Origin: Acidiferrobacterales bacterium
Lineage (GTDB): Bacteria; Pseudomonadota; Gammaproteobacteria; Arenicellales; JAJDZL01
Length of the DNA stretch: 64,000 nucleotides
Direction: 5' to 3'
Assembly: GCA_028820695.1 (NCBI GenBank)
Contig: JAPPIB010000052.1
Span: 62,001-126,000 of the forward strand
This document shows, piece by piece, positions 1 through 64,000 of the stretch. Every line of letters starts with the position of its first letter. Positions within the stretch are counted from its first letter, which is position 1. The notes under the pieces were generated by a model. It did not search any database. It was not told the origin of the DNA and saw nothing but the letters and a program-made list of their open reading frames with translations. The position numbers were made by a program, and so were the translations under genes.

Positions 1-1
1 C

Positions 2-262
2 CGTGAGGAAAGTGCTGATCTAGTTGGATTCTCCGCATTACTTTCCACAACCGTCTACTACCAAAAGGTAACCATCGAAGAGTTTCAGAATGCCGGCGAT
101 CGCGATAAAGTGAAAATTCTGATTGGCGGCGCTCCGACCACTCCGGATTGGGCAGAAGAATGTGGCGCCGATGGCTGGGGCAAGGACGCTGTCGACGCTG
201 TGCGTCTGGCACTCGAGTTGATGGAACAGCCGCGCTTCGCGTGGAATGCAGATGCTGGATAA
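2..262 (+). CDS. Corrinoid (B12-binding) protein, C-terminal part
   Basis: This is the last 86 codons of a gene that begins before the window. The reading frame holds GGAPTTPDWAEECGADGWG and ends KDAVDAV, the back half of a Rossmann-type cobalamin-binding domain as in MtbC/MttC/MtgC corrinoid proteins, where a GGAPV-T...GADGY stretch shapes the lower end of the B12 pocket. The cobalt-ligating DxHxxG histidine would lie upstream and is not visible. Such proteins carry a methyl group from a methylated amine, betaine, thiol or ether to a tetrahydrofolate or thiol acceptor. The stop overlaps the start of the next gene, a corrinoid reductive activator, which supports the assignment. The methyl donor cannot be told from this fragment. 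Confidence 0.8.
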   Translation, partial: REESADLVGFSALLSTTVYYQKVTIEEFQNAGDRDKVKILIGGAPTTPDWAEECGADGWGKDAVDAVRLALELMEQPRFAWNADAG

Positions 263-2186
263 GATTTCAGTCACTTTCAACAACTCCGACAATAATACGC
301 AACGAACGGTTCAAGCTGAACGCGACCTGACCATCCTTGATGCCGCTCGGGCGGCTGGAGTCGAAATTGACGCGACTTGCGGATCCAGAGGACGGTGCAG
401 AAGTTGCCGGGTCAAGATTCTGAAGGGCGATACCCCGCCGCCGACCGTTCAGGACACGATCCAACTGGGACACGACGAGGTTCAGGAAGGTTTCCGACTA
501 TCCTGCCAAACCAGGATGCTCGGCGACACGATCATCCTTCCGATGCCGCCCAAAGCAGAAGAAGGCCACCAGATTCTCGAGTCCGCGGGCTCAGGTGCCG
601 ACAACGCACACCTTCAACTTGACTGCGGCATAGCCAAGACACTCGTCAAGGCCAATGCCCCGGTGGAGGAACATCACCAGACTTCAGACGTCGAGGAGAT
701 TGTAGCCGCCATGTCCGGTCTCACCGACGAGTCAGTTCCCTTGGATGTGATCCGAGAAATACCACAAATGCTACGCAAGGAACGCGGGAACATTACAGTC
801 GCCACATTCAATGGAAAAATTATCGACGTTGAGGCGGGAGACACCACCGACCATGTTTACGGCATGGCATTCGACATCGGTACAACGAGCGTGGTCGGCA
901 CACTGTTGGACCTGCACACTGGCGAACAACTCGCCTCCGCCGGCGGTGTCAATGCCCAATCCGTCTATGGCGGTGACCTCATGTCGCGCATCGCCTATGC
1001 CCAGTTTGATCAGAGCAAGCTGTCGACGCTGCGTGCAAAAATCCTCAATCAGGTCAACAAATACGTCCGTCAATGCAGTCGTGAGGCGAAAATCGACCCT
1101 CGGCACATCTACAAGATTGTCGTGGTGGGAAACACCTGTATGCATCACATCTTCCTTGGCATCGATGTCTCTTATGTCGGACTTGCGCCCTATGCGCCGG
1201 TCGTCCGAGACAACGTCACATTTCCAGCATCTGATCTGCCGCTGAAAGGCGCACCGAATGCCCAGATCTGTATGTTGCCGATCATCGCAGGATTTGTCGG
1301 AGCCGATACGGTGGGCTGTATCCTTTCCACCCGAATCTACGAGAGTGATGAAATTCGCGCACTGGTTGATATTGGAACGAACGGCGAAGTCGTCATGGGA
1401 TCAAGGGAGCGACTGACCGCGTGTTCCGCTCCGGCAGGACCCGCACTTGAGGGAGCACAGATTCGAGATGGAATGCGCGGGGCGATGGGAGCGATCGAAA
1501 AAGTCGAAATCAGTGATGATTTTGAATGTTCAGTCATCGGTGATGTTCCGGCAATCGGTATCTGTGGTTCAGGACTGATCGATGCCGCCGCCAAAATGAT
1601 TGAAAGCAAGGTCATGGATTGCAACGGAAAGATGCGCAAGCATGACCTTGAATGTTTGCCCGAGAAGATTCGCTGCAGACTGGCCAGAGGAAGTAATCAA
1701 TCGTTTGAGTTCGTGCTGGTTTGGGAAGACGATTCCGGAAGGAACCAGAACATCGCGGTCACTCAGGCAGATGTGAGGCAATTGCAGCTGGCGAAGAGCG
1801 CCATCTATTCCGGAATCCGTATGCTTCAGTCGGTCATGCATGTGTCGGATGACGAGATCACCGAACTGATGCTATGCGGCGGCTTCGGAAATTACGTCAA
1901 TATCGAGAGCGCAAAAACCATCAGATTGTTACCGGACCTCAGACACGAGCATATTTCCTACATCGGAAACGCAGCCTTGCTTGGTGCCCAGATGGCCTTG
2001 CTGTCAGAGACTGAACGCCTTAACGCCTCTGAAATCATAAAACAGATAGAGCATGTCGCTCTCGCCGCAAGACCGGATTTTCAGGATATATTTATTGATT
2101 CAATGGCATTCAAGGGTGACTCCTTCACCCCGCCCAAATCCAGCAGCCGCAAACGAAAACAAGGCCGATCAAGACAAACGATATAA
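252..2186 (+). CDS. Corrinoid reductive activator (RACo/RamA-like, 2Fe-2S plus ASKHA domain)
   Basis: Probable ATP-dependent activator that re-reduces inactive Co(II) corrinoid protein to Co(I). The N-terminus is a plant-type [2Fe-2S] ferredoxin domain with cysteines at about 45, 51, 54 and 87 (C-x5-C-x2-C-x32-C, numbered from the ATG at 246). After a linker comes a long ASKHA (DUF4445) region with an AFDIGTTSV phosphate-loop motif near residue 210 and further glycine-rich motifs (LVDIGTNGEV, ICGSGLIDA, LCGGFGNY). The length, about 645 residues, matches RACo-type proteins. The gene overlaps the corrinoid gene by about 11 bases, which implies translational coupling. Two ATGs are possible, 246 and 252. 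I prefer 252 because the GGA at 243-245 is then properly spaced. The lysine- and arginine-rich tail looks disordered. Confidence 0.85.
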   Translation: MLDKISVTFNNSDNNTQRTVQAERDLTILDAARAAGVEIDATCGSRGRCRSCRVKILKGDTPPPTVQDTIQLGHDEVQEGFRLSCQTRMLGDTIILPMPPKAEEGHQILESAGSGADNAHLQLDCGIAKTLVKANAPVEEHHQTSDVEEIVAAMSGLTDESVPLDVIREIPQMLRKERGNITVATFNGKIIDVEAGDTTDHVYGMAFDIGTTSVVGTLLDLHTGEQLASAGGVNAQSVYGGDLMSRIAYAQFDQSKLSTLRAKILNQVNKYVRQCSREAKIDPRHIYKIVVVGNTCMHHIFLGIDVSYVGLAPYAPVVRDNVTFPASDLPLKGAPNAQICMLPIIAGFVGADTVGCILSTRIYESDEIRALVDIGTNGEVVMGSRERLTACSAPAGPALEGAQIRDGMRGAMGAIEKVEISDDFECSVIGDVPAIGICGSGLIDAAAKMIESKVMDCNGKMRKHDLECLPEKIRCRLARGSNQSFEFVLVWEDDSGRNQNIAVTQADVRQLQLAKSAIYSGIRMLQSVMHVSDDEITELMLCGGFGNYVNIESAKTIRLLPDLRHEHISYIGNAALLGAQMALLSETERLNASEIIKQIEHVALAARPDFQDIFIDSMAFKGDSFTPPKSSSRKRKQGRSRQTI

Positions 2187-2221
2187 TATAATTTGCGTTT
2201 CTTAATTGAAAACAAACAGTT

Positions 2222-3190
2222 TTGTCGAACATCCCTCAAATTTACCTGCTCTTCGGATTCCTCGGCGCTGGCAAGACAACGCTGGTGAGAAACCTGTTGG
2301 ACTCCGCCGATTTGGATATACCGACAGCCGTTATCGTTAACGAATTCGGTTCCGTGGGAATCGACGGTGAGATCTTACAGGGCAAGTCTATCGATACAAT
2401 CGAACTTGCATCCGGATGTATCTGCTGTACACTCAGAGGATCTTTACTCAATGCCATCGAAGAGTTGGCGCATGACAAAGGCGCTAGACGCATCGTCGTC
2501 GAAGCAACCGGTGTGGCAGACCCTGAAGACATGCTGGACGACCTTGAAGACCCATCCATCAGGGTCAAGTTTGACGTCGCACCGATCGTAACTGTCGTCG
2601 ATTCCGCTAATTTTGAAAAAATTCGCTCGATGCTCGGCGAGTTTTACGAATCGCAAGTGATTAATGCCGATATTGTCATCTTGAACAAAATCGACCTGGG
2701 CACGACCGAAGGACTTGAAAGCGTAGCTCGTGAGGTGAAGTCACTGAACGATCAGGCCGAAATCAGATTTGCTGAACATTGCGATATCGAATCCAGTCTG
2801 ATTTTTTCTGAGCGGACAACGGCGCAATTCGCACAGTACGATGCTCACGAACACTCGCATCATCACGAGCACAATCACGATCATGCACACATTCATGCTC
2901 ACGATCATGCTCACGAATCAATGACTTCGCTCGTTTTCCAACCTCGCAGAGACCTGTCAAAGTATGAATTCGAGCGATTTTGCGGCGAATTGCCCGATAG
3001 GGTCTGGCGAATGAAAGGATATATGCTGTTGGACGAGCAACCGGTGTTGATACACTATAGCGCTGGCAGTCTTGACATTACCGATTCGCAGTCCCGGGAT
3101 AATTATCGAATGGTGGTGATCGGCGAGGAACTTGACGAGTGCCAATTGGAGCTTGGATTAGGCCGGACGATCGCAGCCGCGGTCGCCTAA
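2222..3190 (+). CDS. CobW/COG0523-type metal-chaperone GTPase with histidine-rich loop
   Basis: This is a G3E-family P-loop GTPase. The sequence shows Walker A GFLGAGKTT near residue 12, the family hallmark CxCC motif in SGCICCTLRG (about 64-73), and the guanine-specificity motif NKID near 155. A long His/Asp/Glu run (about 208-230) sits before the C-terminal CobW domain and would bind Zn, Co or Ni. COG0523 proteins deliver metals to enzymes or to cobalamin metabolism. Its position just downstream of a corrinoid protein and activator suggests it serves that methyltransferase system, either with cobalamin or with the zinc of the methyltransferase; that is an inference. The start appears to be TTG with no clear Shine-Dalgarno, and the gap to the previous gene is 35 bases. 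Confidence 0.85.
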   Translation: MSNIPQIYLLFGFLGAGKTTLVRNLLDSADLDIPTAVIVNEFGSVGIDGEILQGKSIDTIELASGCICCTLRGSLLNAIEELAHDKGARRIVVEATGVADPEDMLDDLEDPSIRVKFDVAPIVTVVDSANFEKIRSMLGEFYESQVINADIVILNKIDLGTTEGLESVAREVKSLNDQAEIRFAEHCDIESSLIFSERTTAQFAQYDAHEHSHHHEHNHDHAHIHAHDHAHESMTSLVFQPRRDLSKYEFERFCGELPDRVWRMKGYMLLDEQPVLIHYSAGSLDITDSQSRDNYRMVVIGEELDECQLELGLGRTIAAAVA

Positions 3191-3309
3191 CTTCATTCGA
3201 CGAAGCCAAACGTACGGGATTCACATTACACAAAGAGCGGGATTATGAACTGACACTGCAATATTCAAAATTCGTTAGTTTCCCAGATTAACAACAACCT
3301 AAAATTAAA

Positions 3310-3966
3310 ATGAACACCTCAACCCAGGCATCGTTGGCCAGCAAAGCCTACGATCAATTGGTGACTCAGATTACAAGATTGCACTTGCAGCCCGGTTCGG
3401 TACTTGCTGAAAAGTCGCTGGTTGATACTCTCAATATCGGCCGCACACCGGTTCGCGAAGCGCTCCAGAGATTGGCGATCGAAGGACTGGTGGTCCACAG
3501 ACTCAATCGTGGAATGTTCGTTTCAGAAATCACCTACTCGAACATCCAGGAAGTCTATGAATTCAGGAGTCTGATTGATGCAAGAGCCTGTCGATTGGCG
3601 GCGATACGGGCCAGCGAAGATCAGAAGGCTGAGTTGATGAAAATTCATAAGTCTCTCGCCGATGCCACGCAGCGGGACGACATTGATGCATATGTTGAAC
3701 TCGACAGGGAATACTATCGTGTTCTGTGCGCTGCCTGCGGCAACTCTTTCGTGGCGGAGACCATACCGAAGATATTCAATCTTCACCTGCGGTTATGGTT
3801 TTACCTCTCCAAAAAGTTGGGTTCCTGGCATTCCATCGCTGAGGCTCATGAGGTGATGACTCAGGAGGTATCGGAGGCAATCTATGACTGCGACCCGGAC
3901 CGTGCTGAAATCGCCATGTTGAACTACATCTCCCAACGCCAGCACGACCTGCGAAAAATATTCTAA
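3310..3966 (+). CDS. GntR-family transcriptional regulator, FadR/FCD type
   Basis: Predicted DNA-binding repressor of 218 residues. The N-terminal winged helix covers about 10-75 and includes the conserved GRTPVREALQRLAIEGLV recognition region. The C-terminal half is an all-helical FCD effector domain with the usual acidic and histidine metal-binding positions, for example in DREYYRVLCAACGN. This family senses small organic acids or metabolites and usually represses the adjacent catabolic operon. Lying at the end of the corrinoid/activator/CobW cluster on the same strand, it is a plausible local regulator of that methyl-transfer locus, although aprMBA just downstream cannot be ruled out. The ATG at 3310 follows an A-rich leader without a strong ribosome-binding site. 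Confidence 0.85.
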   Translation: MNTSTQASLASKAYDQLVTQITRLHLQPGSVLAEKSLVDTLNIGRTPVREALQRLAIEGLVVHRLNRGMFVSEITYSNIQEVYEFRSLIDARACRLAAIRASEDQKAELMKIHKSLADATQRDDIDAYVELDREYYRVLCAACGNSFVAETIPKIFNLHLRLWFYLSKKLGSWHSIAEAHEVMTQEVSEAIYDCDPDRAEIAMLNYISQRQHDLRKIF

Positions 3967-4280
3967 CCTGGATCAGGCTGTCGCAATCTGCAGCTTCAGC
4001 CATACTGCAGGTGCCTTGTGTCGCACCACAACCGGGTGACTGATGCGGTCAGATCTGCTGTGTCAACGACTGATACTGACAAGATCTCGCACAATCCTGA
4101 GCGCGTGTTTCTTTTCTTTTTTCGATTCAGACACGACCGAAAGCGGATTGCGAAATGACAGTCGGATACGCTTGGAAGTGCCTGATTATCGTTTGCAAGA
4201 CTCACGCATTTCACTTAAAATAAGCCGCATTCGATGGCTTATTCACGCCGGCGTACCGCCTAGAGGAGAGAGATCCCATC
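3967..4280 (+). promoter_or_regulatory. Intergenic leader of the apr operon with a perfect inverted repeat
   Basis: This 314-base gap lies between the regulator and aprM and holds no convincing gene. Its clearest element is a perfect 8-base inverted repeat, AATAAGCC (4219-4226) and GGCTTATT (4236-4243), with a 9-base spacer, ending about 37 bases before the aprM start. It may be an operator or a hairpin in the 5' leader; no T-run follows, so it does not look like an intrinsic terminator. A good ribosome-binding site (GAGGAGAG, about 4263-4270) precedes the aprM ATG. Confidence 0.4.
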
Positions 4281-5075
4281 ATGCTGACAAGCAACCCCTT
4301 TTACGAAATCGCTTCATTCATTCCACCTGCAGCAATGAAGACGTTTGTAGTCGTTATGGTCATCTTCGTTTTGGTGGGCACGATCTTCGACGTCATCCAT
4401 AAGCAGAGCGCAAGATATTTCTTTGAAAACATGAGGAAATCCAAATCTGACAGCACTCGCGATGTCGGCGGAGGAGAAAAGGCCAGGATCGCCTGCACAA
4501 CTGCGGTCCATGACGTTCTCGCATCTGGCGAATTTTGCAATCCCAGACGTCGAATTGCTCACCTTCTGACCATGTATGGCTTCATTATTTTCCTGTTGGC
4601 CACCGCCATCATGATTTTTGGTTACAGTGAGTCCAGTACAGCGACCCCGACGGTGTATCCGTTACTATGGCACCTCGGAGCATTCATGGTTTGTGCAGGC
4701 GGGTATTGGTTCTGGTTCTTCATTCGTGCAGATGTCGCTGCCGAAGGCCTTTCACGGTTTCGATTCATGCCTGCAGACCTTTTTGTGGTTTCCCTGCTGG
4801 CGTCTACAACATCCGCCCTGATCTGGTCGTTCTTTCTGAGCATTGAGGCCGGGTTTCTGGCGTCGCTGTTTTTCCTGCTTTTTATCGTCTCCACCGTCGT
4901 CCTGTTTGGTGGGGTACCGTGGTCCAAGTTTGCCCACATGTTTTTCAAGCCGGCCGCAGCATTTCAAAAACGTCTGGCGGACGCTGACGGATCGAGAAGC
5001 AATCTTCCGCCGCCAGTCGATACACCTGCCAAGTTCGGCCTCGGCATAAAGAGAGACATGCCACACCACTATTGA
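4281..5075 (+). CDS. aprM: AprM, membrane anchor of APS reductase
   Basis: Integral membrane protein of 264 residues with about five hydrophobic segments (roughly 19-38, 92-112, 125-150, 163-185 and 188-210). It sits directly before aprB and aprA. In sulfur-oxidising proteobacteria with the AprBA type used in the oxidative direction, AprM replaces the QmoABC complex of sulfate reducers and is thought to anchor the enzyme and pass electrons from sulfite oxidation toward the quinone pool. The identification rests on topology, size and position together with aprBA. The start is well supported by a GAGGAG site upstream. There is no Fe-S motif; a CNPRRR stretch before the second helix is the only obvious cysteine-containing loop. 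Confidence 0.85.
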   Translation: MLTSNPFYEIASFIPPAAMKTFVVVMVIFVLVGTIFDVIHKQSARYFFENMRKSKSDSTRDVGGGEKARIACTTAVHDVLASGEFCNPRRRIAHLLTMYGFIIFLLATAIMIFGYSESSTATPTVYPLLWHLGAFMVCAGGYWFWFFIRADVAAEGLSRFRFMPADLFVVSLLASTTSALIWSFFLSIEAGFLASLFFLLFIVSTVVLFGGVPWSKFAHMFFKPAAAFQKRLADADGSRSNLPPPVDTPAKFGLGIKRDMPHHY

Positions 5076-5150
5076 GCGCAACCGTGATTTCGCAGCCGAT
5101 CAGGCTCAAATTACCTATTGATTGATCCAACAAACTGACGAGCGAAAACT

Positions 5151-5621
5151 ATGCCGACATTTGTATATATGACCCGTTGTGATGGCTGTGGCCACTGTGT
5201 CGACATCTGTCCATCTGACATCATGCACATTGACAAGACCTACCGACGGGCTGTCAACATCGAACCGAATATGTGCTGGGAGTGCTACTCGTGTGTGAAA
5301 GCATGTCCCCAGAACGCCATCGATTGCCGGGGTTACGCCGATTTTGCACCACTCGGACACAGTGTCCGGGTGTTGAGAGAAGAGGAGAAAGGAACAATTT
5401 CCTGGCGTATCAAGTTTCGAGACGGTCGGGAGAAGAACTTCGTTTCTCCGATCACTACTGAGCCATGGGGTGAGAAAATCCCGCGACTCGCGGATCTTGA
5501 GGTGCCGACACAAGAAGCCCTTGAGTCACAGTTGCTGTGCTACGAGCCGAACGCCCTGAATATTGAGACGGGATTGCCCACCATCGACAAGGATAAATTC
5601 AAGCAAGGAGTCTACTATTGA
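5151..5621 (+). CDS. aprB: Adenylylsulfate reductase beta subunit
   Basis: Electron-transfer subunit of dissimilatory APS reductase, 156 residues. Two [4Fe-4S] clusters are bound by CDGCGHCVDICP (about 10-21) and CWECYSCVKACP (about 42-53), each C-x2-C-x2-C-x3-C, the last cysteine of one motif pairing with the other cluster in the usual ferredoxin fold. The C-terminal tail, which wraps around the alpha subunit in known structures, begins after about residue 75 (FAPLGHSVRV). Together with AprA it converts sulfite plus AMP to APS in sulfur oxidisers, or the reverse in sulfate reducers. Its stop overlaps the aprA start (TGATG), so the two subunits are translationally coupled. The product is cytoplasmic. 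Confidence 0.97.
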   Translation: MPTFVYMTRCDGCGHCVDICPSDIMHIDKTYRRAVNIEPNMCWECYSCVKACPQNAIDCRGYADFAPLGHSVRVLREEEKGTISWRIKFRDGREKNFVSPITTEPWGEKIPRLADLEVPTQEALESQLLCYEPNALNIETGLPTIDKDKFKQGVYY

Positions 5622-7453
5622 TGAAAGTGAAAACGAAATATGTAGACTGCGACATTCTGGTTGTCGGCGGCGGTATGGGCGGCACCGGTGCGGCTTATGA
5701 AGCTCGCTACTGGGGTCGGGACCTCAAGATCGTCGTAGCGGAAAAGGCCAATATCGATCGCTCTGGCGCTGTAGCTCAGGGTTTATATGCCATCAACTGC
5801 TATATGGGAATGCAATGGGATGAGAATCAACCCGAAGATCACGTACGTTACGCACGCAATGACCTGATGGGAATGGTCAGGGAAGACCTTGCCTACGATA
5901 TGGCACGACACGTCGACTCGACCGTACACAAGTTCGAGGAGTGGGGATTGCCGCTGATGCGCGACCCTGAAACCGGTCGCTATCAGCGCGAGGGCAAGTG
6001 GCAGATCATGATACACGGTGAGAGCTACAAGCCAATTGTGGCTGAGGCGGCCCGCAAGTCCGCGGACGAAATCTACAACCGCATCATGGTAACCCACCTT
6101 TTATCTGACGAAAGCCAACCGAACAGAATCGGCGGAGCGGTGGGATTCAACGTGCGTACAGGTGACTATTATGTGTTCCGCGCCAAGGCTGTGATCGTAG
6201 GCGCTGGGGGTGCATCTCATATCTTCAAGCCGCGCTCTGTCGGTGAGGGAATGGGGAGGACCTGGTATGCTCCATGGAGCTCAGCTTCCGCCTATGCCTT
6301 GCCAATCATGGTCGGTGCGAAAATGACCCAGATGGAAAATCGCATCGTGTTGTGCCGGTTCAAGGACGGGTATGGTCCTGTCGGCGCTTATTTCCTGCAC
6401 CTTAAAACCTACACCCAGAACGCATACGGCGAGGAATACGAATCCAAGTGGTATGAACATACCAAACAACTTGTCGGTGAGTATATCGACCATCACCCGA
6501 CTCCGACATGTCTCAGAAATCACGCTTTTATTGAGGAAATGAAGGCGGGGCGAGGCCCGATTCACATGGTCACCAAAGAAGCGTTTCAAGATCCGCACAA
6601 GGAAGTCATCGGTTGGGAGAATTTTCTGGGAATGACAGTCGGACAAGCGGTAGTCTGGGCTTCCCAGGATATCGATCCGAAGTACATCAATCCGGAACTG
6701 ACCACTTCAGAGCCTTACGTCATGGGATCTCATGCAACCTGTTCAGGTGCATGGGCCAGCGGACCGGAAGATGTCTCGCCGGAAGAATATTATTGGGGCT
6801 ACAACCGAATGATGACTGTTGATGGACTGTTTGGTGCCGGTGATGCACTCGGTGGTACCGCACATGCGTTCTCCTCCGGATCCTTCACGGAAGGCCGGCT
6901 GGCAGCCAAGGCGGCAGTGAGATACATTCGCGATCATGCCAACGATCAGATAAAGATTTCGGAAAAACAGTACAACGACCTGAAATCCATTATTTACAAG
7001 CCTCTTGAGAACTTTTCTGTCGGGCGTAACGAAATAGTCGGAGGTACGGTTTCTCCCAGCTATATCCTGCCAATCCATGGATTGCAGCGACTGGAAAAGA
7101 TTATGGATGAATATGCGGGCGGTATCAGCAATAACTACATGACCAACGAGCCGATGTTGCTGCGCGGGCTGCATCTGCTCCATACCCTGCAGGAAGATCT
7201 CAATCACATCGGTGCCGAAGACCTGCACCAATTGCAACGAGCCTGGGAACTGGCACATCGCGTCATCGCTTCCGAGTCTGTGGTCAGGCACACCCTGTTC
7301 CGTGAGGAGACCCGTTGGCCCGGGTACTACTATCGCGGGGACTTCATGAAGCTGGATGATGACAACTGGCATGCGCTGACCCTGTCCCGACGAGATCCCC
7401 AATCGGGTGAGTGGACGATGGAAAAAGCCCCGGTTTACCACATCGTAGATTGA
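5621..7453 (+). CDS. aprA: Adenylylsulfate reductase alpha subunit (FAD)
   Basis: Catalytic FAD subunit of APS reductase, 610 residues. It belongs to the fumarate reductase/succinate dehydrogenase flavoprotein superfamily. The N-terminal dinucleotide fold shows DILVVGGGMGGTGAA (about 8-22), and the FAD and substrate region carries GAGGASHIFKPRSVGEGMGR. The C-terminal half contains the capping and helical domains, including GLFGAGDALGGTAHAFSSGS. The ATG at 5621 is preferred to the TTG at 5618 because AAGGAG at 5605-5610 is well placed and the ATG overlaps the aprB stop. No sat (ATP sulfurylase) or qmo genes lie in the window; with aprM this favours sulfite oxidation rather than sulfate reduction. 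Confidence 0.97.
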   Translation: MKVKTKYVDCDILVVGGGMGGTGAAYEARYWGRDLKIVVAEKANIDRSGAVAQGLYAINCYMGMQWDENQPEDHVRYARNDLMGMVREDLAYDMARHVDSTVHKFEEWGLPLMRDPETGRYQREGKWQIMIHGESYKPIVAEAARKSADEIYNRIMVTHLLSDESQPNRIGGAVGFNVRTGDYYVFRAKAVIVGAGGASHIFKPRSVGEGMGRTWYAPWSSASAYALPIMVGAKMTQMENRIVLCRFKDGYGPVGAYFLHLKTYTQNAYGEEYESKWYEHTKQLVGEYIDHHPTPTCLRNHAFIEEMKAGRGPIHMVTKEAFQDPHKEVIGWENFLGMTVGQAVVWASQDIDPKYINPELTTSEPYVMGSHATCSGAWASGPEDVSPEEYYWGYNRMMTVDGLFGAGDALGGTAHAFSSGSFTEGRLAAKAAVRYIRDHANDQIKISEKQYNDLKSIIYKPLENFSVGRNEIVGGTVSPSYILPIHGLQRLEKIMDEYAGGISNNYMTNEPMLLRGLHLLHTLQEDLNHIGAEDLHQLQRAWELAHRVIASESVVRHTLFREETRWPGYYYRGDFMKLDDDNWHALTLSRRDPQSGEWTMEKAPVYHIVD

Positions 7454-7544
7454 ATTCAATTTGGAGAGTACCGAGTCCATTCGTGCTGATGTTATCATCG
7501 GACGATTCAACACCGTGGTCTCAGTATCTGCAAATCGAGTGATT

Positions 7545-7564
7545 GATTCGGCGATAACCGAATC
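7545..7564. other. Short perfect hairpin between aprA and the TPR gene
   Basis: GATTCGG (7545-7551) and CCGAATC (7558-7564) form a perfect 7-base stem with a 6-base loop in the 188-base gap downstream of aprA. No T-run follows, so it is not a classical intrinsic terminator. It may slow RNA decay at the end of the apr message or be an operator. Confidence 0.3.
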
Positions 7565-7641
7565 CTGACGGCTGTTGTGAACGAGGTGAACGCGCCCGAC
7601 CTCACTGTAAATCAATCGATTGCCGCGAGAGTGCTGATGTC

Positions 7642-9144
7642 ATGCAGGTAATGGATACGGCGATTCGTGCCTGCATCAGTCCGGATGTCCATCCCTCCCG
7701 GATAACTGGAATTCTACGAAACGCAACTGCTCGGCTTTCGGCAGCAGGCGATATCCTTGACCTGATCTCCAGCAATCCGGCAACAGAAAACACACTCGCG
7801 AAAGCGGCCCAAACACAGAAACAAGCTCTGGAAAATGGTGAATTCGTGTCTCTGCGCGAATTCGCATCGCAACTGACCACGTTGGAGCAACTCGCGGCGA
7901 CGGACCAGCCGCATACGCGAGCAGCGGTAATCGAGTGCCAGGCACTGATCGCCGCATCAATGCAGAACCACCAATCGGCAGCGGAACTTTGCCGGTACGG
8001 TTCGGAAATTGCCGATCTGGAATACGCTCAAAAATGGTGTCTTTTGCATCTGCAGGCAATTCTTCTGGCGGAGCACGGCCAGCTATTCGAAGACGACACG
8101 TCACTTCAAGCGGCGATCGAATTGCTGAAAACCACAATCTTGCCGTTGGCGGAAGAATCCGCAGACTCACAAAACATGGCAAGAAGCCATTCCACATTGG
8201 GAAACGTTCTAGGCATGATCGGACAACGTCGCAGGGGGACCCGCCATCTTGAGGAAGCCATCAAGGCATTTGAAGAGGCGTTGGATCAAATCAGTCCCGA
8301 CATCGCTCCGGCGATGTGGGCAGGCGTACAGAACAGTCTGGGGAATGCACTGGGCTCGTTGGGGCAACGTTCGTCAGACGACAACCTGCTGAGGCAATCG
8401 ATTGAAGCTTTCGAACAAGCGCTTACCCGGCAAAGTGAATCGTCATGCGCCAGCGACTGGGCATCCACAATGAATAATCTGGCAGCTGTGCAGCAGTCAC
8501 TTGGCTGTAGCCAGAACGACGCCAAAGTACTGAAACAGTCGGTCGAATCCTATAAAGCGGTACTTCGGGTATGGACGCGAGCCGACATGCCTCTGGATTG
8601 GGCGACCACTATGGACAATCTCGGCACCGCACTTCGTAATCTAGGCGAGCATCGTCGAGGTCCTGGCACACTGAAACAGGCAGTGGCAGCATATAGGAGT
8701 GCGCTCGCAGAGCGTCAGCGAGAATTGGTACCCGACGATTGGGCGAAGACTCAAAACAACCTCGGAGCGGCACTGCAGAAGCTTGCGCAGCGGGAAGAAA
8801 GTTCCGAGATCATGCAAAGAGCCACCGAATCTTACGAACAATCCCTGGCTGAATGGACTCGTGAGAAAACACCTCTCACCTGGGCGTTCACAATCGCGAA
8901 TCTGGGCGTCGCGCGGCGCGAAGTCGCACAGATGACGGGGGATATCGAAACCGCTGACAAGGCTGTGGAAGAGATTGGTGCCGCGGTCGATTTCTTTCGC
9001 GGTGCCAGTCACGCGCAGTACACGGAACTCGGGGAAGAGCAGCTTTCCAAGGCCCGTATGCTACTGGCGACACTGGTTGCAGAAAAAGACTCCGGAGCCG
9101 CGGGAGGCAACACATCTGCGGTCGACGACGTGAACACCGCATGA
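7642..9144 (+). CDS. Tetratricopeptide-repeat protein
   Basis: A 500-residue, probably cytoplasmic protein with no signal peptide or membrane segment. From about residue 180 to 440 it is built of repeats of about 50 residues, each with a W-A-x-x-x-x-N-L-G/A-x-A-L core followed by a helix containing SYEQAL- or AYRSAL-like text. This spacing is of the TPR_10/TPR_12 kind. Such proteins act as protein-protein scaffolds, and no enzyme domain is fused to it. The N-terminal 150 residues are helical and unrecognised. It follows aprA on the same strand after a 188-base gap and converges with the tandem uvrA gene, so a link to APS reductase is possible but unsupported. The ATG at 7642 is the first in frame; no strong ribosome-binding site is seen. 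Confidence 0.75.
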   Translation: MQVMDTAIRACISPDVHPSRITGILRNATARLSAAGDILDLISSNPATENTLAKAAQTQKQALENGEFVSLREFASQLTTLEQLAATDQPHTRAAVIECQALIAASMQNHQSAAELCRYGSEIADLEYAQKWCLLHLQAILLAEHGQLFEDDTSLQAAIELLKTTILPLAEESADSQNMARSHSTLGNVLGMIGQRRRGTRHLEEAIKAFEEALDQISPDIAPAMWAGVQNSLGNALGSLGQRSSDDNLLRQSIEAFEQALTRQSESSCASDWASTMNNLAAVQQSLGCSQNDAKVLKQSVESYKAVLRVWTRADMPLDWATTMDNLGTALRNLGEHRRGPGTLKQAVAAYRSALAERQRELVPDDWAKTQNNLGAALQKLAQREESSEIMQRATESYEQSLAEWTREKTPLTWAFTIANLGVARREVAQMTGDIETADKAVEEIGAAVDFFRGASHAQYTELGEEQLSKARMLLATLVAEKDSGAAGGNTSAVDDVNTA

Positions 9145-9151
9145 TTCCACC

Positions 9152-12100
9152 TCAATGTGGCAGCGCTTTACTTTTCCAGTCACCCGAAGCGCTTGAATCG
9201 ACGGCATCTTGGCCTTGGAGTTTTTCTCTCAGTGCGCTTGCGGTATGGGAACGCTTTGACCGAAGCACGCGAGAGAGTCTGCCTTGGGTGACGACTCGGC
9301 CACCAAAGTCCCCGCCTTCCGGCCCCAAGTCAATGATCCAGTCGGCTTCCGCAATAATGTCCAGATTGTGCTCGATGATCACAACCGTGTTCCCGGCATC
9401 GACCAATGAATGAATGACTGTGATCAGTTTAGCGACATCTGCGGTATGGAGCCCGACTGTCGGCTCATCAAGTATATACAAGGTATTGATTCGGTGGGTT
9501 TTTCCTTTGGCTTGTCTGGCACCTCCCTTTGGCAGAGCCTTTGACAGCTCGGAGACAAGTTTTATCCGCTGGGCCTCCCCGCCACTCAAAGTGGGACTCT
9601 GTTGTCCCAGAGTGAGATAACCCAATCCTACATCGACTAGCAAGCCAAACACGCGGGAAAGTGGTGGTATTGGAGCGAAAAACTCTTGCGCCTCTTCCAT
9701 GCTCATGTTGAGAACGTCCGCAATTGACTTGTCCCGATAGCGAACCGCAAGCGTTTCAGAATTGAATCTGCCTCCTGAACAACTCTCACACCTCATGCGA
9801 ACATCCGGCAAGAAATTCATTTCAATTTTCTTCAGCCCCTGTCCCCCGCAGTCCTCACATCTGCCACCCTCGACATTGAATGAGAACCTGCTCGCCTCGT
9901 AACCGCGAAGTCTCGCTTCAGCAGTATCGGAGAACAGCTTGCGTATCGTCTGCCAGACATTGACGTAGGTTGCCGGACATGATCGCGGCGTTTTCCCGAT
10001 CGGGGTTTGATCAACCTCCAATACCCTGCCGACACGGTCCGACCCGGTTATCCCGTCGCATCCATCCCAGGCACGCCCATCCGTGGTCCTCGACTGTCGC
10101 GATAACAATGCAGCCAGGTTTGGGTACAGTACATCACGAACCAATGTACTCTTTCCGCTCCCGCTCACTCCGGTTACGCAGACCAGCGACTCAAGTGGGA
10201 TTGATACGTTGATCTTTTTCAGATTGTTCCTGACTGCACCGGTAATCCGAATCGCAGATTTCTGATCAGGCACAGGTCTGGATCTGCCCATAGGATGCTC
10301 AAGTGGATTGCGGAGCATATTGCCGGTAATCGAATTGAAATTCTGCATGATCTGTGGCAACGATCCCGTCGCAACCACCGAGCCACCCCGAATGCCACCT
10401 CCGGGCCCCAAGTCAATAATGTGATCGGCACAGGTAATCGTTTCCTCATCGTGCTCAACCACGACTATCGTATTGCCCTTGTCTCTCAACGACTTCAATG
10501 CTGCAAGTAAACGCTTGTTGTCTCGCGAATGCAAACCGATTGTGGGTTCATCCAGCACATAGCAGGCTCCACACAGACTGGACCCAAGTTGTGCCGCAAG
10601 TCGTATCCGTTGCGCTTCGCCCCCACTCAGTGTTGGAGCTGAACGACTGAGTGCCAGATAGGAAAGGCCGACAGACTCCAGAAACTCCAATCTGGAATTG
10701 AGTTCCGAGAGAATATCAGCGGCAGCGTAGCTCTGTCTTTCGGACAAATCCAACTTCGCCAGCAGCAAACGAGCCGCGGATATGGAAAGTTCACAGATCT
10801 GATCGATTGTCTTGCCCTTGAACTTGACAGCCAGGGCGACGCGATTCAAACGCTTGCCCAGACATGTACTGCAAGCATCGTCGGTAGTGTCCTGCTCCGG
10901 AACCAACTCATCGTCCATATCGCAGTCCTGAAGTTCCAGCCCTGTTCCAAGACATGTATGACACCACCCCTGTCTCGAGTTATAGGAAAATAGTCTCGGG
11001 TCAAGTTCCTCGAAAGATCGCGCACAGCGGCTGCACGAACGTTGAGTCGAGTATGTTTTCAGTTCCTGTGTCTGTACTCCGGGCACCGGTGGTGTTGCAG
11101 CGATCCGAAAATGTCCATCGTTCACGTTCAATGCGTCTGTGATGGCAGCGCGCAGTTTCCGACTGTCTGAATCCGAAACTTTCACAGTGCTGATGGGCAT
11201 GTCGATGTCATGCTCGCGATATCGGTCTAGACGTGGCCATTGGTCTGTCGGTAACAGTTCACCGTCGACAAGAAGATGTGAGACACCTTTTCGATTCGCC
11301 CATTTTGCGAGGTCTGTGTAGTAACCTTTTCTGGATACAACCAAAGGGGCAAGTACACTGATTCGACTCCCGCGATACCGCGACTGAATCTGCTGAATGA
11401 TTGTCTCCACCGATTGGGATTCAACCGCAACGTCGCAATCAGGGCAATACTGAGTTCCAAATCGAACGAACAGCAGTCTGATGTAGTGATAGACCTCAGT
11501 CAGAGTCGCCACCGTACTTCTACGCCCACCGCGACTGGTCCGCTGTTCGATGGCAACAGTCGGCGGAATTCCCGTGACCGCATCAAAGTCCGCTCTGGTA
11601 GCTGGCTGTACAAATTGCCTCGCGTAGGCGTTGATTGTCTCCAGATACCTTTTCTGCCCTTCCGCAAAGAGAATATCAAATGCAACCGTACTCTTGCCAC
11701 TGCCACTGAGTCCGGTTATGACTGTCATTGCGTTGTATGGAATCGACAGGCTGATTTCCTTCAGATTTCGCTCACGGGCGTTGCGAACGGCAATTTCGCG
11801 TTGCGCAAGTCTTTTGGATTCAGTGCTGCGCAATGCGACTGTCGAGGAGTGTGCGTCATGTCGCGTAAAGTGATCCCGCAGCGCGATTTCGGTTGGCGTC
11901 TTCCCCCTTTCGGCCAAATCCCGAGGGGTACCCTCGGCAACCAGCTGGCCACCGCAATCACCACCTTCAGGCCCAAGATCAATGACCCAGTCGGCGCATG
12001 AAATCAAATCAAGATTGTGCTCAATCACAATGACCGAGTTGCCCCCGTCAATCAATTTTCTCAACGAAGTGACAAGTCTCGAAACATCCTTGAAATGCAA

Positions 12101-14773
12101 CCCGGTTGTCGGCTCGTCAAAAAGGAACAGTATGTGTCCCAGGTTTCGAATTCGGCGACTGCTCTTGGCCACATGGGCCGCCAGCTTAAGCCTCTGAGCC
12201 TCGCCACCACTCAAGGTGGGGATGGGTTGACCGAGCTTGAGGTATTCCAGACCTACATCCACCAATGGCGACAGGGCATTGCATATTTTCCGACTGTCCC
12301 TGAAAAACTGCACTGCCTCAGCAACGGTCATCTCCATGATCTCGACGATCGACTTGGGCGTCACCTGGGAATCCGGGCTGATCCGCACATCACATATTTC
12401 AGAACGGAATCGAGCACCATTACAGTCCGGACAGCGAAGGTAAACATCACTGAGGAACTGCATCTCGATATGCTCAAAACCGGTACCACGACAGGTCGGA
12501 CAACGCCCGAGATCAGAGTTGAAACTGAAGTTCCCGGCTGTGTAGCCTCTGCTGATCGCCAGCGGCTCCTGTGCCAATAACTCCCGAATGGCAGTCAGCG
12601 CTCCCACATAACTCACCGGATTTGAGCGGGTGGTCTTGCCGATCTGGGCTTGCGACACCATCACAACGTCCGTCAGCTGATCAATTCCCCTCAACTCGTC
12701 AAAATCCCCCGGTACCGGAGTCGATTTCCCTTGACCTCGAAGCATTCCTCGAAACAAGACCTCTTCGACCAGGGTCGATTTGCCCGAACCGCTGACACCT
12801 GTCACACAAACCATTGTGTTGAGTGGAATTGCAACATCAATGCTCTTGAGATTGTGTTGCCGCGCACCCTTGATCAGTATTTCCTGACTCGATTGCGGTG
12901 ATGCCGACATCATTCCGGTCGGCAGATAGTCGCCATTGACCAAGCACCTCGCGGTGACAGAATCGCGGCTTTCCATCAACTCGTCGAGCGATCCGAAATG
13001 CACAACACGACCACCCTTCTCGCCGGGGCCCGGGCCGATGTCAAGTACCTGTCCGGCCGCACGGATCACCTGTTCTTCATGTTCAACCACAAGAAGGGTG
13101 TTACCTGCCTGGCGCAGACGATGAAGAACGCTCACTACCCGGCCGACATCGCGGGAATGCAAGCCAATCGTCGGTTCGTCCAAAACAAAAAGTGTATTCA
13201 CCAATGTCGTTCCGAGCGCAGTCGTAAGGTTTATTCTCTGAACCTCTCCACCGCTGAGTGTCCGCGACTGACGATTCAAGCTCAGATATCCCAGTCCGAC
13301 ATCATGCAGATACTGCAAGCGGGCGCGGATCTCATCGAGCAGCATGTTCGCAGTCTCGTCCACGGCAGCCGAAAACTCAACTCGGTGGAAGAAGTCAAGG
13401 CATGATGCAATCGGAAGCGATACCAGTTCATGAATCGACAACCCCGGCATGCCCGCAAACTGATCCTCCGTCATGGTGTGATTCGGATGCCTGATTCTTC
13501 TGACTTGCCGCTGGATTTCTGGATGATTCCCAACCCGCCAGTTCAATGCATCCAGCTTGAGTTGGGCACCGCAGCAATCCGGGCACTCCGTATAGATTCG
13601 GTATTTCGAGAGGAAAACACGGACATGCATATTACGTCTGCGCCGTTCCAGCCAGCGGAAAAACTTCTTCACCCCGTACCACTTGCCGCTATACCAGCCG
13701 CCCTCTCCTTCCATTACCCACTCGCGCTCATTCTCACTCAAGTTCTTCCAGGGCACATCAAGGGGAATGCCACTTGACTCGGCGAAACGAAGAATATCGC
13801 GGTAACTTTCACTGTAGACCGGTGAACGGAAAACCTTGACGGCACCCTGACGCAACGTCAGCGAATGATCCGGAATCACCTGCTCGTAGTCGATACCCAT
13901 AATGCGCCCAAATCCGCGGCAAGTCTCGCAGGCACCAACCGGAGAATTGAAGGAAAACAGATTTGAAACCGGTTCATTGAAATTAAGGTTGCAATTTGTG
14001 CAGCGCAGACTGCTCGAATACTCATGCATCCTTCCTGCACCTTGTCGCTCCTTGTCCAATCGCTGCACGTAAAAAGTTCCCGCACCTGCACTCAATGCCG
14101 ATTCGATTGATTCAAAAAACCGAGAGCGATTTTCTTCCACGCATTGCAGTCGATCCTGAACGACCAATACAACCCTGCCCGTCCGACTGGCAATTCGCGT
14201 GTATCCTTGGCGTGCGAGATGCTCGGCGGCGTATTCGGTCGACAGTTCCTCTGGTATATTGATGGGAAACAGAATCTGGACAAATTGTGAGTTGCGACGC
14301 GATGTGGTCCACTCGGACATGATCTTATCGACGATCTGCTCGGGACTTAGTCGGCTGATCGCAGCCCCACAGCCATTGCAATGCAATGATGCCACCCTTG
14401 AATACAACAACTTGAGATGATCGTTGAGTTCGGTCATCGTGCCCACGGTCGAACGCGTGGACCGAACAGGATTGACCTGGTCGATAGCCACCGCCGGTGG
14501 CACACCGTCAATTGACTCGACCCGCGGTCGGTCCATTCGATCCAGGAATTGGCGAGCGTAGGGAGAGAATGTCTCGACATACCGCCTCTGGCCTTCTGCA
14601 TAGATCGTGTCAAAGGCCAATGAGGACTTGCCGGAACCACTCACACCGGTGATCACGGTCAGTTCCTTGAGCGGAATATCGAGGTCGATGTCCTTTAGAT
14701 TGTTCTGTTTGGCACCACGAACTTTCAGATAGCCGGTACCATTACCGGAACGATGTCGGGTGCGTTGACTCAC
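9152..14773 (-). CDS. uvrA: Tandem UvrA (two fused UvrA units, four ABC ATPase domains)
   Basis: Excinuclease ABC damage-recognition subunit, but 1,873 residues long against about 940 for ordinary UvrA. Two full UvrA copies follow each other, joined near residue 970. Four Walker A loops are visible (GVSGSGKSS near 45, GVSGSGKST near 663, GLSGSGKST near 1020, GVSGSGKST near 1540), each with its own LSGGE signature and its own DEPT Walker B (for example LFVLDEPTIGLH and LYILDEPTVGLH), so all four ATPase sites look intact. CxxC zinc-finger pairs also occur in both halves (CNGCG, CTNC...CETC, CPTC...CPDC, CPDC, CEDC...CESC). UvrA normally works as a homodimer that loads UvrB; this chain could be a covalent dimer. 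Similar long UvrA paralogues are known in some proteobacteria. No frame break is seen. It converges with the TPR gene only 7 bases away. Confidence 0.95.
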   Translation of the reverse strand: MSQRTRHRSGNGTGYLKVRGAKQNNLKDIDLDIPLKELTVITGVSGSGKSSLAFDTIYAEGQRRYVETFSPYARQFLDRMDRPRVESIDGVPPAVAIDQVNPVRSTRSTVGTMTELNDHLKLLYSRVASLHCNGCGAAISRLSPEQIVDKIMSEWTTSRRNSQFVQILFPINIPEELSTEYAAEHLARQGYTRIASRTGRVVLVVQDRLQCVEENRSRFFESIESALSAGAGTFYVQRLDKERQGAGRMHEYSSSLRCTNCNLNFNEPVSNLFSFNSPVGACETCRGFGRIMGIDYEQVIPDHSLTLRQGAVKVFRSPVYSESYRDILRFAESSGIPLDVPWKNLSENEREWVMEGEGGWYSGKWYGVKKFFRWLERRRRNMHVRVFLSKYRIYTECPDCCGAQLKLDALNWRVGNHPEIQRQVRRIRHPNHTMTEDQFAGMPGLSIHELVSLPIASCLDFFHRVEFSAAVDETANMLLDEIRARLQYLHDVGLGYLSLNRQSRTLSGGEVQRINLTTALGTTLVNTLFVLDEPTIGLHSRDVGRVVSVLHRLRQAGNTLLVVEHEEQVIRAAGQVLDIGPGPGEKGGRVVHFGSLDELMESRDSVTARCLVNGDYLPTGMMSASPQSSQEILIKGARQHNLKSIDVAIPLNTMVCVTGVSGSGKSTLVEEVLFRGMLRGQGKSTPVPGDFDELRGIDQLTDVVMVSQAQIGKTTRSNPVSYVGALTAIRELLAQEPLAISRGYTAGNFSFNSDLGRCPTCRGTGFEHIEMQFLSDVYLRCPDCNGARFRSEICDVRISPDSQVTPKSIVEIMEMTVAEAVQFFRDSRKICNALSPLVDVGLEYLKLGQPIPTLSGGEAQRLKLAAHVAKSSRRIRNLGHILFLFDEPTTGLHFKDVSRLVTSLRKLIDGGNSVIVIEHNLDLISCADWVIDLGPEGGDCGGQLVAEGTPRDLAERGKTPTEIALRDHFTRHDAHSSTVALRSTESKRLAQREIAVRNARERNLKEISLSIPYNAMTVITGLSGSGKSTVAFDILFAEGQKRYLETINAYARQFVQPATRADFDAVTGIPPTVAIEQRTSRGGRRSTVATLTEVYHYIRLLFVRFGTQYCPDCDVAVESQSVETIIQQIQSRYRGSRISVLAPLVVSRKGYYTDLAKWANRKGVSHLLVDGELLPTDQWPRLDRYREHDIDMPISTVKVSDSDSRKLRAAITDALNVNDGHFRIAATPPVPGVQTQELKTYSTQRSCSRCARSFEELDPRLFSYNSRQGWCHTCLGTGLELQDCDMDDELVPEQDTTDDACSTCLGKRLNRVALAVKFKGKTIDQICELSISAARLLLAKLDLSERQSYAAADILSELNSRLEFLESVGLSYLALSRSAPTLSGGEAQRIRLAAQLGSSLCGACYVLDEPTIGLHSRDNKRLLAALKSLRDKGNTIVVVEHDEETITCADHIIDLGPGGGIRGGSVVATGSLPQIMQNFNSITGNMLRNPLEHPMGRSRPVPDQKSAIRITGAVRNNLKKINVSIPLESLVCVTGVSGSGKSTLVRDVLYPNLAALLSRQSRTTDGRAWDGCDGITGSDRVGRVLEVDQTPIGKTPRSCPATYVNVWQTIRKLFSDTAEARLRGYEASRFSFNVEGGRCEDCGGQGLKKIEMNFLPDVRMRCESCSGGRFNSETLAVRYRDKSIADVLNMSMEEAQEFFAPIPPLSRVFGLLVDVGLGYLTLGQQSPTLSGGEAQRIKLVSELSKALPKGGARQAKGKTHRINTLYILDEPTVGLHTADVAKLITVIHSLVDAGNTVVIIEHNLDIIAEADWIIDLGPEGGDFGGRVVTQGRLSRVLRSKRSHTASALREKLQGQDAVDSSASGDWKSKALPH

Positions 14774-14876
14774 CGGACGGAAGACCTGCCACTCAGCAGA
14801 TCGGTTCGAAGATGCGGGAAGCAGCGATGCTTGCGGTACGACAACAAGACCTGATCCTCATCGCGCGCAATGTCAG

Positions 14877-16040
14877 TCAGTCTTCGCCAGACGCTTCAAA
14901 AGTTGCTGAATTTCCGGAGGTGACATCATCGCTTTCGGATTCAGAGGCAACTCCGGGAATGTCGGGTGCGTCCGGAACAACGTCCGCATTCTGGGCGCGG
15001 TGTCTGAGTGCCATATCCATGAGTACAAGTGCCATCATCGCCTCGGCAATTGGTGCAGCTCGCAATCCGACGCAGGGGTCATGCCGACCGCTGACGGAAA
15101 CCTCCACATTCTCACCGGCGCGGTTGACCGTGGTTCCCGGAATGAGAATGCTTGAGGTTGGCTTGAATGCGACTGAAACCACAATCGGCTGTCCAGTGGA
15201 GATTCCACCGGCGATGCCTCCGGCATTATTGGAGCGAAACCCCGCCGTTGTCATCTCGTCCCGGTATTCGGACCCGGTCATGGACACGCTGGAAAATCCG
15301 GCACCGATCTCCACGCCCTTGACCGCATTGATGCCCATCATGGCAGACGCTATTTCGGCATCAAGGCGTGCGTAGAGCGGCTCGCCCCAACCTGTTGGAA
15401 CTCCATCGGCCTCAACCAGAATACAGGCACCCACCGAATTGCCTTGGCGGCGAAGTTGATCGACATACTTCTCCAGTTGCGGAACCTGCGTCTGACATGG
15501 CCAGAAAAATGGATTCGTCTCCACATCGCTCCAGTCATGTGATTCCGGTTGGATTGTCCCAATTGCCGATACACAGCCCCGTATGGTCGTACCGTATCGT
15601 TCCTGCAGATATTTTCTCGCAATCGCGCCTGCCGCGACTCGTAACGCAGTTTCCCGGGCTGAGGACCGTCCGCCACCGCGATGGTCGCGTATCCCGTATT
15701 TTCGCGCGTAGGTGTAATCCGCGTGCCCGGGACGATATCGGTCCATTATTTTCGAGTAATCCCGGGATCGCTGCTCAGTATTGTGGATAATCAGGCCGAT
15801 CGGGGTCCCTGTAGTCCTGTTTTCAAAAACCCCGGACAGAATCTGAACCTGGTCAGGTTCCCGTCTCTGACTGGTGAACTTTGAAGTGCCTGGCTTGCGA
15901 CGATCAAGTTCCAGCTGAATGTCGGATTCGCTCAGTTCCATTCCCGGCGGACAGCCATCTACGATACATCCGATCGCAGGTCCATGACTCTCCCCGAAAG
16001 TCGTCAGTGTGAATAGCGTACCGAATGAGTTGCCGGACAT
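14877..16040 (-). CDS. aroC: Chorismate synthase
   Basis: Converts 5-enolpyruvylshikimate-3-phosphate to chorismate, the last step of the shared aromatic pathway, using reduced FMN. The start [20 protein letters not shown] is the canonical chorismate synthase N-terminus, and further signatures are [28 protein letters not shown] and the late [19 protein letters not shown]. The protein is 387 residues, slightly above the usual 355-370 because of an acidic C-terminal tail. I place the start at ATG 16040 rather than GTG 16049 because AGGGGG then lies about 8 bases upstream. It is last in the minus-strand run apbC-dcd-aroC. Confidence 0.97.
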
Positions 16041-16051
16041 CAGTTCCACCC

Positions 16052-16107
16052 CCTGAAAAACTCAGAATTTCTCGTGCGAGATTGCAATCTGATCGGGTTT
16101 TTTCAGG
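16052..16107 (-). other. Inverted-repeat region between dcd and aroC
   Basis: CCTGAAAAA (16052-16060) is repeated inverted at 16099-16107, giving 9-base arms around a 38-base loop. Inside lie a 12-base palindrome, AGATTGCAATCT (16079-16090), and a short hairpin, TCTCG/CGAGA (16070-16081). It sits over the dcd stop and just before the aroC ribosome-binding site, so it may be an attenuator or weak terminator within the operon. Confidence 0.3.
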
Positions 16108-16669
16108 TTACAGGCAGGGTTACCCCGACCTGCCCCTGATATTTGCCATCACGATCCTTATACGACGTTTCGCAGGGATCATCCGTCTCAAAGAAAATAA
16201 CCTGGGCTACTCCTTCGTTTGCGTAGATTTTCGCCGGCAGGGGCGTCGTGTTGGAAAATTCAAGTGTGGCATACCCCTCCCACTCCGGTTCAAATGGTGT
16301 GACATTGACAATCACACCGCAACGGGCATAAGTTGACTTTCCGAGACAGACAGTCAACACGGAACGGGGAATTCTGAAATATTCCACTGTACGGGCAAGT
16401 GCGAACGAATTTGGCGGAATGATACAGACGTCAGATTCAATATCCACGAAACTATCTTGCGAAAAGTGCTTTGGGTCAACGACTGCCGTATTGATGTTGG
16501 TAAAAATCTTGAATTCACTTGAACATCGGATGTCATAGCCATAACTCGAGGTTCCAAATGAAATAACCCGGTTTCCATCAACGTTGCTGACCTGATCCGG
16601 CACATAAGGTTCAATCATCCCGTGCTCGGTCGCCATCTGGCGGATCCACTTGTCCGACTTGATCGACAA
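16103..16669 (-). CDS. dcd: dCTP deaminase
   Basis: Deaminates dCTP to dUTP to feed dTMP synthesis. It is 188 residues, and its opening [21 protein letters not shown] is the form found in many gammaproteobacteria. The trimeric dUTPase-like fold is marked by SYGYDIRC, the nucleotide-binding GKSTYARCG, and [17 protein letters not shown], which carries the catalytic glutamate. The start is a TTG; no other in-frame start would keep the conserved N-terminus. It lies 16 bases after apbC, so the two are probably co-transcribed. Confidence 0.96.
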
Positions 16670-16685
16670 AACAACTATCCGATGT

Positions 16686-17777
16686 TCAGGTATTTTGAAT
16701 TACGATTGATGGAAAATCACTCGTAAAGTCTTTTTTCTTCGCTGAGAGACGGGCTGCCATGGTTCGCGCGATCTGTTGATACTGACTGGCAATCTCACCA
16801 TCGGGGTCACTCACCACAGTCGGCTTTCCACCGTCCGCATCACTGCGTATCCGGCCATCCAGGGGGACACCGCCCAGATAACTGATTCCGTAATCACTCG
16901 CCATGCGTTCACCGCCGCCCTGACCGAATATATGCTCCTGATGGCCACATTGACTGCAGATGTGCACACTCATGTTCTCAACAATGCCAAGCACTTCAAT
17001 CTTGACTTTCTCAAACATACGATAGGCTTTGCGGGCATCAAGCAGCGCAATGTCCTGAGGCGTAGTGACGATGACCGCGCCGCTCACGGGGACGCGCTGT
17101 GCCAACGTCAGTTGCGTGTCGCCGGTTCCCGGCGGCAGGTCAATGATCAGATAGTCCAACTCGTCCCAAGCTGTCTGTTTCAGCAACTGCTCAAGCGCCT
17201 GTGTCACCATGGGTCCGCGCCAGATCATGGGGCTTTCCTCATCGATCAGGAATCCAATTGACATCGCCTGAAGGTGATAGCTGTAGACCGGCTGCATCAT
17301 TTTGCCGTCCTTGCTCTGTGCCTTGCCGGTGACACCCAGCATTCGCGGCTGGCTCGGGCCATAGATGTCGGCATCCAGAATTCCAACCCGGGCACCTTCC
17401 GCGGACAGTGCCAGTGCAAGGTTCACCGATACAGTCGACTTGCCGACACCGCCTTTGCCCGATCCCACCGCAATCATGTTCTTGATACCGGAGATCGGCG
17501 AGACGCCATCCTGTACTGCATGAGAGAAAACTTTGGAATTGAATGCTACATCAACTTGCAAATCTGCGGAAATTCCGGCAATTTCATTCTTGATCGCCGC
17601 TCCCAATGACTCGTGCCAGCTCTTTGCGGGATAACCCAGTGCCACATCGACGTGCACCGTACCTTTCTCAACCGATATGCCCTTGATTTTCTTATCTGCA
17701 ATCAAAGAAGTCCCGGTATGCGGGTCATTGATCTTTGACAGTACTGATTCAACATCAGCTTTGGTAGTCGTGTGCAT
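16686..17777 (-). CDS. apbC: Iron-sulfur cluster carrier protein (Mrp/ApbC)
   Basis: P-loop ATPase that binds and hands over [4Fe-4S] clusters to apo-enzymes. The N-terminal 90 residues form a MIP18/DUF59-type domain. The ParA-like domain has the deviant Walker [16 protein letters not shown] (about 108-122), the [14 protein letters not shown] switch, and [13 protein letters not shown]. The CxxC motif in [15 protein letters not shown] (about 271-285) is the cluster-binding site at the dimer interface. The length, 363, is normal. It is divergent from metG, as in many gammaproteobacteria, and leads the apbC-dcd-aroC run. Confidence 0.96.
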
Positions 17778-17868
17778 ATAACGTCAATTCTGGCAAGGCA
17801 ATACGAATTCTGAACCGACAGCCGAAATTTATTGCTGCCTCACGCTAGTGTTTGAATATACAATAATA

Positions 17869-17892
17869 TTCGCTGAATCCGGTTACAGCGAA
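17869..17892. promoter_or_regulatory. Inverted repeat in the divergent apbC/metG control region
   Basis: TTCGCTG (17869-17875) and CAGCGAA (17886-17892) form a perfect 7-base inverted repeat with a 10-base spacer. Just before it, GAATAT and ATATTC form a smaller AT-rich palindrome. The position between two divergently transcribed genes fits an operator or overlapping promoters. No known regulator site was recognised. Confidence 0.3.
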
Positions 17893-17982
17893 CAAACTTC
17901 TATATCAGGTTGATATACGGTTATTGTAGCATACCGCCAACTATCGACGGACCGGTTGGACACCATTTCCAAACAGATCGAA

Positions 17983-19971
17983 ATGCACAGAAAAATCCTC
18001 GTAACGACCGCACTGCCCTATGCCAATGGCCCGATCCATCTGGGACACATGGTGGAACATATTCAGACCGACATCTGGGTACGCTTCCAGCGTATGAACG
18101 GTAATGTCTGCTATTTCGTCTGTGCAGACGACGCGCATGGAACTCCGATCATGCTGAAGGCCAGAGAGATGAAGATCGAGCCGGAAAAGCTGATCGCACA
18201 CTACAAGAAGGAACACGAGGCTGACTTTTCGGGATTCAACATCAGTTTCGATAACTATCATTCAACACATTCTGACGAAAACCGGGATCTATCGCAATAT
18301 ATCTATCTCAAGTTGCGCGAAGGCGGACACATCTGCCGAAAGACCATCAGTCAGGCATACGACGTAAAAGAAGGTCTGTTTCTGCCGGACCGATTTGTGA
18401 AAGGCGAATGCCCGCGATGCGGTGCTCCAGACCAGTACGGAGACAGTTGTGAGAACTGCGGGGCAACGTACACACCCTCGGATCTGACCAATCCGGTCTC
18501 CGTGCTGTCCGGCCAGCCACCCGAGGTTCGCGAGTCCGAGCATCTGTTTGTGCGTCTGAGTGACTTCACAGACATGTTGCAGAAGTGGATCGCCGAGGAA
18601 ATCTCCCAGACAGAAGCGCAAAACAAGCTCAAGGAATGGTTTGAGACCGGGCTGAATGACTGGGACATCTCCCGGGATGCACCGTACTTCGGGTTTGAGA
18701 TTCCGGATGAGAAGGACAAGTACTTCTACGTCTGGCTGGATGCTCCGATCGGCTACATCGCCAGTTTCAAGAATTTATGTGATCGCAAGGGCATCGACTT
18801 CGACGAATACTGGAAAGAGGACAAGAACACAGAACTATACAACTTCATCGGCAAGGACATCCTGTATTTCCACACCCTGTTTTGGCCTGCCATGCTGCAT
18901 GGCGCCGGGTTCCGAAAGCCAACCAATGTATTTACTCACGGATTCCTGACGGTCAACGGTACGAAGATGTCCAAGTCCAGGGGAACATTCATCACTGCGC
19001 GCACGTATCTTGATTTTCTGGACCCTGATTACATTCGATACTACTATGCGGCGAAACTGAATGACAGGGTCGAGGATATCGACCTGAATCTTGATGACTT
19101 CATCCAGAGAATCAATTCGGACCTGGTCGGAAAGGTCGTCAATATCGCAAGCCGCTGCGCTGGTTTTGTTGCAAAGAACTTCGATGGGAAGCTCAGTGCG
19201 CAACTCGATGACGAGAATCTGTATCGGCTGCTCGCTGATGCCCGTGAATCAATCACTGAAGCTTTCGAAGGACGGCAGTTCAGCAAGGCGATGAGGGAGA
19301 TCATGGCTCTGGCGGATATCGCAAATCAATACGTCAATGATCAAAAGCCGTGGGTGCTTGTCAAAGATCCGACACAGCACGAAAAACTGCACAATGTCTG
19401 TACCCAAGGAGTCAATATGTTCCGGGTGTTGATTCACTATCTCGCACCGGTAGTGCCACAACTGGCTCAGCGGGTTGGAGAGTTTCTCAATGACCCCGTC
19501 GATCAGTGGGAACGCATTGATTCACCTTTGCTCGATCACGACATCAGCGGCTACATTCACCTGATGAAGAGAATTCAGAAAAAGGAAATCGACGCCATCA
19601 TCGCCGCAAGTGCCGAACCGGATCCCGGTGATTCATCCGAAAATAACAATCAGATTTCCATCAGCGACTTTGCGAAAGTCGATCTTCGTACAGCGACAAT
19701 TCTCGAAGCTGAGGATGTTGTCGAATCCGATAAACTCATCAAGCTCAAAGTCGACATCGGCAACGAAACCAGGCAGATATTTGCCGGCGTGAAAAAGTTC
19801 TACCGCCCTGAGCAATTGATCGGTCGCAGGGTGGTGATTGCAGCCAATCTCGCACCGAGAAAAATGAGTTTTGGCATATCCGAAGGGATGGTCCTGGCGG
19901 CTGAAGATGGCGAAAAACTTTCGTTGATTAGTCCTGGGGACGACATCAATCCCGGGAAGAGAGTCAGTTGA
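17983..19971 (+). CDS. metG: Methionyl-tRNA synthetase
   Basis: Class I synthetase charging tRNA-Met, in the cytoplasm. ATP-binding motifs are the HLGH-type sequence [12 protein letters not shown] and the KMSKS loop [10 protein letters not shown]. The zinc knuckle CPRCG...CENCG lies between. The C-terminus (last 100 residues, from [15 protein letters not shown]) is the EMAP/OB-fold tRNA-binding and dimerisation domain found in E. coli MetG. Upstream TTG 17956 is in frame, but ATG 17983 gives [16 protein letters not shown], which lines up with the E. coli N-terminus, so I prefer it. The stop overlaps the next gene's TTG. Confidence 0.96.
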
Positions 19972-20639
19972 ATTTGAACTCCGCATGCATCCCGTCACCA
20001 ACAACGCCTGAGGAGATTGATCGTCATCTGCCGCAGACCCAGTGTACGATGTGTGGCTACCCTCGCTGCCTCGACTATGCGTACGCAGTTGCTGAAGGGA
20101 AATCGGAAATCAATCGCTGTCCGCCCGGCGGAAACGAAACACTCCGTGCCCTTGCGGAACTGACCAATCGCCCCATTTCCTCACTTGCTGAAGACTGCGT
20201 GCCCTACGCAGGCCGAAAGGTTGCCGCAATCGACGAGGAAATCTGCATCGGCTGTACCCTATGCATTGTGCCTTGTCCGCTCGACGCAATCATCGGTACC
20301 GCAAAACACATGCATACCGTCATCGAAGACAACTGCAGCGGATGCGGGCTGTGCCTCGACCACTGCCCTGTCGATTGTATCAGGATGGTGGATTGTGACG
20401 TTGCGGGCAGTACCAATTTCTGGAAGGATTTCCGAGAGGATGAAGTTTCCCGGTGGAGAGCGCTTGCACAACGACACTGTGAACGGGTCAGCAGCGATGA
20501 TCAGACTGTCGCCGACCCAGAACAGTTCTCAGATCTCAAGTCGCACATACGCGACGCAGTCAATCGGGAACGATCGAGGAGATGGAAGCAAACCCATAAG
20601 AAAGCGGCCCGACTGCAGCCCATCCGAAAGGCACGATGA
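19968..20639 (+). CDS. Soluble RnfB-type ferredoxin protein
   Basis: An RnfB/RsxB-like iron-sulfur protein of 223 residues. The Fe-S (4Fe-4S) domain is marked by [13 protein letters not shown] and RCPPGG (about 25-50), followed by two ferredoxin clusters, [12 protein letters not shown] (about 91-102) and [12 protein letters not shown] (about 121-132). Unlike true Rnf complex subunit B it has no N-terminal membrane helix, and none of the other Rnf subunits lies nearby. It overlaps the metG stop (TTGA), with a good GGGAAGAGAG site before the TTG start, and overlaps nth by ATGA. The neighbouring endonuclease III also needs a [4Fe-4S] cluster. The rnfB-nth pairing is common in proteobacteria. The C-terminal basic tail is unassigned. 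Confidence 0.85.
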
Positions 20640-21283
20640 ACTCGACCAAACGAAGGCAGATCTTCACCCGATTCCGCGAGGCCAATCCAAATCCGACGAC
20701 GGAACTCAACTTCTCCGGCAACTTCCAGCTGCTGATTGCAGTAGTCCTTTCCGCACAGGCAACCGATAAATCCGTCAATGCGGCCACCGAACATTTATTC
20801 AAGGAAGCACCAGATGCGCAATCCCTGTTCAATCTGGGAATTGAGAGGGTTACAGAACTGATCAGAACAATCGGTCTTTTCAACAGCAAGGCGAAAAATC
20901 TGATTCGGATTTCCGAAATTCTGCTCGAATGTCACGATGGTAAGGTTCCTGACTCGAGGGACGATCTCGAAGCGCTTCCCGGCGTCGGGCGAAAAACAGC
21001 GAATGTAATTCTCAACACAGCATTCGGACAGCCGACAATCGCAGTGGACACCCACATATTCCGTATTTCCAACAGGATTGGCATCGCTCCAGGAAAAAAC
21101 GTCGACCGTGTTGAGCACAAACTCATGGAAGTTGTCCCACAGGAGTTTCTAGTCAATGCGCATCATTGGCTGATTCTTCATGGCCGGTATGTCTGCACAG
21201 CAAGAAAGCCTTCTTGTGGCTCATGCCGGATATTCGACCTTTGTGAGTACACTGATCGATTTTCCTTCACAGATGTCCAGTAG
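20636..21283 (+). CDS. nth: Endonuclease III
   Basis: Base-excision repair DNA glycosylase/AP lyase for oxidised pyrimidines, 215 residues. The helix-hairpin-helix LPGVGRKTANVIL carries the catalytic lysine, and VDTHIFRISNRIG the catalytic aspartate. The [4Fe-4S] cluster is held by C-x6-C-x2-C-x5-C near the C-terminus (CTARKPSCGSCRIFDLC). Its start overlaps the preceding rnfB-type stop by ATGA, so the genes are translationally coupled. Confidence 0.97.
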   Translation: MNSTKRRQIFTRFREANPNPTTELNFSGNFQLLIAVVLSAQATDKSVNAATEHLFKEAPDAQSLFNLGIERVTELIRTIGLFNSKAKNLIRISEILLECHDGKVPDSRDDLEALPGVGRKTANVILNTAFGQPTIAVDTHIFRISNRIGIAPGKNVDRVEHKLMEVVPQEFLVNAHHWLILHGRYVCTARKPSCGSCRIFDLCEYTDRFSFTDVQ

Positions 21284-21306
21284 TTTAACATTGAGGTTCA
21301 GATGTC

Positions 21307-21756
21307 ATGGTTGACCCCGAACAGAGAACGTTCCTATTCGATCTATGGGAAAAAATTGAGAATAACCACTCACTGAGTTCCATGGAAAAACAAGTCAAGA
21401 AAGTCATCTACATGCATCCGGAAACACACAGCGTATTTTCGAATCGGCAGATTTTTACGACCCATGAATTCGATGCTGATGAACCTGACCCGTTTGCTCA
21501 CATCGGCCTGCACTCGATTGTTGTTGAAATGATCAGCGACGATTCACCGAGTGGAATCCGCTCAGTTTACGATCGATGGGTTGCCCTGACAGGCGACAAG
21601 CATGAAGTTCAGCATGAGATGATGTCCGCTCTTTTTTCCGTACTGATAGAGTCAACCGACGAGATTTCCGATAGTGATGGGGATGCCAGGCTGATGGCCC
21701 TGCTTACCGAAAGACTGAACAATATCATTGATCCATCGCTTGGACACACTGAATAA
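21307..21756 (+). CDS. DUF1841 family protein
   Basis: A 149-residue conserved protein of unknown function. The family signature is the DPFAHIGLHSIVVEM stretch (about 61-75), like the NPFLHMGLHLA of other DUF1841 members. It is acidic, helical and without signal peptide or membrane segments. It follows nth by 23 bases in the same direction, a neighbourhood seen in other gammaproteobacteria, and closes the metG-rnfB-nth operon. Confidence 0.85.
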   Translation: MVDPEQRTFLFDLWEKIENNHSLSSMEKQVKKVIYMHPETHSVFSNRQIFTTHEFDADEPDPFAHIGLHSIVVEMISDDSPSGIRSVYDRWVALTGDKHEVQHEMMSALFSVLIESTDEISDSDGDARLMALLTERLNNIIDPSLGHTE

Positions 21757-21957
21757 ACAGACCGTAATGCCTTCAAATAGGGTCATGCAAGTTGGGCTTC
21801 GACAATTTCGGAACGCAGATTTTGAGTGCTTCAAGCGGGCTTCGTCGAAATCGGTTTATAGCCGCTGCGGTTTGGCCAGGGATTGTGCACTCGCCGCTGG
21901 GTGTGCAATAGCATCGGAGACCTGTGTCTTGCCGATGCGTATCAGGCACTGCCGAAA

Positions 21958-22161
21958 CTAACCGGGCAACTTGGGGTTGCGTTGCCGCAGTTGTGCGCTA
22001 GCGGCCGCAGACAGCTGAGATTGCCCGCTATACACAGACGCCTCATTGTCTTCGAGAAACACCTCGGCCCGCTTCTGTGTCACAGCAATCCTCTCATTCA
22101 ACCCCTTAAGCTGGCCACTCAGAAGCTCGAGCATCGCATACGCCGAAGATGGAATCGTCAC
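21958..22161 (-). pseudogene. Possible transposase remnant (IS110-like, weak)
   Basis: A 67-codon minus-strand reading frame, GTG start, with LELLSGQLKGLNERIAVTQK followed by EDNEAS. The pattern resembles the middle of IS110-family transposases, where a helical stretch ends in an NEAS-like motif before the PGIGP region. That PGIGP part is not seen; the reading frame continues into unrelated glutamine- and alanine-rich sequence. The resemblance is short, so this may be chance. It lies in the decayed-looking stretch between DUF1841 and the sterol methyltransferase gene. Confidence 0.25.
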
Positions 22162-22715
22162 CTTGGCACCCTATCGTCAACCGCATGAACCGGAATTCAG
22201 TTCTTGGCAATATCCACACCCCGACCTTGATGATTTTGTGTATATTCCTTATCTGGACACTCCGTATGAATTTTGTGATGAACTGGATTAATCGAGCTTC
22301 GGTTACATTATGATGTCGTTGAACCTCTACGAGGTATCCATTTCATTAATCATAGCTATATCGATCGGTCGGTTTCGCCGGTAACGGTTATGCCAATTCG
22401 CTTGCTTATCGACAAGAAGTCTGTACACCAAAAACGAGTGTCGGCTTGGTTCCTGAAGAATGTTCTCGCGCTGGAAACTTGTAGCACAAACGACGCCATT
22501 GCTGGGACCAATTCGCTTCAACGCAATACGGAAAGCACACCACGCGGTACTGTCATCGCGTTTGTTGTGGATGTACTGTTTCGTTCACCGTTCCTAACAG
22601 CACTCGACGAGATCAAAGAGACGACTGCAAACACCAGAGCAAGAGACAGCTGGCGCAAGAGCATGACCAGCAGTTCGACGGACTATATTCATATGTATAT
22701 TCGCACAAATCTCGC
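22162..22715. other. Gene-poor stretch before the sterol methyltransferase
   Basis: Nothing recognisable is encoded here. One plus-strand frame of 109 codons (22390-22719) ends with an ATGA overlap on the methyltransferase start, but its translation matches no family I know and it has a low-complexity look (SSSTDY, TANTRARD). It may be a leader, a decayed gene or noise. With 21757-21957 this gives almost 1 kb without a confident gene, unusual in an otherwise tightly packed window. Confidence 0.5.
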
Positions 22716-23756
22716 ATGAAACTGCACAAACTATCTGATGGACTGAAGACCACGTATCGGGAAACGAACCTGGCTCGCCGGGTGCAATTATTCGATAGGT
22801 GGAGTGCCAAGGCATTGTCGGAGGATATCGATACCACCAGCTACGATCACTGCAAGACAGTTGAAGAATATTACGATCTTTGCACCGAGTTTATGGTCTA
22901 CGGTTGGGGCGAGTCCCTGCACTTCGCCCCATTGTCGCCTCAAGAAAGCTTGGCAGATTCCAAGATTCGGCATCAGCGGCTGATGATTGCAAAGCTGGAA
23001 CTAGAAGAAGGCATGTCGGTCATTGATGTCGGTTGCGGAATCGGTGGCCCGATGCGTCGTGTAGTCCGTGAAGCTGGTGTCAGGGTTACTGGAATCAATC
23101 AAAGTGAAGTTCAGTTGGAAAAGGCGACATCGCTTAGTTCCAAGGCACAGATTGACCATATGGTTGACTACGTTGCGTGCAGCTTCATGGATATGAGCGG
23201 TATAGAGGGCGGTTCCTTCGACCGGGGCTATGCGATTGAATCGACATGCCATGCACCGGACAAGGTGAAAGCGTTCAGCGAAATTTACCGCGTATTGAAG
23301 CGTGGTGCCCTTTTCTGGGGTCAGGAAATGTGCATGACGGACAAATTCGACCCCGATGACAATCGGCACCGGGAAATCAAGCGGGAACTCATGCACGGTA
23401 TCGCACTCAAGGAGATCGCGACAACTACTGAGGTTAACCAGGCACTCGAAATGGCCGGTTTCGAGATCGTTGAGGGAAATGACCGTGCTGTTAGCACAGA
23501 GGACGGTCCGTTCACGCCGTGGTACAAACCCATGGAGACTCGGCACGGTGCGATTGGCAACACCTTGTCCCGCACTAAGCTGGGCCGCAAGGTGTTCCTG
23601 GGAGCATCCAGACTGGCCGAGGCGGTGGGTGCTTTCCCGAAAGGCTCGGTGCAGGTCATCCGACTATTGGACCGGACCGCCGATGCCTATGTTGCAGGTG
23701 GTCAGACTGGGATTTTCACCCCGTTATATTGTTTCCTGGCGAGAAAACCTCTTTAA
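22716..23756 (+). CDS. Sterol C24-methyltransferase-like protein (Erg6/SMT family)
   Basis: SAM-dependent methyltransferase of 346 residues with the full architecture of eukaryotic sterol 24-C-methyltransferases, which methylate the sterol side chain. All four SMT signature regions are present: aromatic YGWGESLHF (62-70), SAM-binding IDVGCGIGGP (103-112), acidic YAIESTCHAP (172-181) and FTPWYKP (266-272). The last 65 residues match the Sterol_MT_C domain, ending VAGGQTGIFTPLYCFLARKP. Other bacterial small-molecule methyltransferases share region II but normally lack the others. No squalene epoxidase or oxidosqualene cyclase lies in the window, so the substrate could be a host or environmental sterol, a sterol made elsewhere in the genome, or another lipid. 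The gene is flanked by decayed DNA and a transposase remnant, suggesting transfer. The start is ATG 22716, with no strong ribosome-binding site. Confidence 0.88.
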   Translation: MKLHKLSDGLKTTYRETNLARRVQLFDRWSAKALSEDIDTTSYDHCKTVEEYYDLCTEFMVYGWGESLHFAPLSPQESLADSKIRHQRLMIAKLELEEGMSVIDVGCGIGGPMRRVVREAGVRVTGINQSEVQLEKATSLSSKAQIDHMVDYVACSFMDMSGIEGGSFDRGYAIESTCHAPDKVKAFSEIYRVLKRGALFWGQEMCMTDKFDPDDNRHREIKRELMHGIALKEIATTTEVNQALEMAGFEIVEGNDRAVSTEDGPFTPWYKPMETRHGAIGNTLSRTKLGRKVFLGASRLAEAVGAFPKGSVQVIRLLDRTADAYVAGGQTGIFTPLYCFLARKPL

Positions 23757-23948
23757 ACTTAAGGATGCTGTTGCTACGAAAGCTCATCAAACGCTGGGTG
23801 TAGTCCTCATAGACACGCCTGTCGAGTTCTCGCTGGCATCGGCCAAACCGCCTGATCAGATTTACCTGTGCTGCGAGTACTCAGCATTGTGTGGGGTTTC
23901 AAAAACATTTTCTGTAGGAACAACTTTCCACGCCAGTCACATTGATGA

Positions 23949-24212
23949 TGCTTCAGCATCAAAAGTCTCGCCGAGCAGCAGCATATCAATAAGCGAATCG
24001 GAATCCGACCGTCACCGGATTTGACCATTCGCCAGTACGTGGTGAATGTCGGCCAACTGGCTGGATTCGCACCCTCGAAACGACAGCCGGTACCGGGCAC
24101 CAGAAATATCTGGCAGGGAACAGAAAAACTGATGGAAGGCGTAAGAATGCTTGAGACACTGGAACAAAGCGGAATGATCAATCAGATAGCTTGGTCAGGT
24201 GTGGAAAAGTGA
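23949..24212 (+). pseudogene. IS4-type transposase, C-terminal remnant
   Basis: The frame reads LTIRQYVVNVGQLAGFAPSK, then PGTRNIWQGTEKLMEGVRML. This corresponds to the C-terminal end of IS4/Tn5-like transposases, where a WIAQLGGFL-like run is followed by GEPG and LWRG(W/L)QRL. In-frame stops at 23943-23948 cut it off upstream, and the DDE catalytic core is absent, so it is a fragment. The 190 bases between the methyltransferase stop and these stops hold nothing recognisable. Confidence 0.6.
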
Positions 24213-24429
24213 TAGATCACTGATGGCAGTCCGACCGATAACTGAGGTTCGAACTATCCATTATCCAAATTGACTGATCAGCCGCTTTCCCTTTCACATT
24301 CCACACATCGGACACAACTCGAGCAGTCCCGGTTGTTTGCTCGATCAACCGACGAATTTCATCGGCTTTGTGCAAGATGGAGTATATTGTGGATTCAATT
24401 TAACCTTTCACCTACTTAGGAGATAATTA

Positions 24430-24690
24430 ATGAAAACACAAAAGGCACTTCTAGCGGCAGCGATTTCTGGCGCCTTGGCACTTGGAACACTTTCCCTATC
24501 AACCGCTGTCAATGCAGATGGCGATAAGGAAAAATGTTACGGTGTAGCGAAAGCCGGTAAAAACGACTGTGCGACGAACAACTCGTCCTGTGCAGGGACA
24601 TCTACCATGGATGACCAAAAAGATGCTTTTGTCGCAGTCCCGAAAGGATTGTGTGAACGACTGACCGGCGGCTCCACGGAACCTAGCTGA
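24430..24690 (+). CDS. bufA: Bufferin-type RiPP precursor (DUF2282)
   Basis: Small exported precursor of 86 residues. A signal peptide (about 1-29, ending VNA) precedes a mature part with four cysteines at 36, 47, 54 and 75, in the DUF2282 arrangement KEKCYGVAKAGKNDCAT ... SSCAG ... PKGLCERL. In the bufferin (gig/buf) systems, a DUF692 enzyme oxidises the central cysteines to thiooxazole-type groups, and the peptide buffers copper in the periplasm. All the partner genes follow directly. The ATG has a good AGGAGA site 6 bases upstream. A TATATT at about 24382 could be a -10 element, but no clear -35 was found. Confidence 0.88.
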   Translation: MKTQKALLAAAISGALALGTLSLSTAVNADGDKEKCYGVAKAGKNDCATNNSSCAGTSTMDDQKDAFVAVPKGLCERLTGGSTEPS

Positions 24691-24721
24691 TCTTTCCTAT
24701 CTCTTGTAGATATGTAGAAGT

Positions 24722-25573
24722 ATGTCACGCAACCCGATACCACAGAATTCAGTCGGAGTCGGGTTGCGTGCACAGCACTATCGGGATGCCATCTCAAATC
24801 CAAAGGCGGTTGACTGGTTTGAGGTTCACAGCGAAAATTACTTTAGACAAGGTGGTGCGCCACATTTTTATCTCAACAAAGTCCGGCAAGATCACCCCAT
24901 CAGTTTTCACGGTGTAGGTCTATCGCTCGGATCAACCGATCCTCTGAATCTCTCTCACCTGACACGGCTCAAGGAGTTGGTAGATATCTATCAGCCAACG
25001 TTGGTTTCTGAGCATCTGTCCTGGAGTTCCGTCGACGGTGTCTATCTGCATGATTTGCTTCCGTTGCCAATGACCGAGGAGTCCCAAAGTCATCTCGCCG
25101 GCCGTATTGGGCAGGTGCAGGACTTCCTGGGACGGCAGATACTGATCGAAAACGCATCTACATATCTGGAATTCTCCCAGTCGCAGATCCCGGAATGGGA
25201 GTTTATCTGTGAAATTTCAAACCGAAGTGGCTGTCGGATTCTATGCGATGTGAATAATGTCTATGTGAACTCGCGCAATCACCGCTTCAGCGCAACTGAG
25301 TTCATCGAGGCCGTGGACCCCGATCTGGTCGGAGAGATTCATCTGTCAGGTCATACGGTCAAACAGCTCGCTGAAGGTGAGATTCGTATCGACACCCATG
25401 ACCAAAGAGTTTGTGATGAGGTGTGGGAGCTATACAGGCTTGCAGTTCGACGATTCAGGCACGCACCGACGCTGATCGAGTGGGACAAGAATTTGCCTGA
25501 CTATTCGGTACTGCTGGATGAGGCCAATACCGCACGGAGCCTCCTGAGCGAATCAACCCATGCACTTGCGTGA
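24722..25573 (+). CDS. bufB: MNIO-family RiPP-modifying enzyme (DUF692)
   Basis: Multinuclear non-haem iron-dependent oxidative enzyme of 283 residues with a TIM-barrel fold. Family motifs in order are GVGLRAQHYRDAI (N-terminal), WFEVHSENYF, SFHGVGLSLGSTDPL, SEHLSWSS, LIENASTYLEF, LCDVNNVYVNSRNH and EIHLSGHT; the His, Glu and Asp in these bind two or three irons. DUF692 proteins such as MbnB and BufB oxidise cysteines of a precursor peptide. The gene lies 31 bases after the DUF2282 precursor and overlaps the DUF2063 gene by 14 bases, the classic bufABC order. The product is cytoplasmic. Confidence 0.93.
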   Translation: MSRNPIPQNSVGVGLRAQHYRDAISNPKAVDWFEVHSENYFRQGGAPHFYLNKVRQDHPISFHGVGLSLGSTDPLNLSHLTRLKELVDIYQPTLVSEHLSWSSVDGVYLHDLLPLPMTEESQSHLAGRIGQVQDFLGRQILIENASTYLEFSQSQIPEWEFICEISNRSGCRILCDVNNVYVNSRNHRFSATEFIEAVDPDLVGEIHLSGHTVKQLAEGEIRIDTHDQRVCDEVWELYRLAVRRFRHAPTLIEWDKNLPDYSVLLDEANTARSLLSESTHALA

Positions 25574-26333
25574 ATTACAGACCCGGTTTTGCCAGCAAGT
25601 CCTGTTCGGTGAGCAAACAGGTGTTGATTCACTGGTCCATCCGGGTGAATTCACCTCAGAACGCCGATTACAGATATATGGAAACAATATAAGGTCAACC
25701 CTCACGGAAAGCCTGCAAAGCATCTATTCCGCCACCGAAGCTATCGTAGGGCGCGACTATTTCAAAATGCTCGCACGTCAATATTTGGTTGATTTCCCTC
25801 CGGAACAAGGCAGTATCCATCAATTTGGCGATCAGTTTGCGCAATTCGTCAAGACCTTCGAGGGATTGGAGAAAATCGCATATCTGACGGATATCGCGTC
25901 GATCGACTGGGCTTACCATACTGCCTTTCACGCACCCTCAGCCCCTTCAGTAAGTGTGAGTTGCCTGGCACGGTTCACTCCGGACGACTACGAGAACTTA
26001 CTGCTCCACCGACATCCATCAGTCACAGTCGTTTCGTCATCGTTCCCGATTTTTGACATCTGGAACTATGCTCAGAATGAATCGGAAGATATTTCTGTCC
26101 CAGACATAAACGCCGCTGCGCAAAATGTGCTGATCGTTCGTAACGATTTGACAGTCGAGGTGATCAATCTGGATAAGGAACTGTCGGTTCTGCTGGACAT
26201 GTGCAGCGAAAACCGCACATTGGGTTTCATGTTAGGCTGTGTAATTGACAGCAATTCTACCTATAATCTGGAAGTTGGACTTCATACTCTATTCTCAACC
26301 GGCGCGGTCCATGATGTTTCGATTGCAAACTGA
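25560..26333 (+). CDS. bufC: MNIO partner protein (DUF2063)
   Basis: DUF2063 protein of 257 residues. The N-terminal helical domain shows the family pattern LRELQTRFCQQVL ... RLQIYGNNIRSTLTESLQSIYSATEAIVGRDYFKMLARQY (split here by description: Y-x-N-N/R-x-x-x-x-L, then FxxLAxxY). In bufferin and related systems this partner recruits the precursor to the DUF692 enzyme. The C-terminal half is less conserved. Translational coupling to bufB through a 14-base overlap supports a shared complex. Confidence 0.88.
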   Translation: MHLRELQTRFCQQVLFGEQTGVDSLVHPGEFTSERRLQIYGNNIRSTLTESLQSIYSATEAIVGRDYFKMLARQYLVDFPPEQGSIHQFGDQFAQFVKTFEGLEKIAYLTDIASIDWAYHTAFHAPSAPSVSVSCLARFTPDDYENLLLHRHPSVTVVSSSFPIFDIWNYAQNESEDISVPDINAAAQNVLIVRNDLTVEVINLDKELSVLLDMCSENRTLGFMLGCVIDSNSTYNLEVGLHTLFSTGAVHDVSIAN

Positions 26334-26368
26334 CACCTGCTCCGGGATAACGAAGACACCTGAAAATT

Positions 26369-26836
26369 ATGTTTAAGAACACTTCGCTTGGCATTTTTTG
26401 CCAACGTATCCTTTGCCTGCTTGACTGTGCCGCGCCCATCGGTGACCTGATTCTGCGAATTTGGGTAGCCAATGTGTTCTGGAAGTCAGGGTTGACCAAG
26501 ATTTCGAATATTGACTCAACCATGTATCTTTTTGAATACGAATACGCCGTGCCAATCATTCCATTTGAACTCGCGGCCTATCTTGCCATTGCCGCCGAAC
26601 TCGTACTGCCGCTAATGCTTGTTTTCGGCTTCGCCGCAAGAGCCGCAGCCGGCGCGCTGTTTGTCTTCAACATTATCGCCGTCGTTTCGTATTCGGCGTT
26701 GAACGCCGTTGGAATTGCCCAACATCAGGTCTGGGGGATAATGTTGCTTGTGCTGCTGTTACGGGGACCGGGACAGATTTCTATTGACTACTTCATTCGA
26801 AAACGTATCCTCGGACATGACTCTCGGAGTCCTTGA
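26369..26836 (+). CDS. bufD: DoxX-family membrane protein
   Basis: DoxX-like inner-membrane protein of 155 residues with four hydrophobic segments. Family text includes GDLILRIWVANVFWKSGLTK at the first helix and AELVLPLMLVFGFAARAAA in the middle. DoxX proteins accompany DUF2282/DUF692/DUF2063 genes in the gig and buf operons; their role is unknown, perhaps in redox or copper handling at the membrane. The stop codon overlaps the start of the radical SAM gene (TGATG), placing both on one message. Confidence 0.85.
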   Translation: MFKNTSLGIFCQRILCLLDCAAPIGDLILRIWVANVFWKSGLTKISNIDSTMYLFEYEYAVPIIPFELAAYLAIAAELVLPLMLVFGFAARAAAGALFVFNIIAVVSYSALNAVGIAQHQVWGIMLLVLLLRGPGQISIDYFIRKRILGHDSRSP

Positions 26837-27858
26837 TGTCGGTTTTCCCAGCAGTTACCCTGGACAGCTGTGTCGAGGAATTCACTGACACATTCGACTC
26901 CACGCGCTTCAGTTTCGCTTCCGCATTGACCCGAAGCGGAATCGGTGAACCGCGGAGGGTTCAGATCCGGGATATTCAAGTCAATGTAGGCAAACTCTGT
27001 AATCAGGCCTGTAACCATTGCCACGTTGATGCCGGTCCCAAACGGACGGAAGTCATGGAATGGGCTACGATGGAGAAAATTGTGCAATGGTGTGCCAGAC
27101 ACGACATCAAGACGGTGGACATCACAGGAGGCGCACCCGAACTCAACCCGAATTTCCGCAAGTTTGCTGAATCCTGCCTGGAAATCGGAGCAAATGTAAT
27201 CTCTCGCTGCAATCTGACCGTCCTGCTTGAACCCGGTCAGGAGTCGCTCGCCGAGTGGTATGCAGACCACAAAATTGCCCTGATCTGCTCCTTGCCGTGC
27301 TACTCAAAAGAAAATCTGGAAGCCCAGCGCGGAAAAGGAGTGTTTCGCAACAGCATACGCGCCTTGCAGATGCTGAACAACCTCAACTACGGACGCGATC
27401 CGGAACTGTCACTGGACCTCGTCTACAACCCGATCGGCGGAACCCTGCCACCGGCACAGTCCGACCTGGAGGCTGCGTACAAGACACGGCTGAGTGAGGA
27501 CTTCGGAATCTGTTTCAACAATCTGTTCACCATCACCAATTTACCGATCAGCCGATTTCGCCACTATCTGGAACGATCCGGGGACTATGAAAATTACATG
27601 AACCTGCTTGTGGAACACTTCAATCCCGACACGGTAGAAGGATTGATGTGCAGGCACATCATCAGTGTTGACTGGTTGGGAAGAATATTCGATTGTGACT
27701 TCAACCAGATGATGGATATCCATGCAGGCTGGCGAAGTCCAAGATATCTTTGGAATTTGACAGCTGCAGAAATCGAAACCGATCGAATCGCATTCGACTC
27801 ACATTGTTTTGGCTGTACTGCCGGTGCCGGAAGCAGCTGTACCGGAACGCTGACCTGA
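26836..27858 (+). CDS. arsS: ArsS-like radical SAM/Cys-rich protein
   Basis: Radical SAM enzyme of 340 residues. The [4Fe-4S] motif CNQACNHCH (CxxxCxxC, about 55-63) is followed by the GGAPELNP SAM-binding strand. The C-terminal DUF3641 region ends CFGCTAGAGSSCTG, the Cys-rich motif of the rSAM (seleno)protein ArsS family; some members carry selenocysteine at its first position, but here it is cysteine. ArsS is linked to arsenosugar formation in organisms that also have ArsM; no arsM is visible here. The ATG at 26836 overlaps the DoxX stop, so the gene appears to belong to the bufferin operon. It could therefore act on the same peptide or on a small molecule; that is inference. A TTG at 26833 is the only other close start. 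Confidence 0.85.
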   Translation: MSVFPAVTLDSCVEEFTDTFDSTRFSFASALTRSGIGEPRRVQIRDIQVNVGKLCNQACNHCHVDAGPKRTEVMEWATMEKIVQWCARHDIKTVDITGGAPELNPNFRKFAESCLEIGANVISRCNLTVLLEPGQESLAEWYADHKIALICSLPCYSKENLEAQRGKGVFRNSIRALQMLNNLNYGRDPELSLDLVYNPIGGTLPPAQSDLEAAYKTRLSEDFGICFNNLFTITNLPISRFRHYLERSGDYENYMNLLVEHFNPDTVEGLMCRHIISVDWLGRIFDCDFNQMMDIHAGWRSPRYLWNLTAAEIETDRIAFDSHCFGCTAGAGSSCTGTLT

Positions 27859-27893
27859 GTAATTCACCAGGGTTGTGTGTGCAATCGGAGGTT

Positions 27894-28643
27894 TCACCCA
27901 TCTGCCTCAGCGTGCATTCTTTGCCGTACGACTTCAAACGCGGCGATACCCACAGCCACTGAAACATTGACACTCTGAACGTCTCCCAGCATAGGAATTG
28001 AAATCAATGAGTCACACTTTTTCTTGGTTTCCGCTCTCAGCCCCCGGTCTTCCGCACCGAAAACAAGCGCACAGGGATGTGTCAGGTCAGATGCAAAAAT
28101 AGGATCGGAAGTTTCAGTATCGAGTCCGATCACCCAGATTCCATTTTTCTTCAGATTCTCAAGATCACGCGCCAGATTGGATGCCTGGTATAGATTTGTG
28201 ACTTCCGCCGCACCAGCGGCCGTATGAGAAACCGTGGCCGTAAGCGGACTTCCGCGCGAACGGCTTACAATGACACCGTCCGCACCCGCCGAATTCGCAC
28301 TCCTTATGCAGGCTCCAAGATTTCTGGGGTCAGTGACGCTATCCAAAACGATCAGCAGGGACTGGTTTTTCAAAGAGTTGAACCAGTCGTTCAAATTGGC
28401 AGAGGGGCGAAGTTTCTCTGAACGACAAGTCAATATCACTCCTTGATGTCGGACACCTTCAGATGCTTCGTTCATGACTTCACTTGCGATGCGTCGAACC
28501 GGGATACCCTGTTCCGTCGCGAGTTTCTCAATCTGACGTATCCGCCTGTCATTCCTGCTTTCGCTCAAGTCAATCGATACGACCTCCCGGGTTTTGTATC
28601 GGATCATGGAAAAGGCGTTGTGGATTCCGAAAACTTTTCGCAT
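27894..28643 (-). CDS. rlmB: 23S rRNA 2'-O-methyltransferase RlmB (SpoU family)
   Basis: SPOUT/TrmH-type RNA ribose methyltransferase, predicted to make Gm2251 in 23S rRNA. The three SPOUT motifs are visible: DSVTDPRNLGACIRSANSAG, ALVFGAEDRGL and IPMLGDVQSVNVSVAVGIAAFE, the last forming the knotted SAM site. The N-terminal substrate-binding domain begins KVFGIHNAFSMI. The frame is open back to 28724, but starting at ATG 28643 gives the usual RlmB N-terminus and a normal length of 249. It converges with the ArsS gene 35 bases away. Confidence 0.93.
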   Translation of the reverse strand: MRKVFGIHNAFSMIRYKTREVVSIDLSESRNDRRIRQIEKLATEQGIPVRRIASEVMNEASEGVRHQGVILTCRSEKLRPSANLNDWFNSLKNQSLLIVLDSVTDPRNLGACIRSANSAGADGVIVSRSRGSPLTATVSHTAAGAAEVTNLYQASNLARDLENLKKNGIWVIGLDTETSDPIFASDLTHPCALVFGAEDRGLRAETKKKCDSLISIPMLGDVQSVNVSVAVGIAAFEVVRQRMHAEADG

Positions 28644-28771
28644 TCTTCTGACTGGCAATATATCGTGTATAGATGTATAGGAATTTTGCTCACTCTCGTT
28701 GCCAGCTTGAAGGCATCGAGTCACAATTCAGGTGAAGTGTACAGGAAAATCAAGCGGCATATCGAGGTTGT

Positions 28772-30007
28772 TTAGGTTGCACCCGTGAATGGCTTGGAAT
28801 TCGAACCAGGTCGGTTCGCCCAGTGAATGGCAATCACCGTCAACAGCCCAAACAAGGCGAAACTTCCCACCAGGAAATAAACTGTTCCATCGAATGTCTG
28901 TCCTATGAGTGTTCCAAACGACACGGAAATAAAAGTGGCGATTGATGCGACCAATGCCGCGCCGACACCTGCGATATGACCAAGTGGTTGCATCGCGAGT
29001 GCATTGAGATTGCCAAACAGGGCACCCATGGAAACGAATAATGGCAGCATGTACGCCATGTAAAGCCAAAGGGGTGGAAGACCATCAAATGCAACGAGCA
29101 CAACCAGTGCGACAAATGAAACCGCCGTGGCTGCAAAAGCGGCTGATCTGACAATCTGGTGCATCCCGTAGTGCAGTAGTAATCTGTCATTGGCCAGAGA
29201 GCCGAATCCGATGGCAAGTGCCAGGATACCGAAATAGAGCGGGAAGTAACTTCCAGTCGAATATGCATCCTGAAAAATCTGCTGGGCAGAGTTCAGAAAT
29301 GCGACAAATGGTGAGCACACCAACCCGATCGCGAAAGTGTAGGCAACTGAGGAGCGAACGGTGAGAAAGTCTCCGACAGCCTCGCCGATAAGCTTCGGTG
29401 ACAAGGGCCTGCGATCAGCAGGTCGAAGCGTTTCCGGATGGCGCGACAAAAACCAGATCAGTACGGTGACGGCAACGATGAGAAAGGTTGTAAAAATTGA
29501 ACGCCATCCCCCCAGCCACATGATTGTCTGCCCAAGTAATGGGGCAACCGCCGGAACAAGAATGAAAACAGCCATGATGAATGACAAAATTCGTGCCATT
29601 TGTACGCCGCTGTACTGATCCCGCACGAGTGCCATCGTTACGATTCGCGGGCTTGATGCACCGAGTCCCTGCAGAACACGCCCGACAATCATCATTTCGA
29701 AAGAAGATGCGAACACACTGGCCAGGCACCCGACGATAAAGACAACCAGTCCCGCCACAATCGCTGGTCGTCGACCGATCGCGTCTGAAAGTGGTCCAAA
29801 AAAAAGTTGGCCGATTCCAAGCCCGATGAATAGCGCTGTTATGACGTACTGTGCTTCATTTGGATGTTGTGTCCCCAAATCCCGACCGATCACGGGAAGT
29901 GCCGGCAACATTGCGTCAACAGATAACGCAACCAACGACATCAGCAAGGCGACGAGCGGAACAAACTCGACGGTGCGAAGGCTGGTGACAGAGTTCGATG
30001 GGGTCAT
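28772..30007 (-). CDS. MFS transporter, Bcr/CflA drug-efflux type
   Basis: Twelve-helix major facilitator of about 411 residues, inner membrane. The opening helix AMLPALPVIGRDLGT and the loop GPLSDAIGRRP (motif A) match the DHA1 Bcr/CflA subfamily, which exports drugs such as bicyclomycin or metabolites such as cysteine. The third motif region VGRVLQGLGASS (motif B) is also typical. A TTG at 30016 is in frame, but ATG 30007 is more likely. It is monocistronic, with a 520-base gap upstream. The real substrate is unknown. Confidence 0.88.
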   Translation of the reverse strand: MTPSNSVTSLRTVEFVPLVALLMSLVALSVDAMLPALPVIGRDLGTQHPNEAQYVITALFIGLGIGQLFFGPLSDAIGRRPAIVAGLVVFIVGCLASVFASSFEMMIVGRVLQGLGASSPRIVTMALVRDQYSGVQMARILSFIMAVFILVPAVAPLLGQTIMWLGGWRSIFTTFLIVAVTVLIWFLSRHPETLRPADRRPLSPKLIGEAVGDFLTVRSSVAYTFAIGLVCSPFVAFLNSAQQIFQDAYSTGSYFPLYFGILALAIGFGSLANDRLLLHYGMHQIVRSAAFAATAVSFVALVVLVAFDGLPPLWLYMAYMLPLFVSMGALFGNLNALAMQPLGHIAGVGAALVASIATFISVSFGTLIGQTFDGTVYFLVGSFALFGLLTVIAIHWANRPGSNSKPFTGAT

Positions 30008-30016
30008 TCTGACCAA

Positions 30017-30537
30017 CCGGTCACTACTCTCATTATCTTGGAAATCCGAATATCAGCCCTTTCATCCACAACCGCAGGTGAGTGCGAAGCCTGCCACCCT
30101 CGCATATGAAATAGTGAGTGCAGATTGACCGGCTGGAGGGAAGAGATTCTCATACTGATTTCGTACGATAGCACAGCCATCCTATCGGATTGGCAAAGAA
30201 CATACGTGATCACACCGAACCTGGATGCAACATGAAGGCAACACGTGCGGAGAAGCCAGGATAGAAACAAATTACACGTTCGATTGACTGCGATAATCAT
30301 CGACACACACCGCTCCTTCAATCGAGTGCCCATGCAATGATGATCGCCAAACTTGGGTTTTGTACGGAGTGCAAGACAGTCGATGGCAGTGTATTGGTAA
30401 CGCCACTTGCTTACTTTCCAGACAGGTGGAATCAACCGCTTGAGACACAATTCGCTAAACTTCTGTCAGCCACTGCGTGAATCTGACATAATTTGTCCTG
30501 CCACCACCCAGGAGGTACCGCTAAAGGTGTAAGAGAC
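30017..30537. other. Gene-free divergent control region
   Basis: This gap of about 520 bases separates the Bcr/CflA exporter (minus) from the dioxygenase (plus). Minus-strand frames are open but resemble nothing known and carry unusual Cys/Trp/Arg-rich translations, so I treat it as non-coding. An AGGAGGT at 30510-30516 is a strong Shine-Dalgarno match but lies 21 bases before the ATG at 30538, with AAGAGA closer in. No riboswitch or repeat was recognised. Confidence 0.5.
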
Positions 30538-31536
30538 ATGAACCCATCAGTTGCTCCTATCGATTTTCCGCAACAACTGCCCGCAGGTTACCGTTACCAG
30601 CGCGAGACGATCAAGTTCGACCCCGATCGGCACTTGCAACTTGAACCGCCTGAAGCCACCCTTCAATTGAGTGACCTCGGCTACCGGGCTGATGAAATTG
30701 AAAGATGTCCCACTGCGTTTGCGGTATCCAGCGCTGCCCGAATCCTGTCTGACGAAGGCGTTGAGGTGATGCTTGAAACCACGCGCCGATTGAAAAGACA
30801 TTCAGTCAATTGCGAGCGCATCGAAAACATGGTTCGAGGTGGAGTCTACCAATCCGAGTTTCTGCGCGACTTCTGTCTGTGTACAGAGGTTACCGATTTT
30901 CTTTGTGATATTTTCGGCACGCCGGTGGCGCCACATACCATGCCCCTTCATCTCGGCCATCTGAATTACGCACCCGATGACTTGAAACGCTCGGTGGATA
31001 AGTGGCACCACGATACGCTTGGTTTGGATTACGTCCTGATGGTGTCTGATCCCACTCAATTGCAGGGCGGTGAATTTCAGTATTTCAAAGGCACTCGCCA
31101 CGAAGCGCAGGATTATGCGGACCGTAACGAACCGATTCCGGACGACAGGGTTTGCACGCCCGATTTTCCAAGCGCAGGTTACGCGATTGTCTTGCACGGC
31201 AACATGGTTGTTCATCGAGCGACCAGACTGACTCAGCGCGCGGAGCGCATTACATTGGTCAACGGTTACGTACCCCTGAACTGCGAAATTAATGACGCTT
31301 GCCGATTTCAGGATCTGTCGCTGGTCGACCCGCATCATGTACTGTTCACCGAGTGGGCGCGGCACAAGGCGTGGCTTTCGGTCGGCAAACTGCAAAATCT
31401 GATCACCAATATGCCATTTACCGACGACAAACAGGAGATTACCGCACAGCTTAGGGATGCTATAGCAGAAGTCGAGACAGCAATTGAAGATATCAATGAT
31501 GACAAACAGGCGGTAATGATTCACTACGGCGATTGA
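30538..31536 (+). CDS. Fe(II)/2-oxoglutarate dioxygenase, PhyH-like
   Basis: Predicted non-haem oxygenase of 332 residues with a jelly-roll core. The facial triad is visible as H157-x-D159 in KWHHDTLG and H226 in NMVVHRATR, with R237 (AERITLVNGY) placed to bind 2-oxoglutarate. The fold resembles phytanoyl-CoA dioxygenase-family enzymes. The substrate is unknown, since there is no operon partner; the nearest gene upstream is a divergent efflux pump. The N-terminal 150 residues are family-specific. ATG 30538 is chosen over the in-frame TTG at 30493 because the segment between them contains the ribosome-binding site. Confidence 0.75.
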   Translation: MNPSVAPIDFPQQLPAGYRYQRETIKFDPDRHLQLEPPEATLQLSDLGYRADEIERCPTAFAVSSAARILSDEGVEVMLETTRRLKRHSVNCERIENMVRGGVYQSEFLRDFCLCTEVTDFLCDIFGTPVAPHTMPLHLGHLNYAPDDLKRSVDKWHHDTLGLDYVLMVSDPTQLQGGEFQYFKGTRHEAQDYADRNEPIPDDRVCTPDFPSAGYAIVLHGNMVVHRATRLTQRAERITLVNGYVPLNCEINDACRFQDLSLVDPHHVLFTEWARHKAWLSVGKLQNLITNMPFTDDKQEITAQLRDAIAEVETAIEDINDDKQAVMIHYGD

Positions 31537-31544
31537 ACCGGTCC

Positions 31545-33542
31545 TCAGCGTCTGTTTCTGCGTCGCCTGGAGCGAATCGCCCGGTTCCATGTACTTCCAG
31601 CAATTTCGAAGTCAATGAACCCATACTCTGGATTCGCGTCGTCCACCTTCACCTGAAGCGACATTCCAATTGCATATGTCGTACCCGACACCTCCCCAAC
31701 CAACTGCCTTTTGACATTATCGTAGTCGAAGTACTCCGCCCCCAACTTGAAGATCGGAATCATCCCGCTGACATAAGGGTCGTCCAATTGGACGAATACC
31801 CCAAATGATCTGATGTCAACGACTACTCCGTCACAGACTTCATCAACACAATTCTTCATATAGTCCGCTTTCAGCCATTTCTCCGACTCTCGCGTACACG
31901 AGTCCGCACGTCGTTCAAGATAGGAGCATTGCGTTGCAAGTCTGTCCAGACTCAAGTCGCCCGCCTTGGTCTTGTTTCCTTGCAGAACACTTTTGATGAG
32001 CCGATGGACCAGAATGTCCGGATACCGACGAATTGGGGATGTGAAGTGAGTATATTTCTGATAACTCAATGCAAAGTGTGGTCCGCAGACTGCTGAATAG
32101 ACTGCAGTCGAGAGACTTCTCAGGATGTGTATCTGCAAAGCAGAAAAGACATCTTCCCGGTGACCCACAGCCGTTCGAATCTTGTCGTAATCGGAGATCC
32201 TGATCTTTCTGTCGACAGGTAACTTGACCCCGAAATCCACCAGGATTCCGTTCAGTTCCTCGACATCCCGTTTTGCAGGCTCAGCATGGACTCTGTACAT
32301 GGCTTGCCCGGAATAATGCTTGTCAATCATTTCCGCAGCGCACACGTTCGCTGCCAACATCGCCTCCTCGATGATGCTATGTGACTCAACCCGAATTGAC
32401 TTGCCGATCGACTCCACCTCACCAGAATCTGATATGTTCAAGACAGATACGGGCAGATCGACTTGAAGAGTCCCTCGTTCATCCCTTGATTTCAACAAGC
32501 ACCGGTGCACTTCAAACAGGCACCGAAGACTGGCTCTGACGGTCGGCGATAAATCATCGCTATGCAGACTTCTTTCAACTGCTTGGTAACTCAGACTTGC
32601 TCGGGAGTTGATTACTGCTTCTCTGAACTCATAGTCGGTAACAATTCCCTCTGCAGTGATAGTCATATCGCAGACCAGCGCAAGACGATCTTGCGCATAC
32701 TTCAGCGAGCAGATATCGTTTGAGAGCACCTCAGGGAGCATCGGTGTGACATCCTCAGCCAGGTAGATCGAAGTCCCCCGGCATTGCGCTTCCGCATCCA
32801 GATGGGTCTTCGGCCGAACGTAGTGGGAAACATCTGCAATCGCGACCATCAATCTGAAAGTGTTGTCATCCAGTCTTTCGCTGAACACTGCGTCATCATG
32901 GTCTTTCGCGCTCGCGGGATCAATTGTCACGAACGGAATACTTCGCAGATCATCTCGCTCACCCAAGAGTTCCTGATCAATATCGTCTCGCATACCCCCG
33001 ATCTCGGATTTGACTTCAGCTGACCATGTCGCATGAAGTCCAAACCTCGACAACGCTACGGCATTCGCAAGTTCACGAACACTTCCAAGACTTTTGTGGA
33101 TATTCACCAACCTGAACGAATCCGGTTGCTCGGCGAAACGCTCAACCACCACAACGACGAATTCACCGTGCTTCGTTGCGGTGTTGTCAGCAACCAATTC
33201 AATTGGGTCCTCCAAACCTACTCCGACTGGAAAAAGCAAGAATCCGTATTTCCCTCTGATTCTGTGTCTTTGAACCAGCGCAACAATCCGATAGCTGGAA
33301 CTCCATTGTGCACCCACGACTTTCGAAGTTTTTGGTTTATTGCCGCGCGCGGGCATCACTTCAATTTCCACGCTGTCATTTGGCAGCAAACTGGAGAATC
33401 TGCCAATTTCGGGAAAGTAAGTATCACCACCGTCAGTTCGCACCCTGACGTTACGATTGTTAACGAAGTCAACAATTCCCGAAGTTGCCAGCAAACGTTT
33501 TGAATTGGCAGATCTTCGGTATTTCTTGTTTTTCAATTTCAA
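31545..33542 (-). CDS. rnr: RNase II/R family exoribonuclease (VacB)
   Basis: 3'-5' exoribonuclease of 665 residues. The RNB catalytic domain shows VTIDPASAKDHDDAV, whose aspartates bind Mg2+, followed by ADVSHYVRP and HFTSPIRRYPDILVHRL. An S1-type domain (GVVVDIRSFGVFVQLDD) and a basic tail, RSRRRRNRR, close the protein. It is shorter than E. coli RNase R (813) because the N-terminal helix-turn-helix and one cold-shock domain are reduced; the length is nearer to RNase II. The basic tail and S1 type favour RNase R-like function in degrading structured RNA. It converges with the dioxygenase 8 bases away. Confidence 0.9.
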   Translation of the reverse strand: MKLKNKKYRRSANSKRLLATSGIVDFVNNRNVRVRTDGGDTYFPEIGRFSSLLPNDSVEIEVMPARGNKPKTSKVVGAQWSSSYRIVALVQRHRIRGKYGFLLFPVGVGLEDPIELVADNTATKHGEFVVVVVERFAEQPDSFRLVNIHKSLGSVRELANAVALSRFGLHATWSAEVKSEIGGMRDDIDQELLGERDDLRSIPFVTIDPASAKDHDDAVFSERLDDNTFRLMVAIADVSHYVRPKTHLDAEAQCRGTSIYLAEDVTPMLPEVLSNDICSLKYAQDRLALVCDMTITAEGIVTDYEFREAVINSRASLSYQAVERSLHSDDLSPTVRASLRCLFEVHRCLLKSRDERGTLQVDLPVSVLNISDSGEVESIGKSIRVESHSIIEEAMLAANVCAAEMIDKHYSGQAMYRVHAEPAKRDVEELNGILVDFGVKLPVDRKIRISDYDKIRTAVGHREDVFSALQIHILRSLSTAVYSAVCGPHFALSYQKYTHFTSPIRRYPDILVHRLIKSVLQGNKTKAGDLSLDRLATQCSYLERRADSCTRESEKWLKADYMKNCVDEVCDGVVVDIRSFGVFVQLDDPYVSGMIPIFKLGAEYFDYDNVKRQLVGEVSGTTYAIGMSLQVKVDDANPEYGFIDFEIAGSTWNRAIRSRRRRNRR

Positions 33543-33775
33543 GGTGCAAGTCGCAGTCGTTACATCGATCCGTCAACCGAATGATTTGATGCGATTGGAG
33601 AGCGAAAAGGAGGGGGATTCCGGAGAATTCCGCAAGTGAATGGGAATTATATCGTTACGCGAATACCGATTGGAAAAATCTCATTTTCGGTTTGCGACAA
33701 TCGTTTCCGCGCTTCAGGTATCGAACTGGATGCCAGTGCGGAAACTATCAGAATCCCTATAGAATCGGGATTTGC

Positions 33776-34513
33776 CTAGCTTGGCAGCTCCAGACGTTCG
33801 ACGCAGTCGGGAGCTGAATATCGCGGATTATTGACCCGTGCCGAAATCGGGTAAGCCCGAAGCCGGCCATCATCATAAGTCCGGGCGAGACGTATCGCCG
33901 CATCATGGTCATCGGACAACCAGGCATCTCTGTCATCAGGGTCGACAATGACAGGCATGCGCTGATTTGTATTGTGAATTTCCGCCATCAGTTCATTTGC
34001 TTGAGTTGTCACGATCGCGCAGGACTCGTAAGCCTCACCGTCATCTGTGTAACCTTGTTCCCACAATCCTGCAAAACTCATAACTGCCTGGTCTGCGTGC
34101 TGAATATGCCAAGGCTGCTTCGGTCGACCTGTTCCGACAACCTGCCATTCATAAAACCCGGTTGCGGGAATCAGACATCTGCGGCTGTTCTTCCAGGCAG
34201 CGCGGTAACTTGCCGCGGTGGTCATCGTTTCCGAACGTGCGTTCGCAGTCGAATACTTTGGGATTGTACCTCGAGACCATATCGGTACAAACGGCCAAAT
34301 CGCGCTGCGTAGGACTCTTTCACCAACTTCGTCCAGTCGTACAAACGGAATTGTAGTGAGAAAATCACCGGCAAGGTCTATGAGCTTGTTCCGAGGTGAG
34401 GGACTGATGTTGTAACGCGGCTCATAGGCCGATAGTTCTGATCGATCATGCAAAATCTCGAATGCTGTCAGCAGACTGTCAACATCGGAAAGAATATTGA
34501 ATCGACCGCACAC
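33776..34513 (-). CDS. yedK: SOS response-associated peptidase (SRAP, YedK/HMCES)
   Basis: Forms a covalent thiazolidine crosslink with abasic sites in single-stranded DNA, shielding them from breakage. The catalytic Cys2 follows the GTG start directly (M-C-GRFN). Other SRAP residues are visible: PRYNISPS, ARSETM, RRCLIPATGFYEW and RMPVIVDPDDRDAWL. The length of 245 is slightly above E. coli YedK (222). The gene stands between the RNase and two tRNAs without operon partners. Confidence 0.93.
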   Translation of the reverse strand: MCGRFNILSDVDSLLTAFEILHDRSELSAYEPRYNISPSPRNKLIDLAGDFLTTIPFVRLDEVGERVLRSAIWPFVPIWSRGTIPKYSTANARSETMTTAASYRAAWKNSRRCLIPATGFYEWQVVGTGRPKQPWHIQHADQAVMSFAGLWEQGYTDDGEAYESCAIVTTQANELMAEIHNTNQRMPVIVDPDDRDAWLSDDHDAAIRLARTYDDGRLRAYPISARVNNPRYSAPDCVERLELPS

Positions 34514-34579
34514 AATAAATTACCTGTCAAACCGCTCAGCGTTGATATTTCCGCATCGGTGAATACCTCCTCAACTGTG

Positions 34580-34656
34580 TGGCGCGCCCGGAGGGATTCG
34601 AACCCCCGACTCCCAGATTCGTAGTCTGGTACTCTATCCAGCTGAGCTACGGGCGC
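34580..34656 (-). tRNA. tRNA-Arg (anticodon ACG)
   Basis: Read on the minus strand, a complete cloverleaf: acceptor GCGCCCG pairs with CGGGCGC, D-arm AGCTCAGCTGGATAGAGT, anticodon stem CCAGA/TCTGG with loop CTACGAA (anticodon ACG, normally read as ICG), T-loop GGTTCGAATCC. The discriminator is G and the CCA end is encoded. It closely resembles E. coli tRNA-Arg(ACG). It follows tRNA-Ser and csrA, the common gammaproteobacterial order. Confidence 0.97.
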
Positions 34657-34701
34657 GCACATCCTGATTTGATTTCCACCCAGCTCAAATTAACCGACAA
34701 T

Positions 34702-34790
34702 TGGCGGAGAGGGAGGGATTCGAACCCTCGATGGGGGCTGCCCATACTCCCTTAGCAGGGGAGCGCCTTCAACCGCTCGGCCACCTCTCC
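34702..34790 (-). tRNA. tRNA-Ser (anticodon GCT)
   Basis: Minus-strand class II tRNA with a long variable arm. Acceptor GGAGAGG pairs with CCTCTCC, anticodon stem CTCCC/GGGAG surrounds loop CTGCTAA (anticodon GCT, reading AGC/AGU), and the variable arm TATGGGCAGCCCCCATC precedes a TTCGAAT T-loop. Discriminator G and encoded CCA are present. Confidence 0.97.
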
Positions 34791-34850
34791 AAGGGTAAGC
34801 ACAAAAAACTTGAAGCGTTTCAAGTCAGATCAGATCAATGCGGAAATATA

Positions 34851-35030
34851 TCAGTTTTCGCTCTGTTCCTGATCCATCATCTTCTGATAAATCTCTTCGC
34901 GATGCACCGGTACATCTTTCGGCGCATCGACCCCTAATCGTATTTGGTTTCCTTTGATCCCTAATACTGAAACGGTAATGTTTCTATCGATTTTTACTGA
35001 TTCGCCTACTCTCCTGGTCAGAATCAACAC
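34851..35030 (-). CDS. csrA: Carbon storage regulator CsrA
   Basis: RNA-binding post-transcriptional regulator of 59 residues that binds GGA motifs in mRNA leaders. [14 protein letters not shown] and [25 protein letters not shown] match CsrA throughout, with the RNA-contacting LTRR and VHREEI segments intact. The frame is open upstream, but the family N-terminus MLILTRR starts at GTG 35030, which has a strong AGGGAGG site about 12 bases before it. It sits between lysC and tRNA-Ser as in many gammaproteobacteria. Confidence 0.96.
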
Positions 35031-35213
35031 AATTTCTATATCCTCCCTAACTAATTTCCCTTCACTCGCTTTCCTTGTCGTTTTTGTCGGTATGAACGAA
35101 ACCCAGACCTGTTCGGCGAGCTCGCTGATCATACTTTTTATTGTCTAGACGGCTTCATTATAGATATACAAACAGCTCTGATACTCGCATATCGGACTGA
35201 AAGTCGTGCGCGA

Positions 35214-36476
35214 TCAGGACTCGAGCGCCTGTTGCGGCGCCGCTTCTCGTGTGGGAACATGAGCGTCATCAAGACCGAAAGCACTGTGAAGCGCTCTCAC
35301 GCCCAGTTCAACATACTTCTCATCAACAATGACAGAAATCTTGATTTCAGAAGTGGAAATCATCTGAATATTTATTCCTTCCGCTGCAAGTGTGGTAAAC
35401 ATCGTTGTCGCGATTCCTGTATGAGATCGCATTCCCACACCTACGAGTGAGATCTTTGCGATGTCACCGTTTGAGACGAGTTCCTGCGCTCCGAGCTCCG
35501 GCATTATCTTCTCCACCAGCGCCAGACTGTTGCGGTGTTCGCTTCGATCGACTGTAAATGTCAGGTCGGTGTTGTTGTCAGTGCCCACATTCTGAATAAT
35601 CATGTCGACGTTGATATGCGCATCCGCAATCGGACCAAACACCTTGGACGCGATACCCGGACGATCAGGAACCCCCCTGATCGTGATTTTCGCTTCATTG
35701 ACGTTGTATGCAATTCCAGTGATTTTTGGCTGTTCCATATTTGACTCCCTTGATGATATGAGCGTACCCGGAACATCATGAAATGACGATAGCACACGCA
35801 AGTCAACTCCATACTTGTATGCGAACTCAACCGCTCTGATCTGCAGCACCTTCGCACCCGAGCTTGATAGCTCCAACATCTCTTCCGCGGTCACTTGCTC
35901 CAGAATACGGGCGTTTGGGACAATGCGAGGATCCGCTGTCATCACGCCATCAACGTCCGTATAAATCCGACACTCCGATGCCTCCAGGGCAGCAGCCAGC
36001 GCGACCGCAGTCGTGTCCGATCCGCCGCGACCGAGGGTGGTGATCTCACCGCATTCGGTAACCCCCTGAAAACCGGCGACTACAACAACGTAGCCGTCTT
36101 CCAGATCCGAGAGAATCTTTTCGGAACAGATTCTCTGTACCCGCGCCTTGCCATGAACTTTATTCGTGATGATCGGTATCTGGCTTCCAGTATAGGATGT
36201 CGCCTTGCAACCATCCCGATTCAATGCCATGCTGAGAAGCGCAATGGTAATTTGCTCTCCGGTAGAAATTGCCATATCGAGCTCGCGGGGATCCGGCACC
36301 GAATCGATTTGGGTGGCCAGGTCGATCAGTCGATTGGTATCACCAGCCATGGCAGAGACCACTACCACGACATCGTATCCGTCGGATTTCGTCTTGGCCA
36401 CTCTCTGAGCCACTTTATTGATTCGCTCAATACTGCCGACCGAAGTACCACCGAATTTTTCAATGACTATAGACAC
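35214..36476 (-). CDS. lysC: Aspartate kinase
   Basis: Phosphorylates aspartate, the first step to lysine, threonine and methionine. The kinase domain begins IEKFGGTSVGS and includes TLGRGGSDTTAVALAAAL and YTDVDGVMTADPR. Two C-terminal ACT domains (from about 265 and 345) would bind lysine or threonine for feedback control. The length, 420, is that of a monofunctional enzyme. It lies 54 bases after alaS; the recA-recX-alaS-lysC-csrA order is conserved in relatives. Confidence 0.97.
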   Translation of the reverse strand: MSIVIEKFGGTSVGSIERINKVAQRVAKTKSDGYDVVVVVSAMAGDTNRLIDLATQIDSVPDPRELDMAISTGEQITIALLSMALNRDGCKATSYTGSQIPIITNKVHGKARVQRICSEKILSDLEDGYVVVVAGFQGVTECGEITTLGRGGSDTTAVALAAALEASECRIYTDVDGVMTADPRIVPNARILEQVTAEEMLELSSSGAKVLQIRAVEFAYKYGVDLRVLSSFHDVPGTLISSRESNMEQPKITGIAYNVNEAKITIRGVPDRPGIASKVFGPIADAHINVDMIIQNVGTDNNTDLTFTVDRSEHRNSLALVEKIMPELGAQELVSNGDIAKISLVGVGMRSHTGIATTMFTTLAAEGINIQMISTSEIKISVIVDEKYVELGVRALHSAFGLDDAHVPTREAAPQQALES

Positions 36477-36530
36477 GATTCAACGCTCATAATGATTCAG
36501 ACAGAATTGAAGGAAAACAACTCAGGATAG

Positions 36531-39119
36531 TCAAGCGATCGCCTGAGGAACGGCCGCAAGCGCCTGATCGATGTTGTCCCCTCGAGAACCTCCACCTTGA
36601 GCCAAATGCGCTTTTCCACCGCCTTTCCCATCAACCAGGGGAGAAATTTTTGCAATGACCTGTCCGGCATTGACACGGTCGGTCAGATCTTTGGAAACAG
36701 AGCATAGAAGGGTCGCCTTGTCATCGTTGACAGAACCGAGTACGACGACTCCAGTTCCCAGATTGTCCTGCATGCGGAACAGAATGTTCCGCAAGTCCTT
36801 GGGTTCAACCCCATCTTGTCTGGAAACGATCAACTTCACACCATCTACGGTCGTAACCGGGAGCGACGACTGTGCCCCACCACCGGTCGCGAGCTGCATT
36901 TTCAATTCCGAAACCTGTCGCTCGTAGGAACGATTGCTGTCCATGATCTGAGTCAGTTTGTCTTCAACATCGTTCACTCCAATATTCAACTTCCTTGCTA
37001 TCTCAGACAACTTCTGACTTTCGTTCTGCATCCGTTCCACGGCTATACAACCCGTGAAGGCTTCGATTCTGCGTATCCCGGAAGCAATGCTCGACTCCTG
37101 GACGACCTTGAACAACCCTATATCCCCCGTCCGTTCAACATGCGTGCCTCCACACAGCTCCAGAGAATAGTCGCCCATCTCAATCACTCTGACCTGTGAG
37201 TCATACTTCTCACCGAATAACGCCGCCGCTCCCCTCGCTTTGGCATCCTCAAGATCCATCACCTGACTCGAAACCAACCAATTCTCGCGGATTTGCTCAT
37301 TGACAAGCGTTTCTATCTGCCTGATTTCGTCATCCGTAACGGCACAGTCATGCGAGAAATCGAATCGCAGCCGATCGGGTGCGACCAGTGATCCTTTCTG
37401 CTGAACATGAGTTCCCAATACTTCCTGAAGCGCAGCATGGAGCAAGTGGGTGGCAGAATGATTCTTCATGGTGGATATCCGGCTTTCCGAATCGACTTTC
37501 GCAGTAACCCGATCATCGGTCGCGAATGAACCTTTGACCACCGTCCCGACATGGCCTATCACTCCCTTTGACACGTACTGGGTGTCTTCCACGTTGAATG
37601 AGCTGCCGTTGGACTGGATTACACCTGTGTCACCAACCTGTCCACCACTTTCCGCATAAAATGGCGTGGCACGCAAGACGAAAATCGCCTCGTCTTCTTC
37701 CTCAGCAGCATCAACTTGCGAATTTCCGACCAGGATTGCTGCGATCGTACTGCCCTCACGCAACGTCTGGTAGCCGCAAAATTCCACATCCACACTGACG
37801 GACGGTCCTTCGGAGGCGATCGACTCAAACTTGCTGGCGGATTTGGCACGTTCCCGCTGGCCCTGCATCGACTTTTCAAAACCGTCAGAATCAACTGTGA
37901 GACCCTGTTCCCTGAGGTAATCCGCAGTAAGGTCCAGAGGAAATCCGTACGTATCATACAAACGAAATGCAACCTCGCCCGGCAGTTCAGAACCTGAAAG
38001 CATGCCGACTTCTCGATCCAGTATTTTCAACCCCTGATCAAGTGTCCTGGTAAATCGCTCGCCTTCTGTGAGAAGCACCCTTTCCACTTTCGACTGCGCA
38101 TGGCGCAGTTCGGGATAGGCGTCTCCCATCTGCTCGACCACAGACGATGTCAACAGATGCAGAAATGGCTGCTTGCAGCCTAACTGATAACCATGCCGGA
38201 TCGCCCGACGCACAATTCGTCTGAGCACGTAACCCCGGCCTTCGTTGGACGGTGTCACACCGTCGGTAATCAGGAACGCGGCAGAGCGGATATGGTCCGC
38301 GAGAACTCGCAGGGACTTGCTTGCGAGATCGGTCGTTCCGACGACCTGAGCGGCGTGCTCGACCAATGCCTGAAAAAGATCGATATCATAGTTGCTGTAG
38401 ACTTTCTGCAGAACTGCAGCAATTCTTTCAAGCCCCATTCCGGTGTCAACTGACGGCCGTGGCAGTGGTTTCAACGTACCATCAGCAGTCCGCTCATACT
38501 GCATGAAGACCAGATTCCAAAGTTCGACGTATCGGTCGCCGTCCTGTTCAGGCGATCCCGGCGGTCCACCTTCGATCTCCGGACCATGATCATAAAAGAT
38601 CTCAGAGCATGGCCCGCAAGGTCCGGTATCGCCCATCGCCCAGAAATTATCCGATGTGGCAATTCGCCGGAAACGCTGTGATGGTATGCCAATTTCATTC
38701 TGCCATACATCCGCAGCTTCGTCATCGTCCACATAGACAGTGACCCAAAGTCGATCTTCCGGCAATCCAATGTCGCCTGTCAGAAAGTCCCAGGCAAGGT
38801 GAATCGCATCGCGTTTGAAATAATCCCCGAAACTGAAGTTTCCCAGCATCTCAAAAAACGTATGGTGTCTGGCGGTATAGCCGACATTTTCAAGGTCATT
38901 ATGCTTTCCGCCTGCCCGGACGCATCGCTGTGCGGTCACAGCGCGGCTATAGGCACGTTTATCGGTGCCGAGAAACACATCCTTGAATTGCACCATCCCG
39001 GAATTGGTGAACAGCAAAGTAGGATCATTCCCAGGCACCAGGGGACTGCTCGGAACGATCTCGTGCCCCCGATCTTGAAAGTACTTCAGAAACAGCTTTC
39101 TTAGCTCAATCGTTTTCAT
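36531..39119 (-). CDS. alaS: Alanyl-tRNA synthetase
   Basis: Class II synthetase of 862 residues. The catalytic domain opens with [20 protein letters not shown] and contains FTNSGMVQFKDVFLG and TGMGLERIAAVLQ. The editing domain has the zinc site HSATHLLHAAL and CGGTHVERTGD. The C-terminal DHHA1 domain ends GGGKAHLAQGGG. The start overlaps the recX stop by 4 bases (ATGA). Confidence 0.98.
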   Translation of the reverse strand: MKTIELRKLFLKYFQDRGHEIVPSSPLVPGNDPTLLFTNSGMVQFKDVFLGTDKRAYSRAVTAQRCVRAGGKHNDLENVGYTARHHTFFEMLGNFSFGDYFKRDAIHLAWDFLTGDIGLPEDRLWVTVYVDDDEAADVWQNEIGIPSQRFRRIATSDNFWAMGDTGPCGPCSEIFYDHGPEIEGGPPGSPEQDGDRYVELWNLVFMQYERTADGTLKPLPRPSVDTGMGLERIAAVLQKVYSNYDIDLFQALVEHAAQVVGTTDLASKSLRVLADHIRSAAFLITDGVTPSNEGRGYVLRRIVRRAIRHGYQLGCKQPFLHLLTSSVVEQMGDAYPELRHAQSKVERVLLTEGERFTRTLDQGLKILDREVGMLSGSELPGEVAFRLYDTYGFPLDLTADYLREQGLTVDSDGFEKSMQGQRERAKSASKFESIASEGPSVSVDVEFCGYQTLREGSTIAAILVGNSQVDAAEEEDEAIFVLRATPFYAESGGQVGDTGVIQSNGSSFNVEDTQYVSKGVIGHVGTVVKGSFATDDRVTAKVDSESRISTMKNHSATHLLHAALQEVLGTHVQQKGSLVAPDRLRFDFSHDCAVTDDEIRQIETLVNEQIRENWLVSSQVMDLEDAKARGAAALFGEKYDSQVRVIEMGDYSLELCGGTHVERTGDIGLFKVVQESSIASGIRRIEAFTGCIAVERMQNESQKLSEIARKLNIGVNDVEDKLTQIMDSNRSYERQVSELKMQLATGGGAQSSLPVTTVDGVKLIVSRQDGVEPKDLRNILFRMQDNLGTGVVVLGSVNDDKATLLCSVSKDLTDRVNAGQVIAKISPLVDGKGGGKAHLAQGGGSRGDNIDQALAAVPQAIA

Positions 39120-39610
39120 TGCATAGAGACATTTGCCTGGTCTGGCTCGCCGAAATCACCCAGGGTCAGCCTGATCTGGGAGGTCGAAAACCCTCGGCCT
39201 TGCAGAAACCGCGCCCGTTTGGCCCACTCGGTAAAGTTTGCCGGTGGCACTTCCTTGTATTTTCGCCTGAGTATTCCAACAATCTGATCCAGCCAGACTT
39301 CGCGGTTGAAGTCCAAACTGGAGTCAATCAAATCTGACGACACACCTTTTTGTCTGAGTTCATTCCTGATCTTGATCGGTCCATATCCTTTTGACATTCG
39401 CACCCGAACCAATGCCTGCGCGAATCTGGCGTCGTTGATCATGTCACGACCTTTCAGCTCGTCCACCACCTGTTGCGCTGATTCCAGACTGGCACCCCGG
39501 CTGGTCAGTTTTCTTGTAAGTTCCTGTTCGCAATATTCGCGTCGGGCCAGGAACCTGACTGCCTGCAAGCGAACTTTCTCCAGATCCGACATCCCGTCGC
39601 CGACCGTCAC
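39116..39610 (-). CDS. recX: Regulatory protein RecX
   Basis: Modulator of RecA filaments, 164 residues, built of three tandem three-helix repeats; [15 protein letters not shown] and [17 protein letters not shown] are typical. It overlaps recA by GTGA at a GTG start and alaS by ATGA. An internal ATG at 39592, [11 protein letters not shown], is also a plausible start. Confidence 0.93.
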
Positions 39611-40623
39611 TCGACAGTTTCAGTCGTCCTCGGGCTGATCCCGACTTTCTCACGGATTTTTGATTCAATCTCTTCGGCGATGTCGCTGTTGTCCATCAGG
39701 AAGATTCGTGCGTTATCGCGACCTTGGCCTATTCTGGTCTCGCCGAAACTGTACCACGCGCCAGCACGTTCAACTATGCCGTGCGTGATTCCAAGATCAA
39801 TCAGTTCACCCTCCCTGGAGATTCCTTGACTGAAAATCATGTCGAACTCACACTGCTTGAAAGGCGGTGCGACCTTGTTTTTCACCAATTTGACCCGAGT
39901 CTGACTGCCGATCACCTCATCGCCTTTTTTGATTGCCCCGATTCTACGGATGTCCAATCTTACTGAAGAATAAAACTTCAGTGCGTTACCGCCGGTCGTG
40001 ACTTCAGGACTTCCGTAGATCTGCCCGATCTTCATTCTGATCTGGTTGATGAAGATCACCAAGGTATTTGACTTGTTGATGCTGCCCGTCAATTTTCTCA
40101 ATGCCTGCGACATAAGACGCGCATGCAGTCCCATGAAGGAATCCCCCATCTCACCATCAAGCTCCGCCCGCGGCGTCAAGGCCGCAACCGAGTCCACCAC
40201 AACCACATCGATCGAGGCAGATCGTACCAATTGATCCGCGATCTCAAGGGCCTCCTCACCATTGTTCGGCTGGGATACCAGCAGATCGTCTACGTTCACA
40301 CCAAGCATTGATGCGTGAGCGGTATTCAATGCATGCTCGGCATCGATAAAAGCTGCGTTTCCGCCATTTTTCTGGGCTTGCGCAACCACCGACAGCGTCA
40401 AAGTGGTCTTGCCCGAGGCTTCGGGACCGTAAATCTCAACCACCCTTCCCCGCGGCAGGCCACCGACTCCCAGAATCAGATCCAGACCAAGCGAACCTGT
40501 CGGAATCACCTCAATATTCCGGTCCACTTCATCATCACCAAGTCTCATGATCGATCCCTGGCCGAACTGTCGCCGGATCTGGCTCAGCGTCGCGCTTAGT
40601 ATTTTTTCTTTTTTCTCGTCCAT
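39607..40623 (-). CDS. recA: Recombinase RecA
   Basis: DNA strand-exchange ATPase and SOS co-protease, 338 residues. Walker [10 protein letters not shown], the VVVDSVAAL Walker B, loop L1 and L2 regions ([27 protein letters not shown]) and the KVAPPFK element are intact. The frame is open to 40674, but ATG 40623 ([20 protein letters not shown]) matches RecA N-termini and has AGGAAGG just upstream. It leads the recA-recX-alaS run. Confidence 0.98.
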
Positions 40624-40679
40624 ATTCTTACCTTCCTGTACATATTCATGTGCTTCGCCCGCTTTCCCTATCAATGCAG

Positions 40680-40709
40680 TTTATATCGGGTCGATCAACC
40701 AGAACTCAA
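40680..40709 (-). promoter_or_regulatory. Possible sigma-70 promoter of recA
   Basis: On the minus strand TTGAGT (40704-40709) and TATAAA (40680-40685) are 18 bases apart, about 57 bases before the recA start. Both are partial matches to the consensus. I found no clear CTG-N10-CAG LexA box close by. Confidence 0.35.
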
Positions 40710-40823
40710 CAGTGTACCTGTCACATGTCAAGCGAATCATCCGCTACAGGGTCAGGAACGCAGACAACCAATGTCAGCCGAATTGCCGGCACTTGCGGCA
40801 CACCCGACAACTGCCGGATTCAG

Positions 40824-41549
40824 CTATTGGCCCATTCCGATTCGCTGCAACAGGTTTTCTGCCGGCAAGTATCCTCCGATCACCGTTCCGTCATCCACCA
40901 CCAGCGTCGGTGTTCCGCTGATGCCGGCCGAACTGCCGGCGTTAAACTGATTGGCGACAGGGTTGTCACATGTTGCTTTCGGCAACTGCTCGCCGTTCTT
41001 GGACGCAGTCATCGCAGACTGCGGATCGTCATCGCACCACACAGTGACAATCTTGTCGTAACTTGATGACCCGACACCGGCTCTGGGATAGGCCATGTAT
41101 CGGACTTCCAAACCTGCCTTATTCAGCGCAGGAACTTCCCGATGCAGTCGGCGACAATAACCACAGTCGATATCCGTGAACACAGTCAGATGTCGCTTGG
41201 TTTCTCCCTCAGCGGCAAAAACAACCATATCTTCAATTGGAGTCATTTCCACAACACCGACGATAGCTTCGTTTTGCTTCTGGCCGCTGAGACTCTCACC
41301 AGTGGCAAGATTGAAGGCTTCACCTATGATCAGGTGATTGTCCTTAACAAATACATAGTAAATGTTATTGCCGATGATCGCTTCATATACTCCTTCAATC
41401 GGAGATTGTGTCAGACTGTTGAGTGAGGCTTGTCCCTCGATCAGGCTGCTTACAGCTTCTCGCGCACGGTCCATTTGCTCATCTGCAAATGCGTTGAGCG
41501 AAAACAGTGCAGCAAAAACCACTGCGACAGTTGTCGGACCTAACTTCAT
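40824..41549 (-). CDS. dsbC: Thiol:disulfide interchange protein DsbC
   Basis: Periplasmic disulfide isomerase, 241 residues. A signal peptide (about 1-22, ending AFA) precedes the N-terminal dimerisation domain and a thioredoxin-type domain with active-site CGYC at about 129-132. The structural disulfide pair (about 173 and 194) and cis-proline region SGTPTLVVDDG are also present. It stands alone downstream of a rhodanese gene. Confidence 0.93.
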   Translation of the reverse strand: MKLGPTTVAVVFAALFSLNAFADEQMDRAREAVSSLIEGQASLNSLTQSPIEGVYEAIIGNNIYYVFVKDNHLIIGEAFNLATGESLSGQKQNEAIVGVVEMTPIEDMVVFAAEGETKRHLTVFTDIDCGYCRRLHREVPALNKAGLEVRYMAYPRAGVGSSSYDKIVTVWCDDDPQSAMTASKNGEQLPKATCDNPVANQFNAGSSAGISGTPTLVVDDGTVIGGYLPAENLLQRIGMGQ

Positions 41550-41623
41550 TTATCCAAACCTATTTTGTGTAACCTGGAATGCCGATCGCACCGGGATGCG
41601 AATTGACATGAAAACCTGCCCAA

Positions 41624-42013
41624 TCAATCGGCAAGCGTTTCTATTTGAGCTCCTGACTGTCTCCAGGCGTCAAATCCGCCTCCTATGTGGCAGACAGGAC
41701 CAAGCCCCATCATTTGTGCGGTCTGTGTTGCAAGCGCCGATCTCCATCCCGACTTGCAGTAGAAAACAAACCTGACATCCTGGGAAAATACCTTCTTGAA
41801 ATAGGGGCTGTCAGGGTCGATCCAGAATTCAAGCATACCCCTGGGCATATGGTAGGCCTGCGGAATCTTACCTTCGTGTCTGAGTTCCCGTATGTCCCTT
41901 AAGTCCACGAATTGCACGTCGTCTTTTTTGTGCAATGCAATGGCATCGTCCACCGACAAAGTCTCGACTTCAGACATCGCTTTGTCAACAAGTGCCTTAT
42001 AACCAATTTTCAT
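41624..42013 (-). CDS. Rhodanese-like domain protein
   Basis: Single-domain sulfurtransferase candidate of 129 residues, cytoplasmic. The fold is marked by FVDLRDIRELRHEGKIPQA and the active loop CKSGWRSA with catalytic Cys86. The role may be persulfide transfer; a link to sulfur oxidation is possible in this organism but not shown by context. It lies 175 bases after pgpA. Confidence 0.88.
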   Translation of the reverse strand: MKIGYKALVDKAMSEVETLSVDDAIALHKKDDVQFVDLRDIRELRHEGKIPQAYHMPRGMLEFWIDPDSPYFKKVFSQDVRFVFYCKSGWRSALATQTAQMMGLGPVCHIGGGFDAWRQSGAQIETLAD

Positions 42014-42188
42014 GAATGGAACGCTGTTGCGGGTTAGATATCAGACTACATGTATTTTACTCTTTTAGGCTGCGTTCCAAGAAAAATTGCAAGCCTGCCG
42101 AAAGCGAATCTCCAGTGCGCGATAAGTTTCTCTTGATGGCGACTGTCGAAACCGGCCAATGCGTCAGAGAAGGCGAAAATGTGGGCGG

Positions 42189-42671
42189 TCAAAGATAACC
42201 GAAATGGATCAGAACCTGCAAACCCACATTACAAGCCAAACCGGCAATCACATCGTCGATCATGATTCCAAATCCTCCGGGAGTCTTTTTCTCTACCCAC
42301 GAAATCGGCCACGGTTTGAGAATATCCAACGTCCGAAAGATCACGAATCCTGCGACAACCGTCATCGGACTCATCGGTATCAGCATCATCGCAACACAGA
42401 ATCCGACGATCTCATCCCAGACGATCACCGCGGGATCACTGTCCTCAAGCGATTGCGCAACCACTTGACAAATCCAGCAACCCAGCGCAAACATTGCAGC
42501 AAGTACCGCCCACTGAACCGACGGCGCAAGCCATGACATGGCAACTGCGATGGGTATCGCAACCGCAGTCCCAACTGTACCGGGCGCTTTCGGCGCCAGA
42601 CCGGCACCAAACCCACAGGCAGTCAGATACACTGGATTGGTCAGTACTGTCTTGACAAGATCGCGCTTCAC
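42189..42671 (-). CDS. pgpA: Phosphatidylglycerophosphatase A
   Basis: Membrane phosphatase making phosphatidylglycerol from its 3-phosphate, 160 residues. GFGAGLAPKAPGTVGT near the N-terminus and VWDEIVGF with FFRTLDILKPWPI-like text (FRTLDILKPWPI here) are family hallmarks, with about four membrane segments. It follows the nusB-thiL fusion by 15 bases, as pgpA follows thiL in many gammaproteobacteria. Confidence 0.95.
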   Translation of the reverse strand: MKRDLVKTVLTNPVYLTACGFGAGLAPKAPGTVGTAVAIPIAVAMSWLAPSVQWAVLAAMFALGCWICQVVAQSLEDSDPAVIVWDEIVGFCVAMMLIPMSPMTVVAGFVIFRTLDILKPWPISWVEKKTPGGFGIMIDDVIAGLACNVGLQVLIHFGYL

Positions 42672-42686
42672 GAGCGGATGTCCGAT

Positions 42687-44093
42687 TCAGAAATGCGAGT
42701 ACCCGCAATGTTCCAGGTGGAAAGTTTCCTCCCCCGACTCGGCAATGACCAAGCCGGAACCCTCTGTCACTGTTCCGATACGGATGAGGCCGGCCGCCTC
42801 CGCCCACTTCAGATTGGCCTTGCGGGTTGCGGAACTGTCCGGCACAGTCACGCAAAGCTCATAGTCATCGCCGCCAGAAAGTGCAGGGCTCCAGCCTACA
42901 TCCCCCAATACCTGCCTATACGCGGCTGATATCGGCACGCGCTCCAGATCGACTTGCGCGCCCGCGCCGCTCTGTTCGATGATATGTGTCAAGTCGGCAG
43001 CCAGACCGTCTGAGATGTCTATCGCCGAAGTGACATGCCCGTGCATGCTCAATCCCACATCAATTCGGGGAAACGGACGATTCAGCCGTTGCAGGAGGTA
43101 TTCGGAAAATTCGTCTGGCACGTCAAGGCTGCCGCTTGCATGCAGCAATCCCAACGCCGCATCCCCCAATGGGCCGGTCACATAAATGCCGTCGCCTGGT
43201 TGTGCGCCACTACGCAATACACATGACCTCGCATCGACACTGCCAAAAACAGTGACTGAAACAGCTAATGGCCCCTTGGCAGTATCACCTCCGATCAGTG
43301 CTACGTTGAACCGCTCAGCGATCTCATAAAACCCGTTGCTGAACTGATTCAACCAACTCTCGTCAGCGAATGGAACAGACAGGTTCAGTGTGGCGAATTC
43401 AGGATGTGCCCCCATTGCGGCAAGATCACTCAGCGCAACCGCCAGTGATTTGTATCCCACATCTTCCGGCGCAGTGTCGTTCGAGAAATGAACGTTCTCC
43501 AATAAGGTGTCTGTCGATATGACCAACTGCCTGTCAGCAGGGAATTCGACAACTGCACTGTCATCACCAACTCCCTGTACGACATTGTCAAACCTGTCGT
43601 TGGACCTTGCGAAATATTTGTTGATCAGCTCGAATTCCCGACCAGCTGACTGCTGGCTGTTGTCCTGAATTGTGTGCAGAGGTGAGGGTTTTCCGAAGGC
43701 AAGTCTGTCCAGTGTGCCATTGATGAACTTATAACTGCCCGGATTGCCGAATTCTTTCGACAGTTCGATGCATTCGTTGGCAGTCACTTTACTGGGAATG
43801 TCAGGCTCCGCTAGAAGTTCATATACACCGAGCCGCAGGATGGACAGTTCGACCGGATCAATCGTCTCAATTTTTCGATCAATCACTTCGGATACTGCCG
43901 CATCAATTTCCGCAATACGCGGTGGAATCGACTTCAGCAGTTTCTGCAAATACCTCATATCGCCGTGCAGCAATACGTCCGTATCGATCAGAACCTGATC
44001 TTCGGTTCCACTGAGAGACTGCTTCTGGAAATTCCAAGCATAGAGGAATTGCACGGCACCCAAGCGTGCGTAGTGTCGGGCTGAAACTGCCAC
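42687..44093 (-). CDS. nusB-thiL: NusB-ThiL fusion (antitermination factor plus thiamine-monophosphate kinase)
   Basis: One open frame of 468 codons joins two normally separate proteins. Residues about 5-135 are NusB, the helical antitermination factor (ARLGAVQFLYAWNF, ILRLGVYELL, IPSKVTANECIELSKEFG, FINGTLDRLA). Residues about 151-468 are ThiL, which phosphorylates thiamine phosphate to the diphosphate: EFELINKYF, GVGDDSAVV, STDTLLENVHF, LSDLAAMGA, IGGDTAKGP, AIDISDGLAADL, SGGDDYELCV. The linker (about 136-150, rich in S and Q) keeps both domains complete. nusB and thiL are adjacent genes in many gammaproteobacteria, so loss of one stop codon is a likely origin. A sequencing error cannot be excluded from one copy. 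Confidence 0.93.
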   Translation of the reverse strand: MAVSARHYARLGAVQFLYAWNFQKQSLSGTEDQVLIDTDVLLHGDMRYLQKLLKSIPPRIAEIDAAVSEVIDRKIETIDPVELSILRLGVYELLAEPDIPSKVTANECIELSKEFGNPGSYKFINGTLDRLAFGKPSPLHTIQDNSQQSAGREFELINKYFARSNDRFDNVVQGVGDDSAVVEFPADRQLVISTDTLLENVHFSNDTAPEDVGYKSLAVALSDLAAMGAHPEFATLNLSVPFADESWLNQFSNGFYEIAERFNVALIGGDTAKGPLAVSVTVFGSVDARSCVLRSGAQPGDGIYVTGPLGDAALGLLHASGSLDVPDEFSEYLLQRLNRPFPRIDVGLSMHGHVTSAIDISDGLAADLTHIIEQSGAGAQVDLERVPISAAYRQVLGDVGWSPALSGGDDYELCVTVPDSSATRKANLKWAEAAGLIRIGTVTEGSGLVIAESGEETFHLEHCGYSHF

Positions 44094-44117
44094 AAGGAAC
44101 TCTTCAGGGATACTCGG

Positions 44118-44582
44118 TCAGCCGGAGGATACCGCGTCTATGGCTGAAATCACAGCCTGTGCCGCTTCTGATCCCTTATTGCGCGGATTCCGACCGCGTA
44201 GTTGCGAGCGGGCCGTCGCCTGTTCCTCATTTTCGACAGTCAGAATTCCGAAACCGACCGGTATCGTAAATTCCATGCTGATGTCCATGAGTGCGCGGGC
44301 ACTGTGATCACACAGATAGTCGAAATGGGCAGTCTCTCCGCGGATGACACAACCCAGTGCAATCATACCCTGATAATTGCCCGATCCCACCATCACCCGG
44401 GTTACAAAAGGCACTTCCCATGCGCCATCTACGTGACAGACTTCAGAATTGATCGAATGTGACTCCAACACATTCAGGGCGCCCGACAAAAGACGATCCG
44501 AAATCGCCGGGTAATAATTACTGACAACGATGCCGAAGGCAAGTCCGGATCTGCTGACGGACTTGTGTTCACCGTTTGCCAT
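44118..44582 (-). CDS. ribH: 6,7-dimethyl-8-ribityllumazine synthase
   Basis: Penultimate step of riboflavin synthesis, 154 residues. GIVVSNYYPAISDRLLSGA, VDGAWEVPFV and ALGCVIRGETAHFDYLC include the substrate-binding and catalytic His region; IPVGFGILTVENEEQA closes the core. It lies 12 bases after ribBX and 24 before nusB-thiL. Confidence 0.97.
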   Translation of the reverse strand: MANGEHKSVSRSGLAFGIVVSNYYPAISDRLLSGALNVLESHSINSEVCHVDGAWEVPFVTRVMVGSGNYQGMIALGCVIRGETAHFDYLCDHSARALMDISMEFTIPVGFGILTVENEEQATARSQLRGRNPRNKGSEAAQAVISAIDAVSSG

Positions 44583-44594
44583 CGTGCAAAACCC

Positions 44595-45743
44595 TCAACC
44601 CGCAGGTGGAAGATACTCAACAATCTGCAGGCCGAATCCAGAAAGTCCATGCAATTTCAGAGGATGCCCCAGTACCCGGAGTTTTCCGAAGCCGAGATCG
44701 GCAGCGATCTGACTGCCCACTCCGATTATTCTGATATCGCTGTTGCCACCGGCATCTTCCGACTCTTGTTGTCGTTCCTGAATGTTTTCGGTAATCTCTC
44801 CGAATTCCTGCTGATAGTTCAAGATGATTATCGCCCCTGAACCAGATTCAACGATACTGCGAAGCGCTCTGCGCACCGACCAGGAATGACCACCGGAAGT
44901 TATCGCATCCAACACCTCGTTCATCCCGGTAAACACATGGACACGCAGCATCGCGGGCACGTCCGGGCTGATCTGTCCGCATACAAGTGCCAGATGGGTG
45001 TTACCACGCACCTCATCCTTGTACGAGATCGCTCTCACCTCGCCAAACTCAGTCATCAACTCGGATTCATGTTCGCGGCTGATCGTGGATTCGGTCTCAA
45101 GCCGATAGCGAATCAGGTCGGCAATGGTTCCAATCCTGATTCCATGCTCCTCGCCGAACTCGATAAGCTGATTCAACCGCGCCATGGTGCCATCGGGATT
45201 GAGGATCTCACACAGGACGCTCGCAGGTTCCAGACCACTCAACTTGGCCAGATCACTACCAGCTTCGGTATGGCCGGCCCGGGTGAGAACGCCGCCGGGT
45301 TCTGCAATGATCGGGAAAATGTGTCCGGGTGTGACGATGTCTGATGGAGACGCATCCGGATGCACCGCCGCCTGTACAGTGGTGGCGCGATCGGCAGCGG
45401 AGATTCCGGTTGATACATTTCGGGCCGCTTCTATGGAAACTGTGAACGCAGTGGAATATGGCGAGGTATTTTCCCGGACCATCGGAGACAGGTTAAGTTG
45501 CCGACATCGCTGTTCGGATAGCGAGAGGCATATCAATCCCCGCCCATGTGTAGCCATGAAGTTGATATGGTCAGAAGTGACATGTTCTGCTGCGATCAGA
45601 AGATCACCTTCATTCTCACGTGACTCATCGTCAACCAGAATGACCATCCTGCCTTGGCGGAAATCCCGCAGGATTGACTCGATAGAACTGATTCCGGTGA
45701 CACCTTTGCCGGGAAACGGGATCGGCTCGGCTGCGTTATTCAT
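44595..45743 (-). CDS. ribBX: 3,4-dihydroxy-2-butanone-4-phosphate synthase with degenerate GTP cyclohydrolase II domain
   Basis: The N-terminal domain (about 20-215) is a full RibB, with DDESRENEGDLLIAAEHV, HGRGLICLSL and GHTEAGSDLAKLSGL. The C-terminal domain (about 220-382) has the GTP cyclohydrolase II fold but lacks the zinc cysteines and the SLRCDCG-type motif, which is replaced by GMNEVLDAITSGGHS. It therefore probably does not hydrolyse GTP and corresponds to the RibX domain of RibBX proteins known in proteobacteria. A separate RibA would be needed and is not in the window. Confidence 0.93.
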   Translation of the reverse strand: MNNAAEPIPFPGKGVTGISSIESILRDFRQGRMVILVDDESRENEGDLLIAAEHVTSDHINFMATHGRGLICLSLSEQRCRQLNLSPMVRENTSPYSTAFTVSIEAARNVSTGISAADRATTVQAAVHPDASPSDIVTPGHIFPIIAEPGGVLTRAGHTEAGSDLAKLSGLEPASVLCEILNPDGTMARLNQLIEFGEEHGIRIGTIADLIRYRLETESTISREHESELMTEFGEVRAISYKDEVRGNTHLALVCGQISPDVPAMLRVHVFTGMNEVLDAITSGGHSWSVRRALRSIVESGSGAIIILNYQQEFGEITENIQERQQESEDAGGNSDIRIIGVGSQIAADLGFGKLRVLGHPLKLHGLSGFGLQIVEYLPPAG

Positions 45744-45873
45744 GTTTTTCCCTAAGTGGATGAGTGTGCACGATTATAGAACTCTTCCCGCCAGAAAATT
45801 CCTTCCCGTGCTGGATTCGATGACTGCAAGCGGACCGGCAGCGGAACTTGAAACGCAGATGCGGAATCAATCC

Positions 45874-46509
45874 TTACCGGGGATCACCTCGCATCACCGC
45901 AAGGTAATCGGTAATCCGCCCGGCATATCGGGCGAGCATGTCAACTTCGACATGTACAAAGTCGCCTGCAGCAACACCTTTCAGTGTTGTCATCTCAAGC
46001 GTATGAGGAATGATATTGACCGCAAATTCCGATACGCCTTTCTTGTCTGCAACATCCTTGACTGTCAGGCTCACGCCATCAAGAGATATTGAACCCTGGG
46101 GGACAATGAACTGATTGATTTTCAGTTGTCGATCAACACTGAACTCAAGCAGCACGGACGCGCCTGAAAAGGTGTGTCCGATACACTTTGCAAGCCCGTC
46201 AACATGACCGGTGACAAGATGTCCTCCCAACGGATCGTTCAGCGTCAACGCGGTCTCGATATTGACGCTTTCACCCACCTGAAGATCGGAAAACCGGGTA
46301 TCGCTCAGTGAGCGGTTCGATACGAATACGTCAATCTCGCTCCCGTGCCGAGCCGTCACCGTCAAGCATGCTCCGCCGACTGCAACACTGTCGCCGATTT
46401 TCAGTTTTTTTGGCCTGTCCAGGTTGGTCTCGATTGAGAAACCTACGCCTTGTTCCGATCGATCAATTTTCTTGATCTCACCAACAGACTCGACAATTCC
46501 TGTAAACAT
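45874..46509 (-). CDS. ribE: Riboflavin synthase, alpha subunit
   Basis: Dismutates two lumazine molecules to riboflavin; 211 residues. Two tandem lumazine-binding barrels begin MFTGIVESVGEIKKIDRSEQ and LGGHLVTGHVDGLA. Conserved VGGACLTV and ISLDGVSLTV mark the active sites. The last 15 residues, after LARYAGRI, are a short extension. It follows ribD by 30 bases. Confidence 0.96.
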   Translation of the reverse strand: MFTGIVESVGEIKKIDRSEQGVGFSIETNLDRPKKLKIGDSVAVGGACLTVTARHGSEIDVFVSNRSLSDTRFSDLQVGESVNIETALTLNDPLGGHLVTGHVDGLAKCIGHTFSGASVLLEFSVDRQLKINQFIVPQGSISLDGVSLTVKDVADKKGVSEFAVNIIPHTLEMTTLKGVAAGDFVHVEVDMLARYAGRITDYLAVMRGDPR

Positions 46510-46539
46510 CTTCGTACCAAGAGATTTGAACCAATCCGG

Positions 46540-47646
46540 TTACACCGAGTGTTTCACTTCGAGCGTGATCTTGAGGTCTTCACCGATACGTCTGACTTGC
46601 GTAAACTGAGCCTGGACTCGTTCAGTCAGTTGGCGCAGTTCACCAAGCGCAGCAATTCCCTTTCCTTCGTCCCCGATCAAGGACGGTGCCATATAGACGA
46701 TCACTTCATCCACCAGGCGTTCTGCGAACAGAGTTCCCACCAGATTCGGCCCGGCTTCCACCAATATCTCGTTGAATTCGCATCTTGTCAAATATTCCAA
46801 TAATTTCGTGCAATCCACACCGCCGCGGCCCGATGGCAATTCAACGATACGTGCCAGCCCCTCGAGTTTCGATCTGTTTTCCGAGACCGCTGTGGGTTTC
46901 GCGGCGATGATTACATCCCCCTCAACCTCAAACAATCTCGAATCTGGCGACGTCCGAAGGTTACTGTCAACAATGATCCGGGTTGGACTTCGGCTTCGTC
47001 CGCTCGCCCTGCAATTCAAACGTGGATTGTCTTTCTGGACGGTGCCGACTCCCGTAAGAATTGCACTGGCCTGTGCTCGCAGCCGCTGCACATCCTGACG
47101 GGAAGCCTCACCGGTAATCCATTCACTTTCTCCAGTCGACGTCGCAATCCGACCATCAAGCGTGGAGGCGACCTTCACGACAGTCCAGGCCCTGCCGCGT
47201 TCATGCCGGGCGAAGAATCCTCGGTTGAGTTTCCGTGCCGCGTCCTCCTTGATCCCAACCTCAGTGACAATGCTGGCGTCCCGAAGCATGCGGATGCCTC
47301 TGCCGCTGACCGCCGGGTTGGGGTCCTGCGAGCATACGACGACTCTTCTGACTCCTGACTGAATCACCCTGTCGACGCATGGCGGCGTTCTGCCTTTCAC
47401 GTTGCAGGGCTCAAGCGTGACATACATCACACCATCTTCGGCGCAGCCGCCACAGGCATCCAGGGCGTTGATCTCCGCGTGAGCGAGTCCGGCCTGGCTG
47501 TGAAAACCCTCTCCGACTATCTGATCACCCTGAACGACAACACAGCCTACCCTGGGATTTGGATGTGGGGCCGAAACCGGTTCCATCGCCAATTGGAGGG
47601 CACGCTCCATAAAGTGATGATCCGCACTTGAAAATTCAGACATCAC
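46540..47646 (-). CDS. ribD: Riboflavin deaminase/reductase
   Basis: Bifunctional enzyme of 368 residues for the second and third riboflavin steps. The N-terminal cytidine-deaminase-like zinc site shows HAEINAL and PCNVKGRTPPC (about 55-90). The reductase domain starts after about 150, with VVKVASTLDGRIATSTGES, and ends LVEAGPNLVGTLF. The start codon could be either of the first two methionines. No FMN riboswitch was found before it. Confidence 0.96.
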   Translation of the reverse strand: MMSEFSSADHHFMERALQLAMEPVSAPHPNPRVGCVVVQGDQIVGEGFHSQAGLAHAEINALDACGGCAEDGVMYVTLEPCNVKGRTPPCVDRVIQSGVRRVVVCSQDPNPAVSGRGIRMLRDASIVTEVGIKEDAARKLNRGFFARHERGRAWTVVKVASTLDGRIATSTGESEWITGEASRQDVQRLRAQASAILTGVGTVQKDNPRLNCRASGRSRSPTRIIVDSNLRTSPDSRLFEVEGDVIIAAKPTAVSENRSKLEGLARIVELPSGRGGVDCTKLLEYLTRCEFNEILVEAGPNLVGTLFAERLVDEVIVYMAPSLIGDEGKGIAALGELRQLTERVQAQFTQVRRIGEDLKITLEVKHSV

Positions 47647-47755
47647 CCGTCACCGTTCAACCCATCATTGAAGTTCTGTGATATATCGCCCCGGACAGGA
47701 ATCACCTGGCATCACCGGACATTGCGGTGCAGGCTGACCGCAGTTCCTCTCAGAA

Positions 47756-48742
47756 TCATGTTTCCTCAGTGATCGCCATGTCCTCGCGCGTGATGTTCAG
47801 CGCAAGTACGGCTGGGCTCGCAATGAAAATCGATGAATAGGTACCCACGATGACACCGATCAGCAAGGCGAATGAGAATCCGCGAATCACCTCGCCACCG
47901 AACACCAACAGTGTCACCACCACAAGCAACGTTGTAAATGACGTCAATATTGTTCGGCGAAGCGTCTGGTTGATTGACCGATTCATGATTTCGACCGATG
48001 TTCCCTGACGACTTCGGCGGAAGTTTTCCCGGATACGATCGAAAACCACAATCGTGTCGTTCAGCGAGTAACCGATCACTGCCAGAACTGCCGCCAAGAC
48101 TGCCAGCGTGAACTCAATCTGAAAAATCGAGAACATGCCAATCGTAATGAATACATCATGCACCAACGCAACCACGGAGCCAATTGCAAAGCGCCACTCA
48201 AAGCGCCAGGCGACATAGATCAGAATACCGATCAGGGCATACAGCATTGCCAGACCGCCCTGCTCTGTCAGCTCCTCACCGACTTTCGGACCCACGAACT
48301 CCACTCGACGCATCTGGACAAAACACTCCCCGACTGAATTGCCAGCTTGCCGGCAGTTTTGCAGACCACCCGTAGTGGACTCTGTCAACGTCTCTCCATA
48401 AGGTGCACGGAGTGCCTCGACAATGCGCGTGCTCAGTTCAGCTGCTGTACCCTCCACATTCTTGGACGGCAGCCGAATCATCACGTCCTGGCTGGTGCCG
48501 AAATACTGGACAGTTGTATCAGGGATGTCGCTTTGCGCAAGTTGGAGGCGCACTTCATCAACACTGACCTGTTCACCATATCGGACTTCAACCAAGGTTC
48601 CACCGGTAAAGTCCAACCCCCAATTGATACCCTGGACGAAGATGGAAGCCAATCCGGCGACAATCAGCACAGTCGACAAAATCGCAGCCACGCGGCGATG
48701 GCCGAGAAAATCGATTTTCAGGTCTTTTTTTAGAAATTCCAT
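47756..48742 (-). CDS. secF: Protein translocase subunit SecF
   Basis: Inner-membrane partner of SecD that uses the proton gradient to finish protein export. It has 328 residues and six predicted helices. LDFTGGTLVEVRY follows the first helix, and the GYSLNDTIVVFDRIREN signature lies in the RND-type membrane domain. A periplasmic domain spans about 45-150. It lies 12 bases after secD. Confidence 0.97.
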   Translation of the reverse strand: MEFLKKDLKIDFLGHRRVAAILSTVLIVAGLASIFVQGINWGLDFTGGTLVEVRYGEQVSVDEVRLQLAQSDIPDTTVQYFGTSQDVMIRLPSKNVEGTAAELSTRIVEALRAPYGETLTESTTGGLQNCRQAGNSVGECFVQMRRVEFVGPKVGEELTEQGGLAMLYALIGILIYVAWRFEWRFAIGSVVALVHDVFITIGMFSIFQIEFTLAVLAAVLAVIGYSLNDTIVVFDRIRENFRRSRQGTSVEIMNRSINQTLRRTILTSFTTLLVVVTLLVFGGEVIRGFSFALLIGVIVGTYSSIFIASPAVLALNITREDMAITEET

Positions 48743-48754
48743 CGTTAAGATTTC

Positions 48755-50644
48755 CTATATCGCCAAACCGGTTACCCGCCGCCGGCCGCCGTATATCAGG
48801 TTGATCACCGTCCGCGTTCCCAGAATCGCCGTAAACATCGACGTAACGATACCAATACTCAAAGTAACCGCAAATCCCTTGATCGGTCCGGTTCCGAAGT
48901 TGAACAGCACAATGGCTGCGATCAGGGTGGTGATGTTTGCGTCAACGATCGTGGAAAACGCTTTCTCATAACCGGCCTGAATACTTGCTTGAGGAGAATT
49001 GCGATTTCTCAACTCCTCTCTGATCCGCTCAAAGATGAGCACGTTGGCGTCGACCGCAATACCGACGGTCAGCACAATTCCCGCAACACCCGGCAATGTA
49101 AGCGTTGCCTGCAGTGCCGACAGGACTGCAACGATCAGTACAAGATTCAAAGCCAAGGCGAGATTCGCAACAAGACCGAACATACGATAATAGACGACCA
49201 TGAAAATCAGAACCAGCACGAAGCCGATCAGTACCGATTGCAATCCCTGCAGAATATTCTCCTGCCCCAGGCTCGGACCGACAGTTCGCTCCTCGATGAT
49301 ATCGACCGGTGCGGCAAGCGCGCCTGCCCTGAGCAGCAAGGCCAGATCCCTGGCTTCAGTGACACTGTCGAGTCCTTCGATCTGAAATCTTCTTCCGAGC
49401 TGATCGCGGATAACCGGTGCTGTAATCACTTCCTCAAGAAGTGTCTTGACGCGTACTGGGTTTCCCTGCTCATCCAAAACCGCATTGCCGGCCTCATCAC
49501 GCTTGGTCTCGGAGCGGGATTCGACATAGACAACACCCATCCGTTTGCCGATATTCTCGCCGGTAACACGTTGATTGATCGCTGCACCGCGTGAATCCAG
49601 GGTGATGCTGACAATCGGTCCGCCCGACAGGGTATCAAGACTCGCGGCTGCATCGACAATGTTGTCTCCAGAATAGACCAGCGATTTCTTCAACAGGATT
49701 GGGTTGCCATCCCTCAAGTTATATAACCTTGAACCCGGAGGCACAGCCCCCTCCAATGCGGACGATAGATCGTGTTCCTCATCGACCATCCGAATTTCGA
49801 GTGTGGCGGTGCGTCCCAGAATCCGCTTGGCGCGCGCAGTATCCTGTACCCCGGGCAGCTGGATCACAATTCGAGCGTCGCCCTGACGCTGGACGACCGG
49901 TTCGGCCACACCAAGTTCGTCAATCCGGTTTCGCAGAGCCACCATGTTCTGCTCCAGTGCGAACCCTTTGAGCTCTTCGATTTCAGTCTCGCTCAGGCTG
50001 ACGGAAAGATACGGCTCTCCATCCTGTTCAAACTCGTTCACAACGAGTTCAGGCAGCTCATCATCAATGACGTCGACCGCCTGATCGCGCTGACCGGCGT
50101 CTCGGAACTTCACCTGAACACCACCTGCCTGCTCATCAAGACGAACATACGCGTAGCGCACCTTCGCCTCGCGAAGCGTTCTGCGCAGTGTATCGACGTA
50201 GCGTTCCTCCGCCCTCGAGACCGCACTGTCCAAATCGACTTCCATCAGGAAATGCACTCCGCCGCGAAGATCAAGCCCGAGATACATCGGTGCCGCACCC
50301 AGGGCGTTCATCCATGCCGGCGAGGACGGTACCAGTGTCAATGCTATTGTGTACTGATTGCCCAAAGAGTCCTGTAACGCATCCCTCGCCCTGATCTGTG
50401 TCTCGGTGTCGTCGAAGCGAACGCGTACGCCCTTCTCATCAGCGATGATTCCAAGCGGTGTGATTTCCTCGCGCGACAGAACCTGCTCCACCCGGTCCAA
50501 GATGAACGGAGTGACTGCAGTCGTCCGAGCGGCGCGAATCTGCACGCCCGGATCATCTCCAAACAGATTAGGAAAGGCGTAAAAAAAACCGGGTAGCAGT
50601 ACAGCCCCAATCAACAGATACCGCCACCAGGGATTCTGGTTCAT
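48755..50644 (-). CDS. secD: Protein translocase subunit SecD
   Basis: Inner-membrane SecD, 629 residues, six helices with a large periplasmic P1 domain. GLDLRGGVHFLMEVD is the SecD signature; the RND domain has GIVLTVGIAVDANVLIFERIREE. With SecF and YajC it aids SecYEG-driven export. It begins directly after yajC's stop (abutting). Confidence 0.97.
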   Translation of the reverse strand: MNQNPWWRYLLIGAVLLPGFFYAFPNLFGDDPGVQIRAARTTAVTPFILDRVEQVLSREEITPLGIIADEKGVRVRFDDTETQIRARDALQDSLGNQYTIALTLVPSSPAWMNALGAAPMYLGLDLRGGVHFLMEVDLDSAVSRAEERYVDTLRRTLREAKVRYAYVRLDEQAGGVQVKFRDAGQRDQAVDVIDDELPELVVNEFEQDGEPYLSVSLSETEIEELKGFALEQNMVALRNRIDELGVAEPVVQRQGDARIVIQLPGVQDTARAKRILGRTATLEIRMVDEEHDLSSALEGAVPPGSRLYNLRDGNPILLKKSLVYSGDNIVDAAASLDTLSGGPIVSITLDSRGAAINQRVTGENIGKRMGVVYVESRSETKRDEAGNAVLDEQGNPVRVKTLLEEVITAPVIRDQLGRRFQIEGLDSVTEARDLALLLRAGALAAPVDIIEERTVGPSLGQENILQGLQSVLIGFVLVLIFMVVYYRMFGLVANLALALNLVLIVAVLSALQATLTLPGVAGIVLTVGIAVDANVLIFERIREELRNRNSPQASIQAGYEKAFSTIVDANITTLIAAIVLFNFGTGPIKGFAVTLSIGIVTSMFTAILGTRTVINLIYGGRRRVTGLAI

Positions 50645-51037
50645 CTATTCTGATTCTGCTATATCAGTGGAATCAGATGACTTTTTCTTCTTTTTCTTCT
50701 TTTTCGGCGCTTCCTCTTGGGGAGGGGCGCTCGGCGGAAGCAACTGGGCTATCGCTACGCGCTGTACCTTTACATCGACATTCGGCGCGACGTTCAAGAA
50801 TACCGAATATTCCTCAACCTGGACGATTCGGCCCATCAACCCGCCGCTGGTAGCAACCTCATCTCCCACCTCAAGCGCTCCGATCATCTCTTTGTGCTGT
50901 TTTGTTTTCTTCTGCTGAGGCCGGATCAGCAAGAAATAGAACAATACGAATATCAGTACCAACGGAATCAGGCTGACGAAGCCGCCACCTGCCGATTCCC
51001 CTGATTGCGCCAGTGCACTGGAAATAAAGAAATCCAT
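50645..51037 (-). CDS. yajC: YajC, Sec accessory subunit
   Basis: Small single-span membrane protein, 130 residues. The hydrophobic segment (about 20-38) is followed by the RPQQKKTKQHKEMI motif and a beta domain with GDEVATSGGLMGRI. The C-terminus is unusual: a lysine run of eight after EEAPKKK, matching a TTC/TTT-rich tract at about 50680-50705 that could slip during replication. Confidence 0.95.
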   Translation of the reverse strand: MDFFISSALAQSGESAGGGFVSLIPLVLIFVLFYFLLIRPQQKKTKQHKEMIGALEVGDEVATSGGLMGRIVQVEEYSVFLNVAPNVDVKVQRVAIAQLLPPSAPPQEEAPKKKKKKKKSSDSTDIAESE

Positions 51038-51173
51038 AAATTTTCACCAATGATGTGTGATTTTGTTCAATCGGACAATGTTACCATAAATCGCTTTGAG
51101 TCCGAACAACCGCAAGGAAATTTTTTGAGGATTCATGCTGTTGGCCGGCTCGTATGCGACAAAGCGATGCCGA

Positions 51174-51193
51174 CGCATGACTTGGGTCATGCG
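51174..51193. other. Perfect stem-loop in the tgt-yajC gap
   Basis: CGCATGAC (51174-51181) and GTCATGCG (51186-51193) form a perfect 8-base stem with a 4-base loop, the tidiest hairpin in the window. It lies in a 300-base gap about 145 bases beyond the tgt stop and 137 before yajC. No T-run follows on the minus strand. The rest of the gap (51038-51337) shows nothing else recognisable. Confidence 0.4.
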
Positions 51194-51337
51194 CAATAAA
51201 AATATACTACACCTATGATGTCAGATTGCATCGCATAATGGCCGAAATTGGGCTGAATGAGACCCTGTACCTTGCCGTCAGAGGTGCCATGCCGCGACTG
51301 GGGATAATGATGGAAGCCGCCACCCGCCATTCGATAA

Positions 51338-52742
<1,405 letters not shown>

Positions 52743-53612
52743 ATGAAACCTCTGAATTCAGTCAATATCGGATTTGTCGGTCTCGGACTCATGGGGAAGC
52801 CGATGGCACGCAATCTGAAAAAAGCAGGTGCCCGGGTCACTGTGTTCAATCGCAGTCGCTCTTCAGTCGACGAATTGGTGAGTGAGGGTTTCGAGGCGGC
52901 AAATTCGCCGGCTCAAGCTGGATGTTCGCAATTTGTCATATGCATGGTTTCCGATACTGAGGCTGTCCGTGACGTACTGTTCGGGGAAAACGGTGTCATC
53001 GAATCACAAAACTCCGACTGCACCGTGATTGATATGGGAACTACCGAGGTTACTGCGACCAGACAGTTCGCACAGCGCCTCGACACAGTCGGAATCCGCT
53101 ATGTCGATGCTCCGGTATCGGGTGGAGAAATTGGTGCGATCAACTCACAGCTGTCAATCATGGTAGGGGCTTGTGAAGCGGATATGCAGCGCACCCGCGC
53201 GATTTTCGATGTATTGGGAAGTCGGGTGGTACATGTCGGCGATGTCGGGACCGGACAGATCGCCAAGGCCGCAAACCAGATTATCGTCGGTCTGACAATC
53301 GGAGCGGTCGCTGAGGCTTTCGCGCTCGCCCGCGATGGCGGTGCCGACCTTGATCGCGTCTGGCAGGCGCTCGGCGGAGGATTCGCGGATTCTCGGATAT
53401 TGCAGTTGCACGGCCGAAGAATGATCGATGGAGGCTATGCACCTGGCGGGAAGGTCAGGACGCAACACAAGGATCTGGTACAAGCCCTTGAATTCGCTCA
53501 GGCCAATCACACACAACTGCCGTCCACATCACTTTGCCGGGACCTATACAGCAATCTGATTCAACGCGGAGACGGTGACTTGGATCACAGCGCACTGTTC
53601 AGGCTGTATTGA
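52743..53612 (+). CDS. Beta-hydroxyacid dehydrogenase (3-hydroxyisobutyrate dehydrogenase family)
   Basis: NAD(P)-dependent dehydrogenase of 289 residues. The cofactor motif GLGLMG is at 13-18, the substrate motif DAPVSGG at 122-128 and the catalytic lysine at about 175 (GQIAKAANQ). The family includes 3-hydroxyisobutyrate dehydrogenase (valine breakdown) and tartronate semialdehyde reductase (GarR). With IcmF and isovaleryl-CoA dehydrogenase nearby, a role in branched-chain catabolism is attractive, but the motifs fit GarR at least as well. A GAGGAGA site supports the start. Confidence 0.88.
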   Translation: MKPLNSVNIGFVGLGLMGKPMARNLKKAGARVTVFNRSRSSVDELVSEGFEAANSPAQAGCSQFVICMVSDTEAVRDVLFGENGVIESQNSDCTVIDMGTTEVTATRQFAQRLDTVGIRYVDAPVSGGEIGAINSQLSIMVGACEADMQRTRAIFDVLGSRVVHVGDVGTGQIAKAANQIIVGLTIGAVAEAFALARDGGADLDRVWQALGGGFADSRILQLHGRRMIDGGYAPGGKVRTQHKDLVQALEFAQANHTQLPSTSLCRDLYSNLIQRGDGDLDHSALFRLY

Positions 53613-53622
53613 CGCCCGAAAT

Positions 53623-54837
53623 TCAGGCTTCAGCTTCCGGTAAGGGATAGTGTCCCTTACGTCGCACCCACACCACAAGAATCGCGACCAAGACGATGGG
53701 CACCAGGGCTCCGCTGCTCAACACATACCAACCCCAAAGATGATGGAGCACTCCAGACATCAAGGCGGTCAGCGTGACAGTCGAAAACACACACAAGTCA
53801 TTGAATCCCTGAACAATGGCTTTCTCACTCGGTCTGTAGGTTTTGGTCAGCAGTGTTGTCGCACCAAGAAAGGTGAAATTCCAACCGACGCCTAACGATA
53901 CCAGCGAAAGGCAAAAGCCAATGAACGAATCACCGATTATGTAGACGATGCCCACGCATGCGACCAACGCCACCAGGCCGGAAAAGATTATGTTCAGATC
54001 CCCAAACCTTCGTACCAGATGGCCGGTGAAAAAAGAGGGCGCAAACATTGCGAATATGTGCCACTGTATGACCTGCACCGTATAGCTGAACTCTATGCCC
54101 CTGACCTCCATCGCCAACGGGGTGGAGGTCATCAACAGATTCATGACACCGTAACCGACTGTCGCACTGACAACCGCCAGGATAAAGACCGGTTGCACAA
54201 TGATCTCGCGCAACGGTCGTCCTTCTGTCTTTTTCGTTTCGGCGTCGGTAACAGGCACTTTGAGAAAGGACACCAACGTAAAGGACAAAAGATAGACCGC
54301 GGCCAGGGCCATGTAGGAGCCAGCGAACACGGCGTCGCTGAACGCATCCTTGGTCAGATTCGTCATATTCGGTCCGATGAATGCCGCAACAACACTCCCC
54401 GCCAAGACGTACGAAATCGCTCGACTTCGATACGATTCGGTCGATACATCTGCTGCTGCGAAACGGTAGAACGCACCAAAGGCATTGGCCACTCCGAATA
54501 ATGCAATACCAGCTGAAAATATCCAGAAACTGTGAGAAATGATTGCGAAGCTGGAGACTATCGCACCGGTAATTCCAGACAAAAGACCAATCATGAAACC
54601 GTTTCTTCGTCCCACTCGTTTCATCAGCAGCGACGCCGGCATGGCGAAAGTCATTCCGAATAGAAACAGAATCGCAACCGGCACTGTCCCCATCATGGGA
54701 TCAGGCGCCAGCATGACACCAATCAGCGCTGCAGACACGATCAGGGTCGAATTGGTCGTGAACATACACGCCTGACAGGCAGACAATATTGCAACATTCA
54801 GTCGCATTCTTGGCATTACTTGTTCGGAAACGCTCAT
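53623..54837 (-). CDS. MFS transporter
   Basis: Major facilitator of 404 residues with about twelve membrane segments. MKRVGRRNGFMIG resembles the cytoplasmic motif A loop. The central loop (DAETKKTEGRPLRE) divides the two six-helix halves. The substrate is not evident. It follows the SDR gene by 27 bases and may form an operon with it and the mutase. The stop faces the dehydrogenase stop. Confidence 0.85.
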   Translation of the reverse strand: MSVSEQVMPRMRLNVAILSACQACMFTTNSTLIVSAALIGVMLAPDPMMGTVPVAILFLFGMTFAMPASLLMKRVGRRNGFMIGLLSGITGAIVSSFAIISHSFWIFSAGIALFGVANAFGAFYRFAAADVSTESYRSRAISYVLAGSVVAAFIGPNMTNLTKDAFSDAVFAGSYMALAAVYLLSFTLVSFLKVPVTDAETKKTEGRPLREIIVQPVFILAVVSATVGYGVMNLLMTSTPLAMEVRGIEFSYTVQVIQWHIFAMFAPSFFTGHLVRRFGDLNIIFSGLVALVACVGIVYIIGDSFIGFCLSLVSLGVGWNFTFLGATTLLTKTYRPSEKAIVQGFNDLCVFSTVTLTALMSGVLHHLWGWYVLSSGALVPIVLVAILVVWVRRKGHYPLPEAEA

Positions 54838-54864
54838 AGGTTCGCCTATCGGCAGGTGAAAAAG

Positions 54865-55659
54865 TTATGAGAGGGTTCGTCCGCCATCAATATGAATTGC
54901 CTGGCCTGTGATGAATGCGCCGGATCGAGACAGCAGCAATACAACTGTACCGAGTATGTCGTCAGGTTCAAACAGCCGCCCCAGCGGGATTCTGGACTCG
55001 GCATTTTTGCGATTGTCGCCTTGGTCCAGGAAAGAATGGGTCAGCTGGGTATCGCACATCGCGGGGCTGATGGCATTGACTGTAATGGTGTACCCGGCCC
55101 ACTCCACCGCAAGAACCCGGGTCAGATGTGTCAGCGCAGCCTTGCTGGCGGCATAGGCCGCATAACCCGGATTCGAAATGCTGTCGGATACTGACGCGAT
55201 ATTGATGATGCGCCCGCAGCCTTGCGGAATCATGATCCTTGCCGCGTGCCGACACATCAGGAATGCCGCGTTCAGATTGGTCTCGACAATGCGCGAAAAG
55301 ACTTTTTCCGGCATATCAGTCGCGGGAATGATCTCGAACAGACCCACACAATTGATCAGTCCATCCAGTCGCTCCCATCTTTCAGATGTACTCTGCAGTG
55401 CCGACTGGCATGCGGCTTCGTGCCGAACATCAAACACCTCGGAAAATACGCTGTCGGAGCTGAATTCAGAAGCAAGTTGCTGCAAGCCATCATCGTTTTT
55501 GTCAAAAATGGCAACCTTGCAGCCCTGTCGGACAAGTTCCCGCGCAACAACCGACCCGAACGCGCCTGCCGCACCAGCAACCGCGACCACCTGTCCACGA
55601 AGGTCAAATAATGACTGCAAGACGGTAAGTTCTTCGAACGGATGGGGCGATGTCGGCAA
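54865..55659 (-). CDS. SDR-family oxidoreductase
   Basis: Short-chain dehydrogenase of 264 residues. The NAD(P) motif GAAGAFG is at about 29-35, the NxAS-type strand INIASVSDS at 152-160 supplies the serine, and YAASK at 169-173 the catalytic Tyr and Lys. The C-terminal GQAIHIDGG is typical of classical SDRs. It begins 26 bases after the mutase stop. The substrate is unknown; 3-hydroxyacyl or sugar-type substrates are common. Confidence 0.9.
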   Translation of the reverse strand: MPTSPHPFEELTVLQSLFDLRGQVVAVAGAAGAFGSVVARELVRQGCKVAIFDKNDDGLQQLASEFSSDSVFSEVFDVRHEAACQSALQSTSERWERLDGLINCVGLFEIIPATDMPEKVFSRIVETNLNAAFLMCRHAARIMIPQGCGRIINIASVSDSISNPGYAAYAASKAALTHLTRVLAVEWAGYTITVNAISPAMCDTQLTHSFLDQGDNRKNAESRIPLGRLFEPDDILGTVVLLLSRSGAFITGQAIHIDGGRTLS

Positions 55660-55685
55660 TTGAAGGCAAATGTTTGGGCGCGGTG

Positions 55686-58600
55686 CTACATGTTGCGCCG
55701 AAATTTGCCTCCCACCTCAAACAATGCTGATGTGATCTGACCGACGGAACAACTGCGAACAGCCGACATGAGTTCGGCGAAAACATTGCGATTCTCCACA
55801 ACCGCCGCCTGCAATGATGCGATCGCAGCAGCGGACTCTCCGCGGTGGCGTTCATGAAAATCATGCAGTCGTTCCAACTGTGAGCGTTTCTCCTGATCAG
55901 TCGATCGGGCCAATTCGGTGTCCTGCTGTTGCTCCACCTCAGGATTCTGAAACATGTTGACACCGACAATCGGCAAAGTGCCGTCGTGCTTGAGCCGTTC
56001 GTAATGCAGAGACTGGTCCTGGATGCATCCGCGCTGATAACCCGTCTCCATCGCTCCCAGTACACCGCCTCGCTGAGATATTGACTCAAACTCACAAAGC
56101 ACTGCCTCTTCAACAAGATCAGTAAGTTCCTCCACAATGAAACTGCCCTGATTGGAATTGTCGTTCTGAGCCAGACCCCATTCCTTGTTGATGATCAGCT
56201 GAATCGCCATCGCCCTTCGTACAGACTCCTGTGTTGGCGTGGTGATCGCCTCGTCATAAGCATTTGTGTGCAGACTGTTACAGTTGTCGTATACCGCGAT
56301 CAGTGCCTGCAGTGTGGTTCGGATGTCATTGAAATTGATCTCCTGCGCATGGAGTGACCTGCCGGAAGTCTGGATGTGATATTTCAGTCGCCGGGATTTT
56401 TCGTTCGCACCATACTTTTCCTTCATCGTCACCGCCCATATCCTGCGTGCCACCCGTCCCATAACCGTGTATTCCGCATCCATTCCGTTCGAGAAGAAAA
56501 ACGAAAGATTCGATGCGAAATCATCAATATGCATCCCTCGCGCAAGATACATCTCGACGTAGGTAAATGCGTTGGCAAGAGTAAATGCAAGTTGAGAGAT
56601 CGGGTTGGCGCCGGCTTCGGCAATGTGGTATCCGGATATGGACACCGAGTAGAAATTGCACACCTCGTTGGCAATGAAATATTCCTGAATATCGCCCATC
56701 ACCTTGAGACTGAATTCTGTCGAGAAAATACACGTGTTCTGACCCTGATCCTCTTTGAGAATATCGGCCTGAACTGTTCCTCGGACGCTCCTCAGTGCGT
56801 TTGCGCGCAGTGACTCATACTCGTCGCTGTCTGGCTTGCGATCATGCTTGGCTTCAAAGGCATCGACCTGCTGGTCGATTGCCGTATTGAGCAACATCGC
56901 CAGATAGGTCGGAGCCGGACCATTGATGGTCATTGACACCGAAGTCTGACGGCTGCAAAGATCAAAGTCGCTGTATAGTACCTTCATATCGTCCAGTGTC
57001 GCGACTGATACACCGGAATTGCCGACTTTTCCATAGATGTCGGGGCGCTCATCCGGGTCAAACCCGTACAGGGAGACCGAATCAAATGCAGTCGACAGTC
57101 GTTTCGCCGCTGAATGCTCCGACAGCAACTTGAAACGTCGGTTGGTCTTATGCGGTCCGCCTTCACCTGCAAACATTCGCGTCGGATCTTCGTCCTTTCG
57201 CTTGAACGAAAATACCCCACCCGTATAAGGAAAGCTACCCGGCAGATTTTCCCGCATGAGCCAACTGAGCAAGTCGCCATGGTCATGAAAGTGCGGCACG
57301 GAAATCTTCGGAATTCTGGTACCCGAAATGGTTTCGTAAAACATTTTCGGTGCGTCCCTGACATTCGATTGCGACATCTCGAATCTCACGGCATCGACAC
57401 GCTGCGGCCATTGCTTGATCAATTCGGCCGCGTCGGTATCCAGCAACAGCTCGCGTTCGTCGGCAAGGCCCGCCAATGCCGACGGATCGCCGACGTCCGC
57501 TTCCCTCAACATCTGGACACAAGCCCGCAACTGTTGAATCTCACGTGCGAGTTGCGAAAGCGATTCCACTTTTTTGTGATAATCCCGCACCGTCTCAACA
57601 ATTTCACCCAGATATCCAATTCGAGACGGAGGAATGATACTGTGCCGGTCCGATGAGACCTTGGATGTGAGTTCCGCGGGGAATGTATCGCTGTTTCTCG
57701 GCACATCCAACAGTTTGACAATCTTCTGAAAAAGAGCGGTCACACCGTCATCGCTGAATCTCGAGGATATTGTTCCGTAAACTGGCATCGACTGCGCTGG
57801 CCGATCGAAAGCCGCCTGATTTCGCTGCACCTGCTTGCACACGTCCCGATAGGCGTCCTGCGCACCTTTTGCGTCGAACTTGTTGATGACCACCAAGTCG
57901 GCAAAATCAAGCATGTCTATCTTTTCCAGCTGACTTGCCGAACCGAATTCCGGAGTCATTACGTAAACGGTTTTGTCGACATAGGGGACAACGGAAGAGT
58001 CACCCTGGCCAATTCCGGGTGTTTCGACGACGACCAGATTGAAGCCCCAAATTGAGCATGCCCTGATCACATCGTTCAGAAATGAGGGGATCGCACCTCC
58101 GGCGTTACGGGTGGCGAGTGAGCGAACAAATACCTGCGAGGAGTCTATCGCGTTCAACCTGATGCGATCGCCGAGCAAAGCGCCGCCGGTCTTTTTTCGT
58201 GTCGGATCTACTGCAAGAATCGCAATTCTGGTGTCAGGTTCGCAATACAGTCGAAATCTCTGAACCAGCTCATCGGTGAGCGATGACTTGCCTGATCCGC
58301 CTGTACCGGTAATACCGAGAACCCGCGGCACGCTCACCTGCTCGCGGTGTGCGTCCAAATAGGCGATGGCTTGTGGATCACCGCGCTCGATGGCACTGAT
58401 CAGCAGTGCCAGATCTCTGGTATCGTCGCAGTCCAGGCTGTCTGCGGTCAAAGGATGGGATATGGTTGAATCACTCCGACATCGGTCGATCATGTCGTCA
58501 ACCATGCCTTGCAGGCCGGACTTCTGGCCATCGCCGGGAGAGTAAATCCGCGCAACACCATAATCGTGCAGCTCGCGAATCTCATCTGGAACTATAACAC

Positions 58601-58934
58601 CGCCGCCGCCACCGAAAACCTTGATGTCCCTGCGACCGCATTCCTCAAGCATATCAATGATGTACTTGAAAAACTCGATGTGTCCGCCCTGGTATGAGCT
58701 GACCGCAATACCGTCGGCGTCCTCCTGGATCGCAGTCGAGACAATTTCCCTGACCGAACGGTTATGACCCAGATGAACAACCTCAACACCCGAAGACTGC
58801 AAGATTCGACGGATGACGTTGATTGAGGCATCATGACCATCGAACAGGCTGGTGGCCGTCACAAATCTCAATGGGATCTGTGTTTCGTCGGTGTCATGAA
58901 CGAGTCTGATTCTTTCGGCGGAGATCGCCATCAT
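55686..58934 (-). CDS. icmF: Fused acyl-CoA mutase IcmF (isobutyryl-CoA mutase type)
   Basis: Adenosylcobalamin-dependent mutase fused to its own G-protein chaperone. Order: B12-binding domain (DGHDASINVIRR, with H as cobalt ligand, and GGGGGVIVPDE), a MeaB-like GTPase (GITGTGGSGKSSL near 208-220, NKFDAKGAQD), then the mutase barrel with FPYTGGVFSFKR and YSVSISGYHIAEAGANPISQ, which follow IcmF rather than methylmalonyl-CoA mutase. It interconverts isobutyryl- and n-butyryl-CoA; some members prefer pivalyl- or isovaleryl-CoA. The frame is open to a TTG at 59015, but starting at 58934 gives about 1,082 residues, the family norm. Isovaleryl-CoA dehydrogenase is encoded 4 kb away. Confidence 0.92.
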   Translation of the reverse strand: MMAISAERIRLVHDTDETQIPLRFVTATSLFDGHDASINVIRRILQSSGVEVVHLGHNRSVREIVSTAIQEDADGIAVSSYQGGHIEFFKYIIDMLEECGRRDIKVFGGGGGVIVPDEIRELHDYGVARIYSPGDGQKSGLQGMVDDMIDRCRSDSTISHPLTADSLDCDDTRDLALLISAIERGDPQAIAYLDAHREQVSVPRVLGITGTGGSGKSSLTDELVQRFRLYCEPDTRIAILAVDPTRKKTGGALLGDRIRLNAIDSSQVFVRSLATRNAGGAIPSFLNDVIRACSIWGFNLVVVETPGIGQGDSSVVPYVDKTVYVMTPEFGSASQLEKIDMLDFADLVVINKFDAKGAQDAYRDVCKQVQRNQAAFDRPAQSMPVYGTISSRFSDDGVTALFQKIVKLLDVPRNSDTFPAELTSKVSSDRHSIIPPSRIGYLGEIVETVRDYHKKVESLSQLAREIQQLRACVQMLREADVGDPSALAGLADERELLLDTDAAELIKQWPQRVDAVRFEMSQSNVRDAPKMFYETISGTRIPKISVPHFHDHGDLLSWLMRENLPGSFPYTGGVFSFKRKDEDPTRMFAGEGGPHKTNRRFKLLSEHSAAKRLSTAFDSVSLYGFDPDERPDIYGKVGNSGVSVATLDDMKVLYSDFDLCSRQTSVSMTINGPAPTYLAMLLNTAIDQQVDAFEAKHDRKPDSDEYESLRANALRSVRGTVQADILKEDQGQNTCIFSTEFSLKVMGDIQEYFIANEVCNFYSVSISGYHIAEAGANPISQLAFTLANAFTYVEMYLARGMHIDDFASNLSFFFSNGMDAEYTVMGRVARRIWAVTMKEKYGANEKSRRLKYHIQTSGRSLHAQEINFNDIRTTLQALIAVYDNCNSLHTNAYDEAITTPTQESVRRAMAIQLIINKEWGLAQNDNSNQGSFIVEELTDLVEEAVLCEFESISQRGGVLGAMETGYQRGCIQDQSLHYERLKHDGTLPIVGVNMFQNPEVEQQQDTELARSTDQEKRSQLERLHDFHERHRGESAAAIASLQAAVVENRNVFAELMSAVRSCSVGQITSALFEVGGKFRRNM

Positions 58935-59120
58935 TCTGTCTGTTCGGTAATCCAAAATTCGCAAAGTCCTGACATCGCTGTAATTGACCGCCTTGAGGTC
59001 GACGAACACCATCAAATCTTCGCCGACATTGACGGAACAACCAAAGATTGCCGGTAAATTGCCTGTTCCGCTATTTTATCAGATTGGCTCAGACCTTCTG
59101 AATTCGACCATAGGCTGGGA

Positions 59121-60152
59121 TTATCCCCAGCAATGCATCAGAGCCTGCTGCGCAGTGATTGACGGAATTCCCGGTACCGGTGTATCTGTGACAAGAGTCA
59201 CTCCTGTATCGAAAAAGTCAAGGCCTGGTGTGTTGTCTGGCATCTTGCCATTTTTGACGAAATTGACCACCGCTTCAATGCCGTAGACCGCCATCCGCTG
59301 CGGAAACTGCATCACCGTGGCGTTGAGTTCACCATCGGCAACCTTGTTGACTCCATCACAACCACCGTCTATCGAAACGATTACCGCATCGTCGTCCACC
59401 TTCGATTCCTGAAGTGCTGCGTAGGCTCCGGCTGCAGCCGGCTCATTGATCGCATATACCAGATCGATTTGCGGATTGTTCTGAAGTAATGACTGCATCA
59501 CGCTTCGACCACCTTCCTCAGAGCCGAAAGTCGCACCGCTGCCAACGATGCGTTCGTCATCTTCATCGTACATGGTTCCAGGGTCCCGAATGCCAACTCC
59601 GAAACCACTCAGGAACCCCTGATTGCGTAACAGGTCCACCGTGACATTCGTACCTGCCCCATCAAGCGTTACGACGTTCGCGTTCTTGGCCGCACTGCCC
59701 ATATACGCTTTTGCCCACATGCCGATCAACTCACCGGCCCTGAAGTTATCGGTGGCAAACGTCGCGTCGGCAAGCTGCGTTGGTTCGAATAGCGTATCAA
59801 TAGCAATGACAATCACACCTGCTTGGCGCGCCTTGCTGACCGCGTCGGCAAGAGCCGCCGGATCTGAAGGTGAAATCAGAATACCTGCAACACCGGCATC
59901 AACCAGAGTCTCTATCGCTTCAATCTGTTTGGCGGAGTCACCATCATATTCGCCTGCAAATGTATAAATCTTGATACCGAGCTCGTCTGCGTGATGCAGT
60001 ACAGTGTCTTTGATTTCCACAAAAAATGGATTGTCCTCAGTCTTGGTGACCAATCCGATTATCGGATCTGCAGCCATACCAACAGACGCAAGCAGACTGC
60101 ACGCCAATCCCACTGCGATCAGAATTTCATTCGCGAATCTGTTCATGAACAT
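59121..60152 (-). CDS. Periplasmic sugar-type substrate-binding protein
   Basis: ABC transporter solute-binding protein of the RbsB/Peripla_BP_4 type, 343 residues. A signal peptide ends at about VGMAA-DP. IIGLVTKTEDNPFF, the start of the mature part, and GVAGILISPSDPAAL are typical of ribose/fructose/inositol binders. No ATPase or permease gene is adjacent: the next genes are icmF downstream and a nitronate monooxygenase divergently upstream. It may serve a transporter elsewhere. Confidence 0.88.
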   Translation of the reverse strand: MFMNRFANEILIAVGLACSLLASVGMAADPIIGLVTKTEDNPFFVEIKDTVLHHADELGIKIYTFAGEYDGDSAKQIEAIETLVDAGVAGILISPSDPAALADAVSKARQAGVIVIAIDTLFEPTQLADATFATDNFRAGELIGMWAKAYMGSAAKNANVVTLDGAGTNVTVDLLRNQGFLSGFGVGIRDPGTMYDEDDERIVGSGATFGSEEGGRSVMQSLLQNNPQIDLVYAINEPAAAGAYAALQESKVDDDAVIVSIDGGCDGVNKVADGELNATVMQFPQRMAVYGIEAVVNFVKNGKMPDNTPGLDFFDTGVTLVTDTPVPGIPSITAQQALMHCWG

Positions 60153-60328
60153 GCGGCGTCAATAACCTGCTTGCCTGAACTGCCTGGTAATATCCATAAG
60201 ACCGTCATTTGAAATGTGCGTATGTATTTTACAGCAACCCAATCAGTCCCCTGAATGCGGCTGTTGTTCGGGTTTCGGATGGTGTACCGCGGCTCACAGA
60301 CACAATCGAATGCGCATGCGGTCGGTGC

Positions 60329-60352
60329 GATTTGGTTCTGGATTTGGTTCTG
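60329..60352 (+). repeat. Tandem 12-base direct repeat in a gene-free gap
   Basis: GATTTGGTTCTG occurs twice head to tail (60329-60340 and 60341-60352). It lies in the 350-base region (60153-60502) between the divergent binding-protein and monooxygenase genes. The region otherwise shows no gene or known site; the open frame across it has a low-complexity leucine/valine translation from this repeat. Confidence 0.6.
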
Positions 60353-60502
60353 GTAATACGATCTGCGCTACCCGATAATAGATGGTCGGACAGTTGCCTG
60401 TTCTTCCGACTGCCGCTCTCAACGGTATTTGAGCGAAATCAGTTGCAATCGAACAAGAATGCAAAATTCCTGCCCGCTGCATTAACAAGACAACAGCACA
60501 AC

Positions 60503-61582
60503 ATGACAATCGAACAAGCGCTTTTTCGAAGAGTTGGCCAATTCTGCGAAAGTATGGGAACGAAACTGCCGGTTTTGCTGGCGCCGATGGCGGGTGCCTG
60601 CCCGCCGGAACTCTCGATCAGTGTGGCCAATGCCGGTGGTCTTGGTGCGTGTGGCGTGCTCCTGATGAGTCCTGAGCAAATTGTCCAATGGTGCAGTGAC
60701 TTCAGGGCTTCGAGCGACGGACCTTTTCAACTCAATAACTGGATTCCCGACCCTGCGCCAGTTCGCGACGATTGCGAGGAAAGACGGGTGGTGGACTTTC
60801 TGAGTCAATTCAGTGGTGAGACCCAACCTGAAGTCGCCGAAATCACCGCGCCCGAATTCAATGCTCAGTGTGATGCCATGCTTGAGTCCAAGCCGCGTGT
60901 GATCTCAAGCATCATGGGGATCTATCCGGATGAATTCATCACGCGAATGAAGTCACAGGGGATACTCTGGTTTGCCACCGTGACGACAGTGGCAGAAGCG
61001 CTCGAGGCACAACAGGCAGGGGCTGATGTGATCGTCGCTCAGGGCGTTGAGGCGGGCGGCCACCGAGGCACTTTCAGGGCACAAGATGCACAACAGTCAC
61101 TCGCCGGGCTGTTCTCCCTGATTCCCGCCATCGCAGACTCGGTGCATTTGCCAATTGTAGCGACCGGTGGAATTGCAGACGCCCGGGGAGTTGCGGCGGC
61201 ACTGATGCTCGGTGCCTCGGCAGTGCAAATCGGCACTGGCTTTTTGCGTTGCCCGCAGGCGGCCATTCCGTCGGCGTGGGCTGACGAGATAGGAAAATCG
61301 GCTCCTGATGGCACGATGCTCACACGGTCATTTACCGGCAGGCTGGGACGATCGATCGCGACGGCCTACACCAAAGCCTCAGCCGCATCGGATGCGCCCG
61401 ATCCCCGACCGTATCCCGTACAGCGGGCGCTCACCAAACAGATGACGACCGCAGGGCGTCGCGACAACGATCTGGACAGGATTCAGGCTTGGGCAGGCCA
61501 GTCAGCCTCTCTGGCAAGGGCGGTTGCAGCGGACAAGCTGACTCGCGATTTATGGAACGGGGCTTTGAACCTTCTGGCCTGA
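60503..61582 (+). CDS. Nitronate monooxygenase family protein
   Basis: FMN-dependent TIM-barrel enzyme of 359 residues (2-nitropropane dioxygenase-like). LPVLLAPMAGACPPELSISVANAGG is the N-terminal FMN strand region (given in parts: APMAG, NAGGLG), EAGGHRGTF holds the conserved histidine, and ATGGIADARGVAAALMLGA with QIGTGFL binds the phosphate. It detoxifies propionate-3-nitronate and similar compounds. The frame is open upstream to 60209, but the family N-terminus begins at ATG 60503. Confidence 0.88.
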   Translation: MTIEQALFRRVGQFCESMGTKLPVLLAPMAGACPPELSISVANAGGLGACGVLLMSPEQIVQWCSDFRASSDGPFQLNNWIPDPAPVRDDCEERRVVDFLSQFSGETQPEVAEITAPEFNAQCDAMLESKPRVISSIMGIYPDEFITRMKSQGILWFATVTTVAEALEAQQAGADVIVAQGVEAGGHRGTFRAQDAQQSLAGLFSLIPAIADSVHLPIVATGGIADARGVAAALMLGASAVQIGTGFLRCPQAAIPSAWADEIGKSAPDGTMLTRSFTGRLGRSIATAYTKASAASDAPDPRPYPVQRALTKQMTTAGRRDNDLDRIQAWAGQSASLARAVAADKLTRDLWNGALNLLA

Positions 61583-61785
61583 AGCGGGTTAAGGCTGTGG
61601 CAATTTTGTCAGTCAGCGAGTTCGCCACTGGGAACAGTCAAATCCGATACAAGTACTGTTGACGCAGATCAGCTGCCACTGCCGGTACCGATTGACAGGC
61701 TGTGTGATCTGTAGATTATCTGACACGGTTGTTTAGGGTATATTGATTGACTTCGAACGTTGGAAATCAGTCGACGATAAGTAAA

Positions 61786-62232
61786 ATGACAAATAACTTC
61801 AAAGCATTGAATCCGGACTACGAGTCCAAGGTACGACAGAGTTTCGTCGAACAGGGAATCATGAAGCTGATGGGAGCGACGATCCGCGACGTCGGGCCCG
61901 GACGCTGTATAATCGAATTGCCGTTCAACGAAAAACTGACTCAGCAAGATGGGTTCTTTCACGCAGGAGCAACCAGTACGATCGCTGACTCAGCAGGTGG
62001 ATACGCAGCATTGACGCTGATGCCGGCCGATAGCCAGACCTTGACCGTGGAATTCAAAATCAATCTGCTGGTACCGGCTTCAGGCGACAGGCTTTGCGCA
62101 GAAGCGACAGTGATCAAAGCCGGCAAGACCTTGACCGTATCGAACATTGAGGTGTTCTCGCATCGCGGTGAAAGCCGAAAACTGTGTGCGATCATGCAAC
62201 AGACCACCATTTGTATTCCTCACCCGGATTAA
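61786..62232 (+). CDS. PaaI-type hotdog thioesterase
   Basis: Acyl-CoA thioesterase candidate of 148 residues. The PaaI motif QQDGFFHAGATSTIADSAGG (G-x-x-H-G/A-x6-D-x-A) carries the active-site aspartate, and FKINLLVPASGDRL the second strand. It lies 7 bases before the acyl-CoA dehydrogenase and is probably co-transcribed. An in-frame TTG at 61747 would add 13 residues, but the ATG is favoured. Confidence 0.9.
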   Translation: MTNNFKALNPDYESKVRQSFVEQGIMKLMGATIRDVGPGRCIIELPFNEKLTQQDGFFHAGATSTIADSAGGYAALTLMPADSQTLTVEFKINLLVPASGDRLCAEATVIKAGKTLTVSNIEVFSHRGESRKLCAIMQQTTICIPHPD

Positions 62233-62238
62233 TCCCTG

Positions 62239-63408
62239 ATGGGCAGCGACTATTCAGCACTGAACTTTGATTTGGGAGAGATCGCCGACATGCTTCGGGC
62301 GAGTGTTCGCGAGTTTGCTGCGAATGAGATTCAGCCGCGAGCTGCCGACATTGACCAGTCCAACGAATTTCCGTCCGATCTGTGGAAGAAGCTGGGCGAC
62401 ATGGGACTGCTTGGCATCACGGTCGAGGAAAAATTCGGTGGAGCCGGTATGGGTTACCTGGAACATGTCGTCGCCATGGAGGAAATAAGCCGCGCTTCGG
62501 CATCTGTCGGTCTTTCCTATGGCGCGCACTCTAACCTGGCTGTCAATCAAATTCGCAGAAATGGGACAGACTCACAAAAGCGAGAGTATCTGCCTCGACT
62601 GATCAGTGGCGAGCACGTGGGAGCACTGGCAATGTCAGAACCGAACTCCGGGTCCGATGTCGTCAGTATGAATCTGCGGGCACAAGTCGAAAACGGCCAC
62701 TACATCCTCAACGGCAGCAAGATGTGGATCACCAACGGACCCGATGCCGACGTGTTGGTAGTTTACGCCAAGACGTCACCGGAAGCCGGGTCAAGAGGCA
62801 TCACGGCCTTCATCATCGAAAGGCAGTTCGATGGATTCTCTACCGGACAGAAACTGGACAAACTGGGCATGCGCGGTTCGAATACCGGGGAGCTTGTCTT
62901 TGACAACTGTGCGGTTCCTGCCCAAAACGTGCTGGGTGAGGTCGGCCGTGGCGTTGAGGTGCTGATGAGCGGCCTGGATTACGAAAGAGTTGTACTGTCA
63001 GGAGGTCCACTTGGAATTATGCAGGCTTGTCTTGATGTTGTCGTTCCCTACGTTCATGAACGCAGGCAATTCGGAAAGGCCATTGGAGAATTTCAGTTCA
63101 TCCAAGGCAAGCTGGCCGACATGTACTCTGCATTGAACGCATCGCGTGCCTATGCCTACGCCGTTGCGAAGGCATGTGACCGAGGTGAGACAACACGCAA
63201 AGATGCCGCAGCAGTCATCCTCTATACCGCCGAAAAGGCCACATGGTGTGCGCTCGAGGCGATACAGGCCATGGGTGGTATGGGCTACGTCAATGAAACA
63301 CCGACCGGGCGTCTGCTCAGGGATGCCAAGCTTTACGAAATTGGTGCCGGCACAAGCGAAATTCGTCGCATGCTGATCGGACGCGAACTTTTCTTGGAAA
63401 CACAATAA
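62239..63408 (+). CDS. ivd: Isovaleryl-CoA dehydrogenase
   Basis: FAD acyl-CoA dehydrogenase of leucine breakdown, 389 residues. The catalytic glutamate is E249 in [13 protein letters not shown], its position in isovaleryl- rather than short- or medium-chain enzymes. [10 protein letters not shown] and [10 protein letters not shown] bind FAD and substrate, and [13 protein letters not shown] and [13 protein letters not shown] are conserved. Electrons would go to ETF. It precedes a thiolase gene by 20 bases, as in leucine/acyl-CoA operons. Confidence 0.94.
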
Positions 63409-63430
63409 TCTGCAAGTGACAGGAGATATG

Positions 63431-64000
63431 ATGATGCAGGCTTCCTCAGTAGTCCTAACCGGAATGGCCCGAACTCCGATCGGTGGATTTCAGGGTCGCC
63501 TATCGGCAAAGTCCGCCCCGGAACTCGGCTGCAGCTCAATTCGGGCAGCTCTCGACGACGCCGGTATTCAAGGTGCAGACGTCGATGAAGTGCTCATGGG
63601 CTGTGTGCTCCCCGCTGGAATGGGTCAGGCTCCTGCCCGACAGGCAGCGCTGGCCGCCGACATTCCGAAATCAGTCGGTTGCACGACGGTCAACAAGATG
63701 TGCGGTTCCGGTATGAAAACTGTGATGCTCGGCTACGATTCGATTGTGGCGGGAACCAACTCTGTGGTAGCTGCCGGTGGGATGGAGAGCATGACCAATG
63801 CGCCTTATCTGATCCCGAAAGCCAGGGGCGGGTTGAGAATGGGACATGGACAAATGATGGACCACATGTTCATAGACGGACTGGAAGACGCCTACCAGAA
63901 AGGCTCGTTGATGGGAGAATTCGCAGAAGACTGCGCACAAGCCTATCGGTTCAGTCGCGAAGCGCAGGACAATTTCGCGATCGAGTCCCTCACCCGGGCA
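63431..64000 (+). CDS. Acetyl-CoA C-acyltransferase (thiolase), N-terminal part
   Basis: The first 190 codons of a thiolase run off the window end. Frame: VVLTGMARTPIGGFQGRLS, then the active-site cysteine near 91 in NKMCGSGMK, and AAGGMESMTNAPYL, all typical. Three ATGs sit in a row (63428, 63431, 63434); AGGAGA at 63421 is best spaced for the second or third. It would cleave acetoacetyl-CoA or 3-ketoacyl-CoA, completing the leucine pathway. Confidence 0.93.
   Translation, partial: MMQASSVVLTGMARTPIGGFQGRLSAKSAPELGCSSIRAALDDAGIQGADVDEVLMGCVLPAGMGQAPARQAALAADIPKSVGCTTVNKMCGSGMKTVMLGYDSIVAGTNSVVAAGGMESMTNAPYLIPKARGGLRMGHGQMMDHMFIDGLEDAYQKGSLMGEFAEDCAQAYRFSREAQDNFAIESLTRA

Follow-up and report, generated by a model that had tools for sequence, protein, structure and literature searches.

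A mobile, divergent clade of bacterial sterol methyltransferase-family genes with its own putative sterol-remodelling cassette, represented in a gammaproteobacterium with a sterol gene cluster

Demosponges contain C-26-methylated sterols such as aplysterol and 26-methylstigmastane, and side-chain-alkylated steranes serve as fossils of sponges and algae. The assignment of such steranes to sponges and algae has already been weakened by bacterial sterol methyltransferases (SMTs). To our knowledge, no SMT is part of the sterol pathway of Methylococcus. This pathway comprises CYP51 as well as Rieske and SDR demethylation proteins (SdmA, SdmB), with an RND/MMPL transporter near the sterol genes (PMC10942540), all of which have counterparts at the locus described here. 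In Ircinia symbionts, an ERG24-CYP51-LSS operon with a convergent SMT1/ERG6 gene was described from 10 phyla together with horizontal transfer (Kelly et al., 2022; PMC9531527). Members of the same SMT family were reported from uncultured symbiotic bacteria, sponge symbionts among them, in the main text of Brown et al. (2023; PMC10070321), often as two SMTs accompanied by homologues of osc, cyp51, erg24 and sdmAB; fused SMO/OSC proteins are already mentioned there, and a chlamydial SMT of that study belongs to a genome in which other sterol genes are lacking.

The stretch of DNA analysed here (64,000 nucleotides, hereafter the window) corresponds to positions 62001-126000 of contig C52 (146,730 bp) of a 2.77-Mb gammaproteobacterial MAG (G000; 97.6% complete, 1.1% contaminated). 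An earlier note on this DNA had designated one of its genes as a complete Erg6-like sterol C24-methyltransferase with all four SMT signatures. By its sequence, the gene is a real and complete member of the SMT family: the protein exceeds the curated Pfam cut-offs for the methyltransferase domain (Methyltransf_11, 59.5 bits; cut-off 21.2) as well as for Sterol_MT_C (65.3 bits; cut-off 21.7), a domain matched in none of 14 control genomes, and near full-length similarity was obtained to plant SMT1 (43% identity over 302 aa) and yeast Erg6 (35% over 346 aa), reference sequences whose exact letters are uncertain and on which the family call does not depend. Escherichia coli Cfa (27% over 90 aa) and UbiE align along short core stretches only, and the grouping with ordinary lipid methyltransferases named in the note as a counter-indication was not seen by similarity. 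A dN/dS of 0.12-0.17 against relatives indicates a constrained gene under purifying selection. Regarding the signatures, Regions II, III and IV of canonical 24-SMTs and the GIFTPL ending were found as claimed; Region I (FMVYGWGESLHF), however, is without the Tyr, Glu and Phe of Erg6 positions 81, 82 and 89 and thus deviates from the canonical aromatic Tyr81-Phe91 stretch with its adjacent acidic residue. The predicted fold (pLDDT 83, pTM 0.85) matches class I methyltransferases in general, with MitM and AtmM at the top (best Z about 26) and mycolic and phosphoethanolamine methyltransferases just behind; since only this general fold was matched, the model does not discriminate function. Among the matches listed, the solved structures include no relative that has the C-terminal domain of SMTs, and the entry 6f5z, titled '24-sterol C-methyltransferase', is a 231-aa protein to which the core alone can be matched.

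A scan of genome contigs with an SMT alignment yielded 520 relatives, the best 80 of which share 64-74% identity with the focal protein and span at least seven phyla (Chloroflexota, Dadabacteria, Nitrospirota, Nitrospinota, Gemmatimonadota, Acidimicrobiia, Alpha- and Gammaproteobacteria); as these are the nearest of the 520, the gene probably extends to further taxa. In a careful tree without outgroup, SMTs of the focal kind form a single clade, termed type A (support 100/100, stem length 0.97), which is separated from type B (100/99), from a third group C and from the eukaryotic sequences (97/95), the focal gene being sister to the copy of the same-genus genome G045 (97/95). In a tree rooted with E. 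coli Cfa and UbiE, these outgroups were too long-branched to place. Group C (99/99) consists of the second SMTs of the loci L038, L084 and L086, located on type-A contigs, and L075 carries a lone divergent SMT on a contig with a type-A gene. Within type A, phyla are partly interleaved in a larger, quicker tree, with misbinned contigs possibly behind some single cases. The better evidence for transfer is the unsaturated divergence between phyla (dS 0.62-1.8, dN/dS 0.12-0.26), with a dS of 0.62 between alphaproteobacterial and dadabacterial copies, which argues for horizontal movement of type A. Many of the records bear titles that presumably derive from sponge MAG projects, resembling names in the style of Aplysina, Ircinia, Rhopaloeides and Coscinoderma. 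These titles suggest a sponge habitat of the type-A carriers, and the gammaproteobacterium G000 is probably a sponge symbiont as well.

The altered signature is a property of the whole clade. Among 82 aligned type-A sequences (Erg6 numbering), Tyr81 is replaced by Met (focal Met60), Phe89 by Leu (Leu68), Ala221 by Trp (Trp201), Tyr223 by Gln (Gln203) and Trp225 by Met (Met205) in all 82, and Glu82 by Val (Val61) in 73, with Trp85, Ser88, His90, Phe91, the SAM motif, the CHAP motif and PWY essentially retained. Positions 81, 89, 223 and 225 are aromatic in nearly all other aligned SMTs. For the Region I stretch Tyr81-Phe91, a role in guiding methylation and deprotonation via cation-pi contacts is assumed (PMC5711494), and a glutamate flanking this region has been named as an essential active-site residue (PMC10968281). 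Since Tyr81, Phe89 and Trp225 are replaced throughout, type A is not a canonical Erg6, and the former designation holds with respect to the SMT family but not to Erg6/SMT1 proper, the protein belonging to a divergent clade. In view of the changed Region I and the kept SAM motif, type A should still perform SAM-dependent C-methylation but fit its substrate differently or yield another product. It is rather unlikely that type A is an ordinary 24-SMT with SMT1/Erg6 function, which would add the first methyl group to a delta-24 sterol, redundantly with the SMT of the sterol cluster described below, and whose changes would be neutral or rate-tuning. Such a function agrees with the full-length homology and the intact Regions II-IV, and Brown et al. 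(PMC10070321) observed side-chain alkylation for 20 of 24 bacterial SMTs assayed, in a set with pairs labelled '1 of 2' that may include type A. Nevertheless, the fixation of Met, Leu, Gln and Met at positions 81, 89, 223 and 225, the long stem branch, and the retention of type B in the type-A genomes of the window's order all argue against it.

The earlier note had seen no ring-forming gene in the window, had proposed to search the rest of the genome for sqe and osc, and had named sterols made elsewhere in the genome as one possible substrate. This alternative fits G000, as the contig of the focal gene carries, 48 kb upstream and outside the window, a full sterol cluster, in which squalene epoxidase and an oxidosqualene cyclase with the OSC motif DCTAE are fused (Table 1). 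Two tandem squalene-synthase-type genes were recognized by Pfam on contig C42, with the NCBIfam equivalog cut-off not reached. Thereby, squalene synthase, squalene epoxidase and an OSC-motif cyclase as well as a C-14 demethylase and a C-14 reductase, all components of a de novo pathway, are found in G000, whereas the C-4 demethylation proteins are best matches below their cut-offs (Table 1). Given this gene cluster, the organism probably makes sterols itself. Besides, a 244-aa membrane protein (C52:31962-32696) adjoins the cyclase and is near sterol genes also in G045, G065 and L098; an interpretation as sterol isomerase was rejected (no Pfam match, model pLDDT 46) and the protein was left unnamed. 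An acylating sulfoacetaldehyde dehydrogenase near the cluster (C52:29895-31310; SauS model 742 bits, cut-off 600) suggests, by similarity, the use of sulfonates.

Table 1. Features of the type-A locus (window positions) and of the sterol cluster on contig C52 of G000.
Feature	Position	Strand	Remarks
Stretch private to G000	21757..24429	.	holds the type-A gene
SMT type A, ORF	22716..23756 (= C52:84716-85756)	+	346 aa, ATG to stop
Region I, MVYGWGESLHF	22893..22925	+	aa 60-70; equivalents of Trp85, His90, Phe91 kept
Region II, IDVGCGIGGP	23022..23051	+	aa 103-112; SAM-binding
Region III, YAIESTCHAP	23229..23258	+	aa 172-181
Type-A signature, WGQEM	23316..23330	+	aa 201-205; in place of canonical A-x-Y-E-W
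Region IV, FTPWYKP	23511..23531	+	aa 266-272
Sterol_MT_C domain	23565..23750	+	aa 284-345, ending GGQTGIFTPLYCFLARKP; Pfam
Second SMT, type B	C52:19934-21004	-	more Erg6-like; 12 kb beyond cyclase cluster
Squalene epoxidase-oxidosqualene cyclase fusion	C52:32984-36460	-	1158 aa; SE, SQHop_cyclase_N, SQHop_cyclase_C domains
CYP51	C52:36412-37803		362 bits to solved P450 51
ERG4/ERG24-type C-14 reductase	C52:37819-38919		ERG4_ERG24 249 bits
Rieske oxygenase, SdmA-like	C52:38906-40093		best match SdmA model, 390 bits; below NCBIfam equivalog cut-off of 600
SDR, SdmB-like	C52:40041-41345		best match SdmB model, 280 bits; below NCBIfam equivalog cut-off of 600
Flavin amine-oxidase-like protein	C52:42553-44109		
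LolA-like protein	C52:44575-45390		
GPP34-P450 fusion	C52:45565-47559		Golgi phosphoprotein 3 domain + cytochrome P450
MMPL/RND transporter	C52:47692-50007		

Among 109 genomes of the window's order, an SMT is present in seven, all of which possess the OSC fusion, at 55-61% identity in the relatives; the same-genus genomes G046 and G047 have neither SMT nor fusion. Of 369 genomes drawn from the whole class, only the window's own has an SMT. The sterol cluster is syntenic in G043, G044, G045, G060 and G065, with a type-B SMT convergent to the cyclase. Within the order, type A occurs in G000, G045 and G065. The copy of G045 (73% to the focal protein) lies on the cluster contig, with the cyclase 12 kb and a GPP34-P450 gene 1.8 kb away, and that of G065 (56%) adjoins such a gene. 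Instead of a type A, G043 (contig C94) and G044 (C9) each carry a duplicated type-B SMT beside the cluster, the two copies lying 2.9 kb apart. In G000, the focal gene is isolated, with about 35 kb between it and the other cassette genes. Its flanks are syntenic with those of same-genus genomes, which makes contamination unlikely and rules out a eukaryotic source, so that the bacterial, gammaproteobacterial origin asserted previously is confirmed. The genes for DUF1841 and DUF692 proteins are 0.5-0.75 kb apart in G043, G044, G045 and G046, with no SMT between them, compared to a gap of 2.97 kb containing the type-A gene in G000; by this comparison, the gene has probably reached this site, apart from the other cassette genes, by relocation or acquisition, with loss in the relatives as the less simple alternative. 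A 196-bp part of the private stretch recurs at 79% identity on contig C50, and transposon remnants around the gene, considered as well, found no Pfam support. Elsewhere in the window, a tandem double UvrA is encoded by one ORF of 1873 aa (9152-14773, minus strand) with UvrA interaction and DNA-binding domains and several ABC motifs. A Bufferin-like operon (24430-27858, plus strand) comprises a small exported DUF2282 protein, an MbnB/TglH/ChrH-family enzyme, DUF2063 and DoxX, followed by an ArsS-like radical SAM protein, and the protein encoded at 30493-31536 (plus strand) gives no more than a weak, sub-cut-off score with the model of a halogenase-type (HalD) oxygenase.

The neighbourhood of type A was assessed in 80 loci (the best 80 of 520), unselected for neighbours. 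A GPP34-P450 fusion occurs in 57-59 of them, often at a distance of about 50 bp. RND transporters of MMPL or AcrB type were counted in 52 loci, KshA-type Rieske oxygenases (KshA_C domain) in 43 and the flavin oxidoreductase in 31. P450, RND and Rieske genes are found together in 31 of the 80 loci, and none of the three in 15, some of these on short contigs. Pfam matches bear out the fusion in four loci that belong to different phyla, and a literature search found no paper joining GPP34, P450 and sterol. The MMPL proteins of the cassette show similarity to sterol-sensing domains and Patched, above the cut-off in some loci and just under it in G000.

To evaluate the sterol supply, 48 carrier genomes were searched with the epoxidase-cyclase protein of G000. 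An OSC orthologue (60-62% identical) was detected in five, 18 have cyclases of 27-36% identity only, and 25, two single-chromosome genomes included, gave no cyclase match at all; all 20 weak cyclases that were read carry the hopene-type PDxDD motif. The absence of an OSC orthologue is firm in the four single-chromosome carriers (OX638332.1, OX638327.1, OX638325.1 and OX638353.1) only and may reflect missing sequence in the draft MAGs. Even so, 18 of the 25 carriers searched for an ERG4/ERG24-family reductase, including all four single-chromosome genomes, possess one, compared to none of 14 controls, which points to the processing of acquired sterols in carriers without cyclase. The use of host or environmental sterols, likewise suggested in the earlier note, is hence the better reading for most type-A relatives and its idea of a host association gains indirect support, whereas G000 has its own cluster. 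The changed Region I could also mean a substrate other than sterol, type A then methylating a lipid made by the carriers themselves, e.g., a hopanoid side chain, another triterpenoid or an isoprenoid. This is decidedly unlikely: the hopene cyclases of many carriers without OSC orthologue, the altered sterol-binding region and the closest solved structures, which are natural-product and terpenoid methyltransferases, accord with it, but the carriers without any cyclase match do not, nor do the ERG4/ERG24 reductases, KshA-type oxygenases and sterol-sensing-like MMPL transporters kept beside or with type A. That the cassette genes could be steroid-catabolic or detoxifying rather than biosynthetic, with P450, KshA-type Rieske protein and flavin oxidase degrading or inactivating host sterols and methylation blocking or marking the side chain, would suit the KshA_C-domain, P450 and flavin oxidase neighbours but is highly improbable, as the reductases and the fixed MMPL/RND association fit synthesis or remodelling better and the surroundings of the focal gene and of the sterol cluster show no catabolic cluster.

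The preferred reading, with a probability of roughly 0.6, is that type A would be a SAM-dependent enzyme of the SMT family alkylating the side chain of self-made or acquired sterols. In G000, sterols would be made de novo via the epoxidase-cyclase fusion, CYP51, the ERG24-type C-14 reductase and C-4 demethylation by the SdmA/SdmB-like proteins, the first C-24 methyl group would be added by the type-B SMT of the cluster, and type A with its changed Region I would catalyze a further or different side-chain alkylation as part of a horizontally shared sterol-remodelling cassette of GPP34-P450, flavin oxidoreductase, KshA-type Rieske oxygenase and MMPL/RND transporter. As most carriers are without cyclase orthologue, these would use sterols of the sponge or of neighbouring bacteria. 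Substrate, order of steps, position alkylated and direction of transport are what we infer for this system; type A may act after or instead of type B, on a self-made sterol in G000 and on host sterols elsewhere. Several type-A locus titles resemble those presumably used for Aplysina aerophoba MAGs. The main sterol of this sponge is the 26-methyl sterol aplysterol and the enzymes of C-26 methylation are undiscovered, no 26-SMT being known as of the main text of Brown et al. (PMC10070321), which together make type A a candidate for C-26 methylation, worth an assay but no more. Accepting type A outright as a second SMT class that acts on alkylated or host-derived sterols at a novel position or stage (e.g., C-26) and is transferred from phylum to phylum within sponges is tentative and, for now, doubtful; in that case, a mobile bacterial cassette instead of the animal would account for some of the sterol biomarker signal ascribed to sponges. 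If the preferred reading were true, symbionts would remodel sterols not of their own making, and these may include sterols read as animal fossils. Moreover, type A would provide a short list of candidate enzymes for those sponge side-chain alkylations, C-26 above all, that still lack an enzyme.

In comparison with known systems, type A shares domain order, Regions II-IV and the C-terminal domain with eukaryotic Erg6/SMT1/SMT2, whose Tyr81, Glu82, Phe89, Tyr223 and Trp225 are, however, replaced in the focal protein. The transporter of Methylococcus is of BstA type (PMC10942540), whereas that of G000 is nearer to the HAE3 and HpnN models. The operon of Kelly et al. (PMC9531527) matches the cluster upstream of the focal gene and the convergent type-B SMT of the relatives, but the SMT1/ERG6 annotation enriched there does not set apart type A and its P450/RND/Rieske cassette. 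Likewise, the cassette, the residue changes fixed in all 82 sequences and the wide distribution in cyclase-less genomes are absent from the main text of Brown et al. (PMC10070321). Thus, published work already covers bacterial SMTs and the sterol clusters found in sponge symbionts (PMC10070321, PMC9531527); what is new with respect to these texts, as far as the main text of Brown et al. extends, is a separate, mobile type-A SMT clade with a cassette of its own, carried mostly by genomes without cyclase.

Follow-up and report, generated by a model that had tools for sequence, protein, structure and literature searches.

The window analysed here, a 64,000-nucleotide stretch of the genome of an Acidiferrobacterales bacterium, contains a bufferin cassette (bufABC-doxX) followed directly by the gene for an ArsS-family radical SAM enzyme. 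Both modules are known, and their juxtaposition, though conserved, is ordinary. The account that we consider likely is that the two modules are functionally separate, that they share one transcription unit, and that ArsS does not act on the peptide. A tight, widely conserved operon of this kind easily suggests a new hybrid enzyme system, though its parts are mutually dispensable.

The bufferin cassette and the adjoining arsS gene

Five genes lie head to tail on one strand between positions 24430 and 27858 of the window. They are listed here with their conserved flanking genes, which were identified from family profiles and gene order.

21307..21756, forward strand: DUF1841 gene, the conserved left flank (PF08897, gene order)
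24430..24690, forward strand: bufA, Buf1/DUF2282 bufferin precursor of 86 aa with four cysteines (PF10048, 83 bits)
24722..25573, forward strand: bufB, MNIO bufferin maturase of 283 aa (NF050167, MNIO_BufB, 382.7 bits, cut-off 310)
25560..26333, forward strand: bufC, DUF2063 partner protein of 257 aa (PF09836, 64.9 bits, cut-off 27.2)
26369..26836, forward strand: doxX, bufferin-cluster DoxX of 155 aa (PF07681, 67 bits, over the cut-off)
26836..27858, forward strand: arsS, radical SAM protein of 340 aa, counted from the ATG of TGATG (TIGR04167, 432.5 bits, cut-off 300)
27894..28724, reverse strand: rlmB-like gene, the conserved convergent right flank (PF00588, TIGR00186, gene order)

The family profiles confirm all four genes upstream of arsS, as the original prediction of a bufferin operon had proposed. 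The bufB score lies 72 bits over the curated NF050167 cut-off, and DoxX resembles HvfX at a sub-threshold level (NF050144, 60.6 bits vs a cut-off of 80). The four cysteines of the precursor come after an N-terminus that appears signal-like by eye, and its score under the NCBIfam BufA2 cut-off is expected for the DUF2282 (Buf1) family. A four-cysteine DUF2282 precursor, an adjacent MNIO enzyme and the DUF2063 and DoxX proteins are thus present in the textbook order of Buf1 bufferin clusters. In such systems BufB, with BufC, converts bufferin cysteines to thiooxazoles, which bind periplasmic copper, and Buf1 (DUF2282) clusters have been proposed to form part of the captophorins (PMC12452194, PMC13097082). 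The bufABC-doxX genes of the window are accordingly of a known bufferin/captophorin type, and their predicted product would be a periplasmic, copper-binding thiooxazole peptide.

The arsS product carries the radical SAM motif CX3CX2C (as CNQACNHC) and a cysteine-rich DUF3641 domain (PF12345, 183.7 bits) in addition to its TIGR04167 score; comparison with solved structures gave a match limited to the generic radical SAM core. The TGATG junction described in the original prediction is present in the sequence near 26832 (CCTTGATGTCG): the doxX stop codon TGA occupies 26834-26836 and the arsS ATG 26836-26838, with one base common to both. The start of bufC overlaps the end of bufB by 14 nt, and this close packing (gaps of 31 and 35 bp, together with the two overlaps) makes a single transcript likely. 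The proposal that one message carries both the buf genes and arsS is therefore probable from gene spacing, while the scan for promoters and terminators performed near chance level.

The window operon departs from Buf1 bufferin clusters in having arsS after doxX. A survey of MNIO clusters reported extra conserved genes in bufferin clusters only at extremely low proportions (PMC12452194), and ArsS goes unmentioned in that survey. Because of those low proportions, arsS appears to be an undescribed neighbour of bufferin clusters within the searchable literature, where we found no description of the pairing, in keeping with the novelty originally claimed for it.

Conservation of the adjacency and mutual dispensability of the modules

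The order bufA-bufB-bufC-doxX-arsS was checked by tblastn. Within the order that includes Arenicella (Arenicellales), arsS was found in 80 of 109 genomes, and in 23 of the 109 it lies behind bufABC-doxX; these belong to five families (six genomes from the genus of the window, ten from f2, two each from f5 and f6, and three from f8). Outside the order but within the class, two genomes of family f122 have the same arrangement. The adjacency is thus not unique to this genome and, because the gene order recurs in 22 more genomes of the order and in two of another family, it is beyond chance; a chance adjacency in a single genome is ruled out. The match coordinates of arsS and bufB place arsS about 1.4 kb behind bufB, on the same strand, in one genome after another. 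Every linked cluster ends with arsS, and at each of the 23 loci measured 0-85 bp separate it from doxX. On the truncated contig of G019, bufC and doxX were seen ahead of arsS.

The full conserved order is metG-rsxB-nth-(FIST)-(DUF1841)-[bufABC-doxX]-arsS, and a convergent rlmB frequently follows; in the window, metG, rsxB and nth lie farther upstream of the DUF1841 gene. Empty sites are found in several lineages: metG-rsxB-nth-arsS with convergent rlmB in family f3 (L273 and L274), DUF1841-arsS with convergent rlmB in f7 (L241), FIST-DUF1841-arsS in f12 (L243), and nth-arsS in f9, f11 and one genus of f2 (L242), all lacking the buf cassette, so that the rlmB-like right flank is also present at the empty site. 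A Muproteobacteria MAG (L131) shows DUF1841-doxX-arsS with bufABC missing. Conversely, bufABC stands behind metG-rsxB-nth-DUF1841 with no arsS in family f60 (L270), complete bufABC-doxX operons lacking arsS occur at L229, L231, L232 and L271, and in genomes of the Arenicella family arsS occupies the nth locus and a bufA-bufA-bufBC-doxX operon lies at a different site. As these empty sites and arsS-free buf operons, one of them at the nth-DUF1841 site itself, demonstrate, each module lives without the other, and the two are mutually dispensable.

These comparisons suggest a history in which arsS would be the older resident of the conserved metG-rsxB-nth-FIST-DUF1841-...-arsS neighbourhood; the buf cassette fills the gap between nth or DUF1841 and arsS in some lineages and is missing from others. 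In lineages that have the cassette, read-through from the bufA promoter probably drives arsS transcription, and stress from thiophilic metals may then induce both together, as a side effect or to some mild benefit. One observation runs against fully separate modules: the doxX-arsS gaps (0-85 bp at all 23 loci) are tighter than most nth-arsS gaps at loci lacking buf, which are mostly wider, from 54 to several hundred bp. The tightness hints at selection for co-expression.

The same tightness is consistent with a selected metal(loid)-stress operon, in which the bufferin scavenges periplasmic copper and ArsS detoxifies an arsenical under a common inducing signal, neither acting on the other; the logic would be that copper and arsenic co-occur and both attack thiols. 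This alternative is the one we take most seriously, although we regard it as somewhat unlikely. It draws support from the retention of the adjacency over five families despite sequence identities down to about 55% for ArsS and about 30% for BufC, and from a co-occurrence of buf and ArsS in the order that is above chance (Fisher p = 0.009). Against this, the metG-rsxB-nth neighbourhood is kept equally well, so retention of gene order is not special here; ArsS is buf-linked in only 23 of the 80 genomes of the order that contain it, no regulator gene was seen inside the cassette, and the operon holds no other arsenic gene. If copper co-induction were true, it would link copper buffering to organoarsenic metabolism in these bacteria.

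Partners of ArsS and the search for ArsM

In the passages of PMC12159101 and PMC8552651 that cite Cheng 2021 and Xue 2019, ArsS is a radical SAM enzyme that adenosylates arsenic, with ArsM as its partner. Family knowledge likewise suggests that ArsS would transfer the 5'-deoxyadenosyl group from SAM onto an arsenical. The relevant known system is the ArsM-ArsS-TIGR04283-TIGR04282 arsenosugar cluster, of which L098 is an example within the same order. The window ArsS matches this system in its score over the TIGR04167 cut-off, its radical SAM motif and its cysteine-rich C-terminus, and the genome has both glycosyltransferases; it differs in that the glycosyltransferases lie at another locus by argG, ArsM was not detected, and ArsS stands behind bufABC-doxX.

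The distribution of the glycosyltransferases closely follows that of ArsS. Across 60 genomes, 46 have both ArsS and TIGR04283, 11 have neither and three are discordant (Fisher p = 2.6e-9), two of these three being assemblies less than 90% complete. Both glycosyltransferases (TIGR04283 and TIGR04282) are present in 21 of 22 buf-linked genomes; the genome of the window carries the pair beside argG (G000:C49:125293-126554). In L131 and in L132, an Acidiferrobacterales MAG, the pair and argG are convergent and sit right behind arsS; the same trio is found in the genome of the window away from arsS. Because the trio adjoins arsS in L131 and L132, its arrangement suggests a former adjacency of arsS and the glycosyltransferase pair. 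Most simply, ArsS would continue to act in an arsenosugar-type pathway, together with the now unlinked TIGR04283/TIGR04282 pair.

The search for ArsM gave a different picture. An arsM gene elsewhere in the genome, which the original prediction had suggested looking for, was not detected in G000 (97.6% complete), either with NF008823 at 1e-15 or with a full ArsM protein query at 1e-5. The same protein query found every known ArsM type on which it was tried, matching intact genes at 5e-16 or better. A strong ArsM match is absent from 17 of the 22 buf-linked genomes; a good ArsM is encoded away from arsS in family f11 and in one f9 genome. A class-wide ArsM survey is excluded as evidence, since it scored eight candidates per genome and missed the known ArsM of G172. 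A sterol-methyltransferase-like gene upstream of the cassette (22716-23756) was considered as the missing ArsM and rejected: arsenite methyltransferase models gave it only about 22-28 bits, ArsM proteins had no match in the window, and the gene is absent at other buf-arsS loci.

Most genomes of the order thus present a puzzle, in that they keep ArsS and both arsenosugar glycosyltransferases, while most of the buf-linked genomes tested, and several others, have no detectable ArsM. The lack of ArsM in the genome of the window and in the 17 of 22 buf-linked genomes concerned counts against our favoured account, as a complete arsenosugar pathway would be no more than putative there. One of three things would account for the retention of ArsS and the glycosyltransferases where ArsM is undetected: uptake of methylated arsenic, methylation by a different methyltransferase, or a different substrate for ArsS. 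As a modest side observation, the question of an ArsM-less ArsS pathway is independent of buf.

Comparative analysis of ArsS, BufA and BufB

A phylogeny of 152 ArsS proteins unites the nth-locus sequences in a single clade of 46 rows (SH-aLRT 100). Buf-linked and unlinked sequences intermingle in it, and the buf label requires seven changes over the tree. No alignment column in this clade separates its 22 buf-linked sequences from the other 24 by a fixed residue difference. Specialisation would be expected if ArsS had been recruited to the peptide in buf-linked genomes, and the absence of any fixed difference therefore argues against recruitment. The clade keeps 80 of 86 canonical columns, defined as those at least 95% conserved in ArsS proteins with ArsM or glycosyltransferase neighbours. 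Two changes are typical of it: a Trp replaces Phe at position 142 (in trimmed numbering), and the Ala of the ASLPC motif is a Cys. The resulting CSLPC motif was rejected as a mark of buf-linked ArsS, as it is found clade-wide at the nth locus and in a few canonical ArsS proteins.

These two changes, combined with the lack of ArsM in most clade genomes despite a query that finds every known type tested, could be taken to mean that the ArsS proteins of this clade, whether or not they are buf-linked, have switched substrate: lacking ArsM, they would adenosylate something in place of dimethylarsenite, such as another thiophilic compound or a sulfur compound, and TIGR04283 and TIGR04282 would then glycosylate the product. 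We consider this unlikely: the 80 of 86 invariant columns retained speak against it, as do the occurrence of the same cysteine in canonical ArsS proteins whose neighbour is ArsM (L200) or TIGR04283 (L159), the full ArsM in clade members of family f11 and in G013, and the possibility of taking up methylated arsenicals from outside. Less likely again is that the ArsM-less clade ArsS uses a substrate other than dimethylarsenite in a form that, at its extreme, would transfer the 5'-deoxyadenosyl group onto a bufferin sulfur or metal adduct; the product would be an adenosylated thiooxazole peptide.

The doubly modified peptide of the original prediction, a single precursor acted on by both the MNIO and ArsS as a second maturase, fared worst and is highly improbable. 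In its favour, one message would carry ArsS and a single precursor, RiPP maturases are commonly radical SAM enzymes, and ArsS closes the cluster in every linked genome, but ArsS persists at buf-less loci in many genomes, the precursor type is also found lacking ArsS, no precursor residue co-varies with ArsS, the window ArsS scores 432 bits as ArsS and below 38 bits with peptide maturase models, and ArsS tracks the arsenosugar glycosyltransferases instead. The two-way dissociation and the lack of co-varying residues rule it out as the best reading. The operon does resemble the radical SAM RiPP clusters (sactipeptide, epimerase and similar families) in placing a radical SAM gene and a precursor gene together; unlike the enzymes of those clusters, ArsS is conserved in genomes lacking any precursor gene at its locus, and it scores far better as ArsS.

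The view of two separate modules in one transcription unit is also consistent with the bufferin proteins. In BufA, no residue occurs solely in arsS-linked precursors, and a candidate signature for them (DCQTxNSSCAGTS ... VGGS) was rejected, as the window has DCATNN and similar precursors occur in operons lacking arsS. In the BufB tree, the linked Arenicellales operons group together (91/92), as expected for vertical inheritance, and the two f122 operons stand apart; the f122 row L130, which the script labelled unlinked, is the same operon as L081.

Methyltransferase gene upstream of bufA in the window

Between DUF1841 and bufA, the window carries a methyltransferase gene (22716-23756) with a sterol-methyltransferase C-terminal domain (PF08498). 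No such gene was seen at the remaining buf-arsS loci, and it therefore looks like a recent insertion in the window's lineage.

Variation in precursor, MNIO and arsS genes

The precursor gene is duplicated in genome G002, where two nearly identical bufA copies stand in tandem (L062, 6559-7625), one of them with two extra C-terminal cysteines. Two tandem bufA genes are also found in G028, a genome of the Arenicella-like family, followed by a gene for a single protein of ~534 aa in which BufB and BufC (MNIO plus DUF2063) are fused (L279, 2050-3654) and then by doxX; long frames resembling this fusion occur in other genomes of the family (f11).

An Acidiferrobacterales MAG (L132, 5739-9874) has another type of MNIO cluster at this locus: upstream of arsS stand genes for an HvfB-type MNIO with its DUF2063 partner, for a protein with a glutamate-synthase domain and for a DoxX of the HvfX type. 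A glutamate-synthase-domain gene likewise adjoins HvfB and HvfC at L270, a bufABC locus that lacks arsS. Genome G029 has, ~2.5 kb downstream of its full arsS, a second, partial match to ArsS (L075, 13636-13854), which covers the Cys-rich C-terminal end.

Surroundings of the arsenosugar glycosyltransferase pair

On contig C49 of the window's genome (L211, 7265-10590), the TIGR04283/TIGR04282 pair is preceded by argG and followed by two lipid-A-type acyltransferase-like genes. Two such genes likewise follow the pair in G002, and one follows it in G009. A lipid link of the TIGR04283/TIGR04282 pathway is possible.
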